Shown here piece after piece: positions 1 through 46,128 of a DNA stretch of 46,128 nucleotides. Source of the stretch: Desulfotignum sp. (lineage in GTDB: Bacteria > Desulfobacterota > Desulfobacteria > Desulfobacterales > Desulfobacteraceae); the NCBI GenBank assembly GCA_011389575.1, contig JAABUB010000022.1, forward strand, positions 1 through 46,128, written 5' to 3'. The notes under the pieces are model-generated. The model was not told the origin of the DNA. It saw nothing but the letters and a program-made list of their open reading frames with translations, and did not search any database. Positions within the stretch are counted from its first letter, which is position 1. Each line of letters starts with the position of its first letter. Position numbers and translations under genes: made by a program.

Positions 1-1
1 C

Positions 2-442
2 CTGACGCTTCCGCCCCTGCGGGAAAGGCTGCTGGATCTGCCCCTGCTGCTGGACCGATTTGTATGCCAGGCAGCAGCAGAACTGAACAAACCCATCCCG
101 GATATCCCCAAGATCCTTATTGAACAAATGGAATCCTATCCTTTCAAGGGCAATATCAGGGAACTCAAATCCATGGTCCATGATGCCCTGTCCCGGTATG
201 AAAAAGGCCCCATCACAGCCGACCTGTTCAAGGGACTGGATCTGACAGAACAAGAAGATTCTCCGAAAGACGGCACCCATGCCCTGGAAACCGGCAATGG
301 CCTGCCCACCCTGAAGCAGGCCTCCAATATCCTGGTGGAAAAAGCCATGGAACAGGCCGGGGGCAACCAGTCGGCTGCCGCCAGAATCCTGGGCATCTCC
401 CAGCAGGCCTTGAGCAAGCGGCTTCAAAAAATTCGAAAATAA
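2..442 (+). CDS. Sigma-54-dependent transcriptional activator, C-terminal part
   Basis: The gene runs in from the left edge, so only about 146 C-terminal residues are visible. The first residues (LTLPPLRERLLDLPLLL) are the end of the AAA+ sigma-54 interaction domain, followed by the usual YPFKGNIREL segment (GNIREL replaces the common GNVREL). The last 40 residues, with GGNQSAAARILGISQQALSKRL, form a Fis-type helix-turn-helix that would bind palindromic upstream sites. Such proteins open sigma-54 promoters by ATP hydrolysis. The downstream gap holds three repeated palindromes and a -24/-12 promoter, so this activator very likely controls the transporter/acs operon next to it. The N-terminal signal-sensing domain lies outside the window. 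Confidence 0.93.
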   Translation: MTLPPLRERLLDLPLLLDRFVCQAAAELNKPIPDIPKILIEQMESYPFKGNIRELKSMVHDALSRYEKGPITADLFKGLDLTEQEDSPKDGTHALETGNGLPTLKQASNILVEKAMEQAGGNQSAAARILGISQQALSKRLQKIRK

Positions 443-520
443 TGAATACACCGATCCAAGCGTGCAGGGGCGGTTCGCGACTGCCCTTGCGGTTACGCCG
501 GCAGGGACCTGAAAAATATC

Positions 521-622
521 ACAACCAGAGTTGTATTCACAACTTTGGTTGTGATGTGATCCATATCCTTTCCACCTCCCGAATGTATGCGCAGAACACC
601 TGATTTGTACAATTTTTGTTGT
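521..622 (+). promoter_or_regulatory. Three ACAA-N6-TTGT activator-type sites
   Basis: Three 14-base palindromic sites share ACAA at the left and GTTGT at the right: ACAACCAGAGTTGT (521-534), ACAACTTTGGTTGT (539-552) and ACAATTTTTGTTGT (609-622). The first two starts are 18 bases apart. They lie about 80 to 180 bases upstream of the -24/-12 promoter, the normal place for upstream activating sequences of a sigma-54 activator. The first two can also pair with each other as an inverted repeat, so a hairpin is an alternative reading. Confidence 0.7.
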
Positions 623-702
623 AGAACCACCCTTCTGGCAGAACACCTATTTTAAGATAAATTAATCAATAAAATCAGAATATTACATAAAATTTAATCC
701 TA

Positions 703-718
703 TGGCACGCTGATTGCT
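703..718 (+). promoter_or_regulatory. Sigma-54 (-24/-12) promoter
   Basis: The 16 bases TGGCACGCTGATTGCT match the RpoN consensus TGGCACG-N4-TTGCW at every fixed position. Transcription would begin near 729-731, which argues against the ORF start at 733 and for the start at 802 for the transporter. Confidence 0.9.
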
Positions 719-801
719 CTTATAAAAAATGAATGGCTTTCAGGATGCAGGGGAAAGCAAGGAACCTGCACCGCAAACCAGTTTTCAACAAGGAGCACAT
801 C

Positions 802-2085
802 ATGAAAGAGATAAAAAACATTGGATGGCGGGTCACATTTGCCGGACTGGGCATCAACCTGGCCCTGGGTATTTTATACACATGGAGTATTTTCAAAGAA
901 TCCATCAAAGAATCCATTGTCGCAGGAGACGGCCGGTTTGACTGGAACCTGGCCGCTCTGAACGACCCATATGCTGTGTGCTGTCTGGTGTTTGCCTTTG
1001 CCATGATTCTGGCCGGCAGGATCCAGGACAAAACAGGACCAAAAATGACAGCCATCATGGGGGGTGTCCTGACCGGGGCCGGCCTGATTCTCATTGCATT
1101 CTCCTCCTCCTGGATCGTCTGGATCCTGGGATTCGGGGTCCTCATGGGCGCGGGCCTGGGGTTCGGGTATGCATCTGCCACCCCGCCGGCCATCAAATGG
1201 TTTCCTCCGGCCAAAACCGGCATGATCGCCGGCATTGTGGTTGCGGGATTCGGCCTGGCATCGGTATATATCGCGCCCCTTGGCACCTGGCTGATCTCCC
1301 GGTTCGGGCTGAGCCAGTCCATGCTCATTTTCGGGGTGGCCTTTCTGGTGGTGGTTTGTTTTCTGGCCCAGTTCCTGATAAATCCGCCGGCGGGATATGT
1401 GCATCCGGATGCCCGGGCCAAGGCCACAGCGCTAGCCGCACCAACAGGCATTGATTTTTCCCCGGGGGAAATGATGAAAACCGGGACCTTTTACAAACTG
1501 TGGATCATGTTCTGCGTGGGGTCCGGCGCGGGCCTGATGATCATCGGCAGTGTGGCCGGCATGGCCAAATCCGGCTTGGGGACCATGGCCTGGATCGTGG
1601 TGGCACTCATGGCTGTGGGCAATGCTTCCGGCCGGGTGGTGGCAGGAATATTGTCCGACAGAATCGGCCGGGCCAACACCCTTTTCATCATGCTCAGCTT
1701 CCAGGCCCTTATTATTTTTTCTCTTATGTTCATCGCACCGGGTCAGGTGATTCTTCTGGTGATGGCTGCCACCTTTATCGGGTTCAATTACGGCACCAAC
1801 CTGTCCCTGTTTCCGTCGGCCACCAAGGACTTTTTCGGGTTGAAAAACTTCGGGGTCAACTACGGCCTGGTTTTTTCCGCCTGGGGGATCGGCGGGTTTA
1901 TCTTTCCCCGGGTGTCCCAGATGATCGTGGCCTATACCGGCACCCCCAAAATGGCCTATATCCTGGCAGCGGCCCTGCTGTTAATCGGCGCAGTGCTGGC
2001 CCTGGTGACAAAGGCCCCGGAAACCAGAACCGAAACCTCGTTTCTGGGAGTGCCGGTGCCGGTGCCGGTGCCCGGAAAAAACTGA
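802..2085 (+). CDS. OFA-family MFS transporter (oxalate/formate antiporter-like)
   Basis: A 427-residue, twelve-helix major facilitator. The N-terminus (GWRVTFAGLGINLALGILYTW) and the motif GRIQDKTGPK after the second helix are typical of the OxlT/OFA family, which moves small mono- and dicarboxylates. I chose the start at 802 because AGGAG lies six bases upstream and the predicted sigma-54 start would leave almost no leader for an ATG at 733. It is followed 82 bases later by acetyl-CoA synthetase, so acetate or a related short carboxylate is the likely substrate (inference). The C-terminus ends in a VPVPVPVP run encoded by a short GGTGCC repeat. Confidence 0.88.
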   Translation: MKEIKNIGWRVTFAGLGINLALGILYTWSIFKESIKESIVAGDGRFDWNLAALNDPYAVCCLVFAFAMILAGRIQDKTGPKMTAIMGGVLTGAGLILIAFSSSWIVWILGFGVLMGAGLGFGYASATPPAIKWFPPAKTGMIAGIVVAGFGLASVYIAPLGTWLISRFGLSQSMLIFGVAFLVVVCFLAQFLINPPAGYVHPDARAKATALAAPTGIDFSPGEMMKTGTFYKLWIMFCVGSGAGLMIIGSVAGMAKSGLGTMAWIVVALMAVGNASGRVVAGILSDRIGRANTLFIMLSFQALIIFSLMFIAPGQVILLVMAATFIGFNYGTNLSLFPSATKDFFGLKNFGVNYGLVFSAWGIGGFIFPRVSQMIVAYTGTPKMAYILAAALLLIGAVLALVTKAPETRTETSFLGVPVPVPVPGKN

Positions 2086-2167
2086 TACACATACCCCGGA
2101 CTCCGGCTGTATCTGAAATTTATAACCCCGTATTTTTGCTGACCCTCATCTGGAAAAGGAGATTATC

Positions 2168-4132
2168 ATGACCGAGTACACATTTCACGCCCCTGACGAA
2201 TTTCGGAAAACCGCCTGGATAAAAACCATGGATGAATACCAGACCATGTACAAACAATCCATGGAAGATCCGGATACTTTCTGGGCAGATATGGCAGAAC
2301 ATTTTTACTGGGAAAAAAAATGGGACACGGTCCGGGAATACAATTTTCATCTGTCCAAAGGCCCCGTCTCCATCCAGTGGTTTATCAACGCAAAGACCAA
2401 TATAGCTTACAACTGCCTGGACCGGCACCTGCCTGAACGAAAGGACCAGACCGCTTTGATCTGGGAAGGCAACCAGGTGGGAGAAGATCTGACCATCTCC
2501 TATGGGCAGCTCCATGAAAAGGTGTGCCGGTTTGCCAATGCCCTCAAGGAAAAAGGGGTGAGCAAAGGAGACCGGGTGGCCATCTACATGCCCATGGTTC
2601 CGGAACTGGCTGCCACCATGCTCGCCTGTGCCCGGATCGGGGCGATTCATTCCATTGTGTTCGGCGGGTTTTCCGCCGAAGCCCTGGCAGACCGGATCGA
2701 AGACAGCCTGTGCAAAGTGCTGGTGACCACGGACGGGGTGATGCGCGGGGCCAAGGCGGTTCCCTTGAAAACCGCAGCTGACCGGGCCATGGCCCTGTGC
2801 CGGGACCGGGGCCACCAGGTGGACACCTGTTTTGTGGTGAAACGCACCGGATCCGCCATCGAGATGGTTCCAAACCGGGATGTATGGTGGCATGAAGCCG
2901 CCGATGCCCAGTCACCCGACTGTCCTGTGGAATGGATGGATGCGGAAGACCCGCTGTTTATCCTGTACACTTCGGGCTCCACAGGCAAACCCAAAGGGGT
3001 CCAGCACAATGTGGGCGGGTACATGGTGTATACCGGCACCACGTTCAAATATGTTTTTGACTACCATGACGGCGACATTTACTGGTGCACCGCAGATATC
3101 GGCTGGGTCACGGGCCACTCCTATATTGTCTACGGTCCCTTGTCCCAGGGAGCCACCAGCCTGATGTTCGAAGGGGTGCCCACCTATCCGGATCCGGGCC
3201 GGTTCTGGGCCACGGTGGACAAATGGCAGGTGAACCAGTTTTACACCGCGCCCACCGCCATCCGGGCACTCATGGCACAGGGAGAAAAATGGGTGGAAAA
3301 ATATGATCTGTCGTCTCTGCGGCTTCTGGGGTCTGTAGGAGAACCCATCAATCCGGAAGCCTGGCGCTGGTACCACACCCATGTGGGCAAAAACCGCTGC
3401 CCCATCGTGGACACCTGGTGGCAGACCGAAACCGGGGGCATCATGATATCTCCTCTGCCCTATGCCATTGACCAGAAACCCGGGTCCGCCACCCTGCCCT
3501 TTTTCGGGGTAAAGCCTGTGCTGCTCAATGAAGAAGGAAAAGAACTGGAAGGTGCCTGCGACGGGATACTGGCCCTCAAGGAACCCTGGCCAGGCCAGAT
3601 GCGCACGGTGTACAACAACCACGACAGGTTTGAAAAAGTGTATTTCCAAATGTTTGACGGGTACTATTTTGCCGGAGACGGCTGCCGCAGGGATGAAGAC
3701 GGATATTTCTGGATAACGGGCCGTGTGGATGATGTCATCAACGTATCAGGCCACCGCATGGGCACGGCTGAGGTGGAATCCGCTCTGGTAAGCCACCCTG
3801 AGGTGGCTGAAGCCGCTGTCATAGGATTTCCCCACGACATCAAGGGCCAGGGCATCTACGCCTTTGTCACCCTGAATGTGAGTGCCGTGCCCACCCCGGA
3901 GCTGCTCGGAGAACTCAAACAGCATGTGAGAAATGAGATCGGTCCCATTGCCACCCCGGACATCATCAATTTTGCACCCGGGCTGCCCAAGACCCGGTCC
4001 GGCAAAATCATGCGCCGGATTCTGCGCAAAATCGCCACCAATGAATATGACCAGCTGGGTGACATCTCCACCCTGGCGGATTCCGATGTGGTGGGAAATT
4101 TGATTGACAGCCACAAGGCCCTGGTCAAATAG
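2168..4132 (+). CDS. acs: Acetyl-CoA synthetase (AMP-forming)
   Basis: 654 residues, the usual Acs length. It activates acetate with ATP and CoA to acetyl-CoA. Visible signatures are the P-loop [12 protein letters not shown] (about residues 266-277), the WWQTETGG segment, the hinge region [35 protein letters not shown], and the C-terminal [14 protein letters not shown] holding the lysine acetylated in this family. AAAGGAG precedes the ATG. It sits in one operon with the carboxylate transporter under a sigma-54 promoter, so uptake and activation of acetate (or propionate) are probably induced together. A GC-rich hairpin follows the stop. Confidence 0.96.
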
Positions 4133-4173
4133 ACACTGATCCATGCCATGCAAATGTTTGGTCATGGATTTTC

Positions 4174-4201
4174 CCGGGGGCGATTCACACACCGCCCCCG
4201 G
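4174..4201 (+). terminator. GC-rich hairpin after acs
   Basis: CCGGGGGCG (4174-4182) pairs perfectly with CGCCCCCGG (4193-4201) around a ten-base loop. There is no clear T-run after it, so it may be a transcript-stabilising hairpin or a weak terminator rather than a classical intrinsic one. Confidence 0.6.
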
Positions 4202-4305
4202 CAACTTTCCCATCAACCTTTCCAAAAAAACTGCCGATGATTTGACATTTTCCGGCATTTGGGCAATGATTCCCAAAACCAATCCTGGAGGCCCAGTTTT
4301 TCGGC

Positions 4306-5055
4306 ATGACATACAACCCGGACATCCATCACAGACGTTCCATTGGTTTGCCCGGACATGCTGAAAAACCTATTATTGTTCAGACCGCCAGAATATCGGA
4401 TATCCAGGATGCGGTATTTCATGTCGGCATGCAGCCCGATTTTCAATCCATGGCCGGCCGGGTGTTTGATCACCAGTTGTTTGCTATCCCGTTTTTATCA
4501 GATGGTGAAATGGTTCAGGCCAACCGGTTCAGGGCGTTGAAAAAACAGATGGAATGGGTCTGCGGCCGGTTTGCCGTAAAAATCCTGGTAAAAGATGCCC
4601 TGGAACCGGACATGTCCCTGACCGCCCTACAGATTGCATACAAAGAAAAAGGCGCACCTTATCTGCCACAGTTTCCGCAGCTTCCCATTTCCCTGTCCCA
4701 CAGCGGCAATTATACAGCTGCGGCCATGGGCCGGGCCCCCGGCATCGGCCTGGGTATTGATGTTGAAAAAATCGGCGGACTGCCGGAGGCATCGTTCATG
4801 AAAACCGCGTTTACCCCGGAAGAAATTGCCCGCATGCCGGCAGAAGCCCGGGCAGTTTTTACAAACTGGACTTTAAAAGAAGCATTCTTAAAATATGTGG
4901 GCCTGGGTTTTAATGAAAGTTTGCACAGTGTGGCGGTTATAGAAGGACAAATCTATTACCATGGCCAAAAACAAAACGTTCATACCTGGTCATCGTATCT
5001 GGACAACCAATATGCCATGGGACTTGTTTACGGGGATATTTTTCCACGCTATTGA
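4306..5055 (+). CDS. 4'-phosphopantetheinyl transferase, Sfp type
   Basis: 249 residues. It would transfer the phosphopantetheine arm of CoA to a carrier protein serine. The diagnostic motifs are both present: GIGLGIDVEKI (magnesium binding) near residue 150 and WTLKEAFLKYVGLG near residue 188, together with PISLSHSGNYTAAA. The start is uncertain; a GGAGG lies 15 bases before this ATG, farther than usual. It is alone between two hairpins. No carrier-protein or synthase gene is in the window, so its target is unknown. Confidence 0.88.
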   Translation: MTYNPDIHHRRSIGLPGHAEKPIIVQTARISDIQDAVFHVGMQPDFQSMAGRVFDHQLFAIPFLSDGEMVQANRFRALKKQMEWVCGRFAVKILVKDALEPDMSLTALQIAYKEKGAPYLPQFPQLPISLSHSGNYTAAAMGRAPGIGLGIDVEKIGGLPEASFMKTAFTPEEIARMPAEARAVFTNWTLKEAFLKYVGLGFNESLHSVAVIEGQIYYHGQKQNVHTWSSYLDNQYAMGLVYGDIFPRY

Positions 5056-5081
5056 TTGGTACAGCACCTGCAGCAAAAAAA

Positions 5082-5115
5082 AACCGGGAAGCCACCCGGA
5101 GAAGGCTTCCCGGTT
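5082..5115 (-). terminator. Intrinsic terminator of the hsp20 pair
   Basis: AACCGGGAAGCC (5082-5093) pairs with GGCTTCCCGGTT (5104-5115). On the minus strand the hairpin is followed by a run of T (A-run at 5075-5083 on the plus strand), so it ends transcripts coming from the two Hsp20 genes. It may also stop plus-strand readthrough from the transferase gene. Confidence 0.85.
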
Positions 5116-5176
5116 CGGGGTGATGGCATGTCAAAGGAGGATCAACATCTCCGGGTTTTGTTTTTACAAATACACA

Positions 5177-5563
5177 TTATGCGGTCTTGATCTCAATCTG
5201 CCGGGGTTTGGCTGCCTCTGACTTGGGCATGTGCAGGGTGAGAATACCGTTTTTCAACTCTGCTTCTACCTTTTCCACATCAATGGTCTGGGGCACGGAA
5301 AAATTGCGGACAAACTCCACATTCCCGAACTCTTCCCAGGAAGCTGCCCCGCTGGTTTCCATTTTTCTCACACCTGACAGGGAAAGCCTGCCGTTGTCTA
5401 TGTTCACGGAAAGTTCATCCTTTACCACACCGGGCATGTCTGCATACAAAAGGATTTCGTCTTCGTTTTCATATATGTCAACCATCGGTGCGACTTCGTA
5501 CAATTCCCGTGTTTTTTCTAAATTCTGATCGTCTCTTTTTGCGATTTCAGTTTTTTTATCCAT
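5177..5563 (-). CDS. Small heat shock protein, Hsp20/alpha-crystallin family
   Basis: 128 residues, an ATP-independent holdase for unfolding proteins. The alpha-crystallin domain spans roughly residues 30-120, with the terminal strand motif ELKNGILTLHMPKSE. I use the start at 5563 (MDKKTEIAKRDDQ) because GGAGG lies six bases upstream; the open frame extends further to 5614 without a ribosome site. It follows the other Hsp20 gene at 5622 by about 58 bases and shares its ending (SEAAKPRQI), so the two arose by duplication and are co-transcribed. Confidence 0.93.
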   Translation of the reverse strand: MDKKTEIAKRDDQNLEKTRELYEVAPMVDIYENEDEILLYADMPGVVKDELSVNIDNGRLSLSGVRKMETSGAASWEEFGNVEFVRNFSVPQTIDVEKVEAELKNGILTLHMPKSEAAKPRQIEIKTA

Positions 5564-5621
5564 GATAGGCCTCCATATATACGATGGTATTAAGTGCCAT
5601 GGGCAATGAAACATTTTCGAT

Positions 5622-6062
5622 TTAGTTGATGGTGATCTGCCTGGGTTTTGCCGCCTCGGACTTGGGCAGGGTCAGATAAAGTATCCCGTTCTTCAAGGTG
5701 GCTTCTACCCGGTTGCTGTCCACATCATCGGGCAGGGTAAAGCTGCGGGAGAAAGTACCGTTTCCCCTTTCCGTCTTGTGCACCTTATATCCCTCTGGCA
5801 GTTTCTGATCCCGGGAACCGGAGATTTCCAGATAATTTCCCTGAATTTTGATGTCCAGAGAATCTTTTTCCATACCGGGAACCTCCAGTCTCATTTCAAA
5901 GCCATCGCCGGTCTGGTACAGATTGGCCCGGAGGAACCCTTCTTCCATAAGCCATCTGGTCCCATAGGGCCGGCCATAGTCGGTATTTAAATTGTCCAGC
6001 CTCTGCCGGAGCAGGTCCATGGTTCCGAACAATCTGTCGATATCGCTCAATCTTGTAAACAT
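5622..6062 (-). CDS. Small heat shock protein, Hsp20/alpha-crystallin family
   Basis: 146 residues from the start at 6062, which has AAAGGAGG at good distance; the longer frame to 6143 lacks one. The N-terminus (MFTRLSDIDRLFGTMDLLRQRLDNL) is the usual oligomerisation arm, followed by an alpha-crystallin domain with VPGMEKDSLDIKI and the A-x-x-x-NGIL motif (ATLKNGILYLTLPKSE). First gene of the two-gene heat-shock operon; a promoter with an overlapping inverted repeat lies upstream. Confidence 0.93.
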   Translation of the reverse strand: MFTRLSDIDRLFGTMDLLRQRLDNLNTDYGRPYGTRWLMEEGFLRANLYQTGDGFEMRLEVPGMEKDSLDIKIQGNYLEISGSRDQKLPEGYKVHKTERGNGTFSRSFTLPDDVDSNRVEATLKNGILYLTLPKSEAAKPRQITIN

Positions 6063-6213
6063 GACACATCCTCCTTTATTGCATTTGCTTGTTTGTTGTT
6101 TGTGAAAGCCGGCATGTGATTGCACTGTATGCGACCTTGCCATGCAAGCCTGTCAGTATGTGCTGCGTGCGTTAGATCTGCCGCTGCTTTCACCTCCCTG
6201 ACTCTTTGAGCAG

Positions 6214-6253
6214 AATTTAGTTACCAAAATATCCATGTCAATACCTGGATATT
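6214..6253 (-). promoter_or_regulatory. hsp20 promoter with overlapping operator-like inverted repeat
   Basis: Reading the minus strand, TTGACA (6241-6236) is separated by 16 bases from TAAATT (6219-6214). The -35 box lies inside an inverted repeat, AATATCCA (6228-6235) and TGGATATT (6246-6253), a natural place for a repressor. No sigma-32 consensus was recognised. Confidence 0.55.
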
Positions 6254-6290
6254 ATTTTTTTTAAAAAACAGAATTAGTAATGAGATTATT

Positions 6291-7025
6291 CTATGTGTGA
6301 TCAAAAATATAGCCCACAGACCGTCGGCTTTTGAAAAACTGGGGATCTTTGGGATTTTTTTCAAAATATTTTCTGAATCTTACCATGAAATTGTCCACCG
6401 TGCGGGTGGAAGTGTCACGGGAATATCCCCAGCCGGCGTTGAGCAGCATTTCCCGGGACAGGGGCCTGCCCTTGTTGGCGATGAAAATTTTCAGCAGGGT
6501 GATCTCCTGTTCCGTCAGAATGATCTCTCCGGCTGCGCACCAGGCTTTAAAGGTAACAAAATCCACCTGGTTGTCCCCGAAACAGTAGTGGTCCCCCTGG
6601 AACATGGAATGACCCGCGTTTGTATCTGCTCCAATTGGTTCATACCAGGTGCTTTTTTGGATGAGCCGTTCCACCCGCAGCAAAAACTCCTCCAGGTCAA
6701 AGGGTTTGGCCAGGTAATCGTCCACCCCGTACCGCAACCCTTTGACTTTGTCTCTGGTATCTCCCCGGGCGGACAAAATCAGCACCGGTATTTTTTCATC
6801 TTCCTGGCGGATGGTTTTTAAAATGGAAAACCCGTCGATCATGGGCAGCATGATATCCAGGACAATAAGGTTCGGATGCCAGGCGCGCCACTGGTCCAGG
6901 CCGTCAATGCCATCAACCGCCACTGACACGGCATAACCGGCAAGGGACAGATTAAGCCGCAGGCCTTCTGCTATTCGAGCCTCGTCTTCTATGACCAGAA
7001 TACGCTTTTTTTCAGCCGCTTCCAT
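6291..7025 (-). CDS. OmpR-family response regulator
   Basis: 244 residues. The N-terminal receiver shows ILVIEDE, the phospho-acceptor aspartate in LIVLDIMLP, and YLAKPF; the C-terminal winged helix has LTEQEITLLKIFIANKGRPLSREML and RTVDNFMVRFRKYFE...GYIF. The start at 7025 (MEAAEKKR) is preferred over the longer frame to 7091. Its first 37 bases overlap the end of the sensor kinase gene, so the pair is translationally coupled. The stimulus is not evident. Confidence 0.93.
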   Translation of the reverse strand: MEAAEKKRILVIEDEARIAEGLRLNLSLAGYAVSVAVDGIDGLDQWRAWHPNLIVLDIMLPMIDGFSILKTIRQEDEKIPVLILSARGDTRDKVKGLRYGVDDYLAKPFDLEEFLLRVERLIQKSTWYEPIGADTNAGHSMFQGDHYCFGDNQVDFVTFKAWCAAGEIILTEQEITLLKIFIANKGRPLSREMLLNAGWGYSRDTSTRTVDNFMVRFRKYFEKNPKDPQFFKSRRSVGYIFDHT

Positions 7026-8011
7026 ATATTTTTCTCCCTGACATTGGCGATGCCTGCCCGGGGTATGGTGATGGTGAACCGGGCACCGCATCCTTTGCCT
7101 TCACTGTAAACCGAAGCCCGCCAGCCATGTATCCTGGCAATACTTGAAACCAGGTAAAGCCCCAGCCCCGACCCGGAAACCCTTAGCTGGTTTTCCCGGC
7201 CGGACTGGTAAAATTTGCGGAAAATCTTTTTTGCCTCCTGCCGGTCGACACCGATGCCGTTGTCTATAAAATCCATGGTCACCTTCTGGAGATGGGATTT
7301 AAATACGATTTTCAATGCCGGCCGGTCAGATTCATTGTACTTGATGGCATTGGACACGATGTTCATGAGCAGCATCTCAAATAAAAACAGGTTGACCGGA
7401 AATTCAAACCTGGCTTTGGACGGATTTAAAATCTGAATATCACATTCCCGGAAAATGGAGTCATTTTTTTTGATAAAATTTTGTACAAGATCCACCAGGC
7501 TGTCTTTGGTCACCTCAGAATCAAAATTCTGGCTTTCAATGCGGGCCAGGTTTAATATCCGGTTGATATTGTCGGTGAGCCGGTTGATATCTTCCAGCAT
7601 GTTCTCACTGTAATGTTTGATATCTTCAGGTTCCAGAGGATGGCGGATAAATGTTTCCAGGTAAAGCCGCAAAGAGGTCACCGGGGTTTTCAGTTCATGG
7701 GTGAAATTATAGATGAAATTGTGTTGAAGCCGGAACAGATTCACTGTTTTCTGGTAATAGATAAAAGCCAGCAGAATACCGGCCAGGACCACGGTTATCA
7801 GAAGACTGAGCACAAGGATGGTCATGCCGGTTTTGGAGGGAAAAATCATCTGGGGGTCTATATGGAACCGTAAAATGACCACTTCCAGAGCAGACCTGAT
7901 TTCCATGTAAAGACTCACCGTGAGCACCAGAAAAGTGGCCAGGGCAAAAATGGAACAGGCAAATATAAATACCGGATGAAGATACCACCGGCTTGGATTC
8001 AGAATCTGCAT
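6989..8011 (-). CDS. Sensor histidine kinase, membrane bound
   Basis: 340 residues. Two membrane segments (about residues 12-34 and 65-87) bracket a short periplasmic part of only about 30 residues, too small for a classical sensor domain. HisKA follows with the phospho-acceptor in FTHELKTPVTSLRL, then an HATPase domain with NIVSNAIKYNE, DNGIGV and SGSGLGLYLV. It partners with the overlapping OmpR-type regulator and lies three bases after a receiver-only protein, making a three-component operon. Confidence 0.92.
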   Translation of the reverse strand: MQILNPSRWYLHPVFIFACSIFALATFLVLTVSLYMEIRSALEVVILRFHIDPQMIFPSKTGMTILVLSLLITVVLAGILLAFIYYQKTVNLFRLQHNFIYNFTHELKTPVTSLRLYLETFIRHPLEPEDIKHYSENMLEDINRLTDNINRILNLARIESQNFDSEVTKDSLVDLVQNFIKKNDSIFRECDIQILNPSKARFEFPVNLFLFEMLLMNIVSNAIKYNESDRPALKIVFKSHLQKVTMDFIDNGIGVDRQEAKKIFRKFYQSGRENQLRVSGSGLGLYLVSSIARIHGWRASVYSEGKGCGARFTITIPRAGIANVREKNIWKRLKKSVFWS

Positions 8012-8014
8012 GGA

Positions 8015-8398
8015 TCAGAGGATTTCCTCCTGTTTGTTCAAGACTGAAACCAATACCGTCAGATCAAGGGCCGGTTTGATAAGCACGCACTCGGAAGTGA
8101 CACCCAGGGCCTTGACAGCCTCAGGCGGAATATAGTCGGCAGATCCGGTATGAACAACAAATTTCATATCAGGATTTATTTTTGCCGCTTCCACCATAAA
8201 CGTGTTGCCGTCAACCCCGGGCAGACGAATATCCACCACTGCCTTGTCAATGTGGTGATTTTTAACAATTTCAAGGGCGTCTTCACTGGTCTCAGCCTGG
8301 AAAACATTGTATCCTTCATCCTCCATAAACGCGGCAATGCTCTGGCGGATACTTTCTTCATCATCAAGAATTAAAAATTGTCTGGTCACTTGAACCAT
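8015..8398 (-). CDS. Single-domain response regulator (receiver only)
   Basis: 127 residues, CheY-like: FLILDDEESIRQSI, aspartate in KAVVDIRLPGVDG, HTGSADY in place of the usual (S/T)A switch region, and lysine in VLIKPA. No output domain. It begins the operon with the kinase and the OmpR-type regulator (3-base gap to the kinase), so it may compete for phosphoryl groups or carry a signal to the kinase. A truncated relative of its own N-terminus lies just upstream (8435-8521). Confidence 0.88.
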   Translation of the reverse strand: MVQVTRQFLILDDEESIRQSIAAFMEDEGYNVFQAETSEDALEIVKNHHIDKAVVDIRLPGVDGNTFMVEAAKINPDMKFVVHTGSADYIPPEAVKALGVTSECVLIKPALDLTVLVSVLNKQEEIL

Positions 8399-8434
8399 TT
8401 TGTTTTCCTTATGTGAATAGGGTCCATATTATGA

Positions 8435-8521
8435 TCATGTCTGTGCCAAGACCCGAATACTCTGGCGGATACAGGATTCATCATCAATGGTTAAAATTTT
8501 TATCTTGCTGTTGTCCTCCAC
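8435..8521 (-). pseudogene. Remnant of a second receiver domain
   Basis: A 28-codon frame beginning GTG reads KIKILTIDDESCIRQSIRVLAQT and stop. It copies the first strand of a receiver domain (compare FLILDDEESIRQSIAAF in the adjacent gene), and the DNA of the two stretches is visibly similar. The rest of the domain is missing, so this is probably the stub of a duplicated receiver gene. Confidence 0.6.
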
Positions 8522-8625
8522 AGTAGCTGCCTGCCGCCTAATGTTTACTGATTTTCCCCGCGGTCTGTATGCAGGTTTCATGACCAGACATTATTCTCAT
8601 AAGAGATTTAATTGTCAAGGTATAT

Positions 8626-8760
8626 TCACGCAGGCCGGCATTGACAGCAACTCTCATCTTCCACAAACGCCTGGGCTGTGTGGTCTGTTTCAATTATTTT
8701 CATGACACCTTTTGTGTCATCCGTCATACCCAGAAAATTTTTTGGCCCCTGGTTCTGCAT
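8626..8760 (-). CDS. Possible 44-residue protein with CCQC tail
   Basis: An ORF with start ATG at 8760 encodes 44 residues ending VEDESCCQCRPA. AGGAGG lies about 17 bases upstream, too far to be convincing, and a perfect hairpin (8702-8720) lies within it. It may be a real small protein or the remnant of a longer one. I recognise no family. Confidence 0.25.
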   Translation of the reverse strand: MQNQGPKNFLGMTDDTKGVMKIIETDHTAQAFVEDESCCQCRPA

Positions 8761-8890
8761 CTGATTTTTTTTGTTTCCCTCCTGTAGCAGCCTGTCTTGG
8801 CTTTTTCAAACCGTCCTTAATTAGACCAACCTTTCCCTGTTTTTGTTAAAAAAAAGGAGCTTGGTAAAATCTTCAATCACCCAAACCTGG

Positions 8891-8918
8891 TTGACATTTT
8901 ATCGCAGAACGTTACACT
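8891..8918 (+). promoter_or_regulatory. Promoter of the 55-residue Cys protein
   Basis: TTGACA (8891-8896), 16 bases, then TACACT (8913-8918). The region downstream is very AT-rich, and the gene's AAAGGAGG lies about 60 bases on. This is a prediction from consensus only. Confidence 0.45.
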
Positions 8919-8986
8919 ATATATTATATTGTTACAAAAAAGACCCGTAAGAAAAAAATGGTTTTTGACAACAAAGGAGGTTTATA

Positions 8987-9154
8987 ATGGCAAAAGAAGA
9001 ACACAAGGAAAAAGATTATTGCGATGCAGAAGACCAGAAAAATGTTGTGGATAAAATGGAAGAGTGTGACAACACATCTGAAACAGACAAAGAACGTGAT
9101 GAATGCTACAACAAAGTGATAAAAGAAGACGATGATGGATGCATGTCGTCCTGA
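8987..9154 (+). CDS. Small acidic four-cysteine protein
   Basis: 55 residues, begins MAKEEHKEKDYCDAEDQ. An excellent AAAGGAGG lies six to seven bases before the ATG and a strong hairpin terminator follows, so expression is likely. The protein is highly charged with many D/E/K and four regularly spaced cysteines (12, 27, 40, 52; spacings 14, 12 and 11). The pattern looks like a helical hairpin pinned by disulfides or a small metal site. There is no signal peptide. I do not recognise a family. Codon use is more AT-rich than its neighbours. Confidence 0.75.
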   Translation: MAKEEHKEKDYCDAEDQKNVVDKMEECDNTSETDKERDECYNKVIKEDDDGCMSS

Positions 9155-9183
9155 TTTATACATCATCAGGTCAATATCAGCAG

Positions 9184-9234
9184 ACAGATCCGTTGACAGT
9201 CTTTGCGCCTTTGCTGTTAGCGGATCTGTTATTT
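9184..9234 (+). terminator. Intrinsic terminator
   Basis: ACAGATCCG (9184-9192) pairs with CGGATCTGT (9221-9229), with further inner pairing (GACAG/CTGT), followed by TATTTTT. It ends the small Cys-protein gene and abuts the convergent thyX stop codon. Confidence 0.85.
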
Positions 9235-9840
9235 TTAACTCACCAGGTCATCAAATATTACGGGCAGCCGTTCCTGCAAGTCAACCAGAAGGGGCTGCAT
9301 CAAGGCCCGGATCTGGGGATGGGCTTTTTTGGAACACCGCAGGGCAAACATGTGGCGCCATTCTCTGATATTGCCCTTGACCACAATTTCGGTCTTCAGG
9401 GAATTTGGCAGCACTTCTCTGGCCTGTTCCGGCCGCCATCCGCTTTTGAGCAGCTCCAGATAATATTTCTCCGCATCTTTCATGGCTGATTCCCAGGTTT
9501 CCTGCTGGGCCGGGGTGCTGTCTTCCCACCAGCAAGGCCGGATAAATTCCATTTTCCCGTCGTACCGCACATACCGGGTGGACTCCTGGGCAAAGGAAAA
9601 CAGCCGGTGCCGCACCAGTTCATGGGTCACCCCCCGGTTGGTGATAAACCGGACAATGATGTCGCCAAACTCGATCATGGCATGGTGGCCCCGGTCCCGC
9701 ATCCGTGCCACAAACCCGGCTGCGGAATCGGACGTGATTTTGTCCTCTGATTTGTAACAGGTGCGGCCTGCCGCTTCAATGGTCTGAAGCAGATTCTCCG
9801 GCAGGCTGATGATCTCGTACCCATGATCGATAATTTGCAT
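9235..9840 (-). CDS. thyX: FAD-dependent thymidylate synthase ThyX
   Basis: 201 residues. It methylates dUMP to dTMP using methylene-tetrahydrofolate, FAD and NADPH. The ThyX signature RHRxxS is seen in ELVRHRLFSFAQESTRYV (about residues 76-93), and the C-terminal FALRCSKKAHPQIRALM matches the family. AGGAGGAGG lies just before the ATG. ThyX replaces ThyA in many anaerobes. It is convergent with the small Cys-protein gene, and a 60-residue ORF lies 99 bases upstream on the same strand. Confidence 0.95.
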   Translation of the reverse strand: MQIIDHGYEIISLPENLLQTIEAAGRTCYKSEDKITSDSAAGFVARMRDRGHHAMIEFGDIIVRFITNRGVTHELVRHRLFSFAQESTRYVRYDGKMEFIRPCWWEDSTPAQQETWESAMKDAEKYYLELLKSGWRPEQAREVLPNSLKTEIVVKGNIREWRHMFALRCSKKAHPQIRALMQPLLVDLQERLPVIFDDLVS

Positions 9841-9939
9841 GGACCTCCTCCTGACTCTTTCTTATATCCTGCCCGTCAAAATAGCATACCTGAAACAAAA
9901 GCCCAACCAGTATTTTACGCGGAGAACAACCCTGCCGCT

Positions 9940-10122
9940 TTAATACGGAACCTTCCGGGTTGCCAGCACATACTCCCTGATATTCATAAGCTCCGGATCA
10001 TCTTTTTTTGCCAGACCCTTTTCTGCCCAGGCCAGGGCCTGGTCCGGTTTTTCTACCGCCATCAGAGACTGGGCCGCCATCATCTTCCGCCTCACCGTCC
10101 CTCTTTTTATGCCCATCCTCAT
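9940..10122 (-). CDS. Small TPR-like protein
   Basis: 60 residues. AGGAG lies eight bases upstream of the ATG, which supports translation. The middle part (QSLMAVEKPDQALAWAEKGLAKKDDPELMNIREYV) looks like one tetratricopeptide helix pair. It may be a genuine small protein upstream of thyX or the C-terminal stub of a longer TPR protein; a bidirectional hairpin separates it from what lies further upstream. Confidence 0.45.
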   Translation of the reverse strand: MRMGIKRGTVRRKMMAAQSLMAVEKPDQALAWAEKGLAKKDDPELMNIREYVLATRKVPY

Positions 10123-10160
10123 ATCTGCATCTCCTGCTCTGAATCCCCCATAAACAAAAA

Positions 10161-10206
10161 AACCACAAAGGTATCCCTCTCACACCTGGGAAAAACCTTC
10201 GTGGTT
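10161..10206 (-). terminator. Hairpin with A/T runs on both sides
   Basis: AACCACAAAGG (10161-10171) and CCTTCGTGGTT (10196-10206) pair with one mismatch. T-runs follow on both strands, so it can act in either direction. On the minus strand it would end transcripts from the methyltransferase remnant. Confidence 0.65.
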
Positions 10207-10377
10207 TTATTGAATTCTTTTGGCTGTGTTACGTTCCTGCCTGATTTACAATATCCACAGGCGGCTTGTCAACAAAAACCCGGCTTCCTTAATGATTGTG
10301 CCTATAAGTGGCCGGAGGTGCTGTTTCAAAAAAGTGATATGAATATCGAAGCAGCAGAATAGAAAATTGTCAGATGC

Positions 10378-10721
10378 CTAATGCTCCTTTTCCCCGACAG
10401 CGAGAAAGTGTTTTGCCAGGGCCTCATAGGCCGTGACATTGCCAAAGCCGACCTGTACCAGTTGCGCCTTTACATCCCGGGGAAAATACCTGATCTCTGC
10501 AGGCGGCCCTTCCTTCATTTCCTTTTTCAGCCAGTCAACGATACATATTTTCCCGCCGGGCTTTAACAGGCGGTAAGCTTCTTTGAGCATAAGCCCGGGA
10601 TTTTCCAGCTCATGATGTAGTCAGGCGGGATGTCCTTCAGCCTGTACGGTTTATTCAGCTTCTGCAATTTTTGGGGATTGAATTTCTTGTCGTGCACGAT
10701 TATATCCTTGATAAAAATCAT
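10378..10721 (-). pseudogene. SAM methyltransferase with internal deletion
   Basis: The 5' part (ATG at 10721) reads KFNPQKLQKLNKPYRLKDIP, the typical start of a class I methyltransferase. About 40 codons in, the frame breaks. The continuation in another frame, LHHELENPGLMLKEAYRLLK followed by PGGKICIVDWLKKEMKEGPP, is the C-terminal third of the same family. The SAM-binding core (the DxGxGxG region, roughly 100 residues) is missing, and the junction near 10610 shifts the frame. The gene cannot make an active enzyme. Confidence 0.75.
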
Positions 10722-10789
10722 TCCACATGGTATGTTTTTTATTCACCATAAGGCGTGTAACCATCCTTGTCAAACAGAAATCATACTGT

Positions 10790-11190
10790 TAAGTTTGATT
10801 TTTAAGGCACTGACCCTGGAAGACCCGACACAGGCCCTGGAAACCTTTGCTGTCGGATTTATTAAAAAACATTTATCTGAAGAACATCTGGCCAATATCC
10901 GGTTGCTGGTATCCGAAGGACCTAAGGTACCGGAAATAACCCGTACCTTTTATGCAATGGGACCCAGGCGGACGAAAATCGGCCTTGCCCGGTTTTTCAA
11001 GAATAGATTCAACATCGAGAACGCTGAAGACGAGATCAATATTTTTCTTGCCATTCTCCTTTCCATGCGCATGCCCGTGCTTATCGGTTTACATGCCTCT
11101 CCGCCCCGGGAAAAAATCCACCGGCATGCCGTGAAAGCCGTCAAGATCCTCATGAAAATGTTTGATATAGAAAGGACAGGTGAAATCTGA
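10790..11190 (+). pseudogene. TetR-family regulator lacking its DNA-binding domain
   Basis: From about 10790 the frame encodes LEDPTQALETFAVGFIKKHL and IRLLVSEGPKVPEITRTFY, the C-terminal ligand/dimer domain of TetR/AefR-type repressors, ending at 11190. The N-terminal helix-turn-helix is absent: upstream codons back to 10630 (MSFSLYGLFSFCNFWGLNF) have no resemblance to it. No ribosome site precedes the homologous part. It overlaps the next gene by 11 bases, as in an intact operon, so only the 5' end was lost. Confidence 0.65.
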
Positions 11191-11485
11191 TGCAAAAAAA
11201 TACCCCATTCAATGTGAACGGTGCAAAGCGGGTGATCCCCGGGCTGCCTACTGCGCCAAATCCTTTTCGGAAAAATCCGGTTCACAGCCGGATCTGAACC
11301 CGGTGCAGGCAAAAATTCTGCAATCCCTGAAAGAAACCTGCGGTATCGGCATTCAGGAACTTTCGGGACATCTTGAACTCCCCTTAGAGGCTTTTGAACG
11401 GGACATAGCGGCACTTCGGCATATGGAAAAATTACGGGCTGAGATGAGAGAAGGCCGGAAAAAAAATCTGCCTGTGGCAAAATAA
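11180..11485 (+). CDS. Hypothetical protein with Cys motif and winged-helix-like tail
   Basis: 101 residues from GTG (AAAGGACAG upstream). The N-terminus has a cysteine pattern CERCKAGDPRAAYC that could bind zinc or an iron-sulfur cluster. Residues 43-85 (LNPVQAKILQSLKETCGIGI and following) resemble a winged helix. It overlaps the truncated TetR gene by 11 bases and is 32 bases before a DUF3786 gene, so the three form one operon. I do not know its function; a regulator is possible. Confidence 0.55.
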   Translation: MKSDAKKYPIQCERCKAGDPRAAYCAKSFSEKSGSQPDLNPVQAKILQSLKETCGIGIQELSGHLELPLEAFERDIAALRHMEKLRAEMREGRKKNLPVAK

Positions 11486-11517
11486 CGATTACTAGCAAAG
11501 AAGGAGTTTCACAAACC

Positions 11518-12153
11518 ATGGCATCCAAAGCACCGGTTTTTGAAAAAATCTATCAGGACTATCTGACCAGGGTAGCAGACCAGGACCTGATTAAAAAACA
11601 GGACATCCTGGGGATCCGGGTGGAGGGACAGACCATCGTCATTCCTTTTTTCAATGAAACCTTTTCAATCTTTCCCCGGAAAATTGAGGATCACCAGGGC
11701 CGCCGCCCCCCGCATTCCGTGTGTGTGATTTTGTGTCAGTATCTGCTGCTGAGCCCTGATGACCTGGACGACGACAAACAGCTGGTGACATACCGGGATT
11801 TTAAGGATGCGGCCCCTTATGTACAGGGGTTTGACAATACCGCTCAGCAACCGGTTGCCAAGGCCTTTGCAGGCAGGCTTATCGAACTGGAGGCCGGTTG
11901 CCGGCATCTGGGGGGAACGTCTTGTGATATCGGGATTTCCTGTGATCTGTCTTATGTGTTCGAGGCCCTCCCCAGGGTTCGGATTTACCTGGTTTTCAAT
12001 GATATGGACGAGGATTTTCCAGCGGACTGTAAACTACTGTTTGAAAAACAGGCGGCTCACTACCTTGACATGGAATGCCTGGCCATGATCGGCATGGTGC
12101 TGGCGGAACACTTGACGGAAAAAGACAATCCGAATGTTGCCAGGCTGGCGTGA
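11518..12153 (+). CDS. DUF3786-domain protein
   Basis: 211 residues, AAGGAG before the ATG. The middle segment (VTYRDFKDAAPYVQGFDN...PVAKAFAGRLIELEA) and the C-terminal LPRVRIYLVFNDMDEDFPADCKLLFEKQA match DUF3786, a domain of unknown function found in anaerobes, sometimes next to or fused with iron-sulfur domains of corrinoid or CO-dehydrogenase systems. Cysteines at CRHLGGTSCDIGISC could hold a metal, but no known motif is seen. Last intact gene of the small operon. Confidence 0.75.
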   Translation: MASKAPVFEKIYQDYLTRVADQDLIKKQDILGIRVEGQTIVIPFFNETFSIFPRKIEDHQGRRPPHSVCVILCQYLLLSPDDLDDDKQLVTYRDFKDAAPYVQGFDNTAQQPVAKAFAGRLIELEAGCRHLGGTSCDIGISCDLSYVFEALPRVRIYLVFNDMDEDFPADCKLLFEKQAAHYLDMECLAMIGMVLAEHLTEKDNPNVARLA

Positions 12154-12329
12154 TTCTCACGCTATTCCAGGTAATCCGACAGCATGAGCCCAGAAGAAAA
12201 TTAAACATTGTCCTTGACAGAAATTTTTTTTCATAGATTGACCCAAATTCTGCAATAGAAATTGCAGCCAGCCGAACCAGAAAATTTTCAAATTATTGAA
12301 TCCAAGGCCAAGAAGGTCGAACAGGATAA

Positions 12330-12545
12330 CTTGCGTGTTCAGGGGGAAAGATACCCTTGTGGAGGTTCATGCCGCTGCCTGGGATTCCCTGTGGTTTGCC
12401 GTTTATGACCTGCAATCCGGGTCATCACTATTGCCAATGCAGTTGCATCTGGAGCACCGGCCCATGTGAGCCGGGCGTTTGAATTTCACGACCATTACTG
12501 CTCCGGGGCTGATCGTCACCGCCGGCATTCGGCTGGATTTCTAAA
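12330..12545 (+). pseudogene. Degraded FmdE-like gene
   Basis: Two pieces in different frames resemble the FmdE family (formylmethanofuran dehydrogenase subunit E-like): KDTLVEVHAAAWDSLWFAVY (12348 onward) and, after a frame change, AHVSRAFEFHDHYCSG with the typical HxHYCxG metal site. The order is inverted relative to a normal gene and stops interrupt both pieces. The surrounding 12154-12560 contains no other gene; a perfect 7-bp hairpin (12250-12267) without T-run is the only other structure seen. Confidence 0.5.
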
Positions 12546-12560
12546 AAAATTTAAAAATGG

Positions 12561-12696
12561 TTGACATTAATTTCAAAGCCTGTATTATACAATGATGTTT
12601 CATTCTTTTCGGTGTTTATCAAGATCCAATCTCTGATTTATTCCTCAAAGTACGAAGCGAATTTTTTTTATTTTATTTTTTTAGGAGAATGCCAAC
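12561..12696 (+). promoter_or_regulatory. Cold-shock gene promoter and long leader
   Basis: TTGACA (12561-12566), 16 bases, TATTAT (12583-12588). The start codon is about 100 bases further, giving the long, AT-rich 5' leader expected of cspA-type genes, whose leaders refold at low temperature. The ribosome site is AGGAGA. Confidence 0.7.
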
Positions 12697-12900
12697 ATGG
12701 CGAATGGTACAGTAAAGTGGTTTAACGATGCAAAAGGGTTTGGATTTATTGAACAAGAAGACGGAGGAAACGATGTATTTGTGCATCACTCAGGCATCAA
12801 TGCCATGGGTTTCAAATCCCTCAATGAAGGGGACAGCGTTTCTTTTGACATCACCGAAGGCCAGCGCGGACCCGCTGCAACAAATGTGACTGTAAGATAA
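12697..12900 (+). CDS. Cold-shock domain protein
   Basis: 67 residues, a single OB-fold that binds single-stranded RNA/DNA. Both RNA-binding motifs are intact: KGFGFIE (RNP1) and DVFVHHS (RNP2). It stands alone between its own promoter and a strong terminator. Confidence 0.96.
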
Positions 12901-12938
12901 CCAGGGTGTAATCACCCAGTTTATATAGTCTGACCCAA

Positions 12939-12975
12939 AGCCCCTGGATGGTATACTGTCCAGGGGCTTTTTTTA
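12939..12975 (+). terminator. Intrinsic terminator of the cold-shock gene
   Basis: AGCCCCTGGA pairs perfectly with TCCAGGGGCT around a ten-base loop and is followed by seven or more T. A textbook rho-independent terminator. Confidence 0.95.
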
Positions 12976-13004
12976 TGCCCGGCTCTTCGGGTCCGGCAGA
13001 TTTA

Positions 13005-13170
13005 TTATTCAATGTAGTGCAGCCGATCCATTCTTATTGCTCCATGCACCTTCGGTCCCTTTGCAATGGACATGTTCATGAAGGCGCTTGCGGATAATTC
13101 CGAAATGCGTCTGTTTTTGCCGATGGAATCCTGCACCTTTACCGTGGCGTTATGTTGCCGGACGTAAGAG
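13005..13170 (-). pseudogene. Out-of-frame tail after the ABC ATPase
   Basis: A frame different from that of the ATPase, open from about 13274 to 13005, encodes VQDSIGKNRRISELSASAFM and KGPKVHGAIRMDRLHYIE. The part overlapping the ATPase looks like a shadow, but the part after its stop reads like real protein, possibly a TOBE-type extension cut off by a frameshift near 13150-13170. It could instead be the end of an unrelated lost gene. Confidence 0.3.
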
Positions 13171-13890
13171 GCCGGGGTGCCGGCCTTCAAGAATGTTTGG
13201 CATTTTGATAAATTCAGCGACGGAGGTGTTTGCCGGATCGAAAAAAAAGGCTGCGGGAATCGCCACCTGTTCAATGCTGCCGTTGGCCATTAAGGCGATC
13301 CGATCTGAAATTCTCGCCGCCTCTTTGAGGTCGTGGGTGACATGTACGGTTGTCACGCCCAGCTTTTTTAGGATATCATGCAGTTCGGTGCTTAAATGCG
13401 TTGCCGTCCGTGGGTCCAGGCCGGAAGTTGGTTCGTCGAGAAGAAGCGTTTTCGGTGACGGTGCCAGCGAGCGGGCCAGAGCAACCCTTTTTTTCTCGCC
13501 ACCGGAAATCTGATGCGGATAACGCCCGGCCAGGTGACGGATCTGCATCAACTCCAAAAGAAATGAAATTTTTTGGGCCATGACGTTCTTTGGATACCCT
13601 TGCGCCCTCAGGCCAAAGCCGATGTTGGCCATCACGGAAAGATGGGGAAAAAGGGCCAATTCCTGGAACAGGTAACCAACACCTCTTTTAAAAGGCGGAA
13701 GTGGATTGACATCGACGTCATCAATTAAAACACTGCCGGTGTATGCCTCAACGCCCGCAATCATATTCAAAAGGGTCGTTTTCCCGGCACCTGTTTCACC
13801 AACAATGACAAAATATTCACCATCTTTGATCGTAAGATTCAAATTGCGGCAATTCCGTATAGTTACGTTTCGAAGTTGGATCTCAGGCAT
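13150..13890 (-). CDS. ABC transporter ATP-binding protein
   Basis: 246 residues. Walker A is GETGAGKTTLLN, the signature ISGGEKKRVALARSL, Walker B TLLLDEPTSGLDP and the switch histidine VHVTHDLKEA. The protein stops right after MPNILEGR, where ModC/WtpC-like ATPases usually continue into a regulatory domain; a frameshift there is possible. It overlaps the permease gene by 8 bases and powers the importer encoded upstream. Confidence 0.9.
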   Translation of the reverse strand: MPEIQLRNVTIRNCRNLNLTIKDGEYFVIVGETGAGKTTLLNMIAGVEAYTGSVLIDDVDVNPLPPFKRGVGYLFQELALFPHLSVMANIGFGLRAQGYPKNVMAQKISFLLELMQIRHLAGRYPHQISGGEKKRVALARSLAPSPKTLLLDEPTSGLDPRTATHLSTELHDILKKLGVTTVHVTHDLKEAARISDRIALMANGSIEQVAIPAAFFFDPANTSVAEFIKMPNILEGRHPGLLRPAT

Positions 13891-14674
13891 TGTCAGTCCA
13901 GTCTCCTATCAACTTTCTTTCCATTACACCCAATATTTTTTCAAAAGATAAGCACATGAGGGAGAGAATAACCAGGCTGGACATAATGATATCCACTCTC
14001 ATCAGACTTTCTGCTTTCATGATAAGGGCTCCGAGTCCTGTCGGAATCGCCACCATTTCCGCAGCAAGAACCATGCGCCAGGACATCCCGGAGGAGAGCT
14101 TCAAGCCGGTGAATATCTGCGGCGCGGCATTGGGGAGAATCACCTGGAAGAGTATCCGCTTCTCCGATGCCCCAAGGATATGGGCGGCGTGGATCATCTT
14201 CGGGTCCACACTGCGTATGCCCCCCGCAGTGTTGTAGCAAAGCGGAAAAAAAACACCAATACTGATGATGGCAACAGGTAATGTCTCATTGATGCCGATC
14301 CAGAGCATCAACAGGGGCAGCCACCCAAGTGCCGGTATGGGATAAAGCAGGCTGATGATGGGGGACAATGATTGATAAACCTTTTCTTGCCAACCCATGA
14401 GCATGCCGACCCCGATGCCCGAGACCGTTCCTATACAAAGGCCGGCAAGCACTCTGCCCAGGGTGCTTGCAAAATTTTTCATCATCACCCCGCTTTTGAA
14501 AAGCGCCGCCATTTCCAGGAGTACCGCGCTGAAAGGGGGAAAAACTGCGGAGCCGGCAAACGGGCCATATCTTGCAGCAAGCTCCCACAGGGTGAAAAAC
14601 AGGATCACTGGAACGATTTTCCACAGATTCAGATTGCCGGACCAGAGGTTTTTTAAAAAAGCCGGTGTTTTCAT
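13883..14674 (-). CDS. ABC transporter permease, SsuC/TauC type
   Basis: 263 residues, about six membrane helices. The loop that contacts the ATPase is seen as AAHILGASEKRILFQVILPNA. This permease class serves importers of sulfonates, nitrate, pyrimidine precursors and some metals. It overlaps the binding-protein gene by 4 bases and the ATPase gene by 8, so all three are one operon. Confidence 0.9.
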   Translation of the reverse strand: MKTPAFLKNLWSGNLNLWKIVPVILFFTLWELAARYGPFAGSAVFPPFSAVLLEMAALFKSGVMMKNFASTLGRVLAGLCIGTVSGIGVGMLMGWQEKVYQSLSPIISLLYPIPALGWLPLLMLWIGINETLPVAIISIGVFFPLCYNTAGGIRSVDPKMIHAAHILGASEKRILFQVILPNAAPQIFTGLKLSSGMSWRMVLAAEMVAIPTGLGALIMKAESLMRVDIIMSSLVILSLMCLSFEKILGVMERKLIGDWTDNA

Positions 14675-15720
14675 ACCTGTCGTAAAAATTGCAGATCCAG
14701 CATCATATCTGCCGAAAATGGTTTTTTGATATTTCCCAAACGTACGGCATTATCAATGGTATGTTGAAACTGCTCTGTGTCGATGGAATTGATATATTCA
14801 AGATTCTTCATGGAACGGGCAATGGATGCACTGGATACCGTGAGTTCGCTTTCTTTTTCCAGCACATCCGCCAAGGGCGTATTCCTGCCTTCGAATGAGA
14901 GATAGCGGGCCGCCAGTTCGGCGCTTGCCGCAGGATTTTCATTCATCCAGACCGTTGCTTTTTTTGTGGCCTTCACCAGCTTGTTTGCAATATCAGGATT
15001 GGCCTGGATCAGTTCTTCCCTGGCCAGGAGAACACTGCCAATCATGTTCGGCCATACGTCTCTGGCGGTCAGCTTCACAGAAAAACCGTCACGTTCGGTC
15101 ATCGTCAACCAATGATCCGGAAGAAACACCGCATCCAGCTGCCCGGTTCTCAGGGCAAAAATCGATTTGGGAGGATTCATCCGCCGTACCTTTGACAAGA
15201 TGGTCTGCTTGTTGAGATCATGCTGTTCCATGACACGATGCATCAGCGTATCCGTTGCTGTCCCCTCTCTCAACGTACCGATCCGGATACCGGGTTTTTC
15301 AAGATCTTCAATGGACTGGATCTTCTCGGGGTTCACAGCCAGACCGTAGCCATACAGGTGGGTGCCGCACAACACCTTTATCGGTACACCGGCATTGGCA
15401 TATGCGTTTATGGCGGGAATAAGACAGATATACGCAACGTCCACATCACCCCTGGTCAACCCTGCGGCCAGAGATACGCCTGTGACGTAACTTGCATAGG
15501 TCGTGTAACTAAGCCCTTCTTCTTTATAGAACCCTTTTTCTATGGCCACATAGGCCGGCACCGCATGGCTGTTGAATTCCACCGCGATTCTGATGGGTTT
15601 ATCGGTTCCGGCCCCCCGGACATTCACAGTAAAGTAAGGGGCCGTAAGCAGAGCAGCCGTTCCTAATGCAGATTTGACAAGAAAGTCCCGCCTGGTAAAA
15701 GTACTTTGGATCATATCCAT
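14671..15720 (-). CDS. ABC substrate-binding protein, NMT1/SsuA-like, Tat-exported
   Basis: 349 residues. The N-terminus has a twin-arginine signal (STFTRRDFLVKSALGTAALL), so it is exported folded, which suggests a cofactor or metal loaded in the cytoplasm, or an assembly requirement. The mature part shows the NMT1-like pattern HAVPAYVAIEKGFYKEEGL. The substrate cannot be read from sequence. The neighbours (DUF364 protein, XRE-PBP regulator) favour a metal or metal chelate over sulfonates (inference). AGGAG before the ATG. Confidence 0.88.
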   Translation of the reverse strand: MDMIQSTFTRRDFLVKSALGTAALLTAPYFTVNVRGAGTDKPIRIAVEFNSHAVPAYVAIEKGFYKEEGLSYTTYASYVTGVSLAAGLTRGDVDVAYICLIPAINAYANAGVPIKVLCGTHLYGYGLAVNPEKIQSIEDLEKPGIRIGTLREGTATDTLMHRVMEQHDLNKQTILSKVRRMNPPKSIFALRTGQLDAVFLPDHWLTMTERDGFSVKLTARDVWPNMIGSVLLAREELIQANPDIANKLVKATKKATVWMNENPAASAELAARYLSFEGRNTPLADVLEKESELTVSSASIARSMKNLEYINSIDTEQFQHTIDNAVRLGNIKKPFSADMMLDLQFLRQV

Positions 15721-15762
15721 TTTTCTCCTTTGACAATATCCGTTACCATTCTTGATTCCGCG

Positions 15763-16482
15763 CTATCCGGCACAGGGGCAGAAGCGATGATACCCATAAA
15801 GTGCGGCAGGTCCGGCAACGGTGACTCCGTAAAAAACAACCGGTTTTTTATTCAGAAAATAGCCGATCGTGCCGTTGACACAGGTTGAACCGGTAGCGAC
15901 AATGATATCTCCCCAGGACAATACATCTTCGGTATTTTCCGGCCCCTCGATTGTCAGGCCGAAACGATCCGCGCCGATATTGTCCTCATCCAGGTCGATA
16001 ACACGCAGCATGAATGATTGCGACAGTTGTTCAAGCATTGCCGGTTGAAACCCCACGAAAGCGATTTTCGGATTTCCGAATTGTTCAGTAATAAAAGCCG
16101 GCAGCTGTTCCGCACAAATTTTGGGCTCGCTGTCCCTGCAGTGAACGGTATTTGAGATCCTGCCGGCATCGCGCATAACGGCATTGAAGGTTGCGATGAA
16201 CACAGCACGTTCGAAATCGGTCTGCAGGTCGAGATCCATGACCGCTTGCAGTGAACCTTGAAAATTTCCCGGCATGTCTGTAAATGCATGGCCCCGGTAA
16301 TCCCGGAAAACCGCTTCCACCATCACTTCCTTGCCCTTGAGAATAGGAAAATCGGTGCGGTCCGGTTTGCCGATGGCTTCCTGAGGTGAAAGCGGCCTTG
16401 CCGAAACAACCGTTACTGTTTCATCCATCATTTGACCGGCCATTGCATGCAATTCAGTTTTCAGTTTTTTGTAGTATTCCAT
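15763..16482 (-). CDS. DUF364/DUF4213 putative heavy-metal chelation protein
   Basis: 239 residues. The N-terminal part matches DUF4213 and the C-terminal part the Rossmann-like DUF364: KIAFVGFQPAMLEQL, then DIIVATGSTCVNGTIGYFLN, where TGST-x-VNGT is the hallmark. This family is annotated as heavy-metal chelation from structural work, but its reaction is not known. It sits 42 bases upstream of the Tat-exported binding protein in the same operon, which links it to the imported substrate. Near the end it has cysteines (YHRFCPCAG) that could bind metal. Confidence 0.82.
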   Translation of the reverse strand: MEYYKKLKTELHAMAGQMMDETVTVVSARPLSPQEAIGKPDRTDFPILKGKEVMVEAVFRDYRGHAFTDMPGNFQGSLQAVMDLDLQTDFERAVFIATFNAVMRDAGRISNTVHCRDSEPKICAEQLPAFITEQFGNPKIAFVGFQPAMLEQLSQSFMLRVIDLDEDNIGADRFGLTIEGPENTEDVLSWGDIIVATGSTCVNGTIGYFLNKKPVVFYGVTVAGPAALYGYHRFCPCAG

Positions 16483-16571
16483 CTTCTTTCCCTGAATGGA
16501 TTCTTTTTGGTTGTCGATTTTTCCCTGTTTAACAGAGACACTCGCTGCTCTTTTGAGCAGTTGCTTTTTAT

Positions 16572-17603
16572 TTATACGCGTATTTCATCACCTGTTGTCC
16601 GGGTATCTATCCCTCTCAAGCTGGCCAGACATTTGCGATAACCGGCACTGCAAATCACCCTGCGCAACGCTGTGATACGCGGATCGAATTCCAGATATGC
16701 CGGATAGCACAAGTCGAATATCTCCTGACTGACCTGGAGAAAATCAAGCCCGGCCTGTTCCGCAGCCAGGTGATGACAAACACCCGCATCGGCCCATCCC
16801 TGGCGAACGGCCATGGCTACCTCCCAGTGATTTTGTGCAATGCTTTCGGCCGTCCTGTTGCCCGGCAGAATCTTGTCCTGGCAGCGCCGGGCTCCGGAGC
16901 CTTCCTTGCGCCCGATCCATCGAACGTGTTTTGATCTCACCTTCCTAAGTGCGGTCAGCCCTTCTCCGGGGCGAACCGCTACGCCTTCATGCCACACAGC
17001 GCCTCTTAACAATCGAAATCCTTTGCCCAGAAGGTCCTGAACCACGGCTGCATTTCCTCCAGGCTCATCAAGTTCCCGAAGATGGGTACCTGCCACATGC
17101 ACCACGCCTTTCTTGAGCAAAGAAAGTGCTTCATTGCTGGACCGATGAAAGGGCAGCACTCGCACGCCGGTCCGTGACCCCATCACGGCGGCCAGAAGTC
17201 CGGCCGCAGGGTCACAAGATGCCATGATCAGGGTCATGTTGGAAACATCCGCCGAAAGGGACTTGCATACCTGCCCATCGAACCACCCGTCAGGCGGCAG
17301 AATGCTGAAAGGCAGTGGTTCCACAGGAAACGCAAGAACCTTTTGGTCGAATGACGCCTCCCAGTAGGCCGGAAAATCCTGGGATGAAAGCCACGCCCAG
17401 GCAATGGTTCCATCCCCTTTATCACCAAATAATTCCTCAACCGTACAATCCAGGGAGTGCGCCAGGGCCAACGCCGTATGCACCGACGGTACAAGCGCGC
17501 TGTTTTCGATGGCGGCAACGCTGGAGCGCGAAATACCTGCCCGACGGGCAAGTTCTGCCTGGGTCCAGCTTTTTTTTGTACGGAATCTCCGTAAAAGGGA
17601 CAT
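16572..17603 (-). CDS. XRE-type regulator with periplasmic-binding-like domain
   Basis: 343 residues. Residues 1-60 are a helix-turn-helix (WTQAELARRAGISRSSVAAIENS). The rest resembles the PBP-like domain (PF12727) found fused to HTH domains in molybdate/tungstate-linked regulators: MASCDPAAGLLAAVM, VRVLPFHRSSNEALSLLKKG, and VAMAVRQGWADAGVCHHLAA. Such a domain would sense the same ligand type as the transporter binding protein. It is first in the minus-strand cluster and probably controls it, and perhaps itself. Confidence 0.85.
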   Translation of the reverse strand: MSLLRRFRTKKSWTQAELARRAGISRSSVAAIENSALVPSVHTALALAHSLDCTVEELFGDKGDGTIAWAWLSSQDFPAYWEASFDQKVLAFPVEPLPFSILPPDGWFDGQVCKSLSADVSNMTLIMASCDPAAGLLAAVMGSRTGVRVLPFHRSSNEALSLLKKGVVHVAGTHLRELDEPGGNAAVVQDLLGKGFRLLRGAVWHEGVAVRPGEGLTALRKVRSKHVRWIGRKEGSGARRCQDKILPGNRTAESIAQNHWEVAMAVRQGWADAGVCHHLAAEQAGLDFLQVSQEIFDLCYPAYLEFDPRITALRRVICSAGYRKCLASLRGIDTRTTGDEIRV

Positions 17604-17888
17604 GATCGGTCTCCCATTTGTTTGACAGGATTCCTAACACAACGTCATGATACTGTCAACCGACTTTGATATCCAAAATTCACCGCCTGCTTTTTGTATA
17701 CCCTTCCCAAAGGGACGCAAGCATTCTGAACCACAAGGGCAGACCCGCCGGAAAATGCTGCCGTACAATGATATGGTTGCCTGAGCAGTCGTTGAAGACT
17801 GCATGTCTGCCGTAAAAAAAAAAGTCTTGACACCTGCCTGATTCCGGGACCATGATACGGTTAGCCTTAAATGAACTGAGAGCCGGCC
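17604..17888. other. Upstream region of the XRE-PBP cluster
   Basis: This stretch should contain the divergent control region of the regulator. A possible -35 (TTGACA near 17826) is seen, but I could not assign a convincing -10 box or operator. No gene is supported. Confidence 0.3.
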
Positions 17889-18081
17889 ATGAAGCGGAGA
17901 AAAACTATCATTTTCGTGTCCCACTGCCTGTTGAACGTCAATGTCAAGGTGATGGGCCTGGCAGCCCACCCGGGTCCTGTTTCTGGAAAACGGCGCCATT
18001 TTTTTTGACGGCACTTTCGATGACCTTACCGCTGACAGCGATCCGAGAATCAGACAATTTTTAAAAAAAATTTACCCGTGA
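17889..18081 (+). pseudogene. Fusion of two gene ends: SHCLLN-type N-terminus and MlaF-like C-terminus
   Basis: From ATG 17889 the frame reads MKRRKTIIFVSHCLLNVNVK and stops at 18008; this opening is typical of a conserved family beginning FVSHCLLNxNxKV. In another frame from about 17980, FLENGAIFFDGTFDDLTADS then DPRIRQFLKKIYP and stop (18081) is the end of an MlaF-type ABC ATPase. Both pieces are too short to work. A deletion that joined two genes explains the arrangement. Confidence 0.6.
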
Positions 18082-18175
18082 CGTCAAAGATGGTATAACC
18101 CAAACAATAAAATCAAAACCAAATCCGGTGCGGCCTTTGGTAACCGGAATTTCAGCATTCGGGAGCAACACCACC

Positions 18176-19150
18176 ATGCCGGATACAGACAGACAGGAAC
18201 AGATACAGCAGTTTCTTTCAGATACAGGCTGGGTATCCCCCCCTTTTTCTGTTTCATTTCTGGCGGCCGGTGAATACAATGCCAACTATCTGGTTGCATC
18301 CAATGAGGGCCAGAGTGTGCTGCGCATCAACCACGACAGCCAGCTGGGCCTGGGAGATGATCAGATCGCATATGAGTTCAAGGTGCTCACGGCCCTGGCG
18401 GATTCCGGGGTCACCCCGAAACCTCTGGCCTGCCATCCCAGGCCCGATCCCCTGGGAGGAGGGGCTTTGCTCATGGAGTTCATCCCGGGCAGGCCCCTGG
18501 ATTACCGAAAGGACCTGGAAAAAGCAGCCCGCATCTTTGCCCGGGTCCATACAGTCCCTGTGCCGGGCGGCCTGATTGTCCAGGCAGATCCGGTAACCGC
18601 CATTGCAGATGAAAGCTTCGGTCTGCTCCACCGGTTTGGCGATCATCCCCTGAAAAAGGAGCAGGAACAGATTTTGTCTTACCATGACACTGTCCAGGAC
18701 CTGGCTGCTGAAACACTTCCCCTGTTTGAAGTGGAACCGTTATGCCTGGTGAACACTGAGGTGAATTCAGGCAATTTTCTCATCAGCCCGGACCGGGCCT
18801 GCCTGGTGGACTGGGAAAAGGCCGTTGTTTCCTGCCGGTACCAGGACCTGGGCCATTTCATGGTACCCACCACCACGTTGTGGAAAACCGACATTCTTTT
18901 AACGCCGGCAGATAAAAAAACCTTTCTGCAAACCTATCACCGGCATGCCTGCCCGGACATACCCTTTACCGACCTTATGGAAAAATCCCGGGTAATGGAA
19001 CAGACCATTTTGCTGCGGGCCCTGTCCTGGTGCTTCATGGCATGGTATGAATACAAACAGACGGACCGGCCCCTCCAAAACCCGGATACCTTTGCCAAAA
19101 TCAAACAATACCTGGCTGATATTCCATGGATCTTGCAGTCCGCAGCGTAA
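18176..19150 (+). CDS. APH/choline-kinase-like phosphotransferase
   Basis: 324 residues from ATG 18176 (GGGAG upstream; a GTG at 18128 is also open). The aminoglycoside-phosphotransferase fold is seen in VLRINHDSQL, ALLMEFIPGRPLD and the metal site CLVDWEKA. The catalytic loop that is normally HGDxxxxN reads NTEVNSGN, so His becomes Asn and the catalytic Asp becomes Glu. It overlaps the next ABC ATPase gene by 25 bases. The substrate is probably whatever the importer brings in, for example a small amino alcohol, thiamine or choline compound (inference). Confidence 0.8.
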   Translation: MPDTDRQEQIQQFLSDTGWVSPPFSVSFLAAGEYNANYLVASNEGQSVLRINHDSQLGLGDDQIAYEFKVLTALADSGVTPKPLACHPRPDPLGGGALLMEFIPGRPLDYRKDLEKAARIFARVHTVPVPGGLIVQADPVTAIADESFGLLHRFGDHPLKKEQEQILSYHDTVQDLAAETLPLFEVEPLCLVNTEVNSGNFLISPDRACLVDWEKAVVSCRYQDLGHFMVPTTTLWKTDILLTPADKKTFLQTYHRHACPDIPFTDLMEKSRVMEQTILLRALSWCFMAWYEYKQTDRPLQNPDTFAKIKQYLADIPWILQSAA

Positions 19151-20085
19151 GCAAACGCTACAAAAACCACACCATAATAGAAGACATCAGCTTTGATGTG
19201 GGACCCAGAGAACTGGTCTCCATTGTCGGCCCCTCCGGGGTGGGGAAAACCACCCTGCTCAAGATCATCGCCTGCCTGGACACACCAGACACGGGCAGGG
19301 TGATTTATTCCGAACCCTTGAGCAAAAAACATCCGGTGATCATTGTTTTTCAGGATTATGTCCTGTTTCCCTCCATGACGGTGAAAGACAATGTCGGGTT
19401 CGGCCTGAAGGCCCGGCACATGAAAAAAAAACAGATCACAGAACAGGTGGACCGGATGCTGGTCTACTTTCAATTGACCCGCCAGGCTGAACAGTATCCG
19501 GCCCAGCTGTCTGCCGGGCAGAAGCAGCGGGTGGCCATTGCCAGGGCCATGATCGTCAACCCTGCCGTGCTTTTGCTGGATGAACCCTTTGCCAATCTGG
19601 ACCGGAACCTGAAAATGGAAACCGCCCGGTTCATCCGCAGCACCCAGCAGGAATTCGGCATTCCCACCATCAGTGTTACCCATGACCTGGAAGAGGCCTT
19701 TGCCATGTCCGACCGCATCGGCATCTTGCTGGACAAACGGCTGCAGCAGTTCGACACCCCCAGACAGGTGTATTTCAACTCTGTTTCCCGGAAGGTGGCA
19801 CAATTTCTGGGACCGGTGAACCTGATTCCCGAACAACACCTGTCCCTTTTCCAAGGCAGCCGCGATCCTGCTGCCCCGGCATCAGACAAACCGGTTATGG
19901 CCCGTCCGGAAAACCTGGTCATGACAGAAGATGCCAATGGTTCCGGCCGCATCGCAGACAAGACCTTTGCAGGCCATTACACCGTATACAGCGTGGCCAT
20001 AGAGAGCCACGCCTACACCGTATACAGCCAGGATGACCGATTTGCTGTCGGAGCGCAGGTAAACCTGCAGATAACCCCTTATTAG
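19126..20085 (+). CDS. ABC transporter ATP-binding protein (YnjD/PotA-like)
   Basis: 319 residues. Walker A GPSGVGKTTLLK, signature LSAGQKQRVAIARAM, Walker B LLLDEPFANLD, switch VTHDLEEAFAMSD, followed by a C-terminal regulatory OB-type region (PVMARPENLVM...). The start lies inside the kinase gene in another frame, so the two are coupled. Together with the next three genes it forms a complete importer of the YnjBCD/iron-thiamine-spermidine type. Confidence 0.92.
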   Translation: MDLAVRSVSKRYKNHTIIEDISFDVGPRELVSIVGPSGVGKTTLLKIIACLDTPDTGRVIYSEPLSKKHPVIIVFQDYVLFPSMTVKDNVGFGLKARHMKKKQITEQVDRMLVYFQLTRQAEQYPAQLSAGQKQRVAIARAMIVNPAVLLLDEPFANLDRNLKMETARFIRSTQQEFGIPTISVTHDLEEAFAMSDRIGILLDKRLQQFDTPRQVYFNSVSRKVAQFLGPVNLIPEQHLSLFQGSRDPAAPASDKPVMARPENLVMTEDANGSGRIADKTFAGHYTVYSVAIESHAYTVYSQDDRFAVGAQVNLQITPY

Positions 20086-20120
20086 CAGATCTTTATAACC
20101 ATAAACCCAAAGGAGATATT

Positions 20121-21353
20121 ATGCCCCGCAGATGCACACTTGTTCCCATGCTGATGATCATAATGTTACCGTTCCTGCTCACTTTTGCCCTGCCGGCCCG
20201 AGCACCCGGTGACACCCTGCTTAAAACCCCTTTTGCCCGGATCCAGGACCAGGCCCGGGGCACAAAGGTCAGGTGGTATATGTTCGGGGGCTGGGCCCAT
20301 GTCAACTCCTGGGTGGACACCTATGCGGCAGCAGAGATGAAAAAGCGCCATGATATCGACCTGGTGCGGGTGCCCATGGATGCCGGGGTGTTTATCAACA
20401 AACTGCTCAATGAAAAAGCCGCCGGCAGAAAAACAGGCAGCATCGATCTGCTCTGGATCAATGGAGAAAACTTTAAAAACGCCAGAGAAGCTGACCTGCT
20501 GTTCGGCCCTTTTGCCGGCCGCCTGCCCAATGTGCAGAAATATGTGGATCCGGACAGCATCACCCACGATTTCGGGTTTCCTGTGGCAGGATATGAAGCC
20601 CCGTTCGGCCGGGCCCAGTTTGTATTTGAATACGACACAGCCCGGATTCAGACACCGCCTAAAACCATCCCTGAACTCAAGGCATGGATCATGGCACACC
20701 CCGGCTCCTTCACCTATCCCCAGCCACCGGACTTCACAGGTTCCGCTTTTATCCGCCATGTTTTCTACGCTGTCACCGGGGGCCATGAACAATACATGGC
20801 CGGGTGGAACCCGGACCTGTTTGCGCAAAAAGCACCCCTGCTCTGGAGCTGGCTCAATGCGATTGCACCGTTTTTGTGGCAGAAGGGACAGACCTATCCC
20901 AAAGACAGTGCATTTTTAGACACCCTGTTTTCCAGGGGAGAGGCAGCATTCAGCATGTCCTACCACCCACCCCATGCCCAGAACCTGATCCTGCAGAAAG
21001 CGTATCCTGAAACCGTAAAAACTTTTGTCCTGGAAGACGGAAGCATATTCAACACCCATTTCACCGCCATTCCCTTTAATGCCCCCAACAAAGCCGGGGC
21101 CATGGTGCTGGCCAATTTCCTGATCTCCGTGGATGCCCAGCTGTCCAAATACATACCGGAAAACTGGGGGGACTTTCCCGCCCTGGACATGGACCGGCTG
21201 TCTGCACAGGATAAAAACCGTTTCCAGGCTGTGGATTTGGGCACAGCCACCCTGAAACCAGGTCAGCTGGCAGCTGTGGCAGTACCTGAAATCCCGGCTG
21301 CCTATCTGGAAGCACTGGAACAGGGCTGGAAGGAACATGTCCTGGACAAATAA
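20121..21353 (+). CDS. ABC substrate-binding protein, YnjB-like
   Basis: 410 residues with a Sec signal peptide (MLMIIMLPFLLTFALPARA). The order of conserved segments (WYMFGGWAHVNSWVDTYAAA, SIDLLWINGENFKNAREADL, FIRHVFYAVTGG) matches YnjB, the binding protein of an E. coli ABC system of unproven substrate. AAGGAGA precedes the ATG. Its end overlaps the permease gene by 17 bases. Confidence 0.87.
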   Translation: MPRRCTLVPMLMIIMLPFLLTFALPARAPGDTLLKTPFARIQDQARGTKVRWYMFGGWAHVNSWVDTYAAAEMKKRHDIDLVRVPMDAGVFINKLLNEKAAGRKTGSIDLLWINGENFKNAREADLLFGPFAGRLPNVQKYVDPDSITHDFGFPVAGYEAPFGRAQFVFEYDTARIQTPPKTIPELKAWIMAHPGSFTYPQPPDFTGSAFIRHVFYAVTGGHEQYMAGWNPDLFAQKAPLLWSWLNAIAPFLWQKGQTYPKDSAFLDTLFSRGEAAFSMSYHPPHAQNLILQKAYPETVKTFVLEDGSIFNTHFTAIPFNAPNKAGAMVLANFLISVDAQLSKYIPENWGDFPALDMDRLSAQDKNRFQAVDLGTATLKPGQLAAVAVPEIPAAYLEALEQGWKEHVLDK

Positions 21354-22218
21354 CAGGGCAGGCAGACTGGTATCAGGGCTTGCCCCCCTTTTGCTGCCGT
21401 ATCTGGTGCTGTTCTGCGGGGGGATAATGTTGACAATTTGTCAGTCCTTTGGTGTTTTCACTCCCCTGCCCCATGCCGGCGCTGCCCTTGATGCCTATGC
21501 AAAAATCCTGACAGACCCGGCATTTTTTTCCTCTTTCGGATTTTCTCTGGGGGTGGCAATGGTGTCTGCATTCTGTACAATGGCTGCCGGCACCTTTCTG
21601 GCCTACCAGGTCTGGCAGCTGCCGGCAAAGCTGGCCACTGCCGCCCTGATCTACAAAATCCCGCTGATTCTGCCCCATATTTCCGTGGCATTTGTGGTGC
21701 TGGTCTTCTGGAGCCCTTCGGGCATAGTGGCTTCGATAGCCCATTCTCTGGGAATTATCCAGACCATGCAGGATTTTCCCAATATTTTGTATTCCGGATG
21801 GGGACTGGGCATGGTCCTGGCCTATACCCTGAAAGGCACCCCCTTTGCCATGCTGCTGGTCCTGGCCCTGCTGGTGCGGTTTGATGTCCGGCAGATCCAG
21901 ACAGCAGCCATGCTCGGGGCATCAGGGGTACGCATCTTTTTTTCCATTGTGCTGCCCCGGATGGCACCTGCCATGCACACCAGCTTTATTATTTTATTTT
22001 TGTACGGTTTCGGGGCTTTTGACATCCCGTTTGTCCTGGGCGAAAGCCGGCCGGGCATGCTCAGCATCCATGTGTACAATCTGTATTTCAAGCATGACCT
22101 TGCCAGGCGGCCCGAAGCCATGGCTATTTTAACCATGATGTTCTTTTTTGCCGTCATCTTCATCATTGCCTATTCCAAAACCGTCCAGCGCCTGGAAAAC
22201 GGGGTAAGAAAATTATGA
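21337..22218 (+). CDS. ABC transporter permease, first subunit (YnjC-like)
   Basis: 293 residues, about six helices, with the ATPase-contact loop AAMLGASGVRIFFSIVLPRM. In E. coli YnjC is one long fused permease; here the two halves are separate genes that overlap by ATGA (22215-22218). It would form the membrane channel with the next subunit. Confidence 0.88.
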   Translation: MSWTNNRAGRLVSGLAPLLLPYLVLFCGGIMLTICQSFGVFTPLPHAGAALDAYAKILTDPAFFSSFGFSLGVAMVSAFCTMAAGTFLAYQVWQLPAKLATAALIYKIPLILPHISVAFVVLVFWSPSGIVASIAHSLGIIQTMQDFPNILYSGWGLGMVLAYTLKGTPFAMLLVLALLVRFDVRQIQTAAMLGASGVRIFFSIVLPRMAPAMHTSFIILFLYGFGAFDIPFVLGESRPGMLSIHVYNLYFKHDLARRPEAMAILTMMFFFAVIFIIAYSKTVQRLENGVRKL

Positions 22219-23000
22219 AGCATACCGTTACACTGATCCTTCTGATGCTGTTTTTTGCTGTGCCTGCAGGGGTGCTGGTACTCATCAGCCTGGCATCGGG
22301 ATGGCGGTTCCCGGATGTCTGGCCTGCAGGGTTTTCTTTTTCAGGCATTGCATTATTTCTGCAGCAAAAAGAACAGATCCTTTCCTCTCTGGCCTCCTCT
22401 TTTGTATTTTCCCTGCTCACGGTGGGTGTCACCTTTTTCATGTGCCTTGTGCCGGCTGCGGTTTTTGCCAGAAACGATTTTAGAGGAAAAACAGTTCTGG
22501 AGGGGCTGCTGCTCACCCCGGCCCTGGTACCGCCCATGACATTTGCCATGGGACTGCACTTTTTTTTCATCAAGCTGTCTTTAGCAGATACCCTGCCCGG
22601 GGTGGTGCTTATCCTGGCCATATTCAGCTATCCCTATATGTTCCGTGCCCTTGTGGCAGGATTCCAGACCATGGGAGAACACTACCGCATCTGTGCCCGC
22701 AACCTGGGGGCCGGGCCTTTTTCCATATTGTGGCAGGTGGAGCTGCCCCTGCTCATGCCGGCAGTGGTTGCCGGGGGCAGCGTGGTCTTTCTTGTGGCGT
22801 TTTCAGAATATTTTCTGGTATTTCTCATAGGCGGCGGCAGGGTGGCATCCTTCACCGGTCTGCTGATGCCGCTTTTGTCTTCTTCCAACCGATCGCTTGC
22901 AGCTCTTCTGACCCTGATTTTTCTGCTGCTGCCTGTGGGCCTGTTTTTTATCCTGGACCTGTCTTTGATGCGCAGCTTTCGCAAAAAAGGCATGGCCTGA
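22215..23000 (+). CDS. ABC transporter permease, second subunit
   Basis: 261 residues, six helices, contact loop CARNLGAGPFSILWQVELPL. It overlaps the first permease gene by four bases and ends the five-gene kinase-importer operon. No terminator is visible; readthrough would enter the AOR remnant. Confidence 0.88.
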   Translation: MKHTVTLILLMLFFAVPAGVLVLISLASGWRFPDVWPAGFSFSGIALFLQQKEQILSSLASSFVFSLLTVGVTFFMCLVPAAVFARNDFRGKTVLEGLLLTPALVPPMTFAMGLHFFFIKLSLADTLPGVVLILAIFSYPYMFRALVAGFQTMGEHYRICARNLGAGPFSILWQVELPLLMPAVVAGGSVVFLVAFSEYFLVFLIGGGRVASFTGLLMPLLSSSNRSLAALLTLIFLLLPVGLFFILDLSLMRSFRKKGMA

Positions 23001-23040
23001 CCCCGGATACTGCCCATCCCAGCGGTCCGATCCATATCCC

Positions 23041-23462
23041 CTGCACTTTCAGGGCAGCAATCATTATGAAACCTGTTCCGGGTGCAGGGCCTGCGAGCTG
23101 GTGTGTTCATTGGAGGAGATGGGCATGGATGTCACAGGGGGGACCTTGACTCCATCGTTTATATCCTGGAGAAGATCGCGAAAAGAGAGGGCATCGGGGA
23201 TCTGCTGCATCTGTCTGAAATGATCTGGCATTTGAACCGGATGTTCAACAAGCGGGAGATCCCGGATTTCGGCCGAAAATACGATTACCCGTCCCCGCGT
23301 TTTTACGAAGAACCCATTCCCTCGGGTCCCAACAAGGGCCACAAGGTGGAATTTTCCGTGATCGAAGAGATGCTTGATGCCTATTACGCAGCCCGGGGCT
23401 GGGATGCCAACGGGATTCCCACAAAGGAAACCATGGAAAAATTCAACCTGGCCGTGGAATGA
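23041..23462 (+). pseudogene. Ferredoxin and aldehyde ferredoxin oxidoreductase remnants fused
   Basis: At 23074-23106 one frame encodes a four-cysteine cluster site (ETCSGCRACELVCSLEE), the start of the ferredoxin often paired with AOR enzymes. Another frame then gives ILEKIAKREGIGDLL and, directly after, EMIWHLNRMFNKREIPDFG and GWDANGIPTKETMEKFNL, the last segments of a tungsten-dependent aldehyde ferredoxin oxidoreductase. The catalytic bulk is gone, with at least two deletion joins. It marks a former AOR operon. Confidence 0.7.
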
Positions 23463-23653
23463 TCACCATCACTTTGAATATGTCTGAAAGCCTGCTGAGC
23501 ATCCTCCGGGATACCGGCAGGCCCGGACAGCAGACATGCCGGATCCGGGCCTTTCCAGTCGGTGGGTCTGTATCGGGCCAGGTTTCCGGCAATCGGTCAA
23601 GAAAAAATCCCATGGTGTCGGAATGCCCATCTGCGTATTTCCAATGGCTGAGC

Positions 23654-23944
23654 TTACTCTTCCGGTTCTTCTGGAAGCTGCGCCCCATGCCACACTGCAG
23701 AAACCCAGACCACATCGTTTTTGCATTTATAAAAAAACCGATATGGTGGGACAATAACCTCACGGTATGGCAGATCCGGAAATTCCGGTATGATTCTACC
23801 GGATTCCGGGAAATCTTCGAGTCTTCGTAAAATTTTTCCAGCCCGCTTTCGAAGATTGACAGCAGCCGTTAGTTTATCTTTACGAATATAGGACAGTGCA
23901 GACAAAAATTGCGCCCGGACTGATGGGGTGAATTGAACCCTCAC
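23654..23944 (-). CDS. ParE/RelE-family toxin
   Basis: 96 residues: RVQFTPSVRAQFLSALSYIR, RLEDFPESGRIIPEF, then YREVIVPPYRFFYKCKNDVV, the usual strand-helix order of the ParE/RelE fold. It overlaps the antitoxin gene by 4 bases and follows it, the normal order. ParE toxins poison gyrase; RelE toxins cut mRNA; I cannot tell which from sequence alone. Confidence 0.88.
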   Translation of the reverse strand: MRVQFTPSVRAQFLSALSYIRKDKLTAAVNLRKRAGKILRRLEDFPESGRIIPEFPDLPYREVIVPPYRFFYKCKNDVVWVSAVWHGAQLPEEPEE

Positions 23945-24222
23945 GAAAGGTCCCCGGCCAGAAGATTATCAGCTTCAGCAAGCACAGAATCCAGGTCATA
24001 TCCTTTGCCTGCTTCTATTTCTCTGTCCCCTTTTGCCAGCAGGCGAAGGATTTCTTTTTCATGTTCAATTTTTTCATAGGCATCAACACCGAGGATTACC
24101 GCTGTGGCCCTTCCCCTTTGGGTGATGATTAAGGGTTCATCATTATCTTTTAATTGTTTTAAAAGGTTGGCCGCTTCCCGCCTCAAATCACTTATCGGAA
24201 TAATATTTGATAATTTTCCCAT
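23941..24222 (-). CDS. Phd/YefM-family antitoxin
   Basis: 93 residues: IIPISDLRREAANLLKQLK, EPLIITQRGRATAVILGVDAYEKI, the DNA-binding Phd/YefM fold, with a C-terminal toxin-binding tail. AGGAGG lies just before the ATG. On the minus strand two copies of AGTATTT about 14 bases apart precede it, probably the autoregulatory site. Confidence 0.9.
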   Translation of the reverse strand: MGKLSNIIPISDLRREAANLLKQLKDNDEPLIITQRGRATAVILGVDAYEKIEHEKEILRLLAKGDREIEAGKGYDLDSVLAEADNLLAGDLS

Positions 24223-24344
24223 TTTGTACCTCCTGATGTATCTTTACAAATACTATTAAAAATACTACATGGCAAGCGATTAATTTTTAAAAAAATGGAT
24301 CAAACCGCAGATCTATCTCTCCATTCCCATAGCCGTTTCCATGT

Positions 24345-24620
24345 TCAGGACTTCAACCGGTATTGTCTTTCAATCACTGTGGCCAGATCCGGGCCTTTCC
24401 AGTGGGGGCTTATCCACCTGGGGTGCTGGTCTTTCCACTTGGGACTGGCCCGGCGCCAATAGCCCCGAACCATGAACTTAACCATGAGACCACGGCCGGT
24501 ATGGCTCTTTTCAACGGCCTGCAGCTGTTTGACATGGGAGATATCGATCTTTCCGGGAAGAAAGATTACGTCCCGGGCAGAAAGATATGCCGTATTCCCT
24601 GGTCCGGGGGCAGACCCCCG
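24345..24620 (-). pseudogene. C-terminal piece of a conserved hypothetical protein
   Basis: The frame ending at the TGA at 24345 reads GRGLMVKFMVRGYWRRASPK, then PRWISPHWKGPDLATVIERQ and YRLKS. This tryptophan-rich tail occurs in conserved hypothetical proteins, but I cannot name them. It has no start of its own and is continuous in frame with the HsdR remnant. The phrase WKGPD recurs near 23545, suggesting a second copy of the same debris. No other gene is seen in 24223-24640. Confidence 0.35.
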
Positions 24621-24629
24621 GCTTTGGTT

Positions 24630-24974
24630 TTTCTGCGGACTTGAGCGGGTTTCGGTGACACTGGTATTCTCCAGCAGCAGGTGCAGGACTTACTGGTTGT
24701 TTTCGATCAGCCCGGTGCCGGGAAACGCAGCAGTCAACTGTCTTGCCACTTCATCTACCTGGTCACGGGCCAGCCACGGATTGATCTTCACATGTTGTTC
24801 CCGCAGCACCCCGGGCATGACGACCTCGGTGAAATTGTCACGAAAAGTATGGCCCGGGGTTTGTTTCTCTTCGGTCAGGTCAATGATTTCCCAACCAAGG
24901 CCGGAAAGCTGATCCAGGAGCGGTTTTTCCACATGGTTGCGCTCATCGAGTTTGTATTTTTCGAATGGTTTCAT
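24630..24974 (-). pseudogene. Type I restriction HsdR, N-terminal remnant
   Basis: From ATG 24974 the frame reads DERNHVEKPLLDQLSGLGWE, then FRDNFTEVVMPGVLREQHVK and INPWLARDQVDEVARQLTAA, the opening of HsdR. After LIENNQ an in-frame TAA (24690-24692) interrupts the normally continuous VLHLLLENTSVTE, which follows in the same frame. The motor and nuclease domains are missing. The ATG overlaps the TGA of the AlbA-like gene, as in many type I operons. Confidence 0.75.
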
Positions 24975-25980
24975 TTCAAAACCTCCCAATGACCGCCTTT
25001 ATCGGGTCCTACACGGCAAATAAGCCCTTCCCGTTTCATCTTGGCCAAATGGTATTTCACTCCGCTTTCTGTGATATCTCCCAATTGTTCTGCAATTTTG
25101 GCACGGCTTATCTCCGGGTCATTCTTGAGGATATCCAATATTTTCTGGGCAGTTTTCTGGATAGTTTTCTGGGTAGTGCTTTTTTTGCTGTCAGTTTGAC
25201 CCTGGATGGCGGCCATATACTGCGGAGAAAACACAAATTCCACCCAGAGATCATACCCGTCCACATGGATATTGGGAGGCGGGGAATCTGCTCTGCGGCA
25301 GGCAGAAAATATTTTTTCAATCCCCCGGCCCCAGGATTTGATCTCCCCGGAGCGGAAAAACACATTGGCCACATCCGGATTATAGGGGGGATGAACCGGT
25401 CCAGATCTTCATGAAACAAGAGCACCGCCGCCCGTTTCAGACACTTTCCCTCCACCAGTTTCAACTTTTCCAGCAAACCTGAATCTGATGCCGAAAGATT
25501 CGCAGTACTCAACCGGCCACTGGCAGCGGCCAGTTCACGGAATCTCTTCAGGCTTGACAGGGACAGATCCGATGGTTTTACCCCGGGCAGCGGCACAGAA
25601 TCCCAGGTGCGGCCCTGCCGCTGCAGCAGAAACCGGTCCAGTGCAGCGCCTTTCAGTTCCTGTAGCGTACTGCCGCTGCGGGTATAGTACCGCCACCGAA
25701 AACTGATGGGATTGGTGTAGGCGGGAACATGAATCTCCAGCAGTTCCACCCCGTCTTCCTCGACCAGATTGACATCTACCATGATACCCAGCAGGTCACG
25801 GATTTTATTGGGCAAATCCTCCAGCAGCTTGGAGCCGTTTGAAACGCCCACAGCTTCACTCCGGTCGTTTCTGCCGACCACCAGCACACCACCCTGGCCA
25901 TTGGCAAACCCGCTGACCCAGCGCAGATACTCATCCCGCCAGGATTCTTTCCATTCGATGTTCTGGTTTTCCCGGGTCAT
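24971..25980 (-). pseudogene. AlbA/Schlafen-type ATP-binding regulator with internal deletion
   Basis: The first 205 codons from 25980 (ENQNIEWKESWRDEYLRWVS, GFANGQGGVLVVGRND, AAVLLFHEDLDRFI) are an AlbA_2 domain protein. Then the frame shifts and continues with NPDVANVFFRSGEIKSWGRG and a C-terminal winged helix (ISRAKIAEQLGDITESGVKY) to 24971. About 150 residues, including the region before HPSRPRNPDVAN, are lost at the junction near 25390. Such proteins often sit beside type I restriction genes, as here. Confidence 0.75.
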
Positions 25981-26035
25981 AAACCGGCCTCCATAAATTC
26001 TTTACAAGACCAATGCCCGGGCGGTATTTTTGTAC

Positions 26036-26611
26036 CTACTCATCCTGTTCACCATCGTTCTGTTTATATTTCCAGGGATTTTCAGCAACATCCCGTTTGA
26101 TGTATTCACGATAGTCAGTATATATTTTCTTGATAAGATCTTCAAATGCCGGTATGCCGATAAAGGCTTCGCTGTGATACTGTTCCTTTTCCAGCCTCTC
26201 ATCTTCTATTTGCTTTTCATATGCATCTTGGTCAAAAGGACCGAACTTCTCCTCTAACTCTTTTTTAACCTGTTCCCAGGGGATTCCTTTTGTCTTGCCT
26301 GATTCAAAATCTTTGACTCTTTTATCAAGCTCAGATGCAACAGGATCTTCTTTGCGGTTATAGCCTGGTTCAGGGATCATGTCATAATCAAGAACCGGTT
26401 TACCAAATGCTTCCGCCATCATCAGCCATGAATGCCGCAGCTCTTCAATGGTTTCACCAAATGGTTCAACCGGATCTGTTGTGATTGTCCCTGCAAACCC
26501 ATTCTTGTCATAGTATGCTTCATGTATGGCATACATATAATTGATTCTTTCTTTTTTGCCCGAAGAATCCTGATAGACCGTTTTCTTTCGGACAACTCTA
26601 TAATTCCACAT
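26036..26611 (-). CDS. Conserved hypothetical protein (MWNYRVV family)
   Basis: 191 residues, AAGGTG upstream. The N-terminal third (MWNYRVVRKKTVYQDSSG, MYAIHEAYYDKNG, DPVEPFGETIEELRHSW) is a pattern seen in small hypothetical proteins of mobile gene neighbourhoods. The remainder is highly charged and helical. No catalytic motif is visible. It is surrounded by toxin-antitoxin genes and restriction remnants, so a role in accessory or defence biology is possible but unproven. Confidence 0.6.
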   Translation of the reverse strand: MWNYRVVRKKTVYQDSSGKKERINYMYAIHEAYYDKNGFAGTITTDPVEPFGETIEELRHSWLMMAEAFGKPVLDYDMIPEPGYNRKEDPVASELDKRVKDFESGKTKGIPWEQVKKELEEKFGPFDQDAYEKQIEDERLEKEQYHSEAFIGIPAFEDLIKKIYTDYREYIKRDVAENPWKYKQNDGEQDE

Positions 26612-26658
26612 AATTCACCTTCACTTCAGGGCCCTGTTATTTCCGGGATAATGCATGT

Positions 26659-26796
26659 CTATAGATCACGTAAACGGCTGGTTGGAACATTAAAGATTAC
26701 AGAAAACTTTTTGGCAGTAGCCAGGCTGATGGAACGTTTCTCCCGCTCCATATTAGAAATAATCTGTCCGGGGGGACATTTCCATTTTTTTTCCGC
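26659..26796 (-). pseudogene. XRE helix-turn-helix remnant
   Basis: Minus-strand frame GQIISNMEREKRSISLATAK then KFSVIFNVPTSRLRDL and stop: the recognition helix and tail of an XRE-type (antitoxin-like) regulator. The first helices are missing, and the open frame runs back into the next antitoxin gene without a start. Confidence 0.55.
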
Positions 26797-26807
26797 TGCA
26801 AATGGTT

Positions 26808-27026
26808 CTACCTTTCTCTTCCTTTTCTTACTATATCAACAATTTCTTTTGTTGTGACATGAGCCTTTATAAAAGGCACATCTAAAGGAGAGGATACCGT
26901 TTGTTCAGGAATCAATGCAAAAGTTCGACCGTCTTTTCTGCGAATTAATACCTTGCCGGAATTTTCTGCCTGCTCAAGCACCGTGGCAAGCTTTTGTCTT
27001 GCTTCTGAATATGTATAGACGTGCAT
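26808..27026 (-). CDS. Phd/YefM-family antitoxin (downstream of its PIN toxin)
   Basis: 72 residues from ATG 27026 with GGAGG six bases upstream. MHVYTYSEARQKLATVLEQA and GKVLIRRKDGRTFALIPEQ give the Phd/YefM fold; the tail (KEIVDIVRKGRER) would wrap the toxin. It starts one base after the PIN toxin gene ends, so this pair has the reverse order, toxin first. Confidence 0.87.
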   Translation of the reverse strand: MHVYTYSEARQKLATVLEQAENSGKVLIRRKDGRTFALIPEQTVSSPLDVPFIKAHVTTKEIVDIVRKGRER

Positions 27027-27027
27027 T

Positions 27028-27420
27028 TTAGACCTCCAGCGCATCAATTTTAATGCTTTGGGCAGCTGCCTTTAATTTTAGATCCAAAGTCAAAAGGGGA
27101 GCCTTGTACCGTATAGCGCAATCCAACAGGTAGGCATCATAGGCGTACATATTTATCTGTTTTGAGAGTCGCAATGCATTGGTAATGTCTGTTTCAACAT
27201 ACCTGATGGGGATGCTTTGAAAGATTTCCACCCCCTTTTCGGCATCATCAAGTGATAACCGATCCTGCTTAAACATTGCCGAGAACGCATTGCCGATTTC
27301 CCAAAGTATAGAGCCAGGTCCTATCAGAGTGTTGCCAGTGGTAATAGTTATGATTTTAGTCCGTTCGGGTTCTCCAGCAATTACCGCAATCAAAGCGCTT
27401 GTATCGATTACAATGTCCAT
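27028..27420 (-). CDS. PIN-domain toxin
   Basis: 130 residues, a VapC-like ribonuclease. The acidic metal site is intact: IDTSAL near the N-terminus, WEIGNAF in the middle, YAYDAYLLDCA and LLTLDLKLKAAA near the end. An AT-rich palindrome lies just upstream. Translation coupling with the following antitoxin is likely because only one base separates them. Confidence 0.88.
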   Translation of the reverse strand: MDIVIDTSALIAVIAGEPERTKIITITTGNTLIGPGSILWEIGNAFSAMFKQDRLSLDDAEKGVEIFQSIPIRYVETDITNALRLSKQINMYAYDAYLLDCAIRYKAPLLTLDLKLKAAAQSIKIDALEV

Positions 27421-27439
27421 TTTGAGCTCCAGAAATCAT

Positions 27440-27462
27440 ATTATTGACAATTGTACAATAAT
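27440..27462 (-). promoter_or_regulatory. Palindromic operator of the PIN/Phd module
   Basis: A 23-base near-palindrome centred on CAATTG, with outer arms ATTATTG and CAATAAT. It lies 20 bases upstream of the PIN toxin ATG and overlaps promoter-like AT-rich sequence, as expected for autoregulation by a toxin-antitoxin complex. The stretch 27463-27665 contains no supported gene. Confidence 0.6.
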
Positions 27463-27665
27463 GATGGGGTTTGTCAAGCTTTATGAGATAGACCCTTTAT
27501 TCTCAAGCCTTTTTTCCCTGATCAATGCCAAGTCGAGACCACGGGGTCTGAAATGAACAGGCGGGTGGCGGTGGGTCCCCGGGGGTGGCCGGCACTATGG
27601 GAAAAGGTGATCCCGGACCTTTCTTGACATTGAGGACAAAAACAGGCACTATTCAGCCAGAAAGG

Positions 27666-28082
27666 ATGTCAGCCGCAATGGAAGAAAAAATCACACATTA
27701 CTTTACAACCAAAAATGAGGTGGCTGCGGTGCACCTGTTCGGATCATTTGCATCTGAAAAAAACCGCCCCATGAGTGACGTGGATCTGGCCGTCTTGTTT
27801 TTGCCCGAATATCTTCCGTCAGCAGACCGACTCTCCCGCCGGTATCTGACTGATCTTGGCAGACTTCTGAAAAAGGATATCCATCCCATTGTAATGAACC
27901 GGGCCGGGGAAGTGCTGCTCAAACAGATTTTCCTCAAAGGCAAACAGCTTGTGGTGAAAAACCCGGTTTTTGTCAGTGAATTCAACATGACCGCCATCTC
28001 CCGGATTGCGGATTTCGGTTTTTATCTGGACCGCATGCAGGCCGGCCTGAAAAAAAAGATGCAGGAGAAGGTTCATGGTTGA
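27666..28082 (+). CDS. MNT-type nucleotidyltransferase (antitoxin of a HepT module)
   Basis: 138 residues. The minimal nucleotidyltransferase site is intact: VHLFGSFASEKNRPMSDVDLAVLF (GSF and DxD). MntA proteins neutralise HepT toxins by adding AMP units to them. The start could be the ATG at 27666 or 27678. It overlaps by 8 bases the downstream HepT gene, which is truncated, so this antitoxin has lost its partner. Confidence 0.82.
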   Translation: MSAAMEEKITHYFTTKNEVAAVHLFGSFASEKNRPMSDVDLAVLFLPEYLPSADRLSRRYLTDLGRLLKKDIHPIVMNRAGEVLLKQIFLKGKQLVVKNPVFVSEFNMTAISRIADFGFYLDRMQAGLKKKMQEKVHG

Positions 28083-28295
28083 CAAAGATGTGCTGTTTGC
28101 CAAAATCAGTTCGGTGAACAAACACCTGGACCGGGTAAAAAAACAATCGACCCTGCCCCTGGACCGGTTCCTGGCCAGTCCGGATGTCCAGGATATTGTT
28201 CTGTTCAATCTGCATCTGGCAATTCAGAACTGCATTGACATGGCAGCCCATATTGTCAGCGAACAGGGCTTGGGAGTGGCCGGCTCCAGCAGATT
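28075..28295 (+). pseudogene. HepT (HEPN, DUF86) toxin, truncated
   Basis: The first 73 codons (MVDKDVLFAKISSVNKHLDR, VLFNLHLAIQNCIDMAAHIV, SEQGLGVAGS) are a clear DUF86/HepT N-terminus. Beyond that the frame runs through unrelated DNA to 28416, which on the other strand is a LysR gene start. The catalytic RNxxxH segment of HEPN toxins is absent, so it cannot be an active RNase. Confidence 0.75.
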
Positions 28296-28414
28296 TTTCG
28301 GATGGCATGGCTTACGGCGGATTGGGTCAGACACAGCCGTTCCGCACACCCGGTGTAGCTACCGGCCTTTGCCTGGGTGTAGAAGGTTTTCAGCTTGTTC
28401 AGATCCACCTGCAT
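28296..28414 (-). pseudogene. LysR-family regulator, N-terminal remnant
   Basis: On the minus strand, ATG 28414 with AAAGGA upstream reads MQVDLNKLKTFYTQAKAGSY, then TGCAERLCLTQSAVSHAIRK, a perfect LysR helix-turn-helix. After about 41 residues it runs into the antisense of the HepT gene. The two genes were joined tail to tail by a deletion that removed about 250 LysR codons. The intergenic 28415-28645 holds no further gene. Confidence 0.7.
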
Positions 28415-28645
28415 AGTGGTCCTTTAAATCATTCGACCCGAAACTGACATATCAACGATCCATTGTATCACGAAGACCACCAGGATCACGAAGGATCATC
28501 GAAACACAATGTGCTGCGCCAGGCAGGTTCATCATGATTCATTAATAATCCATGAACTGAACCATGTCAAGCGGTCTGATCTTCCAATCCATGCCCGTCT
28601 GTGCTATGCTCCGTTAGCGAACAGTACTTGAATTTTTGGAGACAT

Positions 28646-29371
28646 ATGGACCCTCTTTTTGAAGAATTGGATTGTCAGCAGACCCTGCTGGGGGAATTGA
28701 GCCTGAGACGACGGCGCCTGCTGCAGCTGGAAGGCAGAAAGATTTACGAGGTAAAGCTGGGGGATCATTTTCTGATGTCCAGCCTGTTCCATGAAGCGGA
28801 AACCAAAATGGCTGAGATCAGCCTGGCCCTGACAACCAAGCCGGACCTGAATGTGGTGGTGGGGGGCCTGGGACTGGGATATACTGCTGGGGCCGCCCTG
28901 GCAGACCCGCGGGTAAACTCCATGGTGGTGGTGGAGTATCTGGAACCGGTGATCAGCTGGCACAAAAAAAATCTGGTGCCCCTGGGAAACCAGCTGTGCT
29001 CAGACCCGCGGTGTCGAATAATCCACGATGATTTTTTCGCCCGGAGCCGGGATGTCGACCAGGGATTTGATCCCGCCTTTCCCGGAAAAAAACAGGACAT
29101 CATTCTTCTGGACATCGACCACACCCCCAACCGGGTCCTGCACCGGACCAATACCCGATTTTATACACCCGAAGGCCTGAATGAGCTGGCCGGGCACCTG
29201 ACCCCGGGCGGGGTGTTCGCCCTGTGGTCCGACGATCCGCCGGAAAAAGCGTTCACAGTTTTGCTGGAAACCGTGTTCCCGGAAGTTCATGCCCACACCG
29301 TCTGTTTCAAAAACCCGTTCACCGGCGGTACGGCTGAAAACGCAGTGTACACAGCCAGAACAGACAGATAA
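28646..29371 (+). CDS. Spermidine-synthase-like protein
   Basis: 241 residues from ATG 28646 (GGAG upstream). The Rossmann core is seen in LNVVVGGLGLGYTAGAAL and NSMVVVEYLEPVISW, then DIILLDIDHTPNRVL and LAGHLTPGGVFALWSDDPPE. It is the spermidine synthase fold used by aminopropyl- and methyltransferases. The usual catalytic D-x-x-D loop of true spermidine synthase is not obvious, so the activity is uncertain. Stands alone, convergent with the flavin oxidoreductase. Confidence 0.75.
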   Translation: MDPLFEELDCQQTLLGELSLRRRRLLQLEGRKIYEVKLGDHFLMSSLFHEAETKMAEISLALTTKPDLNVVVGGLGLGYTAGAALADPRVNSMVVVEYLEPVISWHKKNLVPLGNQLCSDPRCRIIHDDFFARSRDVDQGFDPAFPGKKQDIILLDIDHTPNRVLHRTNTRFYTPEGLNELAGHLTPGGVFALWSDDPPEKAFTVLLETVFPEVHAHTVCFKNPFTGGTAENAVYTARTDR

Positions 29372-29389
29372 TTCCTGAAGGCATGGCCG

Positions 29390-30496
29390 TTATTCAGAGC
29401 GTTCACGCTGTTCGGTCACACAATAGATCCCCTCTCCCTTCAACGCCGGGCGGAAACACAGGTTGTCCGAATTGCACAGGGCCGGGCCGGTATCCCCGCT
29501 GCGCCAGCGGTTGATCAGGCCGGGCTCCCGGATCAGGGGCCGGCTCAAAGAGATATAATCGGAAACACCGCCGACAACCAGTTCCCGTGCCTTTTCAAGG
29601 GAACGGATACCCCCGACAAGGATGACGGGAATGTCCAGGGCCTGTTTATATGCGGCTGCCCCCTGCTCAAAGTATGCTTCCTTTTCCGGCTTGTTGATGC
29701 CCAGCCGGCTGGGGGACAATGTTTTGCTGGTGAGAAATCCGCCGGACACCTCGATGGCATCGATGCCGGCATTCTGCAGGAGTCTGGCGGTCTCAACAGC
29801 ATCTTCCAGTGTCAGGCCTCCTTCCACATCATCCCAGGCATTGATTTTCACCAGCACGGGAAAGTCCGGTCCCACTGCCTGCCGCACCGCAGCCACAGTA
29901 TCACACAGGGACCGGCTGCGGTTTTCAATGGAACCGCCGTAGGCATCCTGGCGCCGGTTGTAGACCGGAGACAGAAACTGGCTGAACAGATATCCATGGG
30001 CCGCATGGATCTGGACCCCGTCGAACCCGGCTGCTTTTGCCCGCTCAGCAGCCTGCACATAGTCTGACACCAGGTCCTGGATATCTGAGATGGTCAGTTC
30101 ATGGCGGGGGGTTTTGGCCAGACCCTCAAACAGGGACACCACATGGGGCCGAGTCCGGGTAATATTTTCGGCGGCAAACGTGCCGGCATGGGCCAGCTGG
30201 ACCACCATTTTTCCGTTTGCCTGGTGAACTGCATCTGTCATGGATTTCAGGCCGTCGACCAGGTCATCTTTGTATATTCCCGTCTGCTTAGGGCCGGCCT
30301 GGCCTTCCGGCAGCACAAAGGTATGCCCGGAAATGATCAGGCCCACCCCGCCTTCTGCCAGCTGGGTGACGGTGTCGATCAACTTAGGGGTCACGGCCCC
30401 GTCTTCATCAGCCATACCTTCCCAGGTGGCGGACCGGACAAACCGGTTGGCCAGTGTCATTGTATTTATCTGCGTTATGTCAAATAGATCGGTCAT
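29390..30496 (-). CDS. NADH:flavin oxidoreductase, old yellow enzyme family
   Basis: 368 residues, a single FMN-binding TIM barrel without the iron-sulfur and NADH domains of dienoyl-CoA reductases. Seen: NRFVRSATWEGMADEDG, the active-site GFDGVQIHAAHGYLFSQFLS, YGGSIENRSR, and the phosphate site PVILVGGIRSLEKA. The C-terminal CNSDNLCFRPALKGEGIYC carries three cysteines. Natural substrate unknown, probably an activated alkene. Two 20-base repeats lie immediately upstream. Confidence 0.9.
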   Translation of the reverse strand: MTDLFDITQINTMTLANRFVRSATWEGMADEDGAVTPKLIDTVTQLAEGGVGLIISGHTFVLPEGQAGPKQTGIYKDDLVDGLKSMTDAVHQANGKMVVQLAHAGTFAAENITRTRPHVVSLFEGLAKTPRHELTISDIQDLVSDYVQAAERAKAAGFDGVQIHAAHGYLFSQFLSPVYNRRQDAYGGSIENRSRSLCDTVAAVRQAVGPDFPVLVKINAWDDVEGGLTLEDAVETARLLQNAGIDAIEVSGGFLTSKTLSPSRLGINKPEKEAYFEQGAAAYKQALDIPVILVGGIRSLEKARELVVGGVSDYISLSRPLIREPGLINRWRSGDTGPALCNSDNLCFRPALKGEGIYCVTEQRERSE

Positions 30497-30514
30497 ATGT
30501 TTTCCTGTATCCTT

Positions 30515-30554
30515 TTTGGGGTTCTATGTTCAAATTTGGGGTTCTATGTTCAAA
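30515..30554 (+). repeat. Two perfect tandem copies of a 20-base unit
   Basis: The unit TTTGGGGTTCTATGTTCAAA occurs twice without a gap (30515-30534, 30535-30554). Each copy begins TTTG and ends CAAA, giving a small palindromic frame. It lies in the promoter region of the flavin oxidoreductase gene, so it could be an operator pair or a slippage-prone repeat. Between here and 30781 no gene is seen. Confidence 0.85.
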
Positions 30555-30780
30555 GTCAAAGATTATTAGTAAAGCACATGCGCCGGCAGATCAAGCGCTC
30601 TTTTGTTCACCGGAAAAAACCCGGGCCGCAAAAGTGCATTTCACATCCCGGGCCGCCTGTGCTATGGTCCGTGACAGACTGAATCCGTCAGCCAAAACCC
30701 GTTGTAACATTGTTTTTGGTATTGTTTTCTTCTTCCCGGGGCCGCTCCGTTGCGAAAGCCCCTCCCAGGTGCGGGCACAA

Positions 30781-30912
30781 CTACACCAATTGTAAAATGC
30801 CGAACAAGATCAGGAATCCTGCGACAATATAATTTAAAAATTTTGGAAAAACCAGTATCAGAACTCCTGCTGCAATTGATAATATCGGTTCCAACGTTAT
30901 TTGGAATGACAT
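30781..30912 (-). CDS. DUF3096-like small membrane protein
   Basis: 43 residues: two hydrophobic helices (LEPILSIAAGVLILVFP and NYIVAGFLILFGILQLV) joined by PKFL. This is the pattern of DUF3096 mini-membrane proteins. AGGAGG lies six bases upstream of the ATG. Function unknown. The following gap 30913-31209 contains no gene I can support. Confidence 0.75.
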   Translation of the reverse strand: MSFQITLEPILSIAAGVLILVFPKFLNYIVAGFLILFGILQLV

Positions 30913-31209
30913 GGGTGACCTCCTGATTGAAAGTGAATTTTAATCGTCTCTGACATGCATGGCTTTTACAGCTGGTGCGACATGTCCAATACACACAATA
31001 GCCGGACCTGGGAAAAAATGAAATTGGGGAAAACCCCCAAAAACAAAAGTGTAATCATGATTGTTCACATGCTCCAAAATTGCCAGGCCATTGATCCCTC
31101 ATACTTTCCAGGCCAGAGCGGTCATGGTTTTTGAAGGATCCATCACATATCCCGAAGATCGATTTCAAAACTGCATAAAATAATGTTCTAAAATGCGGGA
31201 TTTCCCCGA

Positions 31210-31237
31210 TTGATTACAAGGCAGGGCTCCTTATAAA
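31210..31237 (+). promoter_or_regulatory. Promoter of the octaheme cytochrome operon
   Basis: TTGATT (31210-31215), 16 bases, TATAAA (31232-31237), about 50 bases before the start codon at 31288. Sequence match only. Confidence 0.5.
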
Positions 31238-31287
31238 ATGCCATTACAAATCATAATAGGGAATATATGAATTTTCCAGGAGGAATT

Positions 31288-32928
31288 ATGAACGTTTCCA
31301 AAACCAGATTGTTGTGCACCTTGCTTGGATGGTTGCTGCTGTTTATACCACTGGTCGTGCACGCTACCAAAGGAGAATCAGAACAGTCTTACAAGACCTA
31401 CGGGGCGGCCGAGGCCAAAAAAGTGGTGCAGCAGCCGGAACGATGGATCACGGCTGACCATTCCCGGCACGACGTATTGAAAGAGACCTTCACCTCAGGT
31501 CCGGAAGTTACCGAAGCATGCTTGTCATGCCACAACGAAGCCGGGCGTCAGCTTCACCAGGTAATCCACTGGACATGGCTGTGCCCGGCGGACCCGGAAA
31601 ACAAAATGGGCAAAGCCGGACTCACCCTGAACAATTTCTGAGTGAACATCCAGGGCAACGAGGCTCGTTGCACATCATGCCATGCAGGATACGGCTGGAA
31701 AGACGACACATTTGATTTTTCTTCGGAACGTAACATAGACTGCCTGGTATGTCACGATCAGACCGGCACGTACGAAAAATTTCCCACAGGCGCGGGACAC
31801 CCTGTCTCAGAGCCGAAAAAATTCATGGGAAAGACCTATAAGCCGCCTGACTGGAACAAGGTGGCCCAGAGCGTGGGACGGCCCACCCGGGATAACTGCG
31901 GCACCTGCCACTTCTACGGGGGCGGCGGCGACGGTGTCAAGCACGGGGACCTCGATTCTTCGCTTCTGTCACCTGATGAACAGCTCGATGTCCACATGGA
32001 TGCCGAAGGTCCGGATTTTACCTGCATACGGTGCCACACCACAAAGGCCCACAAGATCGCAGGGCGCTGTTACAAGAAGCCGGCGGCCAAAGAGTTAAAG
32101 AGTCTGATAGAAGACGATCTCATCGAACGTATCACCTGTGTGTCCTGCCACACGGATAAACCCCACAAACCCGGGGACAAGGCCAACGACCACACAGACA
32201 AAGTCGCCTGCCAGTCCTGCCATATTCCGGCTTATGCCCGTCAGCTTCCCACCAAGATGTGGTGGGACTGGTCCGAGGCCGGACGTATGAAAGACGGCAA
32301 ACCTTACGCCGAGCACGGACCTTTCGGCAAACATTCCTATCACACCAAAAAGGGCGAGTTTGTCTGGGCCAAGAATGTGGTTCCCGAATACTTCTGGTTC
32401 AACGGCGGCCTGGAATACACCCTTCTCACGGATAAAATCGACCCCGAAAAACCGGTAAAACTCAACCGGGTCATGGGCAGCCGGGACGACTCCCGGTCCA
32501 GAATATACCCGTTCAAGGTCCATAAGGGCAAGCAACCCTATGACAGCAAACGCAATACCATGGCGGCGCTGCATCTGTTCAGCCCAAAGGAGGAAACAGC
32601 CTACTGGGGATCGTACGACTGGCAGAAGGCCATCACCGCGGGTATGGAATATGTCGGCCTGGAGTACGGCGGCGAGTTCGGGTTCGTGGAAACCGTATAT
32701 CATTTTCCCATTACCCATATGGTCGCCCCCAAAGAAAACCGGATCAGCTGTGAGGAATGTCACAACCGGGAGGGCCGCCTGGCCAATCTGGCGGGATTTT
32801 ATATGCCCGGCCGGGATCACCACGAAGGACTGGATATGGTCGGGTGGATCGGTGTGGTTCTGAGTCTGATAGCAGTAATCCTTCACGGTGTCTTTCGAAA
32901 GATTGCCGGTAAGAAAACACAAAGGTGA
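31288..32928 (+). CDS. Octaheme tetrathionate reductase-family cytochrome c with selenocysteine
   Basis: 546 residues if the in-frame TGA at 31639-31641 is read as Sec118. AGGAGG lies four bases before ATG 31288; a signal peptide (LLCTLLGWLLLFIPLVVHA) sends it to the periplasm. Eight CxxCH haem sites are seen: CLSCH, CTSCH, CLVCH, CGTCH, CIRCH, CVSCH, CQSCH, CEECH. A C-terminal helix (WIGVVLSLIAVILHGVF) anchors it. The TGA falls in TLNNF-Sec-VNIQGNE, where this family has NNFC; that cysteine lies, as I recall from the Shewanella structure, near the Lys-ligated active-site haem. A SECIS-like hairpin follows. The family reduces tetrathionate, nitrite or hydroxylamine in vitro; the physiological substrate here is unknown. 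A nonsense mutation is the alternative. Confidence 0.87.
31655..31671 (+). promoter_or_regulatory. Bacterial SECIS-like hairpin
   Basis: GCAACGA (31655-31661) pairs perfectly with TCGTTGC (31665-31671) around the loop GGC. The loop begins 20 bases after the TGA at 31639-31641, within the usual 16-37 base range, and its first bases are GG, as SelB requires a guanosine there. The hairpin lies inside the coding sequence for GNEARC. Confidence 0.8.
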
Positions 32929-32936
32929 AATATATT

Positions 32937-33602
32937 ATGAATGCAAAGAATATCATCTATCTTTATCCCCGTTTTGAGCGGTTTTGGCACTGGGCCCAGA
33001 CCCTGCTCATTTTGGCGCTGCTCGTCACCGGCTTTGAAATCCATGGAACATATGCACTTCTGGGATTTGAAACCGCGTTCACGGTCCATAATTTCTGTGC
33101 CTGGGCCTGGCTGATTCTTTACATCTTTATCGTGTTCTGGATGGTGACCACCGGCGAATGGCGGCATTACATACCCACATTCCGGAAATTGTACGATGTG
33201 AGCTGTTACTACGCATACGGCATGTTCAGAGGAGAACTCCATCCCGTGCCCAAAAGCGTCCGGATAAAACACAACCCGCTCCAGCGTCTCACCTATCTGG
33301 GGATCGTCTCGGCCCTGGTTCCCTTTCAGATGATCACGGGCTTTTTTTATTACTACTACAATTCCTGGCCCCAGCTCGGACTTAACTGGACCCTGGGCAC
33401 AATGGGTTTTTTACACATGGCCGGCGCTTTTGCTTTTCTGATATTCCTGGTGGTCCATCTGTACATGATCACCACGGGCCCCACAGTCATGGCGCACACC
33501 CGGGCCATGTTCACGGGCTGGGAAGAAGTGGAAGACGTGCAGGCCTGTGAATGGGAAGACAAAACGCAAAAAAAAGAAACAGGTGCGGCCCTGAAAGCTT
33601 GA
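32937..33602 (+). CDS. Membrane cytochrome b561-type subunit
   Basis: 221 residues (the frame can also start at GTG 32925, overlapping the upstream stop). Four membrane helices carry histidines fit for haem b: FERFWHWAQTLLILALLVTG, VHNFCAWAWLILYIFIVFW, LTYLGIVSALVPFQMITGFF, and FLHMAGAFAFLIFLVVHLYM. It lies directly behind the octaheme cytochrome, and would pass electrons from the quinone pool to it across the membrane. Such b-type partners are common next to multihaem reductases. Confidence 0.87.
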   Translation: MNAKNIIYLYPRFERFWHWAQTLLILALLVTGFEIHGTYALLGFETAFTVHNFCAWAWLILYIFIVFWMVTTGEWRHYIPTFRKLYDVSCYYAYGMFRGELHPVPKSVRIKHNPLQRLTYLGIVSALVPFQMITGFFYYYYNSWPQLGLNWTLGTMGFLHMAGAFAFLIFLVVHLYMITTGPTVMAHTRAMFTGWEEVEDVQACEWEDKTQKKETGAALKA

Positions 33603-33768
33603 TATTTGTTATCAAATGTAAGAAGTTTTTGGAAAAAAAATCACTTTTCCAATTTCCGACAGGTCCGGCAGCCATCAAAAAATTCACAGCAATCCGGCCG
33701 GAAATCCTCCACCAGGACCCAGGCACCGGCCAGGGGCGACCGATTTACGGAAGCATGGCCACAACCGG

Positions 33769-34479
33769 TTATTTGTACAATGCCGCCAGCCTGCCTGCCG
33801 GGACCCCGATATGGTACAACAGCCGGAGCAGCCAGTTGCGAAGGGTGCAGATTGCGATGCCCTCTTTTTTCCACCGCCGGGAGGATGTAACCGATTTTTG
33901 TTTCAGGATATGGATGCGGCTGCCTTGCTTTCTGATCCGGGTCATCAGTTCCAGGTCCTCCATGATGGGAATATCCCTGAATCCGCCCACCCGCTCAAAA
34001 TAGTCTTTTCTGAGAAAAATACTCTGGTCGCCGTAAGGGACCCGGGTCATCCGGGACCTGAGATTGGCAAAACATTCAATGATCTTCAAAGGAATCCGGT
34101 CATCGTCGATCCCTAAGGAAAACGCCCCGCCAACCAGGTCTTTATCCCCGGAAAGCAGGTTTGTTATCAATTCCGGTGCATCCCCGGGCAACAGGGTATC
34201 GGCATGCAGAAACAGGAGAATCTCTCCTCTGGCCATGGCAGCACCCCGGTTCATCTGCCTGGCCCGCCCCCTGCCGGAATGGATCTTTTTGACCCGGGGC
34301 AGCGCAACCGCTGCAAGGGTGTCGCCTTCAGGGCTGCCGTCCACCACAATGATTTCATGGGCCGGTGCGGGAAAAACCGTCTGTACGTTTTCAAGAAACG
34401 CGTTGATGGTTTTTGCTTCCCGGAAAACCGGCACTATGACGGAAATGTTCATATCACGGGCTGACTTTTCAGGTTTCAT
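33769..34479 (-). CDS. Family 2 glycosyltransferase, TIGR04283 (selenodomain-associated transferase 2)
   Basis: 236 residues (start possibly at 34452, MNISVIVPV). A GT-A fold: ISVIVPVFREAKTINAFLEN, IIVVDGSPEGDT, LFLHADTLLPGDA (the DxD-like HADT) and GGAFSLGID, YGDQSIFLRK. The family is named rSAM/selenodomain-associated transferase 2, more recently also arsenosugar biosynthesis glycosyltransferase. It overlaps the next upstream gene (transferase 1) by 11 bases; the two nearly always occur together. The gap 33603-33768 shows no supported gene. Confidence 0.88.
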   Translation of the reverse strand: MKPEKSARDMNISVIVPVFREAKTINAFLENVQTVFPAPAHEIIVVDGSPEGDTLAAVALPRVKKIHSGRGRARQMNRGAAMARGEILLFLHADTLLPGDAPELITNLLSGDKDLVGGAFSLGIDDDRIPLKIIECFANLRSRMTRVPYGDQSIFLRKDYFERVGGFRDIPIMEDLELMTRIRKQGSRIHILKQKSVTSSRRWKKEGIAICTLRNWLLRLLYHIGVPAGRLAALYK

Positions 34480-35113
34480 CTGTTCGGTGGCTGGAGAACA
34501 GACCGGTTTCGGCTGAAACAGCGTTCAAATCCTGCAGGGTATCGATGTCCCTCATGGCTGTCAGCAAACAGGGTTTGCGCTGGCCTTCCGCCAATTTTTT
34601 CAGGGTGATGTTCAGCACATCCGGCGTGCTCCAGGGTATATCATCAAACATTTCAGGAAAAAAATTATCCTGTGTCATGGCCACCAGGTAATACCCTCCG
34701 TCCAGGGCAGGTCCGATCACCACATCACACGCCCCGGTCCTTTGTGCGGCCTCTCCAATGGTAGCGCCCGACAAGTGGGGCAGGTCACTGCCGGTCAGAA
34801 TGACCCTGTCAAACCCAAGGGCAAATCCCTGTTCAAATGCATCCCGCATTTTATGACCCAGGTCCGGGCCTTTTTGAACCATAAAATCAAACCCGCTGCC
34901 GAGCCATTCCCGATAATCGGAAACCGGATGATCCGGATGACAGCTGATCACCGTGTCAAAGCCTGTTGACCGGCAGGTTGCCAGCAGGGTCCGGACAAAT
35001 CCGCGATAGAGATCCAAGGCTTTATTCATACCGATCTGACTGCCGAGCCGGGTTTTGACCGACCCGGCCTGCGGATATTTTACCATAACGATAATGGCGG
35101 TCCGGTTATGCAT
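34469..35113 (-). CDS. TIGR04282 family transferase (selenodomain-associated transferase 1)
   Basis: 214 residues from ATG 35113 (GGAAGG upstream; the frame is open to 35236 without a ribosome site). Nucleotidyltransferase/GT-A type: AIIVMVKYPQAGSVKTRLG, FDRVILTGSDLPHLSGATI, VVIGPALDGGYYLVAM, MRDIDTLQDLNAV. Partner of the overlapping TIGR04283 gene. Their close neighbours in many genomes include selenium or arsenic genes; here they sit between a Sec cytochrome and the YedE cluster. Confidence 0.87.
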   Translation of the reverse strand: MHNRTAIIVMVKYPQAGSVKTRLGSQIGMNKALDLYRGFVRTLLATCRSTGFDTVISCHPDHPVSDYREWLGSGFDFMVQKGPDLGHKMRDAFEQGFALGFDRVILTGSDLPHLSGATIGEAAQRTGACDVVIGPALDGGYYLVAMTQDNFFPEMFDDIPWSTPDVLNITLKKLAEGQRKPCLLTAMRDIDTLQDLNAVSAETGLFSSHRTDET

Positions 35114-35210
35114 GTGCCTTCCGTCAAAAAAGCAATTTCCAATTGTCCGAAAACCGCTCAAGAGTAACACACACCCTGTTGTTTGAACAGGAAATAACTC
35201 AGGCGAATTT

Positions 35211-35618
35211 TTAAGAAGTGCCGGCCCAATTTTCAACTTTTAATGATTGTATTCGCTTAAACTCTTTTTCATTATTTGTAACCAGTATTAATCCTCTGCT
35301 AATTGCATGAGCAGCTATCAACATGTCAAGAGGGCCAATAATATGGCCTTGTTTTTCAAGCATAGAACGAATTTCTCCATAATGTTTTGCTGCCATTTGA
35401 TCATAGGAAAGGATTTCAAAAGGTGTAAGGAATTCTTCTAAACGTGTTAAATTTTGTTTCTTGAAATTACTTTTGGAAACACCATATTGAAGCTCAGAAA
35501 CTGTAATCGAAGAGATTGCGATCATTCCCACTTCAATCTCTTTAAATTTGCCGATTACATCTGGTGGTCGCTTATTCATTATGTAAATACAAATATTTGT
35601 ATCAATCAAAAATTTCAT
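35211..35618 (-). CDS. vapC: VapC-type PIN toxin
   Basis: 135 residues: LIDTNICIYIMNKRP, ITVSELQYGVSKS, GPLDMLIAAHAISRGLILVT and NNEKEF form the conserved acidic RNase site; the family typically cuts initiator tRNA or rRNA. It overlaps vapB by 17 bases. AT-rich codon use compared with flanking genes suggests transfer. Confidence 0.92.
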   Translation of the reverse strand: MKFLIDTNICIYIMNKRPPDVIGKFKEIEVGMIAISSITVSELQYGVSKSNFKKQNLTRLEEFLTPFEILSYDQMAAKHYGEIRSMLEKQGHIIGPLDMLIAAHAISRGLILVTNNEKEFKRIQSLKVENWAGTS

Positions 35619-35850
35619 CTAAATCTGCTCTTTCCTGTTGGATTTCAGGTTGATTACGATCAATCATGAAAGGTTTATTATATTTGTTTAAATTTTTTTC
35701 CCATACATTCCAGGCAGAATTGTCCTTGGGTATCAAAAGGACACCTGTTTGGGTTTTTTTGATATACACTTCTTTCCCTTCAAATCGATAAGCTTTTGGC
35801 AAACGTATTGCCTGGCTGCGACCGTTAATAAAAATTTTAGCGGTATCCAT
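35602..35850 (-). CDS. vapB: VapB-type antitoxin
   Basis: 82 residues, start taken at the second ATG (35850), five bases after GGAGG. The N-terminus AKIFINGRSQAIRLPKAYRF is the classic SpoVT/AbrB-like DNA-binding swapped hairpin of VapB. The C-terminal part would block VapC. Confidence 0.92.
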   Translation of the reverse strand: MDTAKIFINGRSQAIRLPKAYRFEGKEVYIKKTQTGVLLIPKDNSAWNVWEKNLNKYNKPFMIDRNQPEIQQERADLDEIFD

Positions 35851-35853
35851 CAT

Positions 35854-36421
35854 GGCCTCCTTATATACCTGTTTGGACTATATCGATTAGTATACATCCT
35901 AAGGGGAGTATGTCAAGATATAGATCAAAAGGAATATACCTTATAACAATGAGGCACAGAACGGCCTGCTCACCTGCCGGTGTGAAGCGGAAACGAAACA
36001 CCGGTCAGAGTGAAGCAGGCCAGATTAGCCGATCTATGCTTCATATTGGAATTGCCAACAAACCCTCTGCAAGGCATCCATATTTTAAATTGGACAGGAC
36101 TCTTTTTCTGTATATGTTCAGAACATCTTTTTGCCGCCGACCTGGTGGTCAAAGATATTCTGGACGTATTTGCCCTGCTCAACACACCGGAACGGATCAT
36201 GACCACCTTACGGCAATAACCTCTCCTGTTACAGCAGTAGTTTTTACCAATTGCCTATAAACACGCATTATCTCATCCGCCTATATCCCACCAATTATTT
36301 AAATTAACTATACCTTTAAAAGAAATTCATAAATATTAACAATTTGACTCCTTGTAATCCCATCAGGTATTAACACCCAGTTTTCACATATTGTAACGGT
36401 TCAATCAAGCCTGGTAACGGG
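35854..36421. other. Gap between vapBC and the selenium cluster
   Basis: The first 100 bases are AT-rich and include the vapBC control region. A frame at 36010-36219 encodes VVKDILDVFALLNTPERIMT then TLRQ and stop, which reads like a protein end, but has no family I recognise and no ribosome site; it may be another gene remnant. Nothing else is supported. Confidence 0.4.
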
Positions 36422-36447
36422 TGTACCGGAGTGATGAGCCGGGTACA
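36422..36447 (+). promoter_or_regulatory. Hairpin in the leader of yedE
   Basis: TGTACCGG (36422-36429) pairs with CCGGGTACA (36439-36447) with one bulged G. It lies about 50 bases before the yedE ATG with no T-run after it. It may be a regulatory or protective leader structure; direct evidence for any ligand is lacking. Confidence 0.4.
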
Positions 36448-36499
36448 GCGGCATGTAACCTGTATATTGTAACCTCTATTTAATGAAGGAGTCACATCC

Positions 36500-37582
36500 A
36501 TGATAAAAAATGTGCTGGCTACCCGCACGGGTATCATTGTGGTGGGGGCGGTAATCGGCATTTTGGCCCCGTTGCTTCAGAAACTGGGCAACCCCGGCAA
36601 CATGGGCATCTGCGTGGCCTGTTTTGAAAGGGATATCTCCGGTGCTTTTGGATTTCACCGGGCTGCGGTGGTACAGTATCTGCGGCCTGAGATCATCGGA
36701 TTTGTGTTGGGCTCACTGGCGGCGGCCCTTGCGTTCAAGGATTTTCGTCCCAGAACCGGATCTGCCCCGTTTGTGAGATTCGTGCTGGGGGTGTTTGCCA
36801 TGATCGGCGCCCTGGTGTTTCTGGGGTGTCCTTGGCGGACCCTGCTCCGGCTGGCCGGGGGGGATCTGAATGCGGTGCTGGGACTGGCCGGTCTGATTTT
36901 CGGTATCTGGCTGGGCACCCTGTTTCTGAAAAACGGTTACAACCTGGGCCGGACCCAGAAAACCCATGCAGCAGCCGGACTGCTCATGCCCGTGGTGATG
37001 GCGGGATTTCTGATGTTAATGCTGATATTTCCGCAAATAGAGGGAGTGCCCAAAAACGATATTCTGTTTTACAGTATCAAAGGACCGGGTGCCATGCACG
37101 CGCCGCTGCTCATCTCCATTGGTGCGGGCCTGTTGATCGGATTTCTGGCCCAGCGCAGCCGATTCTGCACCATGGGGGCGTTCAGGGATTTTGTACTTTT
37201 CCGTCAGACACACCTGCTTACCGGTGTCATCACCTTGCTGGTGGTGGCAGGCATCGCCAATCTCGTGTTTGGTCAGTTTACCGTGGGGTTTGAAAATCAG
37301 CCGGTGGCCCACACCCAGCATCTGTGGAACTTTGCCGGCATGGCCCTTGCCGGTCTTGCATTTGCCCTGGCAGGGGGATGCCCGGGCCGGCAGCTGTTCA
37401 TGGCAGGTGAGGGAGATGGGGATGCTGCCATATTTGTATTCGGTATGATTGTCGGGGCAGGCTTTGCCCACAATTTCGGCCTGGCCAGCTCGCCTGCCGG
37501 GGTGGGACCCCATGGGATCGCCGCGGTAATTATCGGATTTGCCGTATGTCTGGCCATTGGCTTTACAATGCGCAAAAAATAA
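36500..37582 (+). CDS. yedE: YedE-family selenium metabolism membrane protein
   Basis: 360 residues, about ten helices. The family (TIGR04112-like, YeeE/YedE) occurs with Sec-decoding or other selenium traits and is thought to import selenium or sulfur species. Conserved cysteine spots are present: GNPGNMGICVACFERDISGA, LGCPWRTLLRLAGGDLNAV, QRSRFCTMGAFRDF, and GGCPGRQLFMAGEGDGDA. It heads a four-gene cluster with a TusA-like carrier 16 bases downstream. Its presence here supports the selenoprotein call for the octaheme cytochrome. Confidence 0.92.
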   Translation: MIKNVLATRTGIIVVGAVIGILAPLLQKLGNPGNMGICVACFERDISGAFGFHRAAVVQYLRPEIIGFVLGSLAAALAFKDFRPRTGSAPFVRFVLGVFAMIGALVFLGCPWRTLLRLAGGDLNAVLGLAGLIFGIWLGTLFLKNGYNLGRTQKTHAAAGLLMPVVMAGFLMLMLIFPQIEGVPKNDILFYSIKGPGAMHAPLLISIGAGLLIGFLAQRSRFCTMGAFRDFVLFRQTHLLTGVITLLVVAGIANLVFGQFTVGFENQPVAHTQHLWNFAGMALAGLAFALAGGCPGRQLFMAGEGDGDAAIFVFGMIVGAGFAHNFGLASSPAGVGPHGIAAVIIGFAVCLAIGFTMRKK

Positions 37583-37598
37583 ACAAGGAGATGTGATC

Positions 37599-37820
37599 AT
37601 GACAAAAACCATTGATGCCAGGGGTCTGTCCTGTCCCCAGCCCGTGCTCATGTTCCTGGAGGCGGTCAAATCACCTGAAGATACACAGTTCGAGGTGCTG
37701 GTGGACACGGAGGCTTCCAGGGAAAATGTATCCCGGGCCGCTGAAAGCCGGAACTGCCGGGTGACGGATATCCAGGAGACAGGGGATGAATATCATCTGA
37801 CCATTGTCAGAAAAACGTAA
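37599..37820 (+). CDS. TusA/YedF-like sulfur or selenium carrier
   Basis: 73 residues. The CPxP motif with the active cysteine is in TIDARGLSCPQPVLMFLEAV. TusA-family proteins carry persulfide; next to YedE they are proposed to carry selenium. AAGGAG before the ATG. It corresponds to the N-terminal half of YedF, whose second half (DUF3343-like) is a separate gene just downstream. Confidence 0.9.
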   Translation: MTKTIDARGLSCPQPVLMFLEAVKSPEDTQFEVLVDTEASRENVSRAAESRNCRVTDIQETGDEYHLTIVRKT

Positions 37821-37841
37821 CATAATCCAAGGTGGGCCGGT

Positions 37842-38402
37842 TTGTTCAATTTTTTAAAAAAACCACTTGCCAGGCAGGATGCAGGGCGAAACAAGGACAG
37901 GTTACAGTCGGATCACGGTATTCTGGTGTTTGAAAATACCAGTGAGGTGATCCAGGCGGAAAGACTGCTCAAAAAAAGCGGCTGGGATGTGCGGGTCATG
38001 GGCCCGCCCCCGGAGATCCAGACCGGGTGCGACCTGGTGATCCTGTTTCCCCTGATCGAACAACTGGAGATTGTCCGGCTGCTCGCATCCCGGTCCAATG
38101 CACCGCTCCAGGTGGTGCCGGTGACCGATCCGCTGCTGGAACCGGTGAGCCTGTTCCAGGTAAAGGATTTTGGCGATTATCTCATGGTCCGGGCCGCCAA
38201 CATGAAAATCACCGTTGACAAACAGACCCGGATCATCGTCAATGTGTCCGGCGGCGGATGTCCGGATGTACCCTGGCTGGCGGGTGAAATGGTGGGAAAA
38301 CCACTGGCCGAGGCACCGGATCCCCTGGAAATCGGCCATACCCTTTGCGGATATGCTTTAGGGTTGGCGTACAAGGAGATGAAAAACCAATGCTTGCCAT
38401 AG
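37842..38402 (+). CDS. DUF3343 domain protein, putative Se/S carrier
   Basis: 186 residues from a TTG start (AAGGTGG seven bases upstream). Residues 25-100 (HGILVFENTSEVIQAERLLK, VRVMGPPPEIQTGCDLVI) match DUF3343, a small domain linked to selenium/sulfur handling. An added C-terminal part has cysteines in VSGGGCPDVPWLA and IGHTLCGYALG, so this is a longer, two-part version. It overlaps the next gene by 13 bases. Confidence 0.78.
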   Translation: MFNFLKKPLARQDAGRNKDRLQSDHGILVFENTSEVIQAERLLKKSGWDVRVMGPPPEIQTGCDLVILFPLIEQLEIVRLLASRSNAPLQVVPVTDPLLEPVSLFQVKDFGDYLMVRAANMKITVDKQTRIIVNVSGGGCPDVPWLAGEMVGKPLAEAPDPLEIGHTLCGYALGLAYKEMKNQCLP

Positions 38403-39256
38403 CAGGAACAGTACCGGATAATGGATTCGGTCTGGCTGAGGGACGGGTATCTCTGGCAGCAGACCATCTTTGTCTGGACGGGAAAACCATCCCGGTGAAC
38501 CGGGGAACACCCGCCCTTTTAGGGGCGGCGATCCAGACCCTGACAGTGTTCGGTCAAGACCATGTCACCGGATTTCTGGCCGGGGATACCGGACCCGGGC
38601 GCGGCAGCAGGCAATTGTATGAATACCTGGTCAACACCCCTTCCCTGTCGGACATCCACACCCTGGTGTTCCATTATCTGCAGCCGGACACCGACTGGCA
38701 CAACCGGGTGATGTTCAAACTTCAGGATATGGAAAAAAAGCCGGTTCTGATTGCAGATGCCGGGTTTATGTATGCCGCCAAAATGAGTGGTGCCTCCCCT
38801 TTTTATGACCTGTTCACCCCGGATGCCGGAGAACTGGCGTTTCTGGCAGATGAAAACGCGCCCCACCCGTTTTACACCCGGGGGTTTATCCTGCACACGG
38901 ACAATCCGGTCATGGACCTGGTACACCGGGCCTATGCCCATGACAACGCGGCCCGGTATCTGCTGGTGAAAGGTGCGGTGGATTATGTTATGAACAGGGA
39001 GGGAGAGCTGTTTCGCGTGGACGGACCGTCCCATGAAGCCATGGAAGCCATCGGAGGCACCGGTGATACCCTGACCGGCATTGTTGCCGCCCTGATCAGC
39101 ACCGGAATGGATATTCCCGAAGCCGCATTCACTGCAGCCAGAGCGAACCGGGTTGCAGGTCAATTCACAGCCCCGACCCCGGCCACCCGGATCGGAGATA
39201 TTATCCGGCAGATCCCCCGGGCCGTTGACTTTGTTCTGAATCGAATCAAGCAGTAA
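38390..39256 (+). CDS. YjeF C-terminal/carbohydrate kinase-like protein
   Basis: 288 residues, AAGGAG upstream. A ribokinase-like fold close to ADP-dependent NAD(P)H-hydrate dehydratase: LIADAGFMYAAKMSGASPFY, LFTPDAGELAFL and the anion hole IGGTGDTLTGIVAALI. The family repairs NADHX, but placement as last gene of the selenium cluster suggests a dedicated role that I cannot specify. It overlaps DUF3343 in another frame. Confidence 0.8.
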   Translation: MLAIAGTVPDNGFGLAEGRVSLAADHLCLDGKTIPVNRGTPALLGAAIQTLTVFGQDHVTGFLAGDTGPGRGSRQLYEYLVNTPSLSDIHTLVFHYLQPDTDWHNRVMFKLQDMEKKPVLIADAGFMYAAKMSGASPFYDLFTPDAGELAFLADENAPHPFYTRGFILHTDNPVMDLVHRAYAHDNAARYLLVKGAVDYVMNREGELFRVDGPSHEAMEAIGGTGDTLTGIVAALISTGMDIPEAAFTAARANRVAGQFTAPTPATRIGDIIRQIPRAVDFVLNRIKQ

Positions 39257-39271
39257 CCGCATTACTCTAAC

Positions 39272-39284
39272 GCGGGAAACCCGC
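39272..39284 (+). terminator. Short hairpin after the selenium cluster
   Basis: GCGGG-AAA-CCCGC is a compact stem-loop just after the last gene. The T-run comes only about 35 bases later, so termination here is uncertain. Confidence 0.4.
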
Positions 39285-39414
39285 ACCGCAACCCAGGTGC
39301 CGCTCTTCATTTTCTTGTTTTTTTTTAACAGAAACTAAAGAGTAAGGCACTAATGTAAGTGGCTCTTCAGCAAAGATGGCTTTTTTATGCTCTGCTGGAA
39401 GAGTATGGTTGGAA

Positions 39415-39819
39415 TTATGCTGCTTTGTGTAGAATAATTTTTATATGCTTCGAAAATAGCTCGAAGTCTTTGTCTGTAGTGAATATTGAAAATTTGTTTC
39501 TGTTGGCCATGGCGCAAATTAAAAAATCAGTATTTGAGCCTTGTATACCTTTTGAGCGGCAGCGATTAAAATACTTCGCGGCTGTAACATAATCTTCGGT
39601 GAAGGCTGGGAGATCGGGAAAGCTTTCAAGATGTTTTTGAAGTTTGTTGAACTGAGCTTCACTGCGAATACCTGACAGGATCTCCTGCCGTATGGCTCCA
39701 ACCATTTGTACGCGATGATCCTGAATCATGCGCCGTAATTCATGGACTGTTTTATTGAATTCCGGCTTGTCACGCCTTAATGCCAGGGACCATACACTGG
39801 TATCAACTATGACCTTCAT
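39415..39819 (-). CDS. VapC-type PIN toxin
   Basis: 134 residues: VIVDTSVWSLALRRDKPEF, IRQEILSGIRSEAQF, GSNTDFLICAMANRNKFSI, TTDKDFELFS. It belongs to the PIN subgroup with VDTSVW and overlaps the antitoxin gene by 4 bases. Confidence 0.9.
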   Translation of the reverse strand: MKVIVDTSVWSLALRRDKPEFNKTVHELRRMIQDHRVQMVGAIRQEILSGIRSEAQFNKLQKHLESFPDLPAFTEDYVTAAKYFNRCRSKGIQGSNTDFLICAMANRNKFSIFTTDKDFELFSKHIKIILHKAA

Positions 39820-40016
39820 GAATGACGTCTCTGTTCTTTATAATCATATTCCGGATCGTATTCCACAGTCCCGAACATCGAGAGGATTTTTTCTTGCTCT
39901 AAATTTTGTATATATTCAATTAAAGCTTTTGAGACAGCAGCCTTTTTTGTTTTATGGCCTCCGACCCTGACTGCCTTTTGAATAAGTTTGTCATCAATTT
40001 GTAAGTTCGTCGCCAT
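39816..40016 (-). CDS. VapB-family antitoxin (ribbon-helix-helix type)
   Basis: 66 residues from ATG 40016, with a perfect AGGAGGTGATC ribosome site. MATNLQIDDKLIQKAVRVGG, HKTKKAAVSKALIEYIQNLE is the VapB_antitoxin (MetJ/Arc-like) fold, so this pair is unrelated to the AbrB-type vapBC at 35211. Inverted repeats upstream are its likely operator. Confidence 0.9.
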   Translation of the reverse strand: MATNLQIDDKLIQKAVRVGGHKTKKAAVSKALIEYIQNLEQEKILSMFGTVEYDPEYDYKEQRRHS

Positions 40017-40035
40017 AACGATCACCTCCTTTAAG

Positions 40036-40069
40036 TTCACACATAATATTACACATAAATTTGTGTGAA
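40036..40069 (-). promoter_or_regulatory. Operator-like inverted repeat of the second vapBC
   Basis: TTCACACA (40036-40043) and TGTGTGAA (40062-40069) form an inverted repeat, with a nested ACACA/TGTGT repeat inside. It lies 20 to 50 bases upstream of the antitoxin ATG, in AT-rich DNA. Confidence 0.6.
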
Positions 40070-40139
40070 TTCAAGATAATATTTTAGATTCCAACCGGTC
40101 AAGTATGACGGGTACAAGAAACATGAAAGCCACCAGCCG

Positions 40140-40385
40140 TCAATAACCGCCTTTGTCGACCCCTGTTGCAGCTGCCAGAAGCGCCGCACCATAGGCACCG
40201 CCAGCTGGGGATCGGCCGGGATCCGGATTTCCCGGTCCAGTTTGCCGGACAGCAGTTCCACCATGCAGGGGTTTTTGGCCACCCCGCCAGTGAACACAAA
40301 GGGCCCGTTTGAAGAAACCCGGTTGATCATGCCGGAGAATGTATCTGCTGCACATCTCTTTTCATGACCCTTGGTGATGTGGCGT
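40140..40385 (-). pseudogene. CoA-dehydratase activase (BcrD/BadG family), C-terminal remnant
   Basis: The minus strand encodes SNGPFVFTGGVAKNPCMVEL, LSGKLDREIRIPADPQLA, the nucleotide-binding end of a 2-hydroxyacyl-CoA dehydratase activase. After DPQLA the frame shifts and the proper ending GAYGAALLAAATGVDKGGY follows in another frame to the stop at 40140. The N-terminal two thirds, with the cluster cysteines, are missing. Confidence 0.7.
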
Positions 40386-40776
40386 TGAAATACAACATCG
40401 ATCTGCCATTATTTCTTTCAACCCTTGAAAAAGCAATTCGCTGATCCTTTTGATCCCTCTTCCGGGAGGACATAAACATTTTTTTGGCATCATTTTTGTG
40501 AAGTTGCAGGTTTTCCCCTGAAAAAATAGGTATTTCTCCCTATTTATGTGTCAGGTACCATCATACATGATTTACGTAAAAAAAAGCGCACAAAGAAGAT
40601 TATCAAATGATAAAAGCCAAAGAGCTTCGGAGCATCGAAGAAAAATGAATCGAAGGGGAAGCTGTGGAATTTCCGGCAACTCACCGACTGGACCAGAAAC
40701 TGGCGCAAGAGCTTTGAGGCATACACCCTGGAGGCATAGTGTTTTTTTTTAGTTTTTCCCCTGAGACAGAAAGGTC
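40386..40776. other. Gap without a supported gene
   Basis: About 390 bases with no ORF I can defend. A reading near 40660-40740 (FRQLTDWTRNWRKSFEAYTL) looks protein-like but has no start or family and may be debris. A run of T/A before 40770 precedes the HPP gene. Confidence 0.3.
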
Positions 40777-41295
40777 ATGACCGTGTTCAGATGGATCAAT
40801 CTTGGATTTTCCCGGGAACAACTTCGCGCCGCCCGCAAACGGTTCAGTTTGAAACAGGAACTGATGCTGGCGGTGATGCCCACCCTCACCGTCCTCTGCG
40901 TCTTTCTTCTGGTGGGCGCCTTCAGCCGGCAGCGCCTGCTGTTCGCATCCCTCTCCTCCAGCGCCTTTCTCATCTATGTCGACCCGGAACACGGCATGAA
41001 CCGGGTCTTCACCCTCATCTTTTCCCAAATGCTGGCCGCCTCACTGGGCCTGTTTTCTTATCTGGTTTTCGGCCCGGGATACCTGTCCGGCGGCGTGGCC
41101 ATGATCACCGCCATCACCCTGATGATCCTGTTCAATGCGGTTCATCCGCCGGCCGTCAGTACCTCTCTCAGCTTTGCCTTCCGCACCGGAGATGTGGACA
41201 ATTACGCCCTTTTCGGCATGGCGGTCGCCATGACCGCCGTCCTGGTCATCCTTGAACAGGCGGCCCTGCGAATTATATTCCGGTTTAAAAAATAA
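40777..41295 (+). CDS. HPP-family membrane protein
   Basis: 172 residues, about four helices. The family name motif is present in LFNAVHPPAVSTSLSFAF. Plant and cyanobacterial HPP proteins move nitrite; the substrate in anaerobes is unknown. The N-terminus is positively charged and cytoplasmic (SREQLRAARKRFSLKQEL). AAAGG lies just before the ATG. Confidence 0.85.
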   Translation: MTVFRWINLGFSREQLRAARKRFSLKQELMLAVMPTLTVLCVFLLVGAFSRQRLLFASLSSSAFLIYVDPEHGMNRVFTLIFSQMLAASLGLFSYLVFGPGYLSGGVAMITAITLMILFNAVHPPAVSTSLSFAFRTGDVDNYALFGMAVAMTAVLVILEQAALRIIFRFKK

Positions 41296-41370
41296 AAAAG
41301 GTGAAAGAATCCATGAAAGCCTGGGCTTGGGGCTTGGGCATATATACCTCTTGCTTTTCCTGTCTGTCAA

Positions 41371-41401
41371 CGTGTAAATATGAACACGTAAAGTGAACAC
41401 G
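41371..41401 (+). repeat. Repeated TGAACACG half-sites
   Basis: TGAACACG occurs at 41381-41388 and 41394-41401 (13 bases apart), with an inverted, imperfect copy CGTGTAAA at 41371-41378. They lie 30 to 60 bases before the ferredoxin ATG and may be a regulator site. Confidence 0.45.
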
Positions 41402-41427
41402 CGTAACAAAAAAAAGGAAAAGAGTAG

Positions 41428-41778
41428 ATGGCAGCAGACATTTACCGCAGATTACAGCAGCAGCTGGACCAGTACTCCATGGGATTTCCTGAAACAGCAT
41501 CCGGAATCGAGATCAGGATTCTCCAGTACCTGTTCACAGAGCAGGAGGCACAAGTATTCTCCGTGCTCACCCCCATGCTGGAAACGGCCCGGGCGGTCGA
41601 TGAAGAGGACAGTGTCCGGGTGGATCAGGACCGGTGTATCGGCTGCGGCCTCTGTGTGTCTGTCTGTCCTGTGGAAGCCGTAACCCTTGCGCCCAAATCC
41701 GGATCAAACTACCGGACGCCGCCAGAGAGCATGACTGAGCAGATGATGCAGCTGGCCCGGAAACGGGGGGTGATATGA
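41428..41778 (+). CDS. 4Fe-4S protein, internally shortened
   Basis: 116 residues. Residues 1-52 (LDQYSMGFPETASGIEIRIL, YLFTEQEAQVFSVLTPMLET) are the opening of a family of about 370-residue iron-sulfur proteins. Residues 64-116 (VDQDRCIGCGLCVSVCPVEA, then RTPPESMTEQMMQLARKRGV) are their end, with one 4Fe-4S site. The normal middle (winged helix, Cys-rich CNCC region and a further cluster) is absent, yet the frame is open. It overlaps the QueG-like gene by 4 bases, so it may still be expressed. Confidence 0.75.
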   Translation: MAADIYRRLQQQLDQYSMGFPETASGIEIRILQYLFTEQEAQVFSVLTPMLETARAVDEEDSVRVDQDRCIGCGLCVSVCPVEAVTLAPKSGSNYRTPPESMTEQMMQLARKRGVI

Positions 41779-42899
41779 CCAGCCTGACCAGAGAGGATAT
41801 TATCGCAAAGGCCTGCGAACTGGGGTTCGAAGATGTGGGGTTTACCACGGCCGAGCCCTTTGAATCCCATCTGGGTTTTCTGAAAGACCGAAAGGATGAA
41901 TACGGCTGGGCCGAGGCCGCCGGGCTGAAGCTCATGGATGGAACCGATCCGAAAACGGTCATGGCCGATGCCCAAACCATCATTGTCCTCATGGAGGTCT
42001 ACTTCAAAAAACGGTTTCCCCGACAGATGGAGGGGCATTTCGGCCGGTGCTACCTGGACGACGACCGGGTGACCAAGGACGGGCTGTCCAGGCGTATCAA
42101 GGCCTTCCGGTCTTTTCTACGGGACAGCGGTATTGACTCGAAAGTCCCCTTTAACCTGCCACACCGGGTGGCGGCGGCCCGGGCCGGCATGGGTACTTTT
42201 GGAAAAAACTGCCTGTTCTACTCCAATAAAGTTGCCAGGCAGGGGTCCTGGGTTCTGCCCATCGCCGTTGTGGTGGACCGGGCCTTTGACCCGGACAAGC
42301 CCAGCGTTGAGATGGGGTGCCCGGACTGGTGCCGGAATGCCTGTATTTCCGCCTGTCCCACCCGGGCACTGAAGGGTAACGGCACCATTGATCCCAGAAA
42401 ATGCATCTCTTTTCTGACCTATTTCGGACAGGGCCTTACCCCCAGAGAGCTTCGGGAGCCCATGGGCATTTATGTCTATGGATGCGACCGGTGCCAGAAC
42501 GTCTGTCCCAGAAATGCCCCCTGGCTGGCTGCCGATCTGCCGGTCAATGAGCGGGTGGCGGCCAGGGAAAAGGATTTCCAACTTTCTTCCCTGCTTAACA
42601 TGGACGAATCCTATTTTGAATCCAGGGTATGGCCCCATATGTTTTACATGGGTCCGGACAGGCTGTGGCAGTGGAAAATGAATGTGGCCCGTGCCATGGG
42701 CAATACCCGTGATACCAGTTATGCTAAAGACCTGATCCAATGTTTTGGAGAAAACAGTGATGAACGGGTGCAGTCCATGTGTGCCTGGGCACTGGGACGG
42801 ATCAGGGACCAGCAGTCCCGGGCCGCTCTGGAGGAATTTCTGCCCGGCAGCACGGGTGTGCTTGAAGATGAGATCCGCTATGCTCTAAGTCTGACATGA
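41775..42899 (+). CDS. QueG-like double 4Fe-4S reductase
   Basis: 374 residues. Related to epoxyqueuosine reductase and reductive-dehalogenase-like proteins: cluster motifs CRNACISACPTRALKGN and YGCDRCQNVCPRNAPWL, followed by C-terminal HEAT-like repeats (NVARAMGNTRDTSYAKDLIQ, ALGRIRDQQSRAALEEFL). The N-terminal corrinoid-binding region is diverged from QueG, so tRNA modification is not certain. ATGA overlap with the ferredoxin gene implies they work together. Confidence 0.8.
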   Translation: MTSLTREDIIAKACELGFEDVGFTTAEPFESHLGFLKDRKDEYGWAEAAGLKLMDGTDPKTVMADAQTIIVLMEVYFKKRFPRQMEGHFGRCYLDDDRVTKDGLSRRIKAFRSFLRDSGIDSKVPFNLPHRVAAARAGMGTFGKNCLFYSNKVARQGSWVLPIAVVVDRAFDPDKPSVEMGCPDWCRNACISACPTRALKGNGTIDPRKCISFLTYFGQGLTPRELREPMGIYVYGCDRCQNVCPRNAPWLAADLPVNERVAAREKDFQLSSLLNMDESYFESRVWPHMFYMGPDRLWQWKMNVARAMGNTRDTSYAKDLIQCFGENSDERVQSMCAWALGRIRDQQSRAALEEFLPGSTGVLEDEIRYALSLT

Positions 42900-43178
42900 A
42901 CGACAGGCACAGGATCGAAAAAAGACACAACAGCTGCACAATGCCGCTTGTTTTTTTAAGCCCGGTCGCGCATGTCAGCCATGAGAGTGAAAGGCCCATC
43001 AAGATAGTATGGCACCTGCAGCATCCCATGCCGGTAGAAATGTTTGAGGAGAGTGAAAAAGGGCTGGTTTAACGCAAAACTCGCAAGGGGAAAAAATTGA
43101 TGATAATATCGACAAATTATTTTCAGCATGGTATTGATAAAAAACAATGTAAGGAATAATCACAAGAAGGGGTGAATT

Positions 43179-43562
43179 ATGGGCAAACAAACAATTTTAA
43201 TCGTTGATGACGAGCCTGATTTTGTGACAATGCTTAAACAAACCCTTCAAGATGAAGGATATATTGTTGACGTTGCGTACAATGGGATCGAGGCAATTCA
43301 AAAAGTAAAGAAAAGTCCGCCGGATGCCATTGTACTGGATATCATGATGCCGGAAAAAAATGGCTTCGAGGTCTGTTCCGAGCTTAAAAACGATGATCAG
43401 TATGCAGATATTCCAATTATTTTACTCACTGCGGTTTCAGACCATGTCAGCTCAACACAGTATTCCCATTCGCAGGGGGTGGATATGGAGGCAGATGATT
43501 ATCTGTCCAAACCGGCATCATATGAGGAGATCCTGGAAAGCATCCGATCACTTTTAGAGTAA
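43179..43562 (+). CDS. Single-domain response regulator
   Basis: 127 residues, receiver only: ILIVDDEPDFVTMLKQTL, AIVLDIMMPEKNGFEV, IILLTAVSDHV, DDYLSKPASYEEI. No output domain. GAAGGGG precedes the ATG. It faces the hybrid kinase gene tail to tail (11 bases between stops), and could be its phosphorelay partner. Confidence 0.9.
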   Translation: MGKQTILIVDDEPDFVTMLKQTLQDEGYIVDVAYNGIEAIQKVKKSPPDAIVLDIMMPEKNGFEVCSELKNDDQYADIPIILLTAVSDHVSSTQYSHSQGVDMEADDYLSKPASYEEILESIRSLLE

Positions 43563-43573
43563 AGTAACGTTAC

Positions 43574-45091
43574 TTATTCAGTTTGTCCGGTTTGCGCATT
43601 GCAGGGTAAAATTACCGTAAACAGGCTGCCACGGCCGGGCTCACTTTCTACATGGATACTGCCTTTCAAAGAGTCGACAAGTGATTTAACGATAGTAAGC
43701 CCCAGGCCGGTACCATTGATGAAACGGGTGTTATCATCTTTAACCCGGTAGAATTTTTCAAAAAGCCTGGGCAGATGTTTCTGTTCAATGCCAAACCCGT
43801 TGTCTTTTATTGTTACCCGAATATTCTCATCTCTGCTATCCAGTTTTATGGATATCTTACCCCCGTCCGGGGTATATTTTATGGCATTTGTGATCAGATT
43901 ACCAAAAATACTTTCCAGTGCTGTGGGGTCGCAGATCAATGAGGGCGTTTTTTTATCCGGCAGCTTCAACTCAATGGACAGGTTCTTCTTTCTGGCCTGG
44001 ACATCCTGAAATTCGACAATTTTTTTTAAAATATCCTCCGCATTCACCTTGACCGGCTCCAGGCATTCATTACCGGCTTCAATCCTTGAAATATCAAGAA
44101 GATCACCGATAAGAGAGATCAGGTTTTTGGTTTTATCCCTGGCACGGCCAATCAGATACTGGTTCTTTTCAGATTTCCCTGATTTTTCTGAATCACTTGC
44201 CTTGATAACCATGCCAAGTTGATCATGAATGACAGACAGAGGGGATCGAAGCTCATGTGACACCTGGGCCACAAACTCGGATTTCAACCGGTCAAATATT
44301 TTCAAATCCGTAATATCAGAGAGCGTCACCACCGCCCCCATGCATTTGGCATCCTCGTTTAAAACCGGCCGGCCCTCGGCAAGGATAAACCGCTCTTCGG
44401 ATAAAGCAAGTTCATAGGAAGGCATATCCTCATCTGCCTTATAATGGCCTCTGGAAATTTGCATTATATAATCGCACAAGCCTTTATCCTCAATACACAG
44501 CTCGATCATTTTACCCACACACGTATCATGACCCAGGTTGAGATATTTTTGAGCCACAGGGTTCATCAAAACAATCTGACCCCGAATATTGGTCACCATA
44601 AGGCCATGGGGCAGGGTTTCTATAATCGTACGGATACGGCTTTGTTCTGTTTCAAGGTCAATCAGATTTTTGTGCTGTTCCAGTTTAAGGGCGTTTGCCT
44701 CCAGCGTAAGGTGCAGGGTTTCAAATGCCCGTTTAATTACAATTCTCAGTTCGTCCGGTGTAAACGGTTTTGAGATAAAATCATATGCGCCTTTTTTCAT
44801 GGCTTCAATGGCGGTTTCAACGGTGCTGAAGCCTGTAAGCATGATAACCAGAACAGATTTATACTGTTCTTTGATCTTTGCCAGGACTTCAAAACCATCC
44901 ATGCCGGGCATTTTAATATCACAAAGGACAATGCAGATATCTTGGTTTTCAAGAATCTGTAACCCGTCTTGTCCATTTTCTGCACAGAGCACATCATACC
45001 CCATCCGGTAAAGAATCCGTTCACACCCATCCCTTATATCCATTTCATCATCAATCACCAGTATTTTAGGGATAGTTTCTTTACCTTCCAT
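43574..45091 (-). CDS. Hybrid sensor kinase: receiver-PAS-HisKA-HATPase
   Basis: 505 residues from ATG 45091 (AAGGACC upstream). Order: receiver (ILVIDDEMDIRDGC, VLCDIKMPGMDGFEVL, YDFISKPFTPDEL), a coiled linker, PAS (HGLMVTNIRGQIVLMNPVAQ), HisKA (FVAQVSHELRSPLSVIHDQL) and HATPase (NLITNAIKYTPDGG, DNGFGIEQ, NGTGLGLTIVKSL). No membrane helix, so it is soluble. It overlaps the upstream kinase gene by 11 bases; the two likely form a relay. Confidence 0.9.
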   Translation of the reverse strand: MEGKETIPKILVIDDEMDIRDGCERILYRMGYDVLCAENGQDGLQILENQDICIVLCDIKMPGMDGFEVLAKIKEQYKSVLVIMLTGFSTVETAIEAMKKGAYDFISKPFTPDELRIVIKRAFETLHLTLEANALKLEQHKNLIDLETEQSRIRTIIETLPHGLMVTNIRGQIVLMNPVAQKYLNLGHDTCVGKMIELCIEDKGLCDYIMQISRGHYKADEDMPSYELALSEERFILAEGRPVLNEDAKCMGAVVTLSDITDLKIFDRLKSEFVAQVSHELRSPLSVIHDQLGMVIKASDSEKSGKSEKNQYLIGRARDKTKNLISLIGDLLDISRIEAGNECLEPVKVNAEDILKKIVEFQDVQARKKNLSIELKLPDKKTPSLICDPTALESIFGNLITNAIKYTPDGGKISIKLDSRDENIRVTIKDNGFGIEQKHLPRLFEKFYRVKDDNTRFINGTGLGLTIVKSLVDSLKGSIHVESEPGRGSLFTVILPCNAQTGQTE

Positions 45092-46128
45092 GACCGGGTC
45101 CTTCCATATCCGGTGGTGACAATAACAATTCAATGACAAATGCCGTGCCTGAACCCACCGTGCTCTCAGCATAAATCTTTCCTCCATGGTCCTCAACAAT
45201 CCGGTAGGCCAGACTCAATCCCAGGCCGGTTCCTTTTCCCTGTTCCTTGGTGGTGAAAAACGGATCAAAGATTTTCAAAAGCATTTCATCCGGTATTCCA
45301 GGCCCTGTGTCTGTAATTTCAACAAAAACCTTATCTTTTTTCGGTGAAACCCAGCAGGATAAAGTTAACGTGCCTGTTCCATCCATCGCATCGGCAGCAT
45401 TTAAAATGATATTCATAAACACATGCTTTATCTTTTGAACGTCAACCGGTACAAGGGGAATGGGTTCATCAAAATCCTTATGAATCGTAATATTTTGAAA
45501 CAATGCCTGGTCTTCAACAAGAGAAAGGGTTTGTGACAATATCACCTTGATATCCTGGGGATGTATTTCATTGTCTGTCTTTCTTGCGAATGTCAGCAAT
45601 TCTTTTACGATAGATCTGCATCTTTTTGCATCTGTAAGAATTCGTTTCAGATCTTTTACAGCACCTTCGGGCAAAGTGTACTCTTCCATAACCAATTGTG
45701 TAAAAAGGGTGATTCCACCCAAAGGGTTGTTTAACTGGTGGGCAACCCCTGCAGCCAGTTCTCCAATGGACGACATTTTTTCCGCCTGGAGTAACTGGAC
45801 GTTTGTTCGCTCAAGTTCCGCCTCAATTTCCAGGGTTTCCCGTAAATCATGAAAAAAGCCCAGTGTGGCCACCTCTTTGTCACCATCATAAACAATTGCG
45901 GCATTGAGGCTTATGGGTATTTTTTCTCCGGTTTTTTTTTGAATCTCCACCCGGAAGGATCGTAAGGTTCCCTTTTCACCATACTCATCGCTTCTGAGCA
46001 TTTTCATGATATTCTTTGCGCCGTCATTGGGATAGATTTTTCGAATATCGAGTTTGCCGATCACCTCACCGACCTCATATCCTGAAATTTCACATGCCGC
46101 GTCATTGAAAATCAGAATTTCGCCGGTC
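45081..46128 (-). CDS. PAS-containing sensor histidine kinase, N-terminus cut by window edge
   Basis: At least 348 residues; the gene continues beyond 46128. The visible start is a PAS domain ([19 protein letters not shown]), followed by a short coiled region, HisKA with the phospho-acceptor in [20 protein letters not shown] (NtrB-like) and HATPase ([38 protein letters not shown]). Its 3' end overlaps the hybrid kinase gene. Confidence 0.9.

Follow-up and report, generated by a model that had tools for sequence, protein, structure and literature searches.

Two open reading frames, 31288-31641 and 31642-32928, lie end to end in the window (the whole 46,128-nucleotide stretch of Desulfotignum sp. 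DNA analysed here). The question that they raise is whether the TGA at the end of the first is a stop or a codon and, if a codon, for which amino acid. The two frames are what a mechanical ORF listing makes of an octahaem cytochrome gene. Translation places both in a single shared plus-strand frame (31288-32928), and its read-through product has 546 residues, with the TGA as codon 118, 428 sense codons 3' of it and a terminal TGA; a sequence-only reading had already joined the two pieces and counted 428 intact codons after the TGA, and the translation bears out both claims. With a probability of about 0.9, 31288-32928 is one frame in which the TGA is a predicted selenocysteine (Sec) codon, and the product is likely a periplasmic, membrane-anchored octahaem reductase of the octahaem tetrathionate reductase (OTR) family. 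A single selenium-containing protein is likely because the TGA stands at a conserved Cys near the catalytic haem and is followed by a fitting hairpin. The features of the locus are as follows.

31279-31283, plus strand: likely ribosome-binding site GGAGG, 5' of the ATG at 31288 (judged by eye)
31288-32928, plus strand: octahaem cytochrome c gene of the OTR family, 546 residues and a terminal TGA (TIGR04315, 1SP3)
31288-31368, plus strand: likely Sec-type signal peptide, residues 1-27 (translation, by eye)
31519-31533, plus strand: CxxCH of haem 1, the sole CxxCH 5' of the TGA (motif)
31639-31641, plus strand: in-frame TGA, predicted selenocysteine 118, in the column of Cys64 of 1SP3 (alignment)
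31655-31671, plus strand: predicted bSECIS hairpin GCAACGA-GGC-TCGTTGC, 17 bases (published model)
31669-31683, plus strand: CxxCH at residues 128-132 for haem 2, which homology to 1SP3 marks as the catalytic haem (alignment; PMC11024163)
31939-31941, plus strand: Lys218, predicted haem-2 ligand, matched to Lys153 of 1SP3 by its counted position in the alignment
32836-32895, plus strand: likely C-terminal membrane anchor, residues 517-536 (judged by eye)
32925-33602, plus strand: cytochrome b561-type membrane subunit (PF01292, profile match), whose true start may be the ATG at 32937

The joined protein and its family

The read-through protein matched TIGR04315 with 635.4 bits (cut-off 375) over model positions 1-440 of 440, and the solved OTR structure 1SP3 aligned with it over residues 60-499 (E 5.2e-127). 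All eight CxxCH sites that had been claimed for the joined octahaem cytochrome were located (residues 78, 128, 152, 204, 246, 284, 308 and 488), one before the TGA and seven after. The context NNF-TGA-V is aligned with NNFC of 1SP3, and by counting along the chain the TGA column is Cys64, ten residues N-terminal of the haem-2 CxxCH; the earlier proposal that the TGA of NNF-x-V occupies a conserved NNFC Cys is thus upheld by 1SP3, as well as by the 118 homologous ORFs with Cys in this column that are described below. Cys64 is reportedly chemically modified in 1SP3, although among the literature matches listed for OTR no treatment of this residue was met; Lys153 of the same structure is taken here to be the ligand of haem 2. 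The window protein and the Shewanella oneidensis OTR (1SP3, also TIGR04315) have in common the eight CxxCH, the Lys and the NNFx motif, but the S. oneidensis protein carries Cys64 where the window protein has the TGA and predicted Sec, and the window protein further differs in its likely C-terminal helix (by eye) and its adjoining cytochrome b561 gene.

Haem 2 of OTR is described as Lys-ligated and involved in catalysis, and the function of OTR has been termed cryptic (both PMC11024163), while characterised members reduce tetrathionate, nitrite and hydroxylamine (PMC6449678, PMC11024163). The main job of a Sec-containing enzyme may accordingly be other than tetrathionate reduction, whether it acts on nitrite, hydroxylamine or another compound or serves mainly as an electron relay, and this alternative is a serious contender that falls somewhat short of even odds. 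It draws on the range of those characterised substrates and on the generic nature of the neighbouring cytochrome b561, the product of which matched a thiosulfate reductase cytochrome b model below that model's cut-off, whereas the conservation of Lys218 and the haem-2 CxxCH in all of the 188 homologues that carry Cys or TGA argues against a mere relay.

The TGA column, the hairpin and the selenocysteine genes

Homologues were gathered by searching 86 family genomes with the window protein (matches in 67) and 395 phylum genomes with TIGR04315 (93 matching at E 1e-30), the window's own genome being counted in both sets, and 54 named loci from one genome scan were added. Apart from a 57-residue stretch in G012, every TGA-flagged match was fetched, along with part of the non-TGA matches. 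Among the 195 homologous ORFs obtained, duplicates included, the column held TGA in 70, Cys in 118 and Ala in 1, with 6 unaligned, counts that are neither a random draw nor prevalences because TGA-flagged matches were preferred in fetching. The alignment with OTR homologues and the search for relatives with the same TGA, both proposed earlier as checks, therefore each came out in favour of a Cys/TGA column, and TGA lies there far beyond chance, since 70 of the 189 ORFs with a residue at this position have it. The single Ala belongs to a distant homologue (L157).

Duplicate loci are present among the 70 (L098=L001 and L169=L126 by contig, and probably L161/L097 and L208/L065), and hairpins were therefore counted on distinct stretches. 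One locus with an aligned part of less than 250 residues (L075) was left out, as were the six unaligned rows, which include two more distant octahaem-like genes (L138, L139) whose TGA sits elsewhere; they have a common TGA before a conserved stretch, YU-APPNTVAGHNWIGIL, which could be another Sec site or lie 5' of the true start. A broken gene (L076), outside the 70, has a further TGA with a hairpin of class A as defined below. Other TGAs in the homologous ORFs precede the likely start or coincide with the likely end, with two exceptions: a Cys form (L213) with a TGA just beyond the aligned part, at about residue 493, which is possibly a frameshift, and a fused OTR copy (L077, in G070) whose extra TGAs in the read frame are consistent with a frameshift or an assembly error.

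Counted by hand, the TGA form occurs in 30 of the 86 family genomes (including G070, which has the frameshifted copy) and in 30 of the 395 sampled phylum genomes. Additionally, it was found in eight of the 54 named loci, assigned to Desulfobacteraceae (3), Desulfobacterales, Deltaproteobacteria (2), Pseudodesulfovibrio and Caldimicrobium. One carrier of the TGA form is the strain Pseudodesulfovibrio pelocollis SB368 (L162). Of the 120 best among 7625 protein-database relatives, 114 extend across the site, every one with Cys; the other six are shorter, and four of these begin at the residue after the TGA position. These four, known from proteins alone, are the trace that would be expected of gene callers cutting the Sec form. 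The window genome also encodes a second OTR (L002, G000:C28:30696-32246) with Cys at the site and 48% identity, a possible selenium-independent partner.

The part of the gene after the TGA diverges under constraint, with dN of about 0.25 and dS of 1.4-2.7 against L160 and L097/L161, and dN of 0.32 with saturated dS against L124. dN is well below dS in four of four comparisons, of which those with L097 and L161, probably the same gene, gave identical values, and non-synonymous divergence is low on both sides of the TGA.

The published bSECIS model specifies a stem of 4-16 bp, a loop of 3-9 nt with G in the first two loop positions, a position 16-37 nt after the UGA and an MFE <= -7.5 kcal/mol (PMC13188914). 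The window hairpin, with a 7 bp stem, the loop GGC (31662-31664) and 20 bases from TGA to loop, falls within this model but just at its limit, because the stem alone gives -7.5 kcal/mol, exactly the threshold; the 3' arm runs into the haem-2 CxxCH and overlaps its first codon. In perfect-stem form, the published model accepted 57 of 57 distinct TGA stretches vs. 2 of 111 Cys stretches. All seven pairs were present in 57/57 vs. 1/111, a count that is partly circular because the TGA stretches had themselves served to define the pairing classes, a circularity from which the published model is free. As background, 68 of the 1728 TGA triplets in the window pass the model, and among the 66 ORF-ending TGAs two pass, one of them the TGA at 31639-31641; the gene's own terminal TGA failed. 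Random synonymous recodings passed in 3.5% of 200 cases for the window stretch and in 15.4% (1754/11400) over all TGA stretches, the latter because the protein sequence itself favours pairing.

The TGA stretches fall into class A (GCAACGA-GGC-TCGTTGC; 26 distinct stretches including that of the window) and class B (CTGGTGC-AGGT-GCACCAG; 31 distinct stretches). In class A, 16 of 17 bases are invariant in the 26 stretches, across clades, and the surrounding third positions vary; since no pair varies, this class has no covariation support. In class B, a C-G to U-A double change occurs in 4 of 31 sequences, at one of the seven pairs; the number of double-change cells was matched by 0 of 500 shuffles and the number of such pairs by 216 of 500. 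One Cys form (L145) could still form the seven class A pairs, but it is not one of the two Cys stretches accepted by the published model. As a positive control, an in-frame TGA in selD of the window genome precedes a six-pair stem with a three-base loop at 20-base spacing (L018, 1531-1562). The class B hairpin (CUGGUGC-AGGU-GCACCAG) resembles what we take to be the upper stem and loop of the Escherichia coli fdhF SECIS, from which the window hairpin, being of class A, differs in sequence and in placing its loop 20 rather than 24 bases from the UGA. Rfam at gathering thresholds gave no match in the window, a result that says little against the hairpin because, to our knowledge, Rfam holds no general bacterial SECIS family.

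A genome search for selA, selB, selC and selD, also proposed earlier, found all four over their cut-offs in the window genome: selA (599 bits, cut-off 268), selB (344, cut-off 242), selD (368, cut-off 125) and a tRNA-Sec (76.9, cut-off 47) with anticodon TCA, corresponding to tRNA-Sec(UCA); within the window itself ARAGORN found no tRNA. Two of the refuting conditions set in the sequence-only reading, a genome lacking selB/selC and homologues without Cys in the column, were thus not borne out. selA was matched in 29 of the 30 family genomes with the TGA form (missing in G084) and in 28 of the 30 phylum genomes with it (missing in G385 and G479), the three genomes without a match being 81-90% complete. 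The presence of selA was tried as a discriminator and set aside as weak, since 355 of the 395 phylum genomes have it.

Sec machinery is known to insert Cys at UGA in other organisms, and the UGA might be read here as Cys or another amino acid, for instance through loading of Cys by this machinery under selenium scarcity. Since 118 fetched homologues have Cys, an enzyme with Cys at this place would presumably function, but the presence of the Sec genes together with a SECIS-like hairpin makes this improbable, and TGA is not generally reassigned, because the octahaem cytochrome gene itself ends in TGA. A true stop at the TGA, in a gene that is decaying or has been split in two with a new start at GTG 31642, agrees with the two ORFs of a mechanical listing and with the four database relatives (among the best 120) that begin just after this position, but is hardly credible when 70 fetched ORFs share the TGA at the Cys column, the divergence after it is constrained, 57/57 distinct stretches conform to the SECIS model and a protein made from the second piece only would have neither a signal peptide (by eye) nor haem motif 1. 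Judged from the sequence data, selenocysteine is by far the best reading of TGA 31639-31641, because the Cys/TGA exchange at the column, the SECIS-type hairpin (57/57), the Sec genes and the low dN converge on it; the preference for selenocysteine over random decay, voiced in the sequence-only reading, therefore stands.

Sec/Cys exchange and gene neighbourhood

A quick tree of 179 distinct rows, built after removal of the columns around the TGA, calls for at least 11 Sec/Cys changes, a soft number because several inner nodes are weak (support 11-46). Four Sec groupings were seen, two of class A and two of class B: the window's wider group (class A), intermixed with Cys rows; a 25-row clade (class B); a clade of fused forms (class A), in which one row (L210) has a one-base loop change; and a 7-row clade (class B). 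Three Cys genes of the window's wider group (L022, L025 and L029) keep NEARC, with the Ala that the hairpin encodes, while the stem is broken, which on sequence grounds looks like a change from Sec to Cys. NEARCT was present in 3 of the 114 database Cys forms (from the best 120 of 7625 matches). Two further Cys genes placed near these three (L021, L024) have NEPRC and lend no support to a Sec-to-Cys change.

A cytochrome b561 homologue lies 3' of the unfused TGA form in 35 of 42 loci: in each of the 10 of class A and in 25 of the 32 of class B, where the seven without it make up the 7-row clade. None of the 19 fused TGA loci with room has it next. The pairing is a trait of the enzyme rather than of Sec, because 70 of 106 Cys loci with room have it too. 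In the fused form, examined in one protein (L208), a class III (tetrahaem c3-like) cytochrome part stands N-terminal of the OTR domain, and upstream of the fused TGA loci an Hmc-like operon is indicated by HmcB-like genes in 20 of 23 and HmcC-like genes in 21 of 23. This arrangement is likewise not special to Sec, since HmcB-like and HmcC-like genes occur in 16 and 15, respectively, of the Cys loci, 55 of which have room. Three Cys rows that a motif rule labelled fused lack Hmc-like genes, have the cytochrome b and probably represent unfused forms.

Further downstream, the window contains a YedE-family putative selenium transporter gene (36500-37582; TIGR04112, 497 bits) and a putative Se/S carrier protein gene (37842-38402), 4-6 kb from the selenoprotein gene. 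Neither was found in any of the 179 tree loci at E 1e-5, where the flank was often only 1.5-6 kb; the locus from the window itself, L001, extends no further than 34425, short of these genes. Considered as operon partners, the two (36500-38402) were treated as neighbours only. Two minus-strand glycosyltransferase genes (33769-35236; TIGR04283/TIGR04282, named for arsenosugar biosynthesis) and, beside them, a VapC-type toxin gene (35211-35618) also lie in the window.

Proposed mechanism and significance

In the mechanism proposed, SelB would deliver Sec-tRNA at the 31655-31671 hairpin for insertion of Sec at the UGA by the ribosome, after which the chain would be exported and loaded with eight haems, its C-terminal helix serving as membrane anchor. 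The neighbouring cytochrome b561 would pass electrons from quinol to the octahaem reductase, where Sec118, beside the Lys-ligated haem 2, could take part in the reduction of a small oxidised sulfur or nitrogen compound; Sec at this place may alter the sulfur, selenium or nitrogen-oxide chemistry of the enzyme. A bolder, joint proposal is that Sec and the Lys-ligated haem form a haem-selenium catalytic pair, the selenolate attacking the S-S bond of a polythionate to give a selenosulfide that the haem would then reduce, and that many Sec/Cys switches have left decayed hairpins. Taken as a whole this proposal is speculative and more probably wrong than right; if the switches were indeed many, natural Sec/Cys pairs of one enzyme would therefore exist, including the Hmc-like fused form.

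The gene had been called a probable new selenoprotein; the selenoprotein part of that claim is supported, and the newness is limited, since the table of a 2026 review already lists a tetrathionate reductase family octaheme c-type cytochrome as a selenoprotein (PMC13188914). The entry, WP_331457571.1 (TIGR04315, a single Sec, annotated in GenBank), states no Sec motif; by the table entry alone WP_331457571.1 is likened to the window protein through the same family model and the single Sec. In the available parts of the review, no SECIS, distribution, evolution or operon is given for the TIGR04315 selenoprotein (PMC13188914). The main texts of PMC12013277 and PMC8318568 make no mention of cytochrome, tetrathionate or heme, and the selenoproteins named for Desulfobacterium autotrophicum, in a list that ends "and others", include none of octahaem type (PMC2702500, as far as available). 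Other literature describing a selenocysteine octahaem or tetrathionate reductase was not found among the matches listed, as far as their text was available. The distribution, the hairpin types, the repeated Sec/Cys exchange and the Hmc-like fused form were not found described in the literature searched, to the extent that its text was available.

Another multihaem cytochrome family with an in-frame TGA, ExtKL (NF040886), was absent from the six NCBIfam matches of the window protein at E 0.001; the Geobacter gene GSU2937+GSU2936 is presumably the ExtKL gene. ExtKL is likewise listed as a c-type cytochrome gene with an in-frame TGA (PMC13188914, table), as is reported for GSU2937+GSU2936, which differs in having five CxxCH in its N-terminal part and a C-terminal part without characterised relative (PMC1914089, available part).

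Overall, selenium use in anaerobes is likely undercounted, because ORF finding splits this enzyme and four database relatives look like cut products. The natural Sec and Cys versions, some of them closely related, make the role of the conserved Cys64 directly testable, and Sec in a catalytic haem pocket, if true, would represent unusual chemistry.
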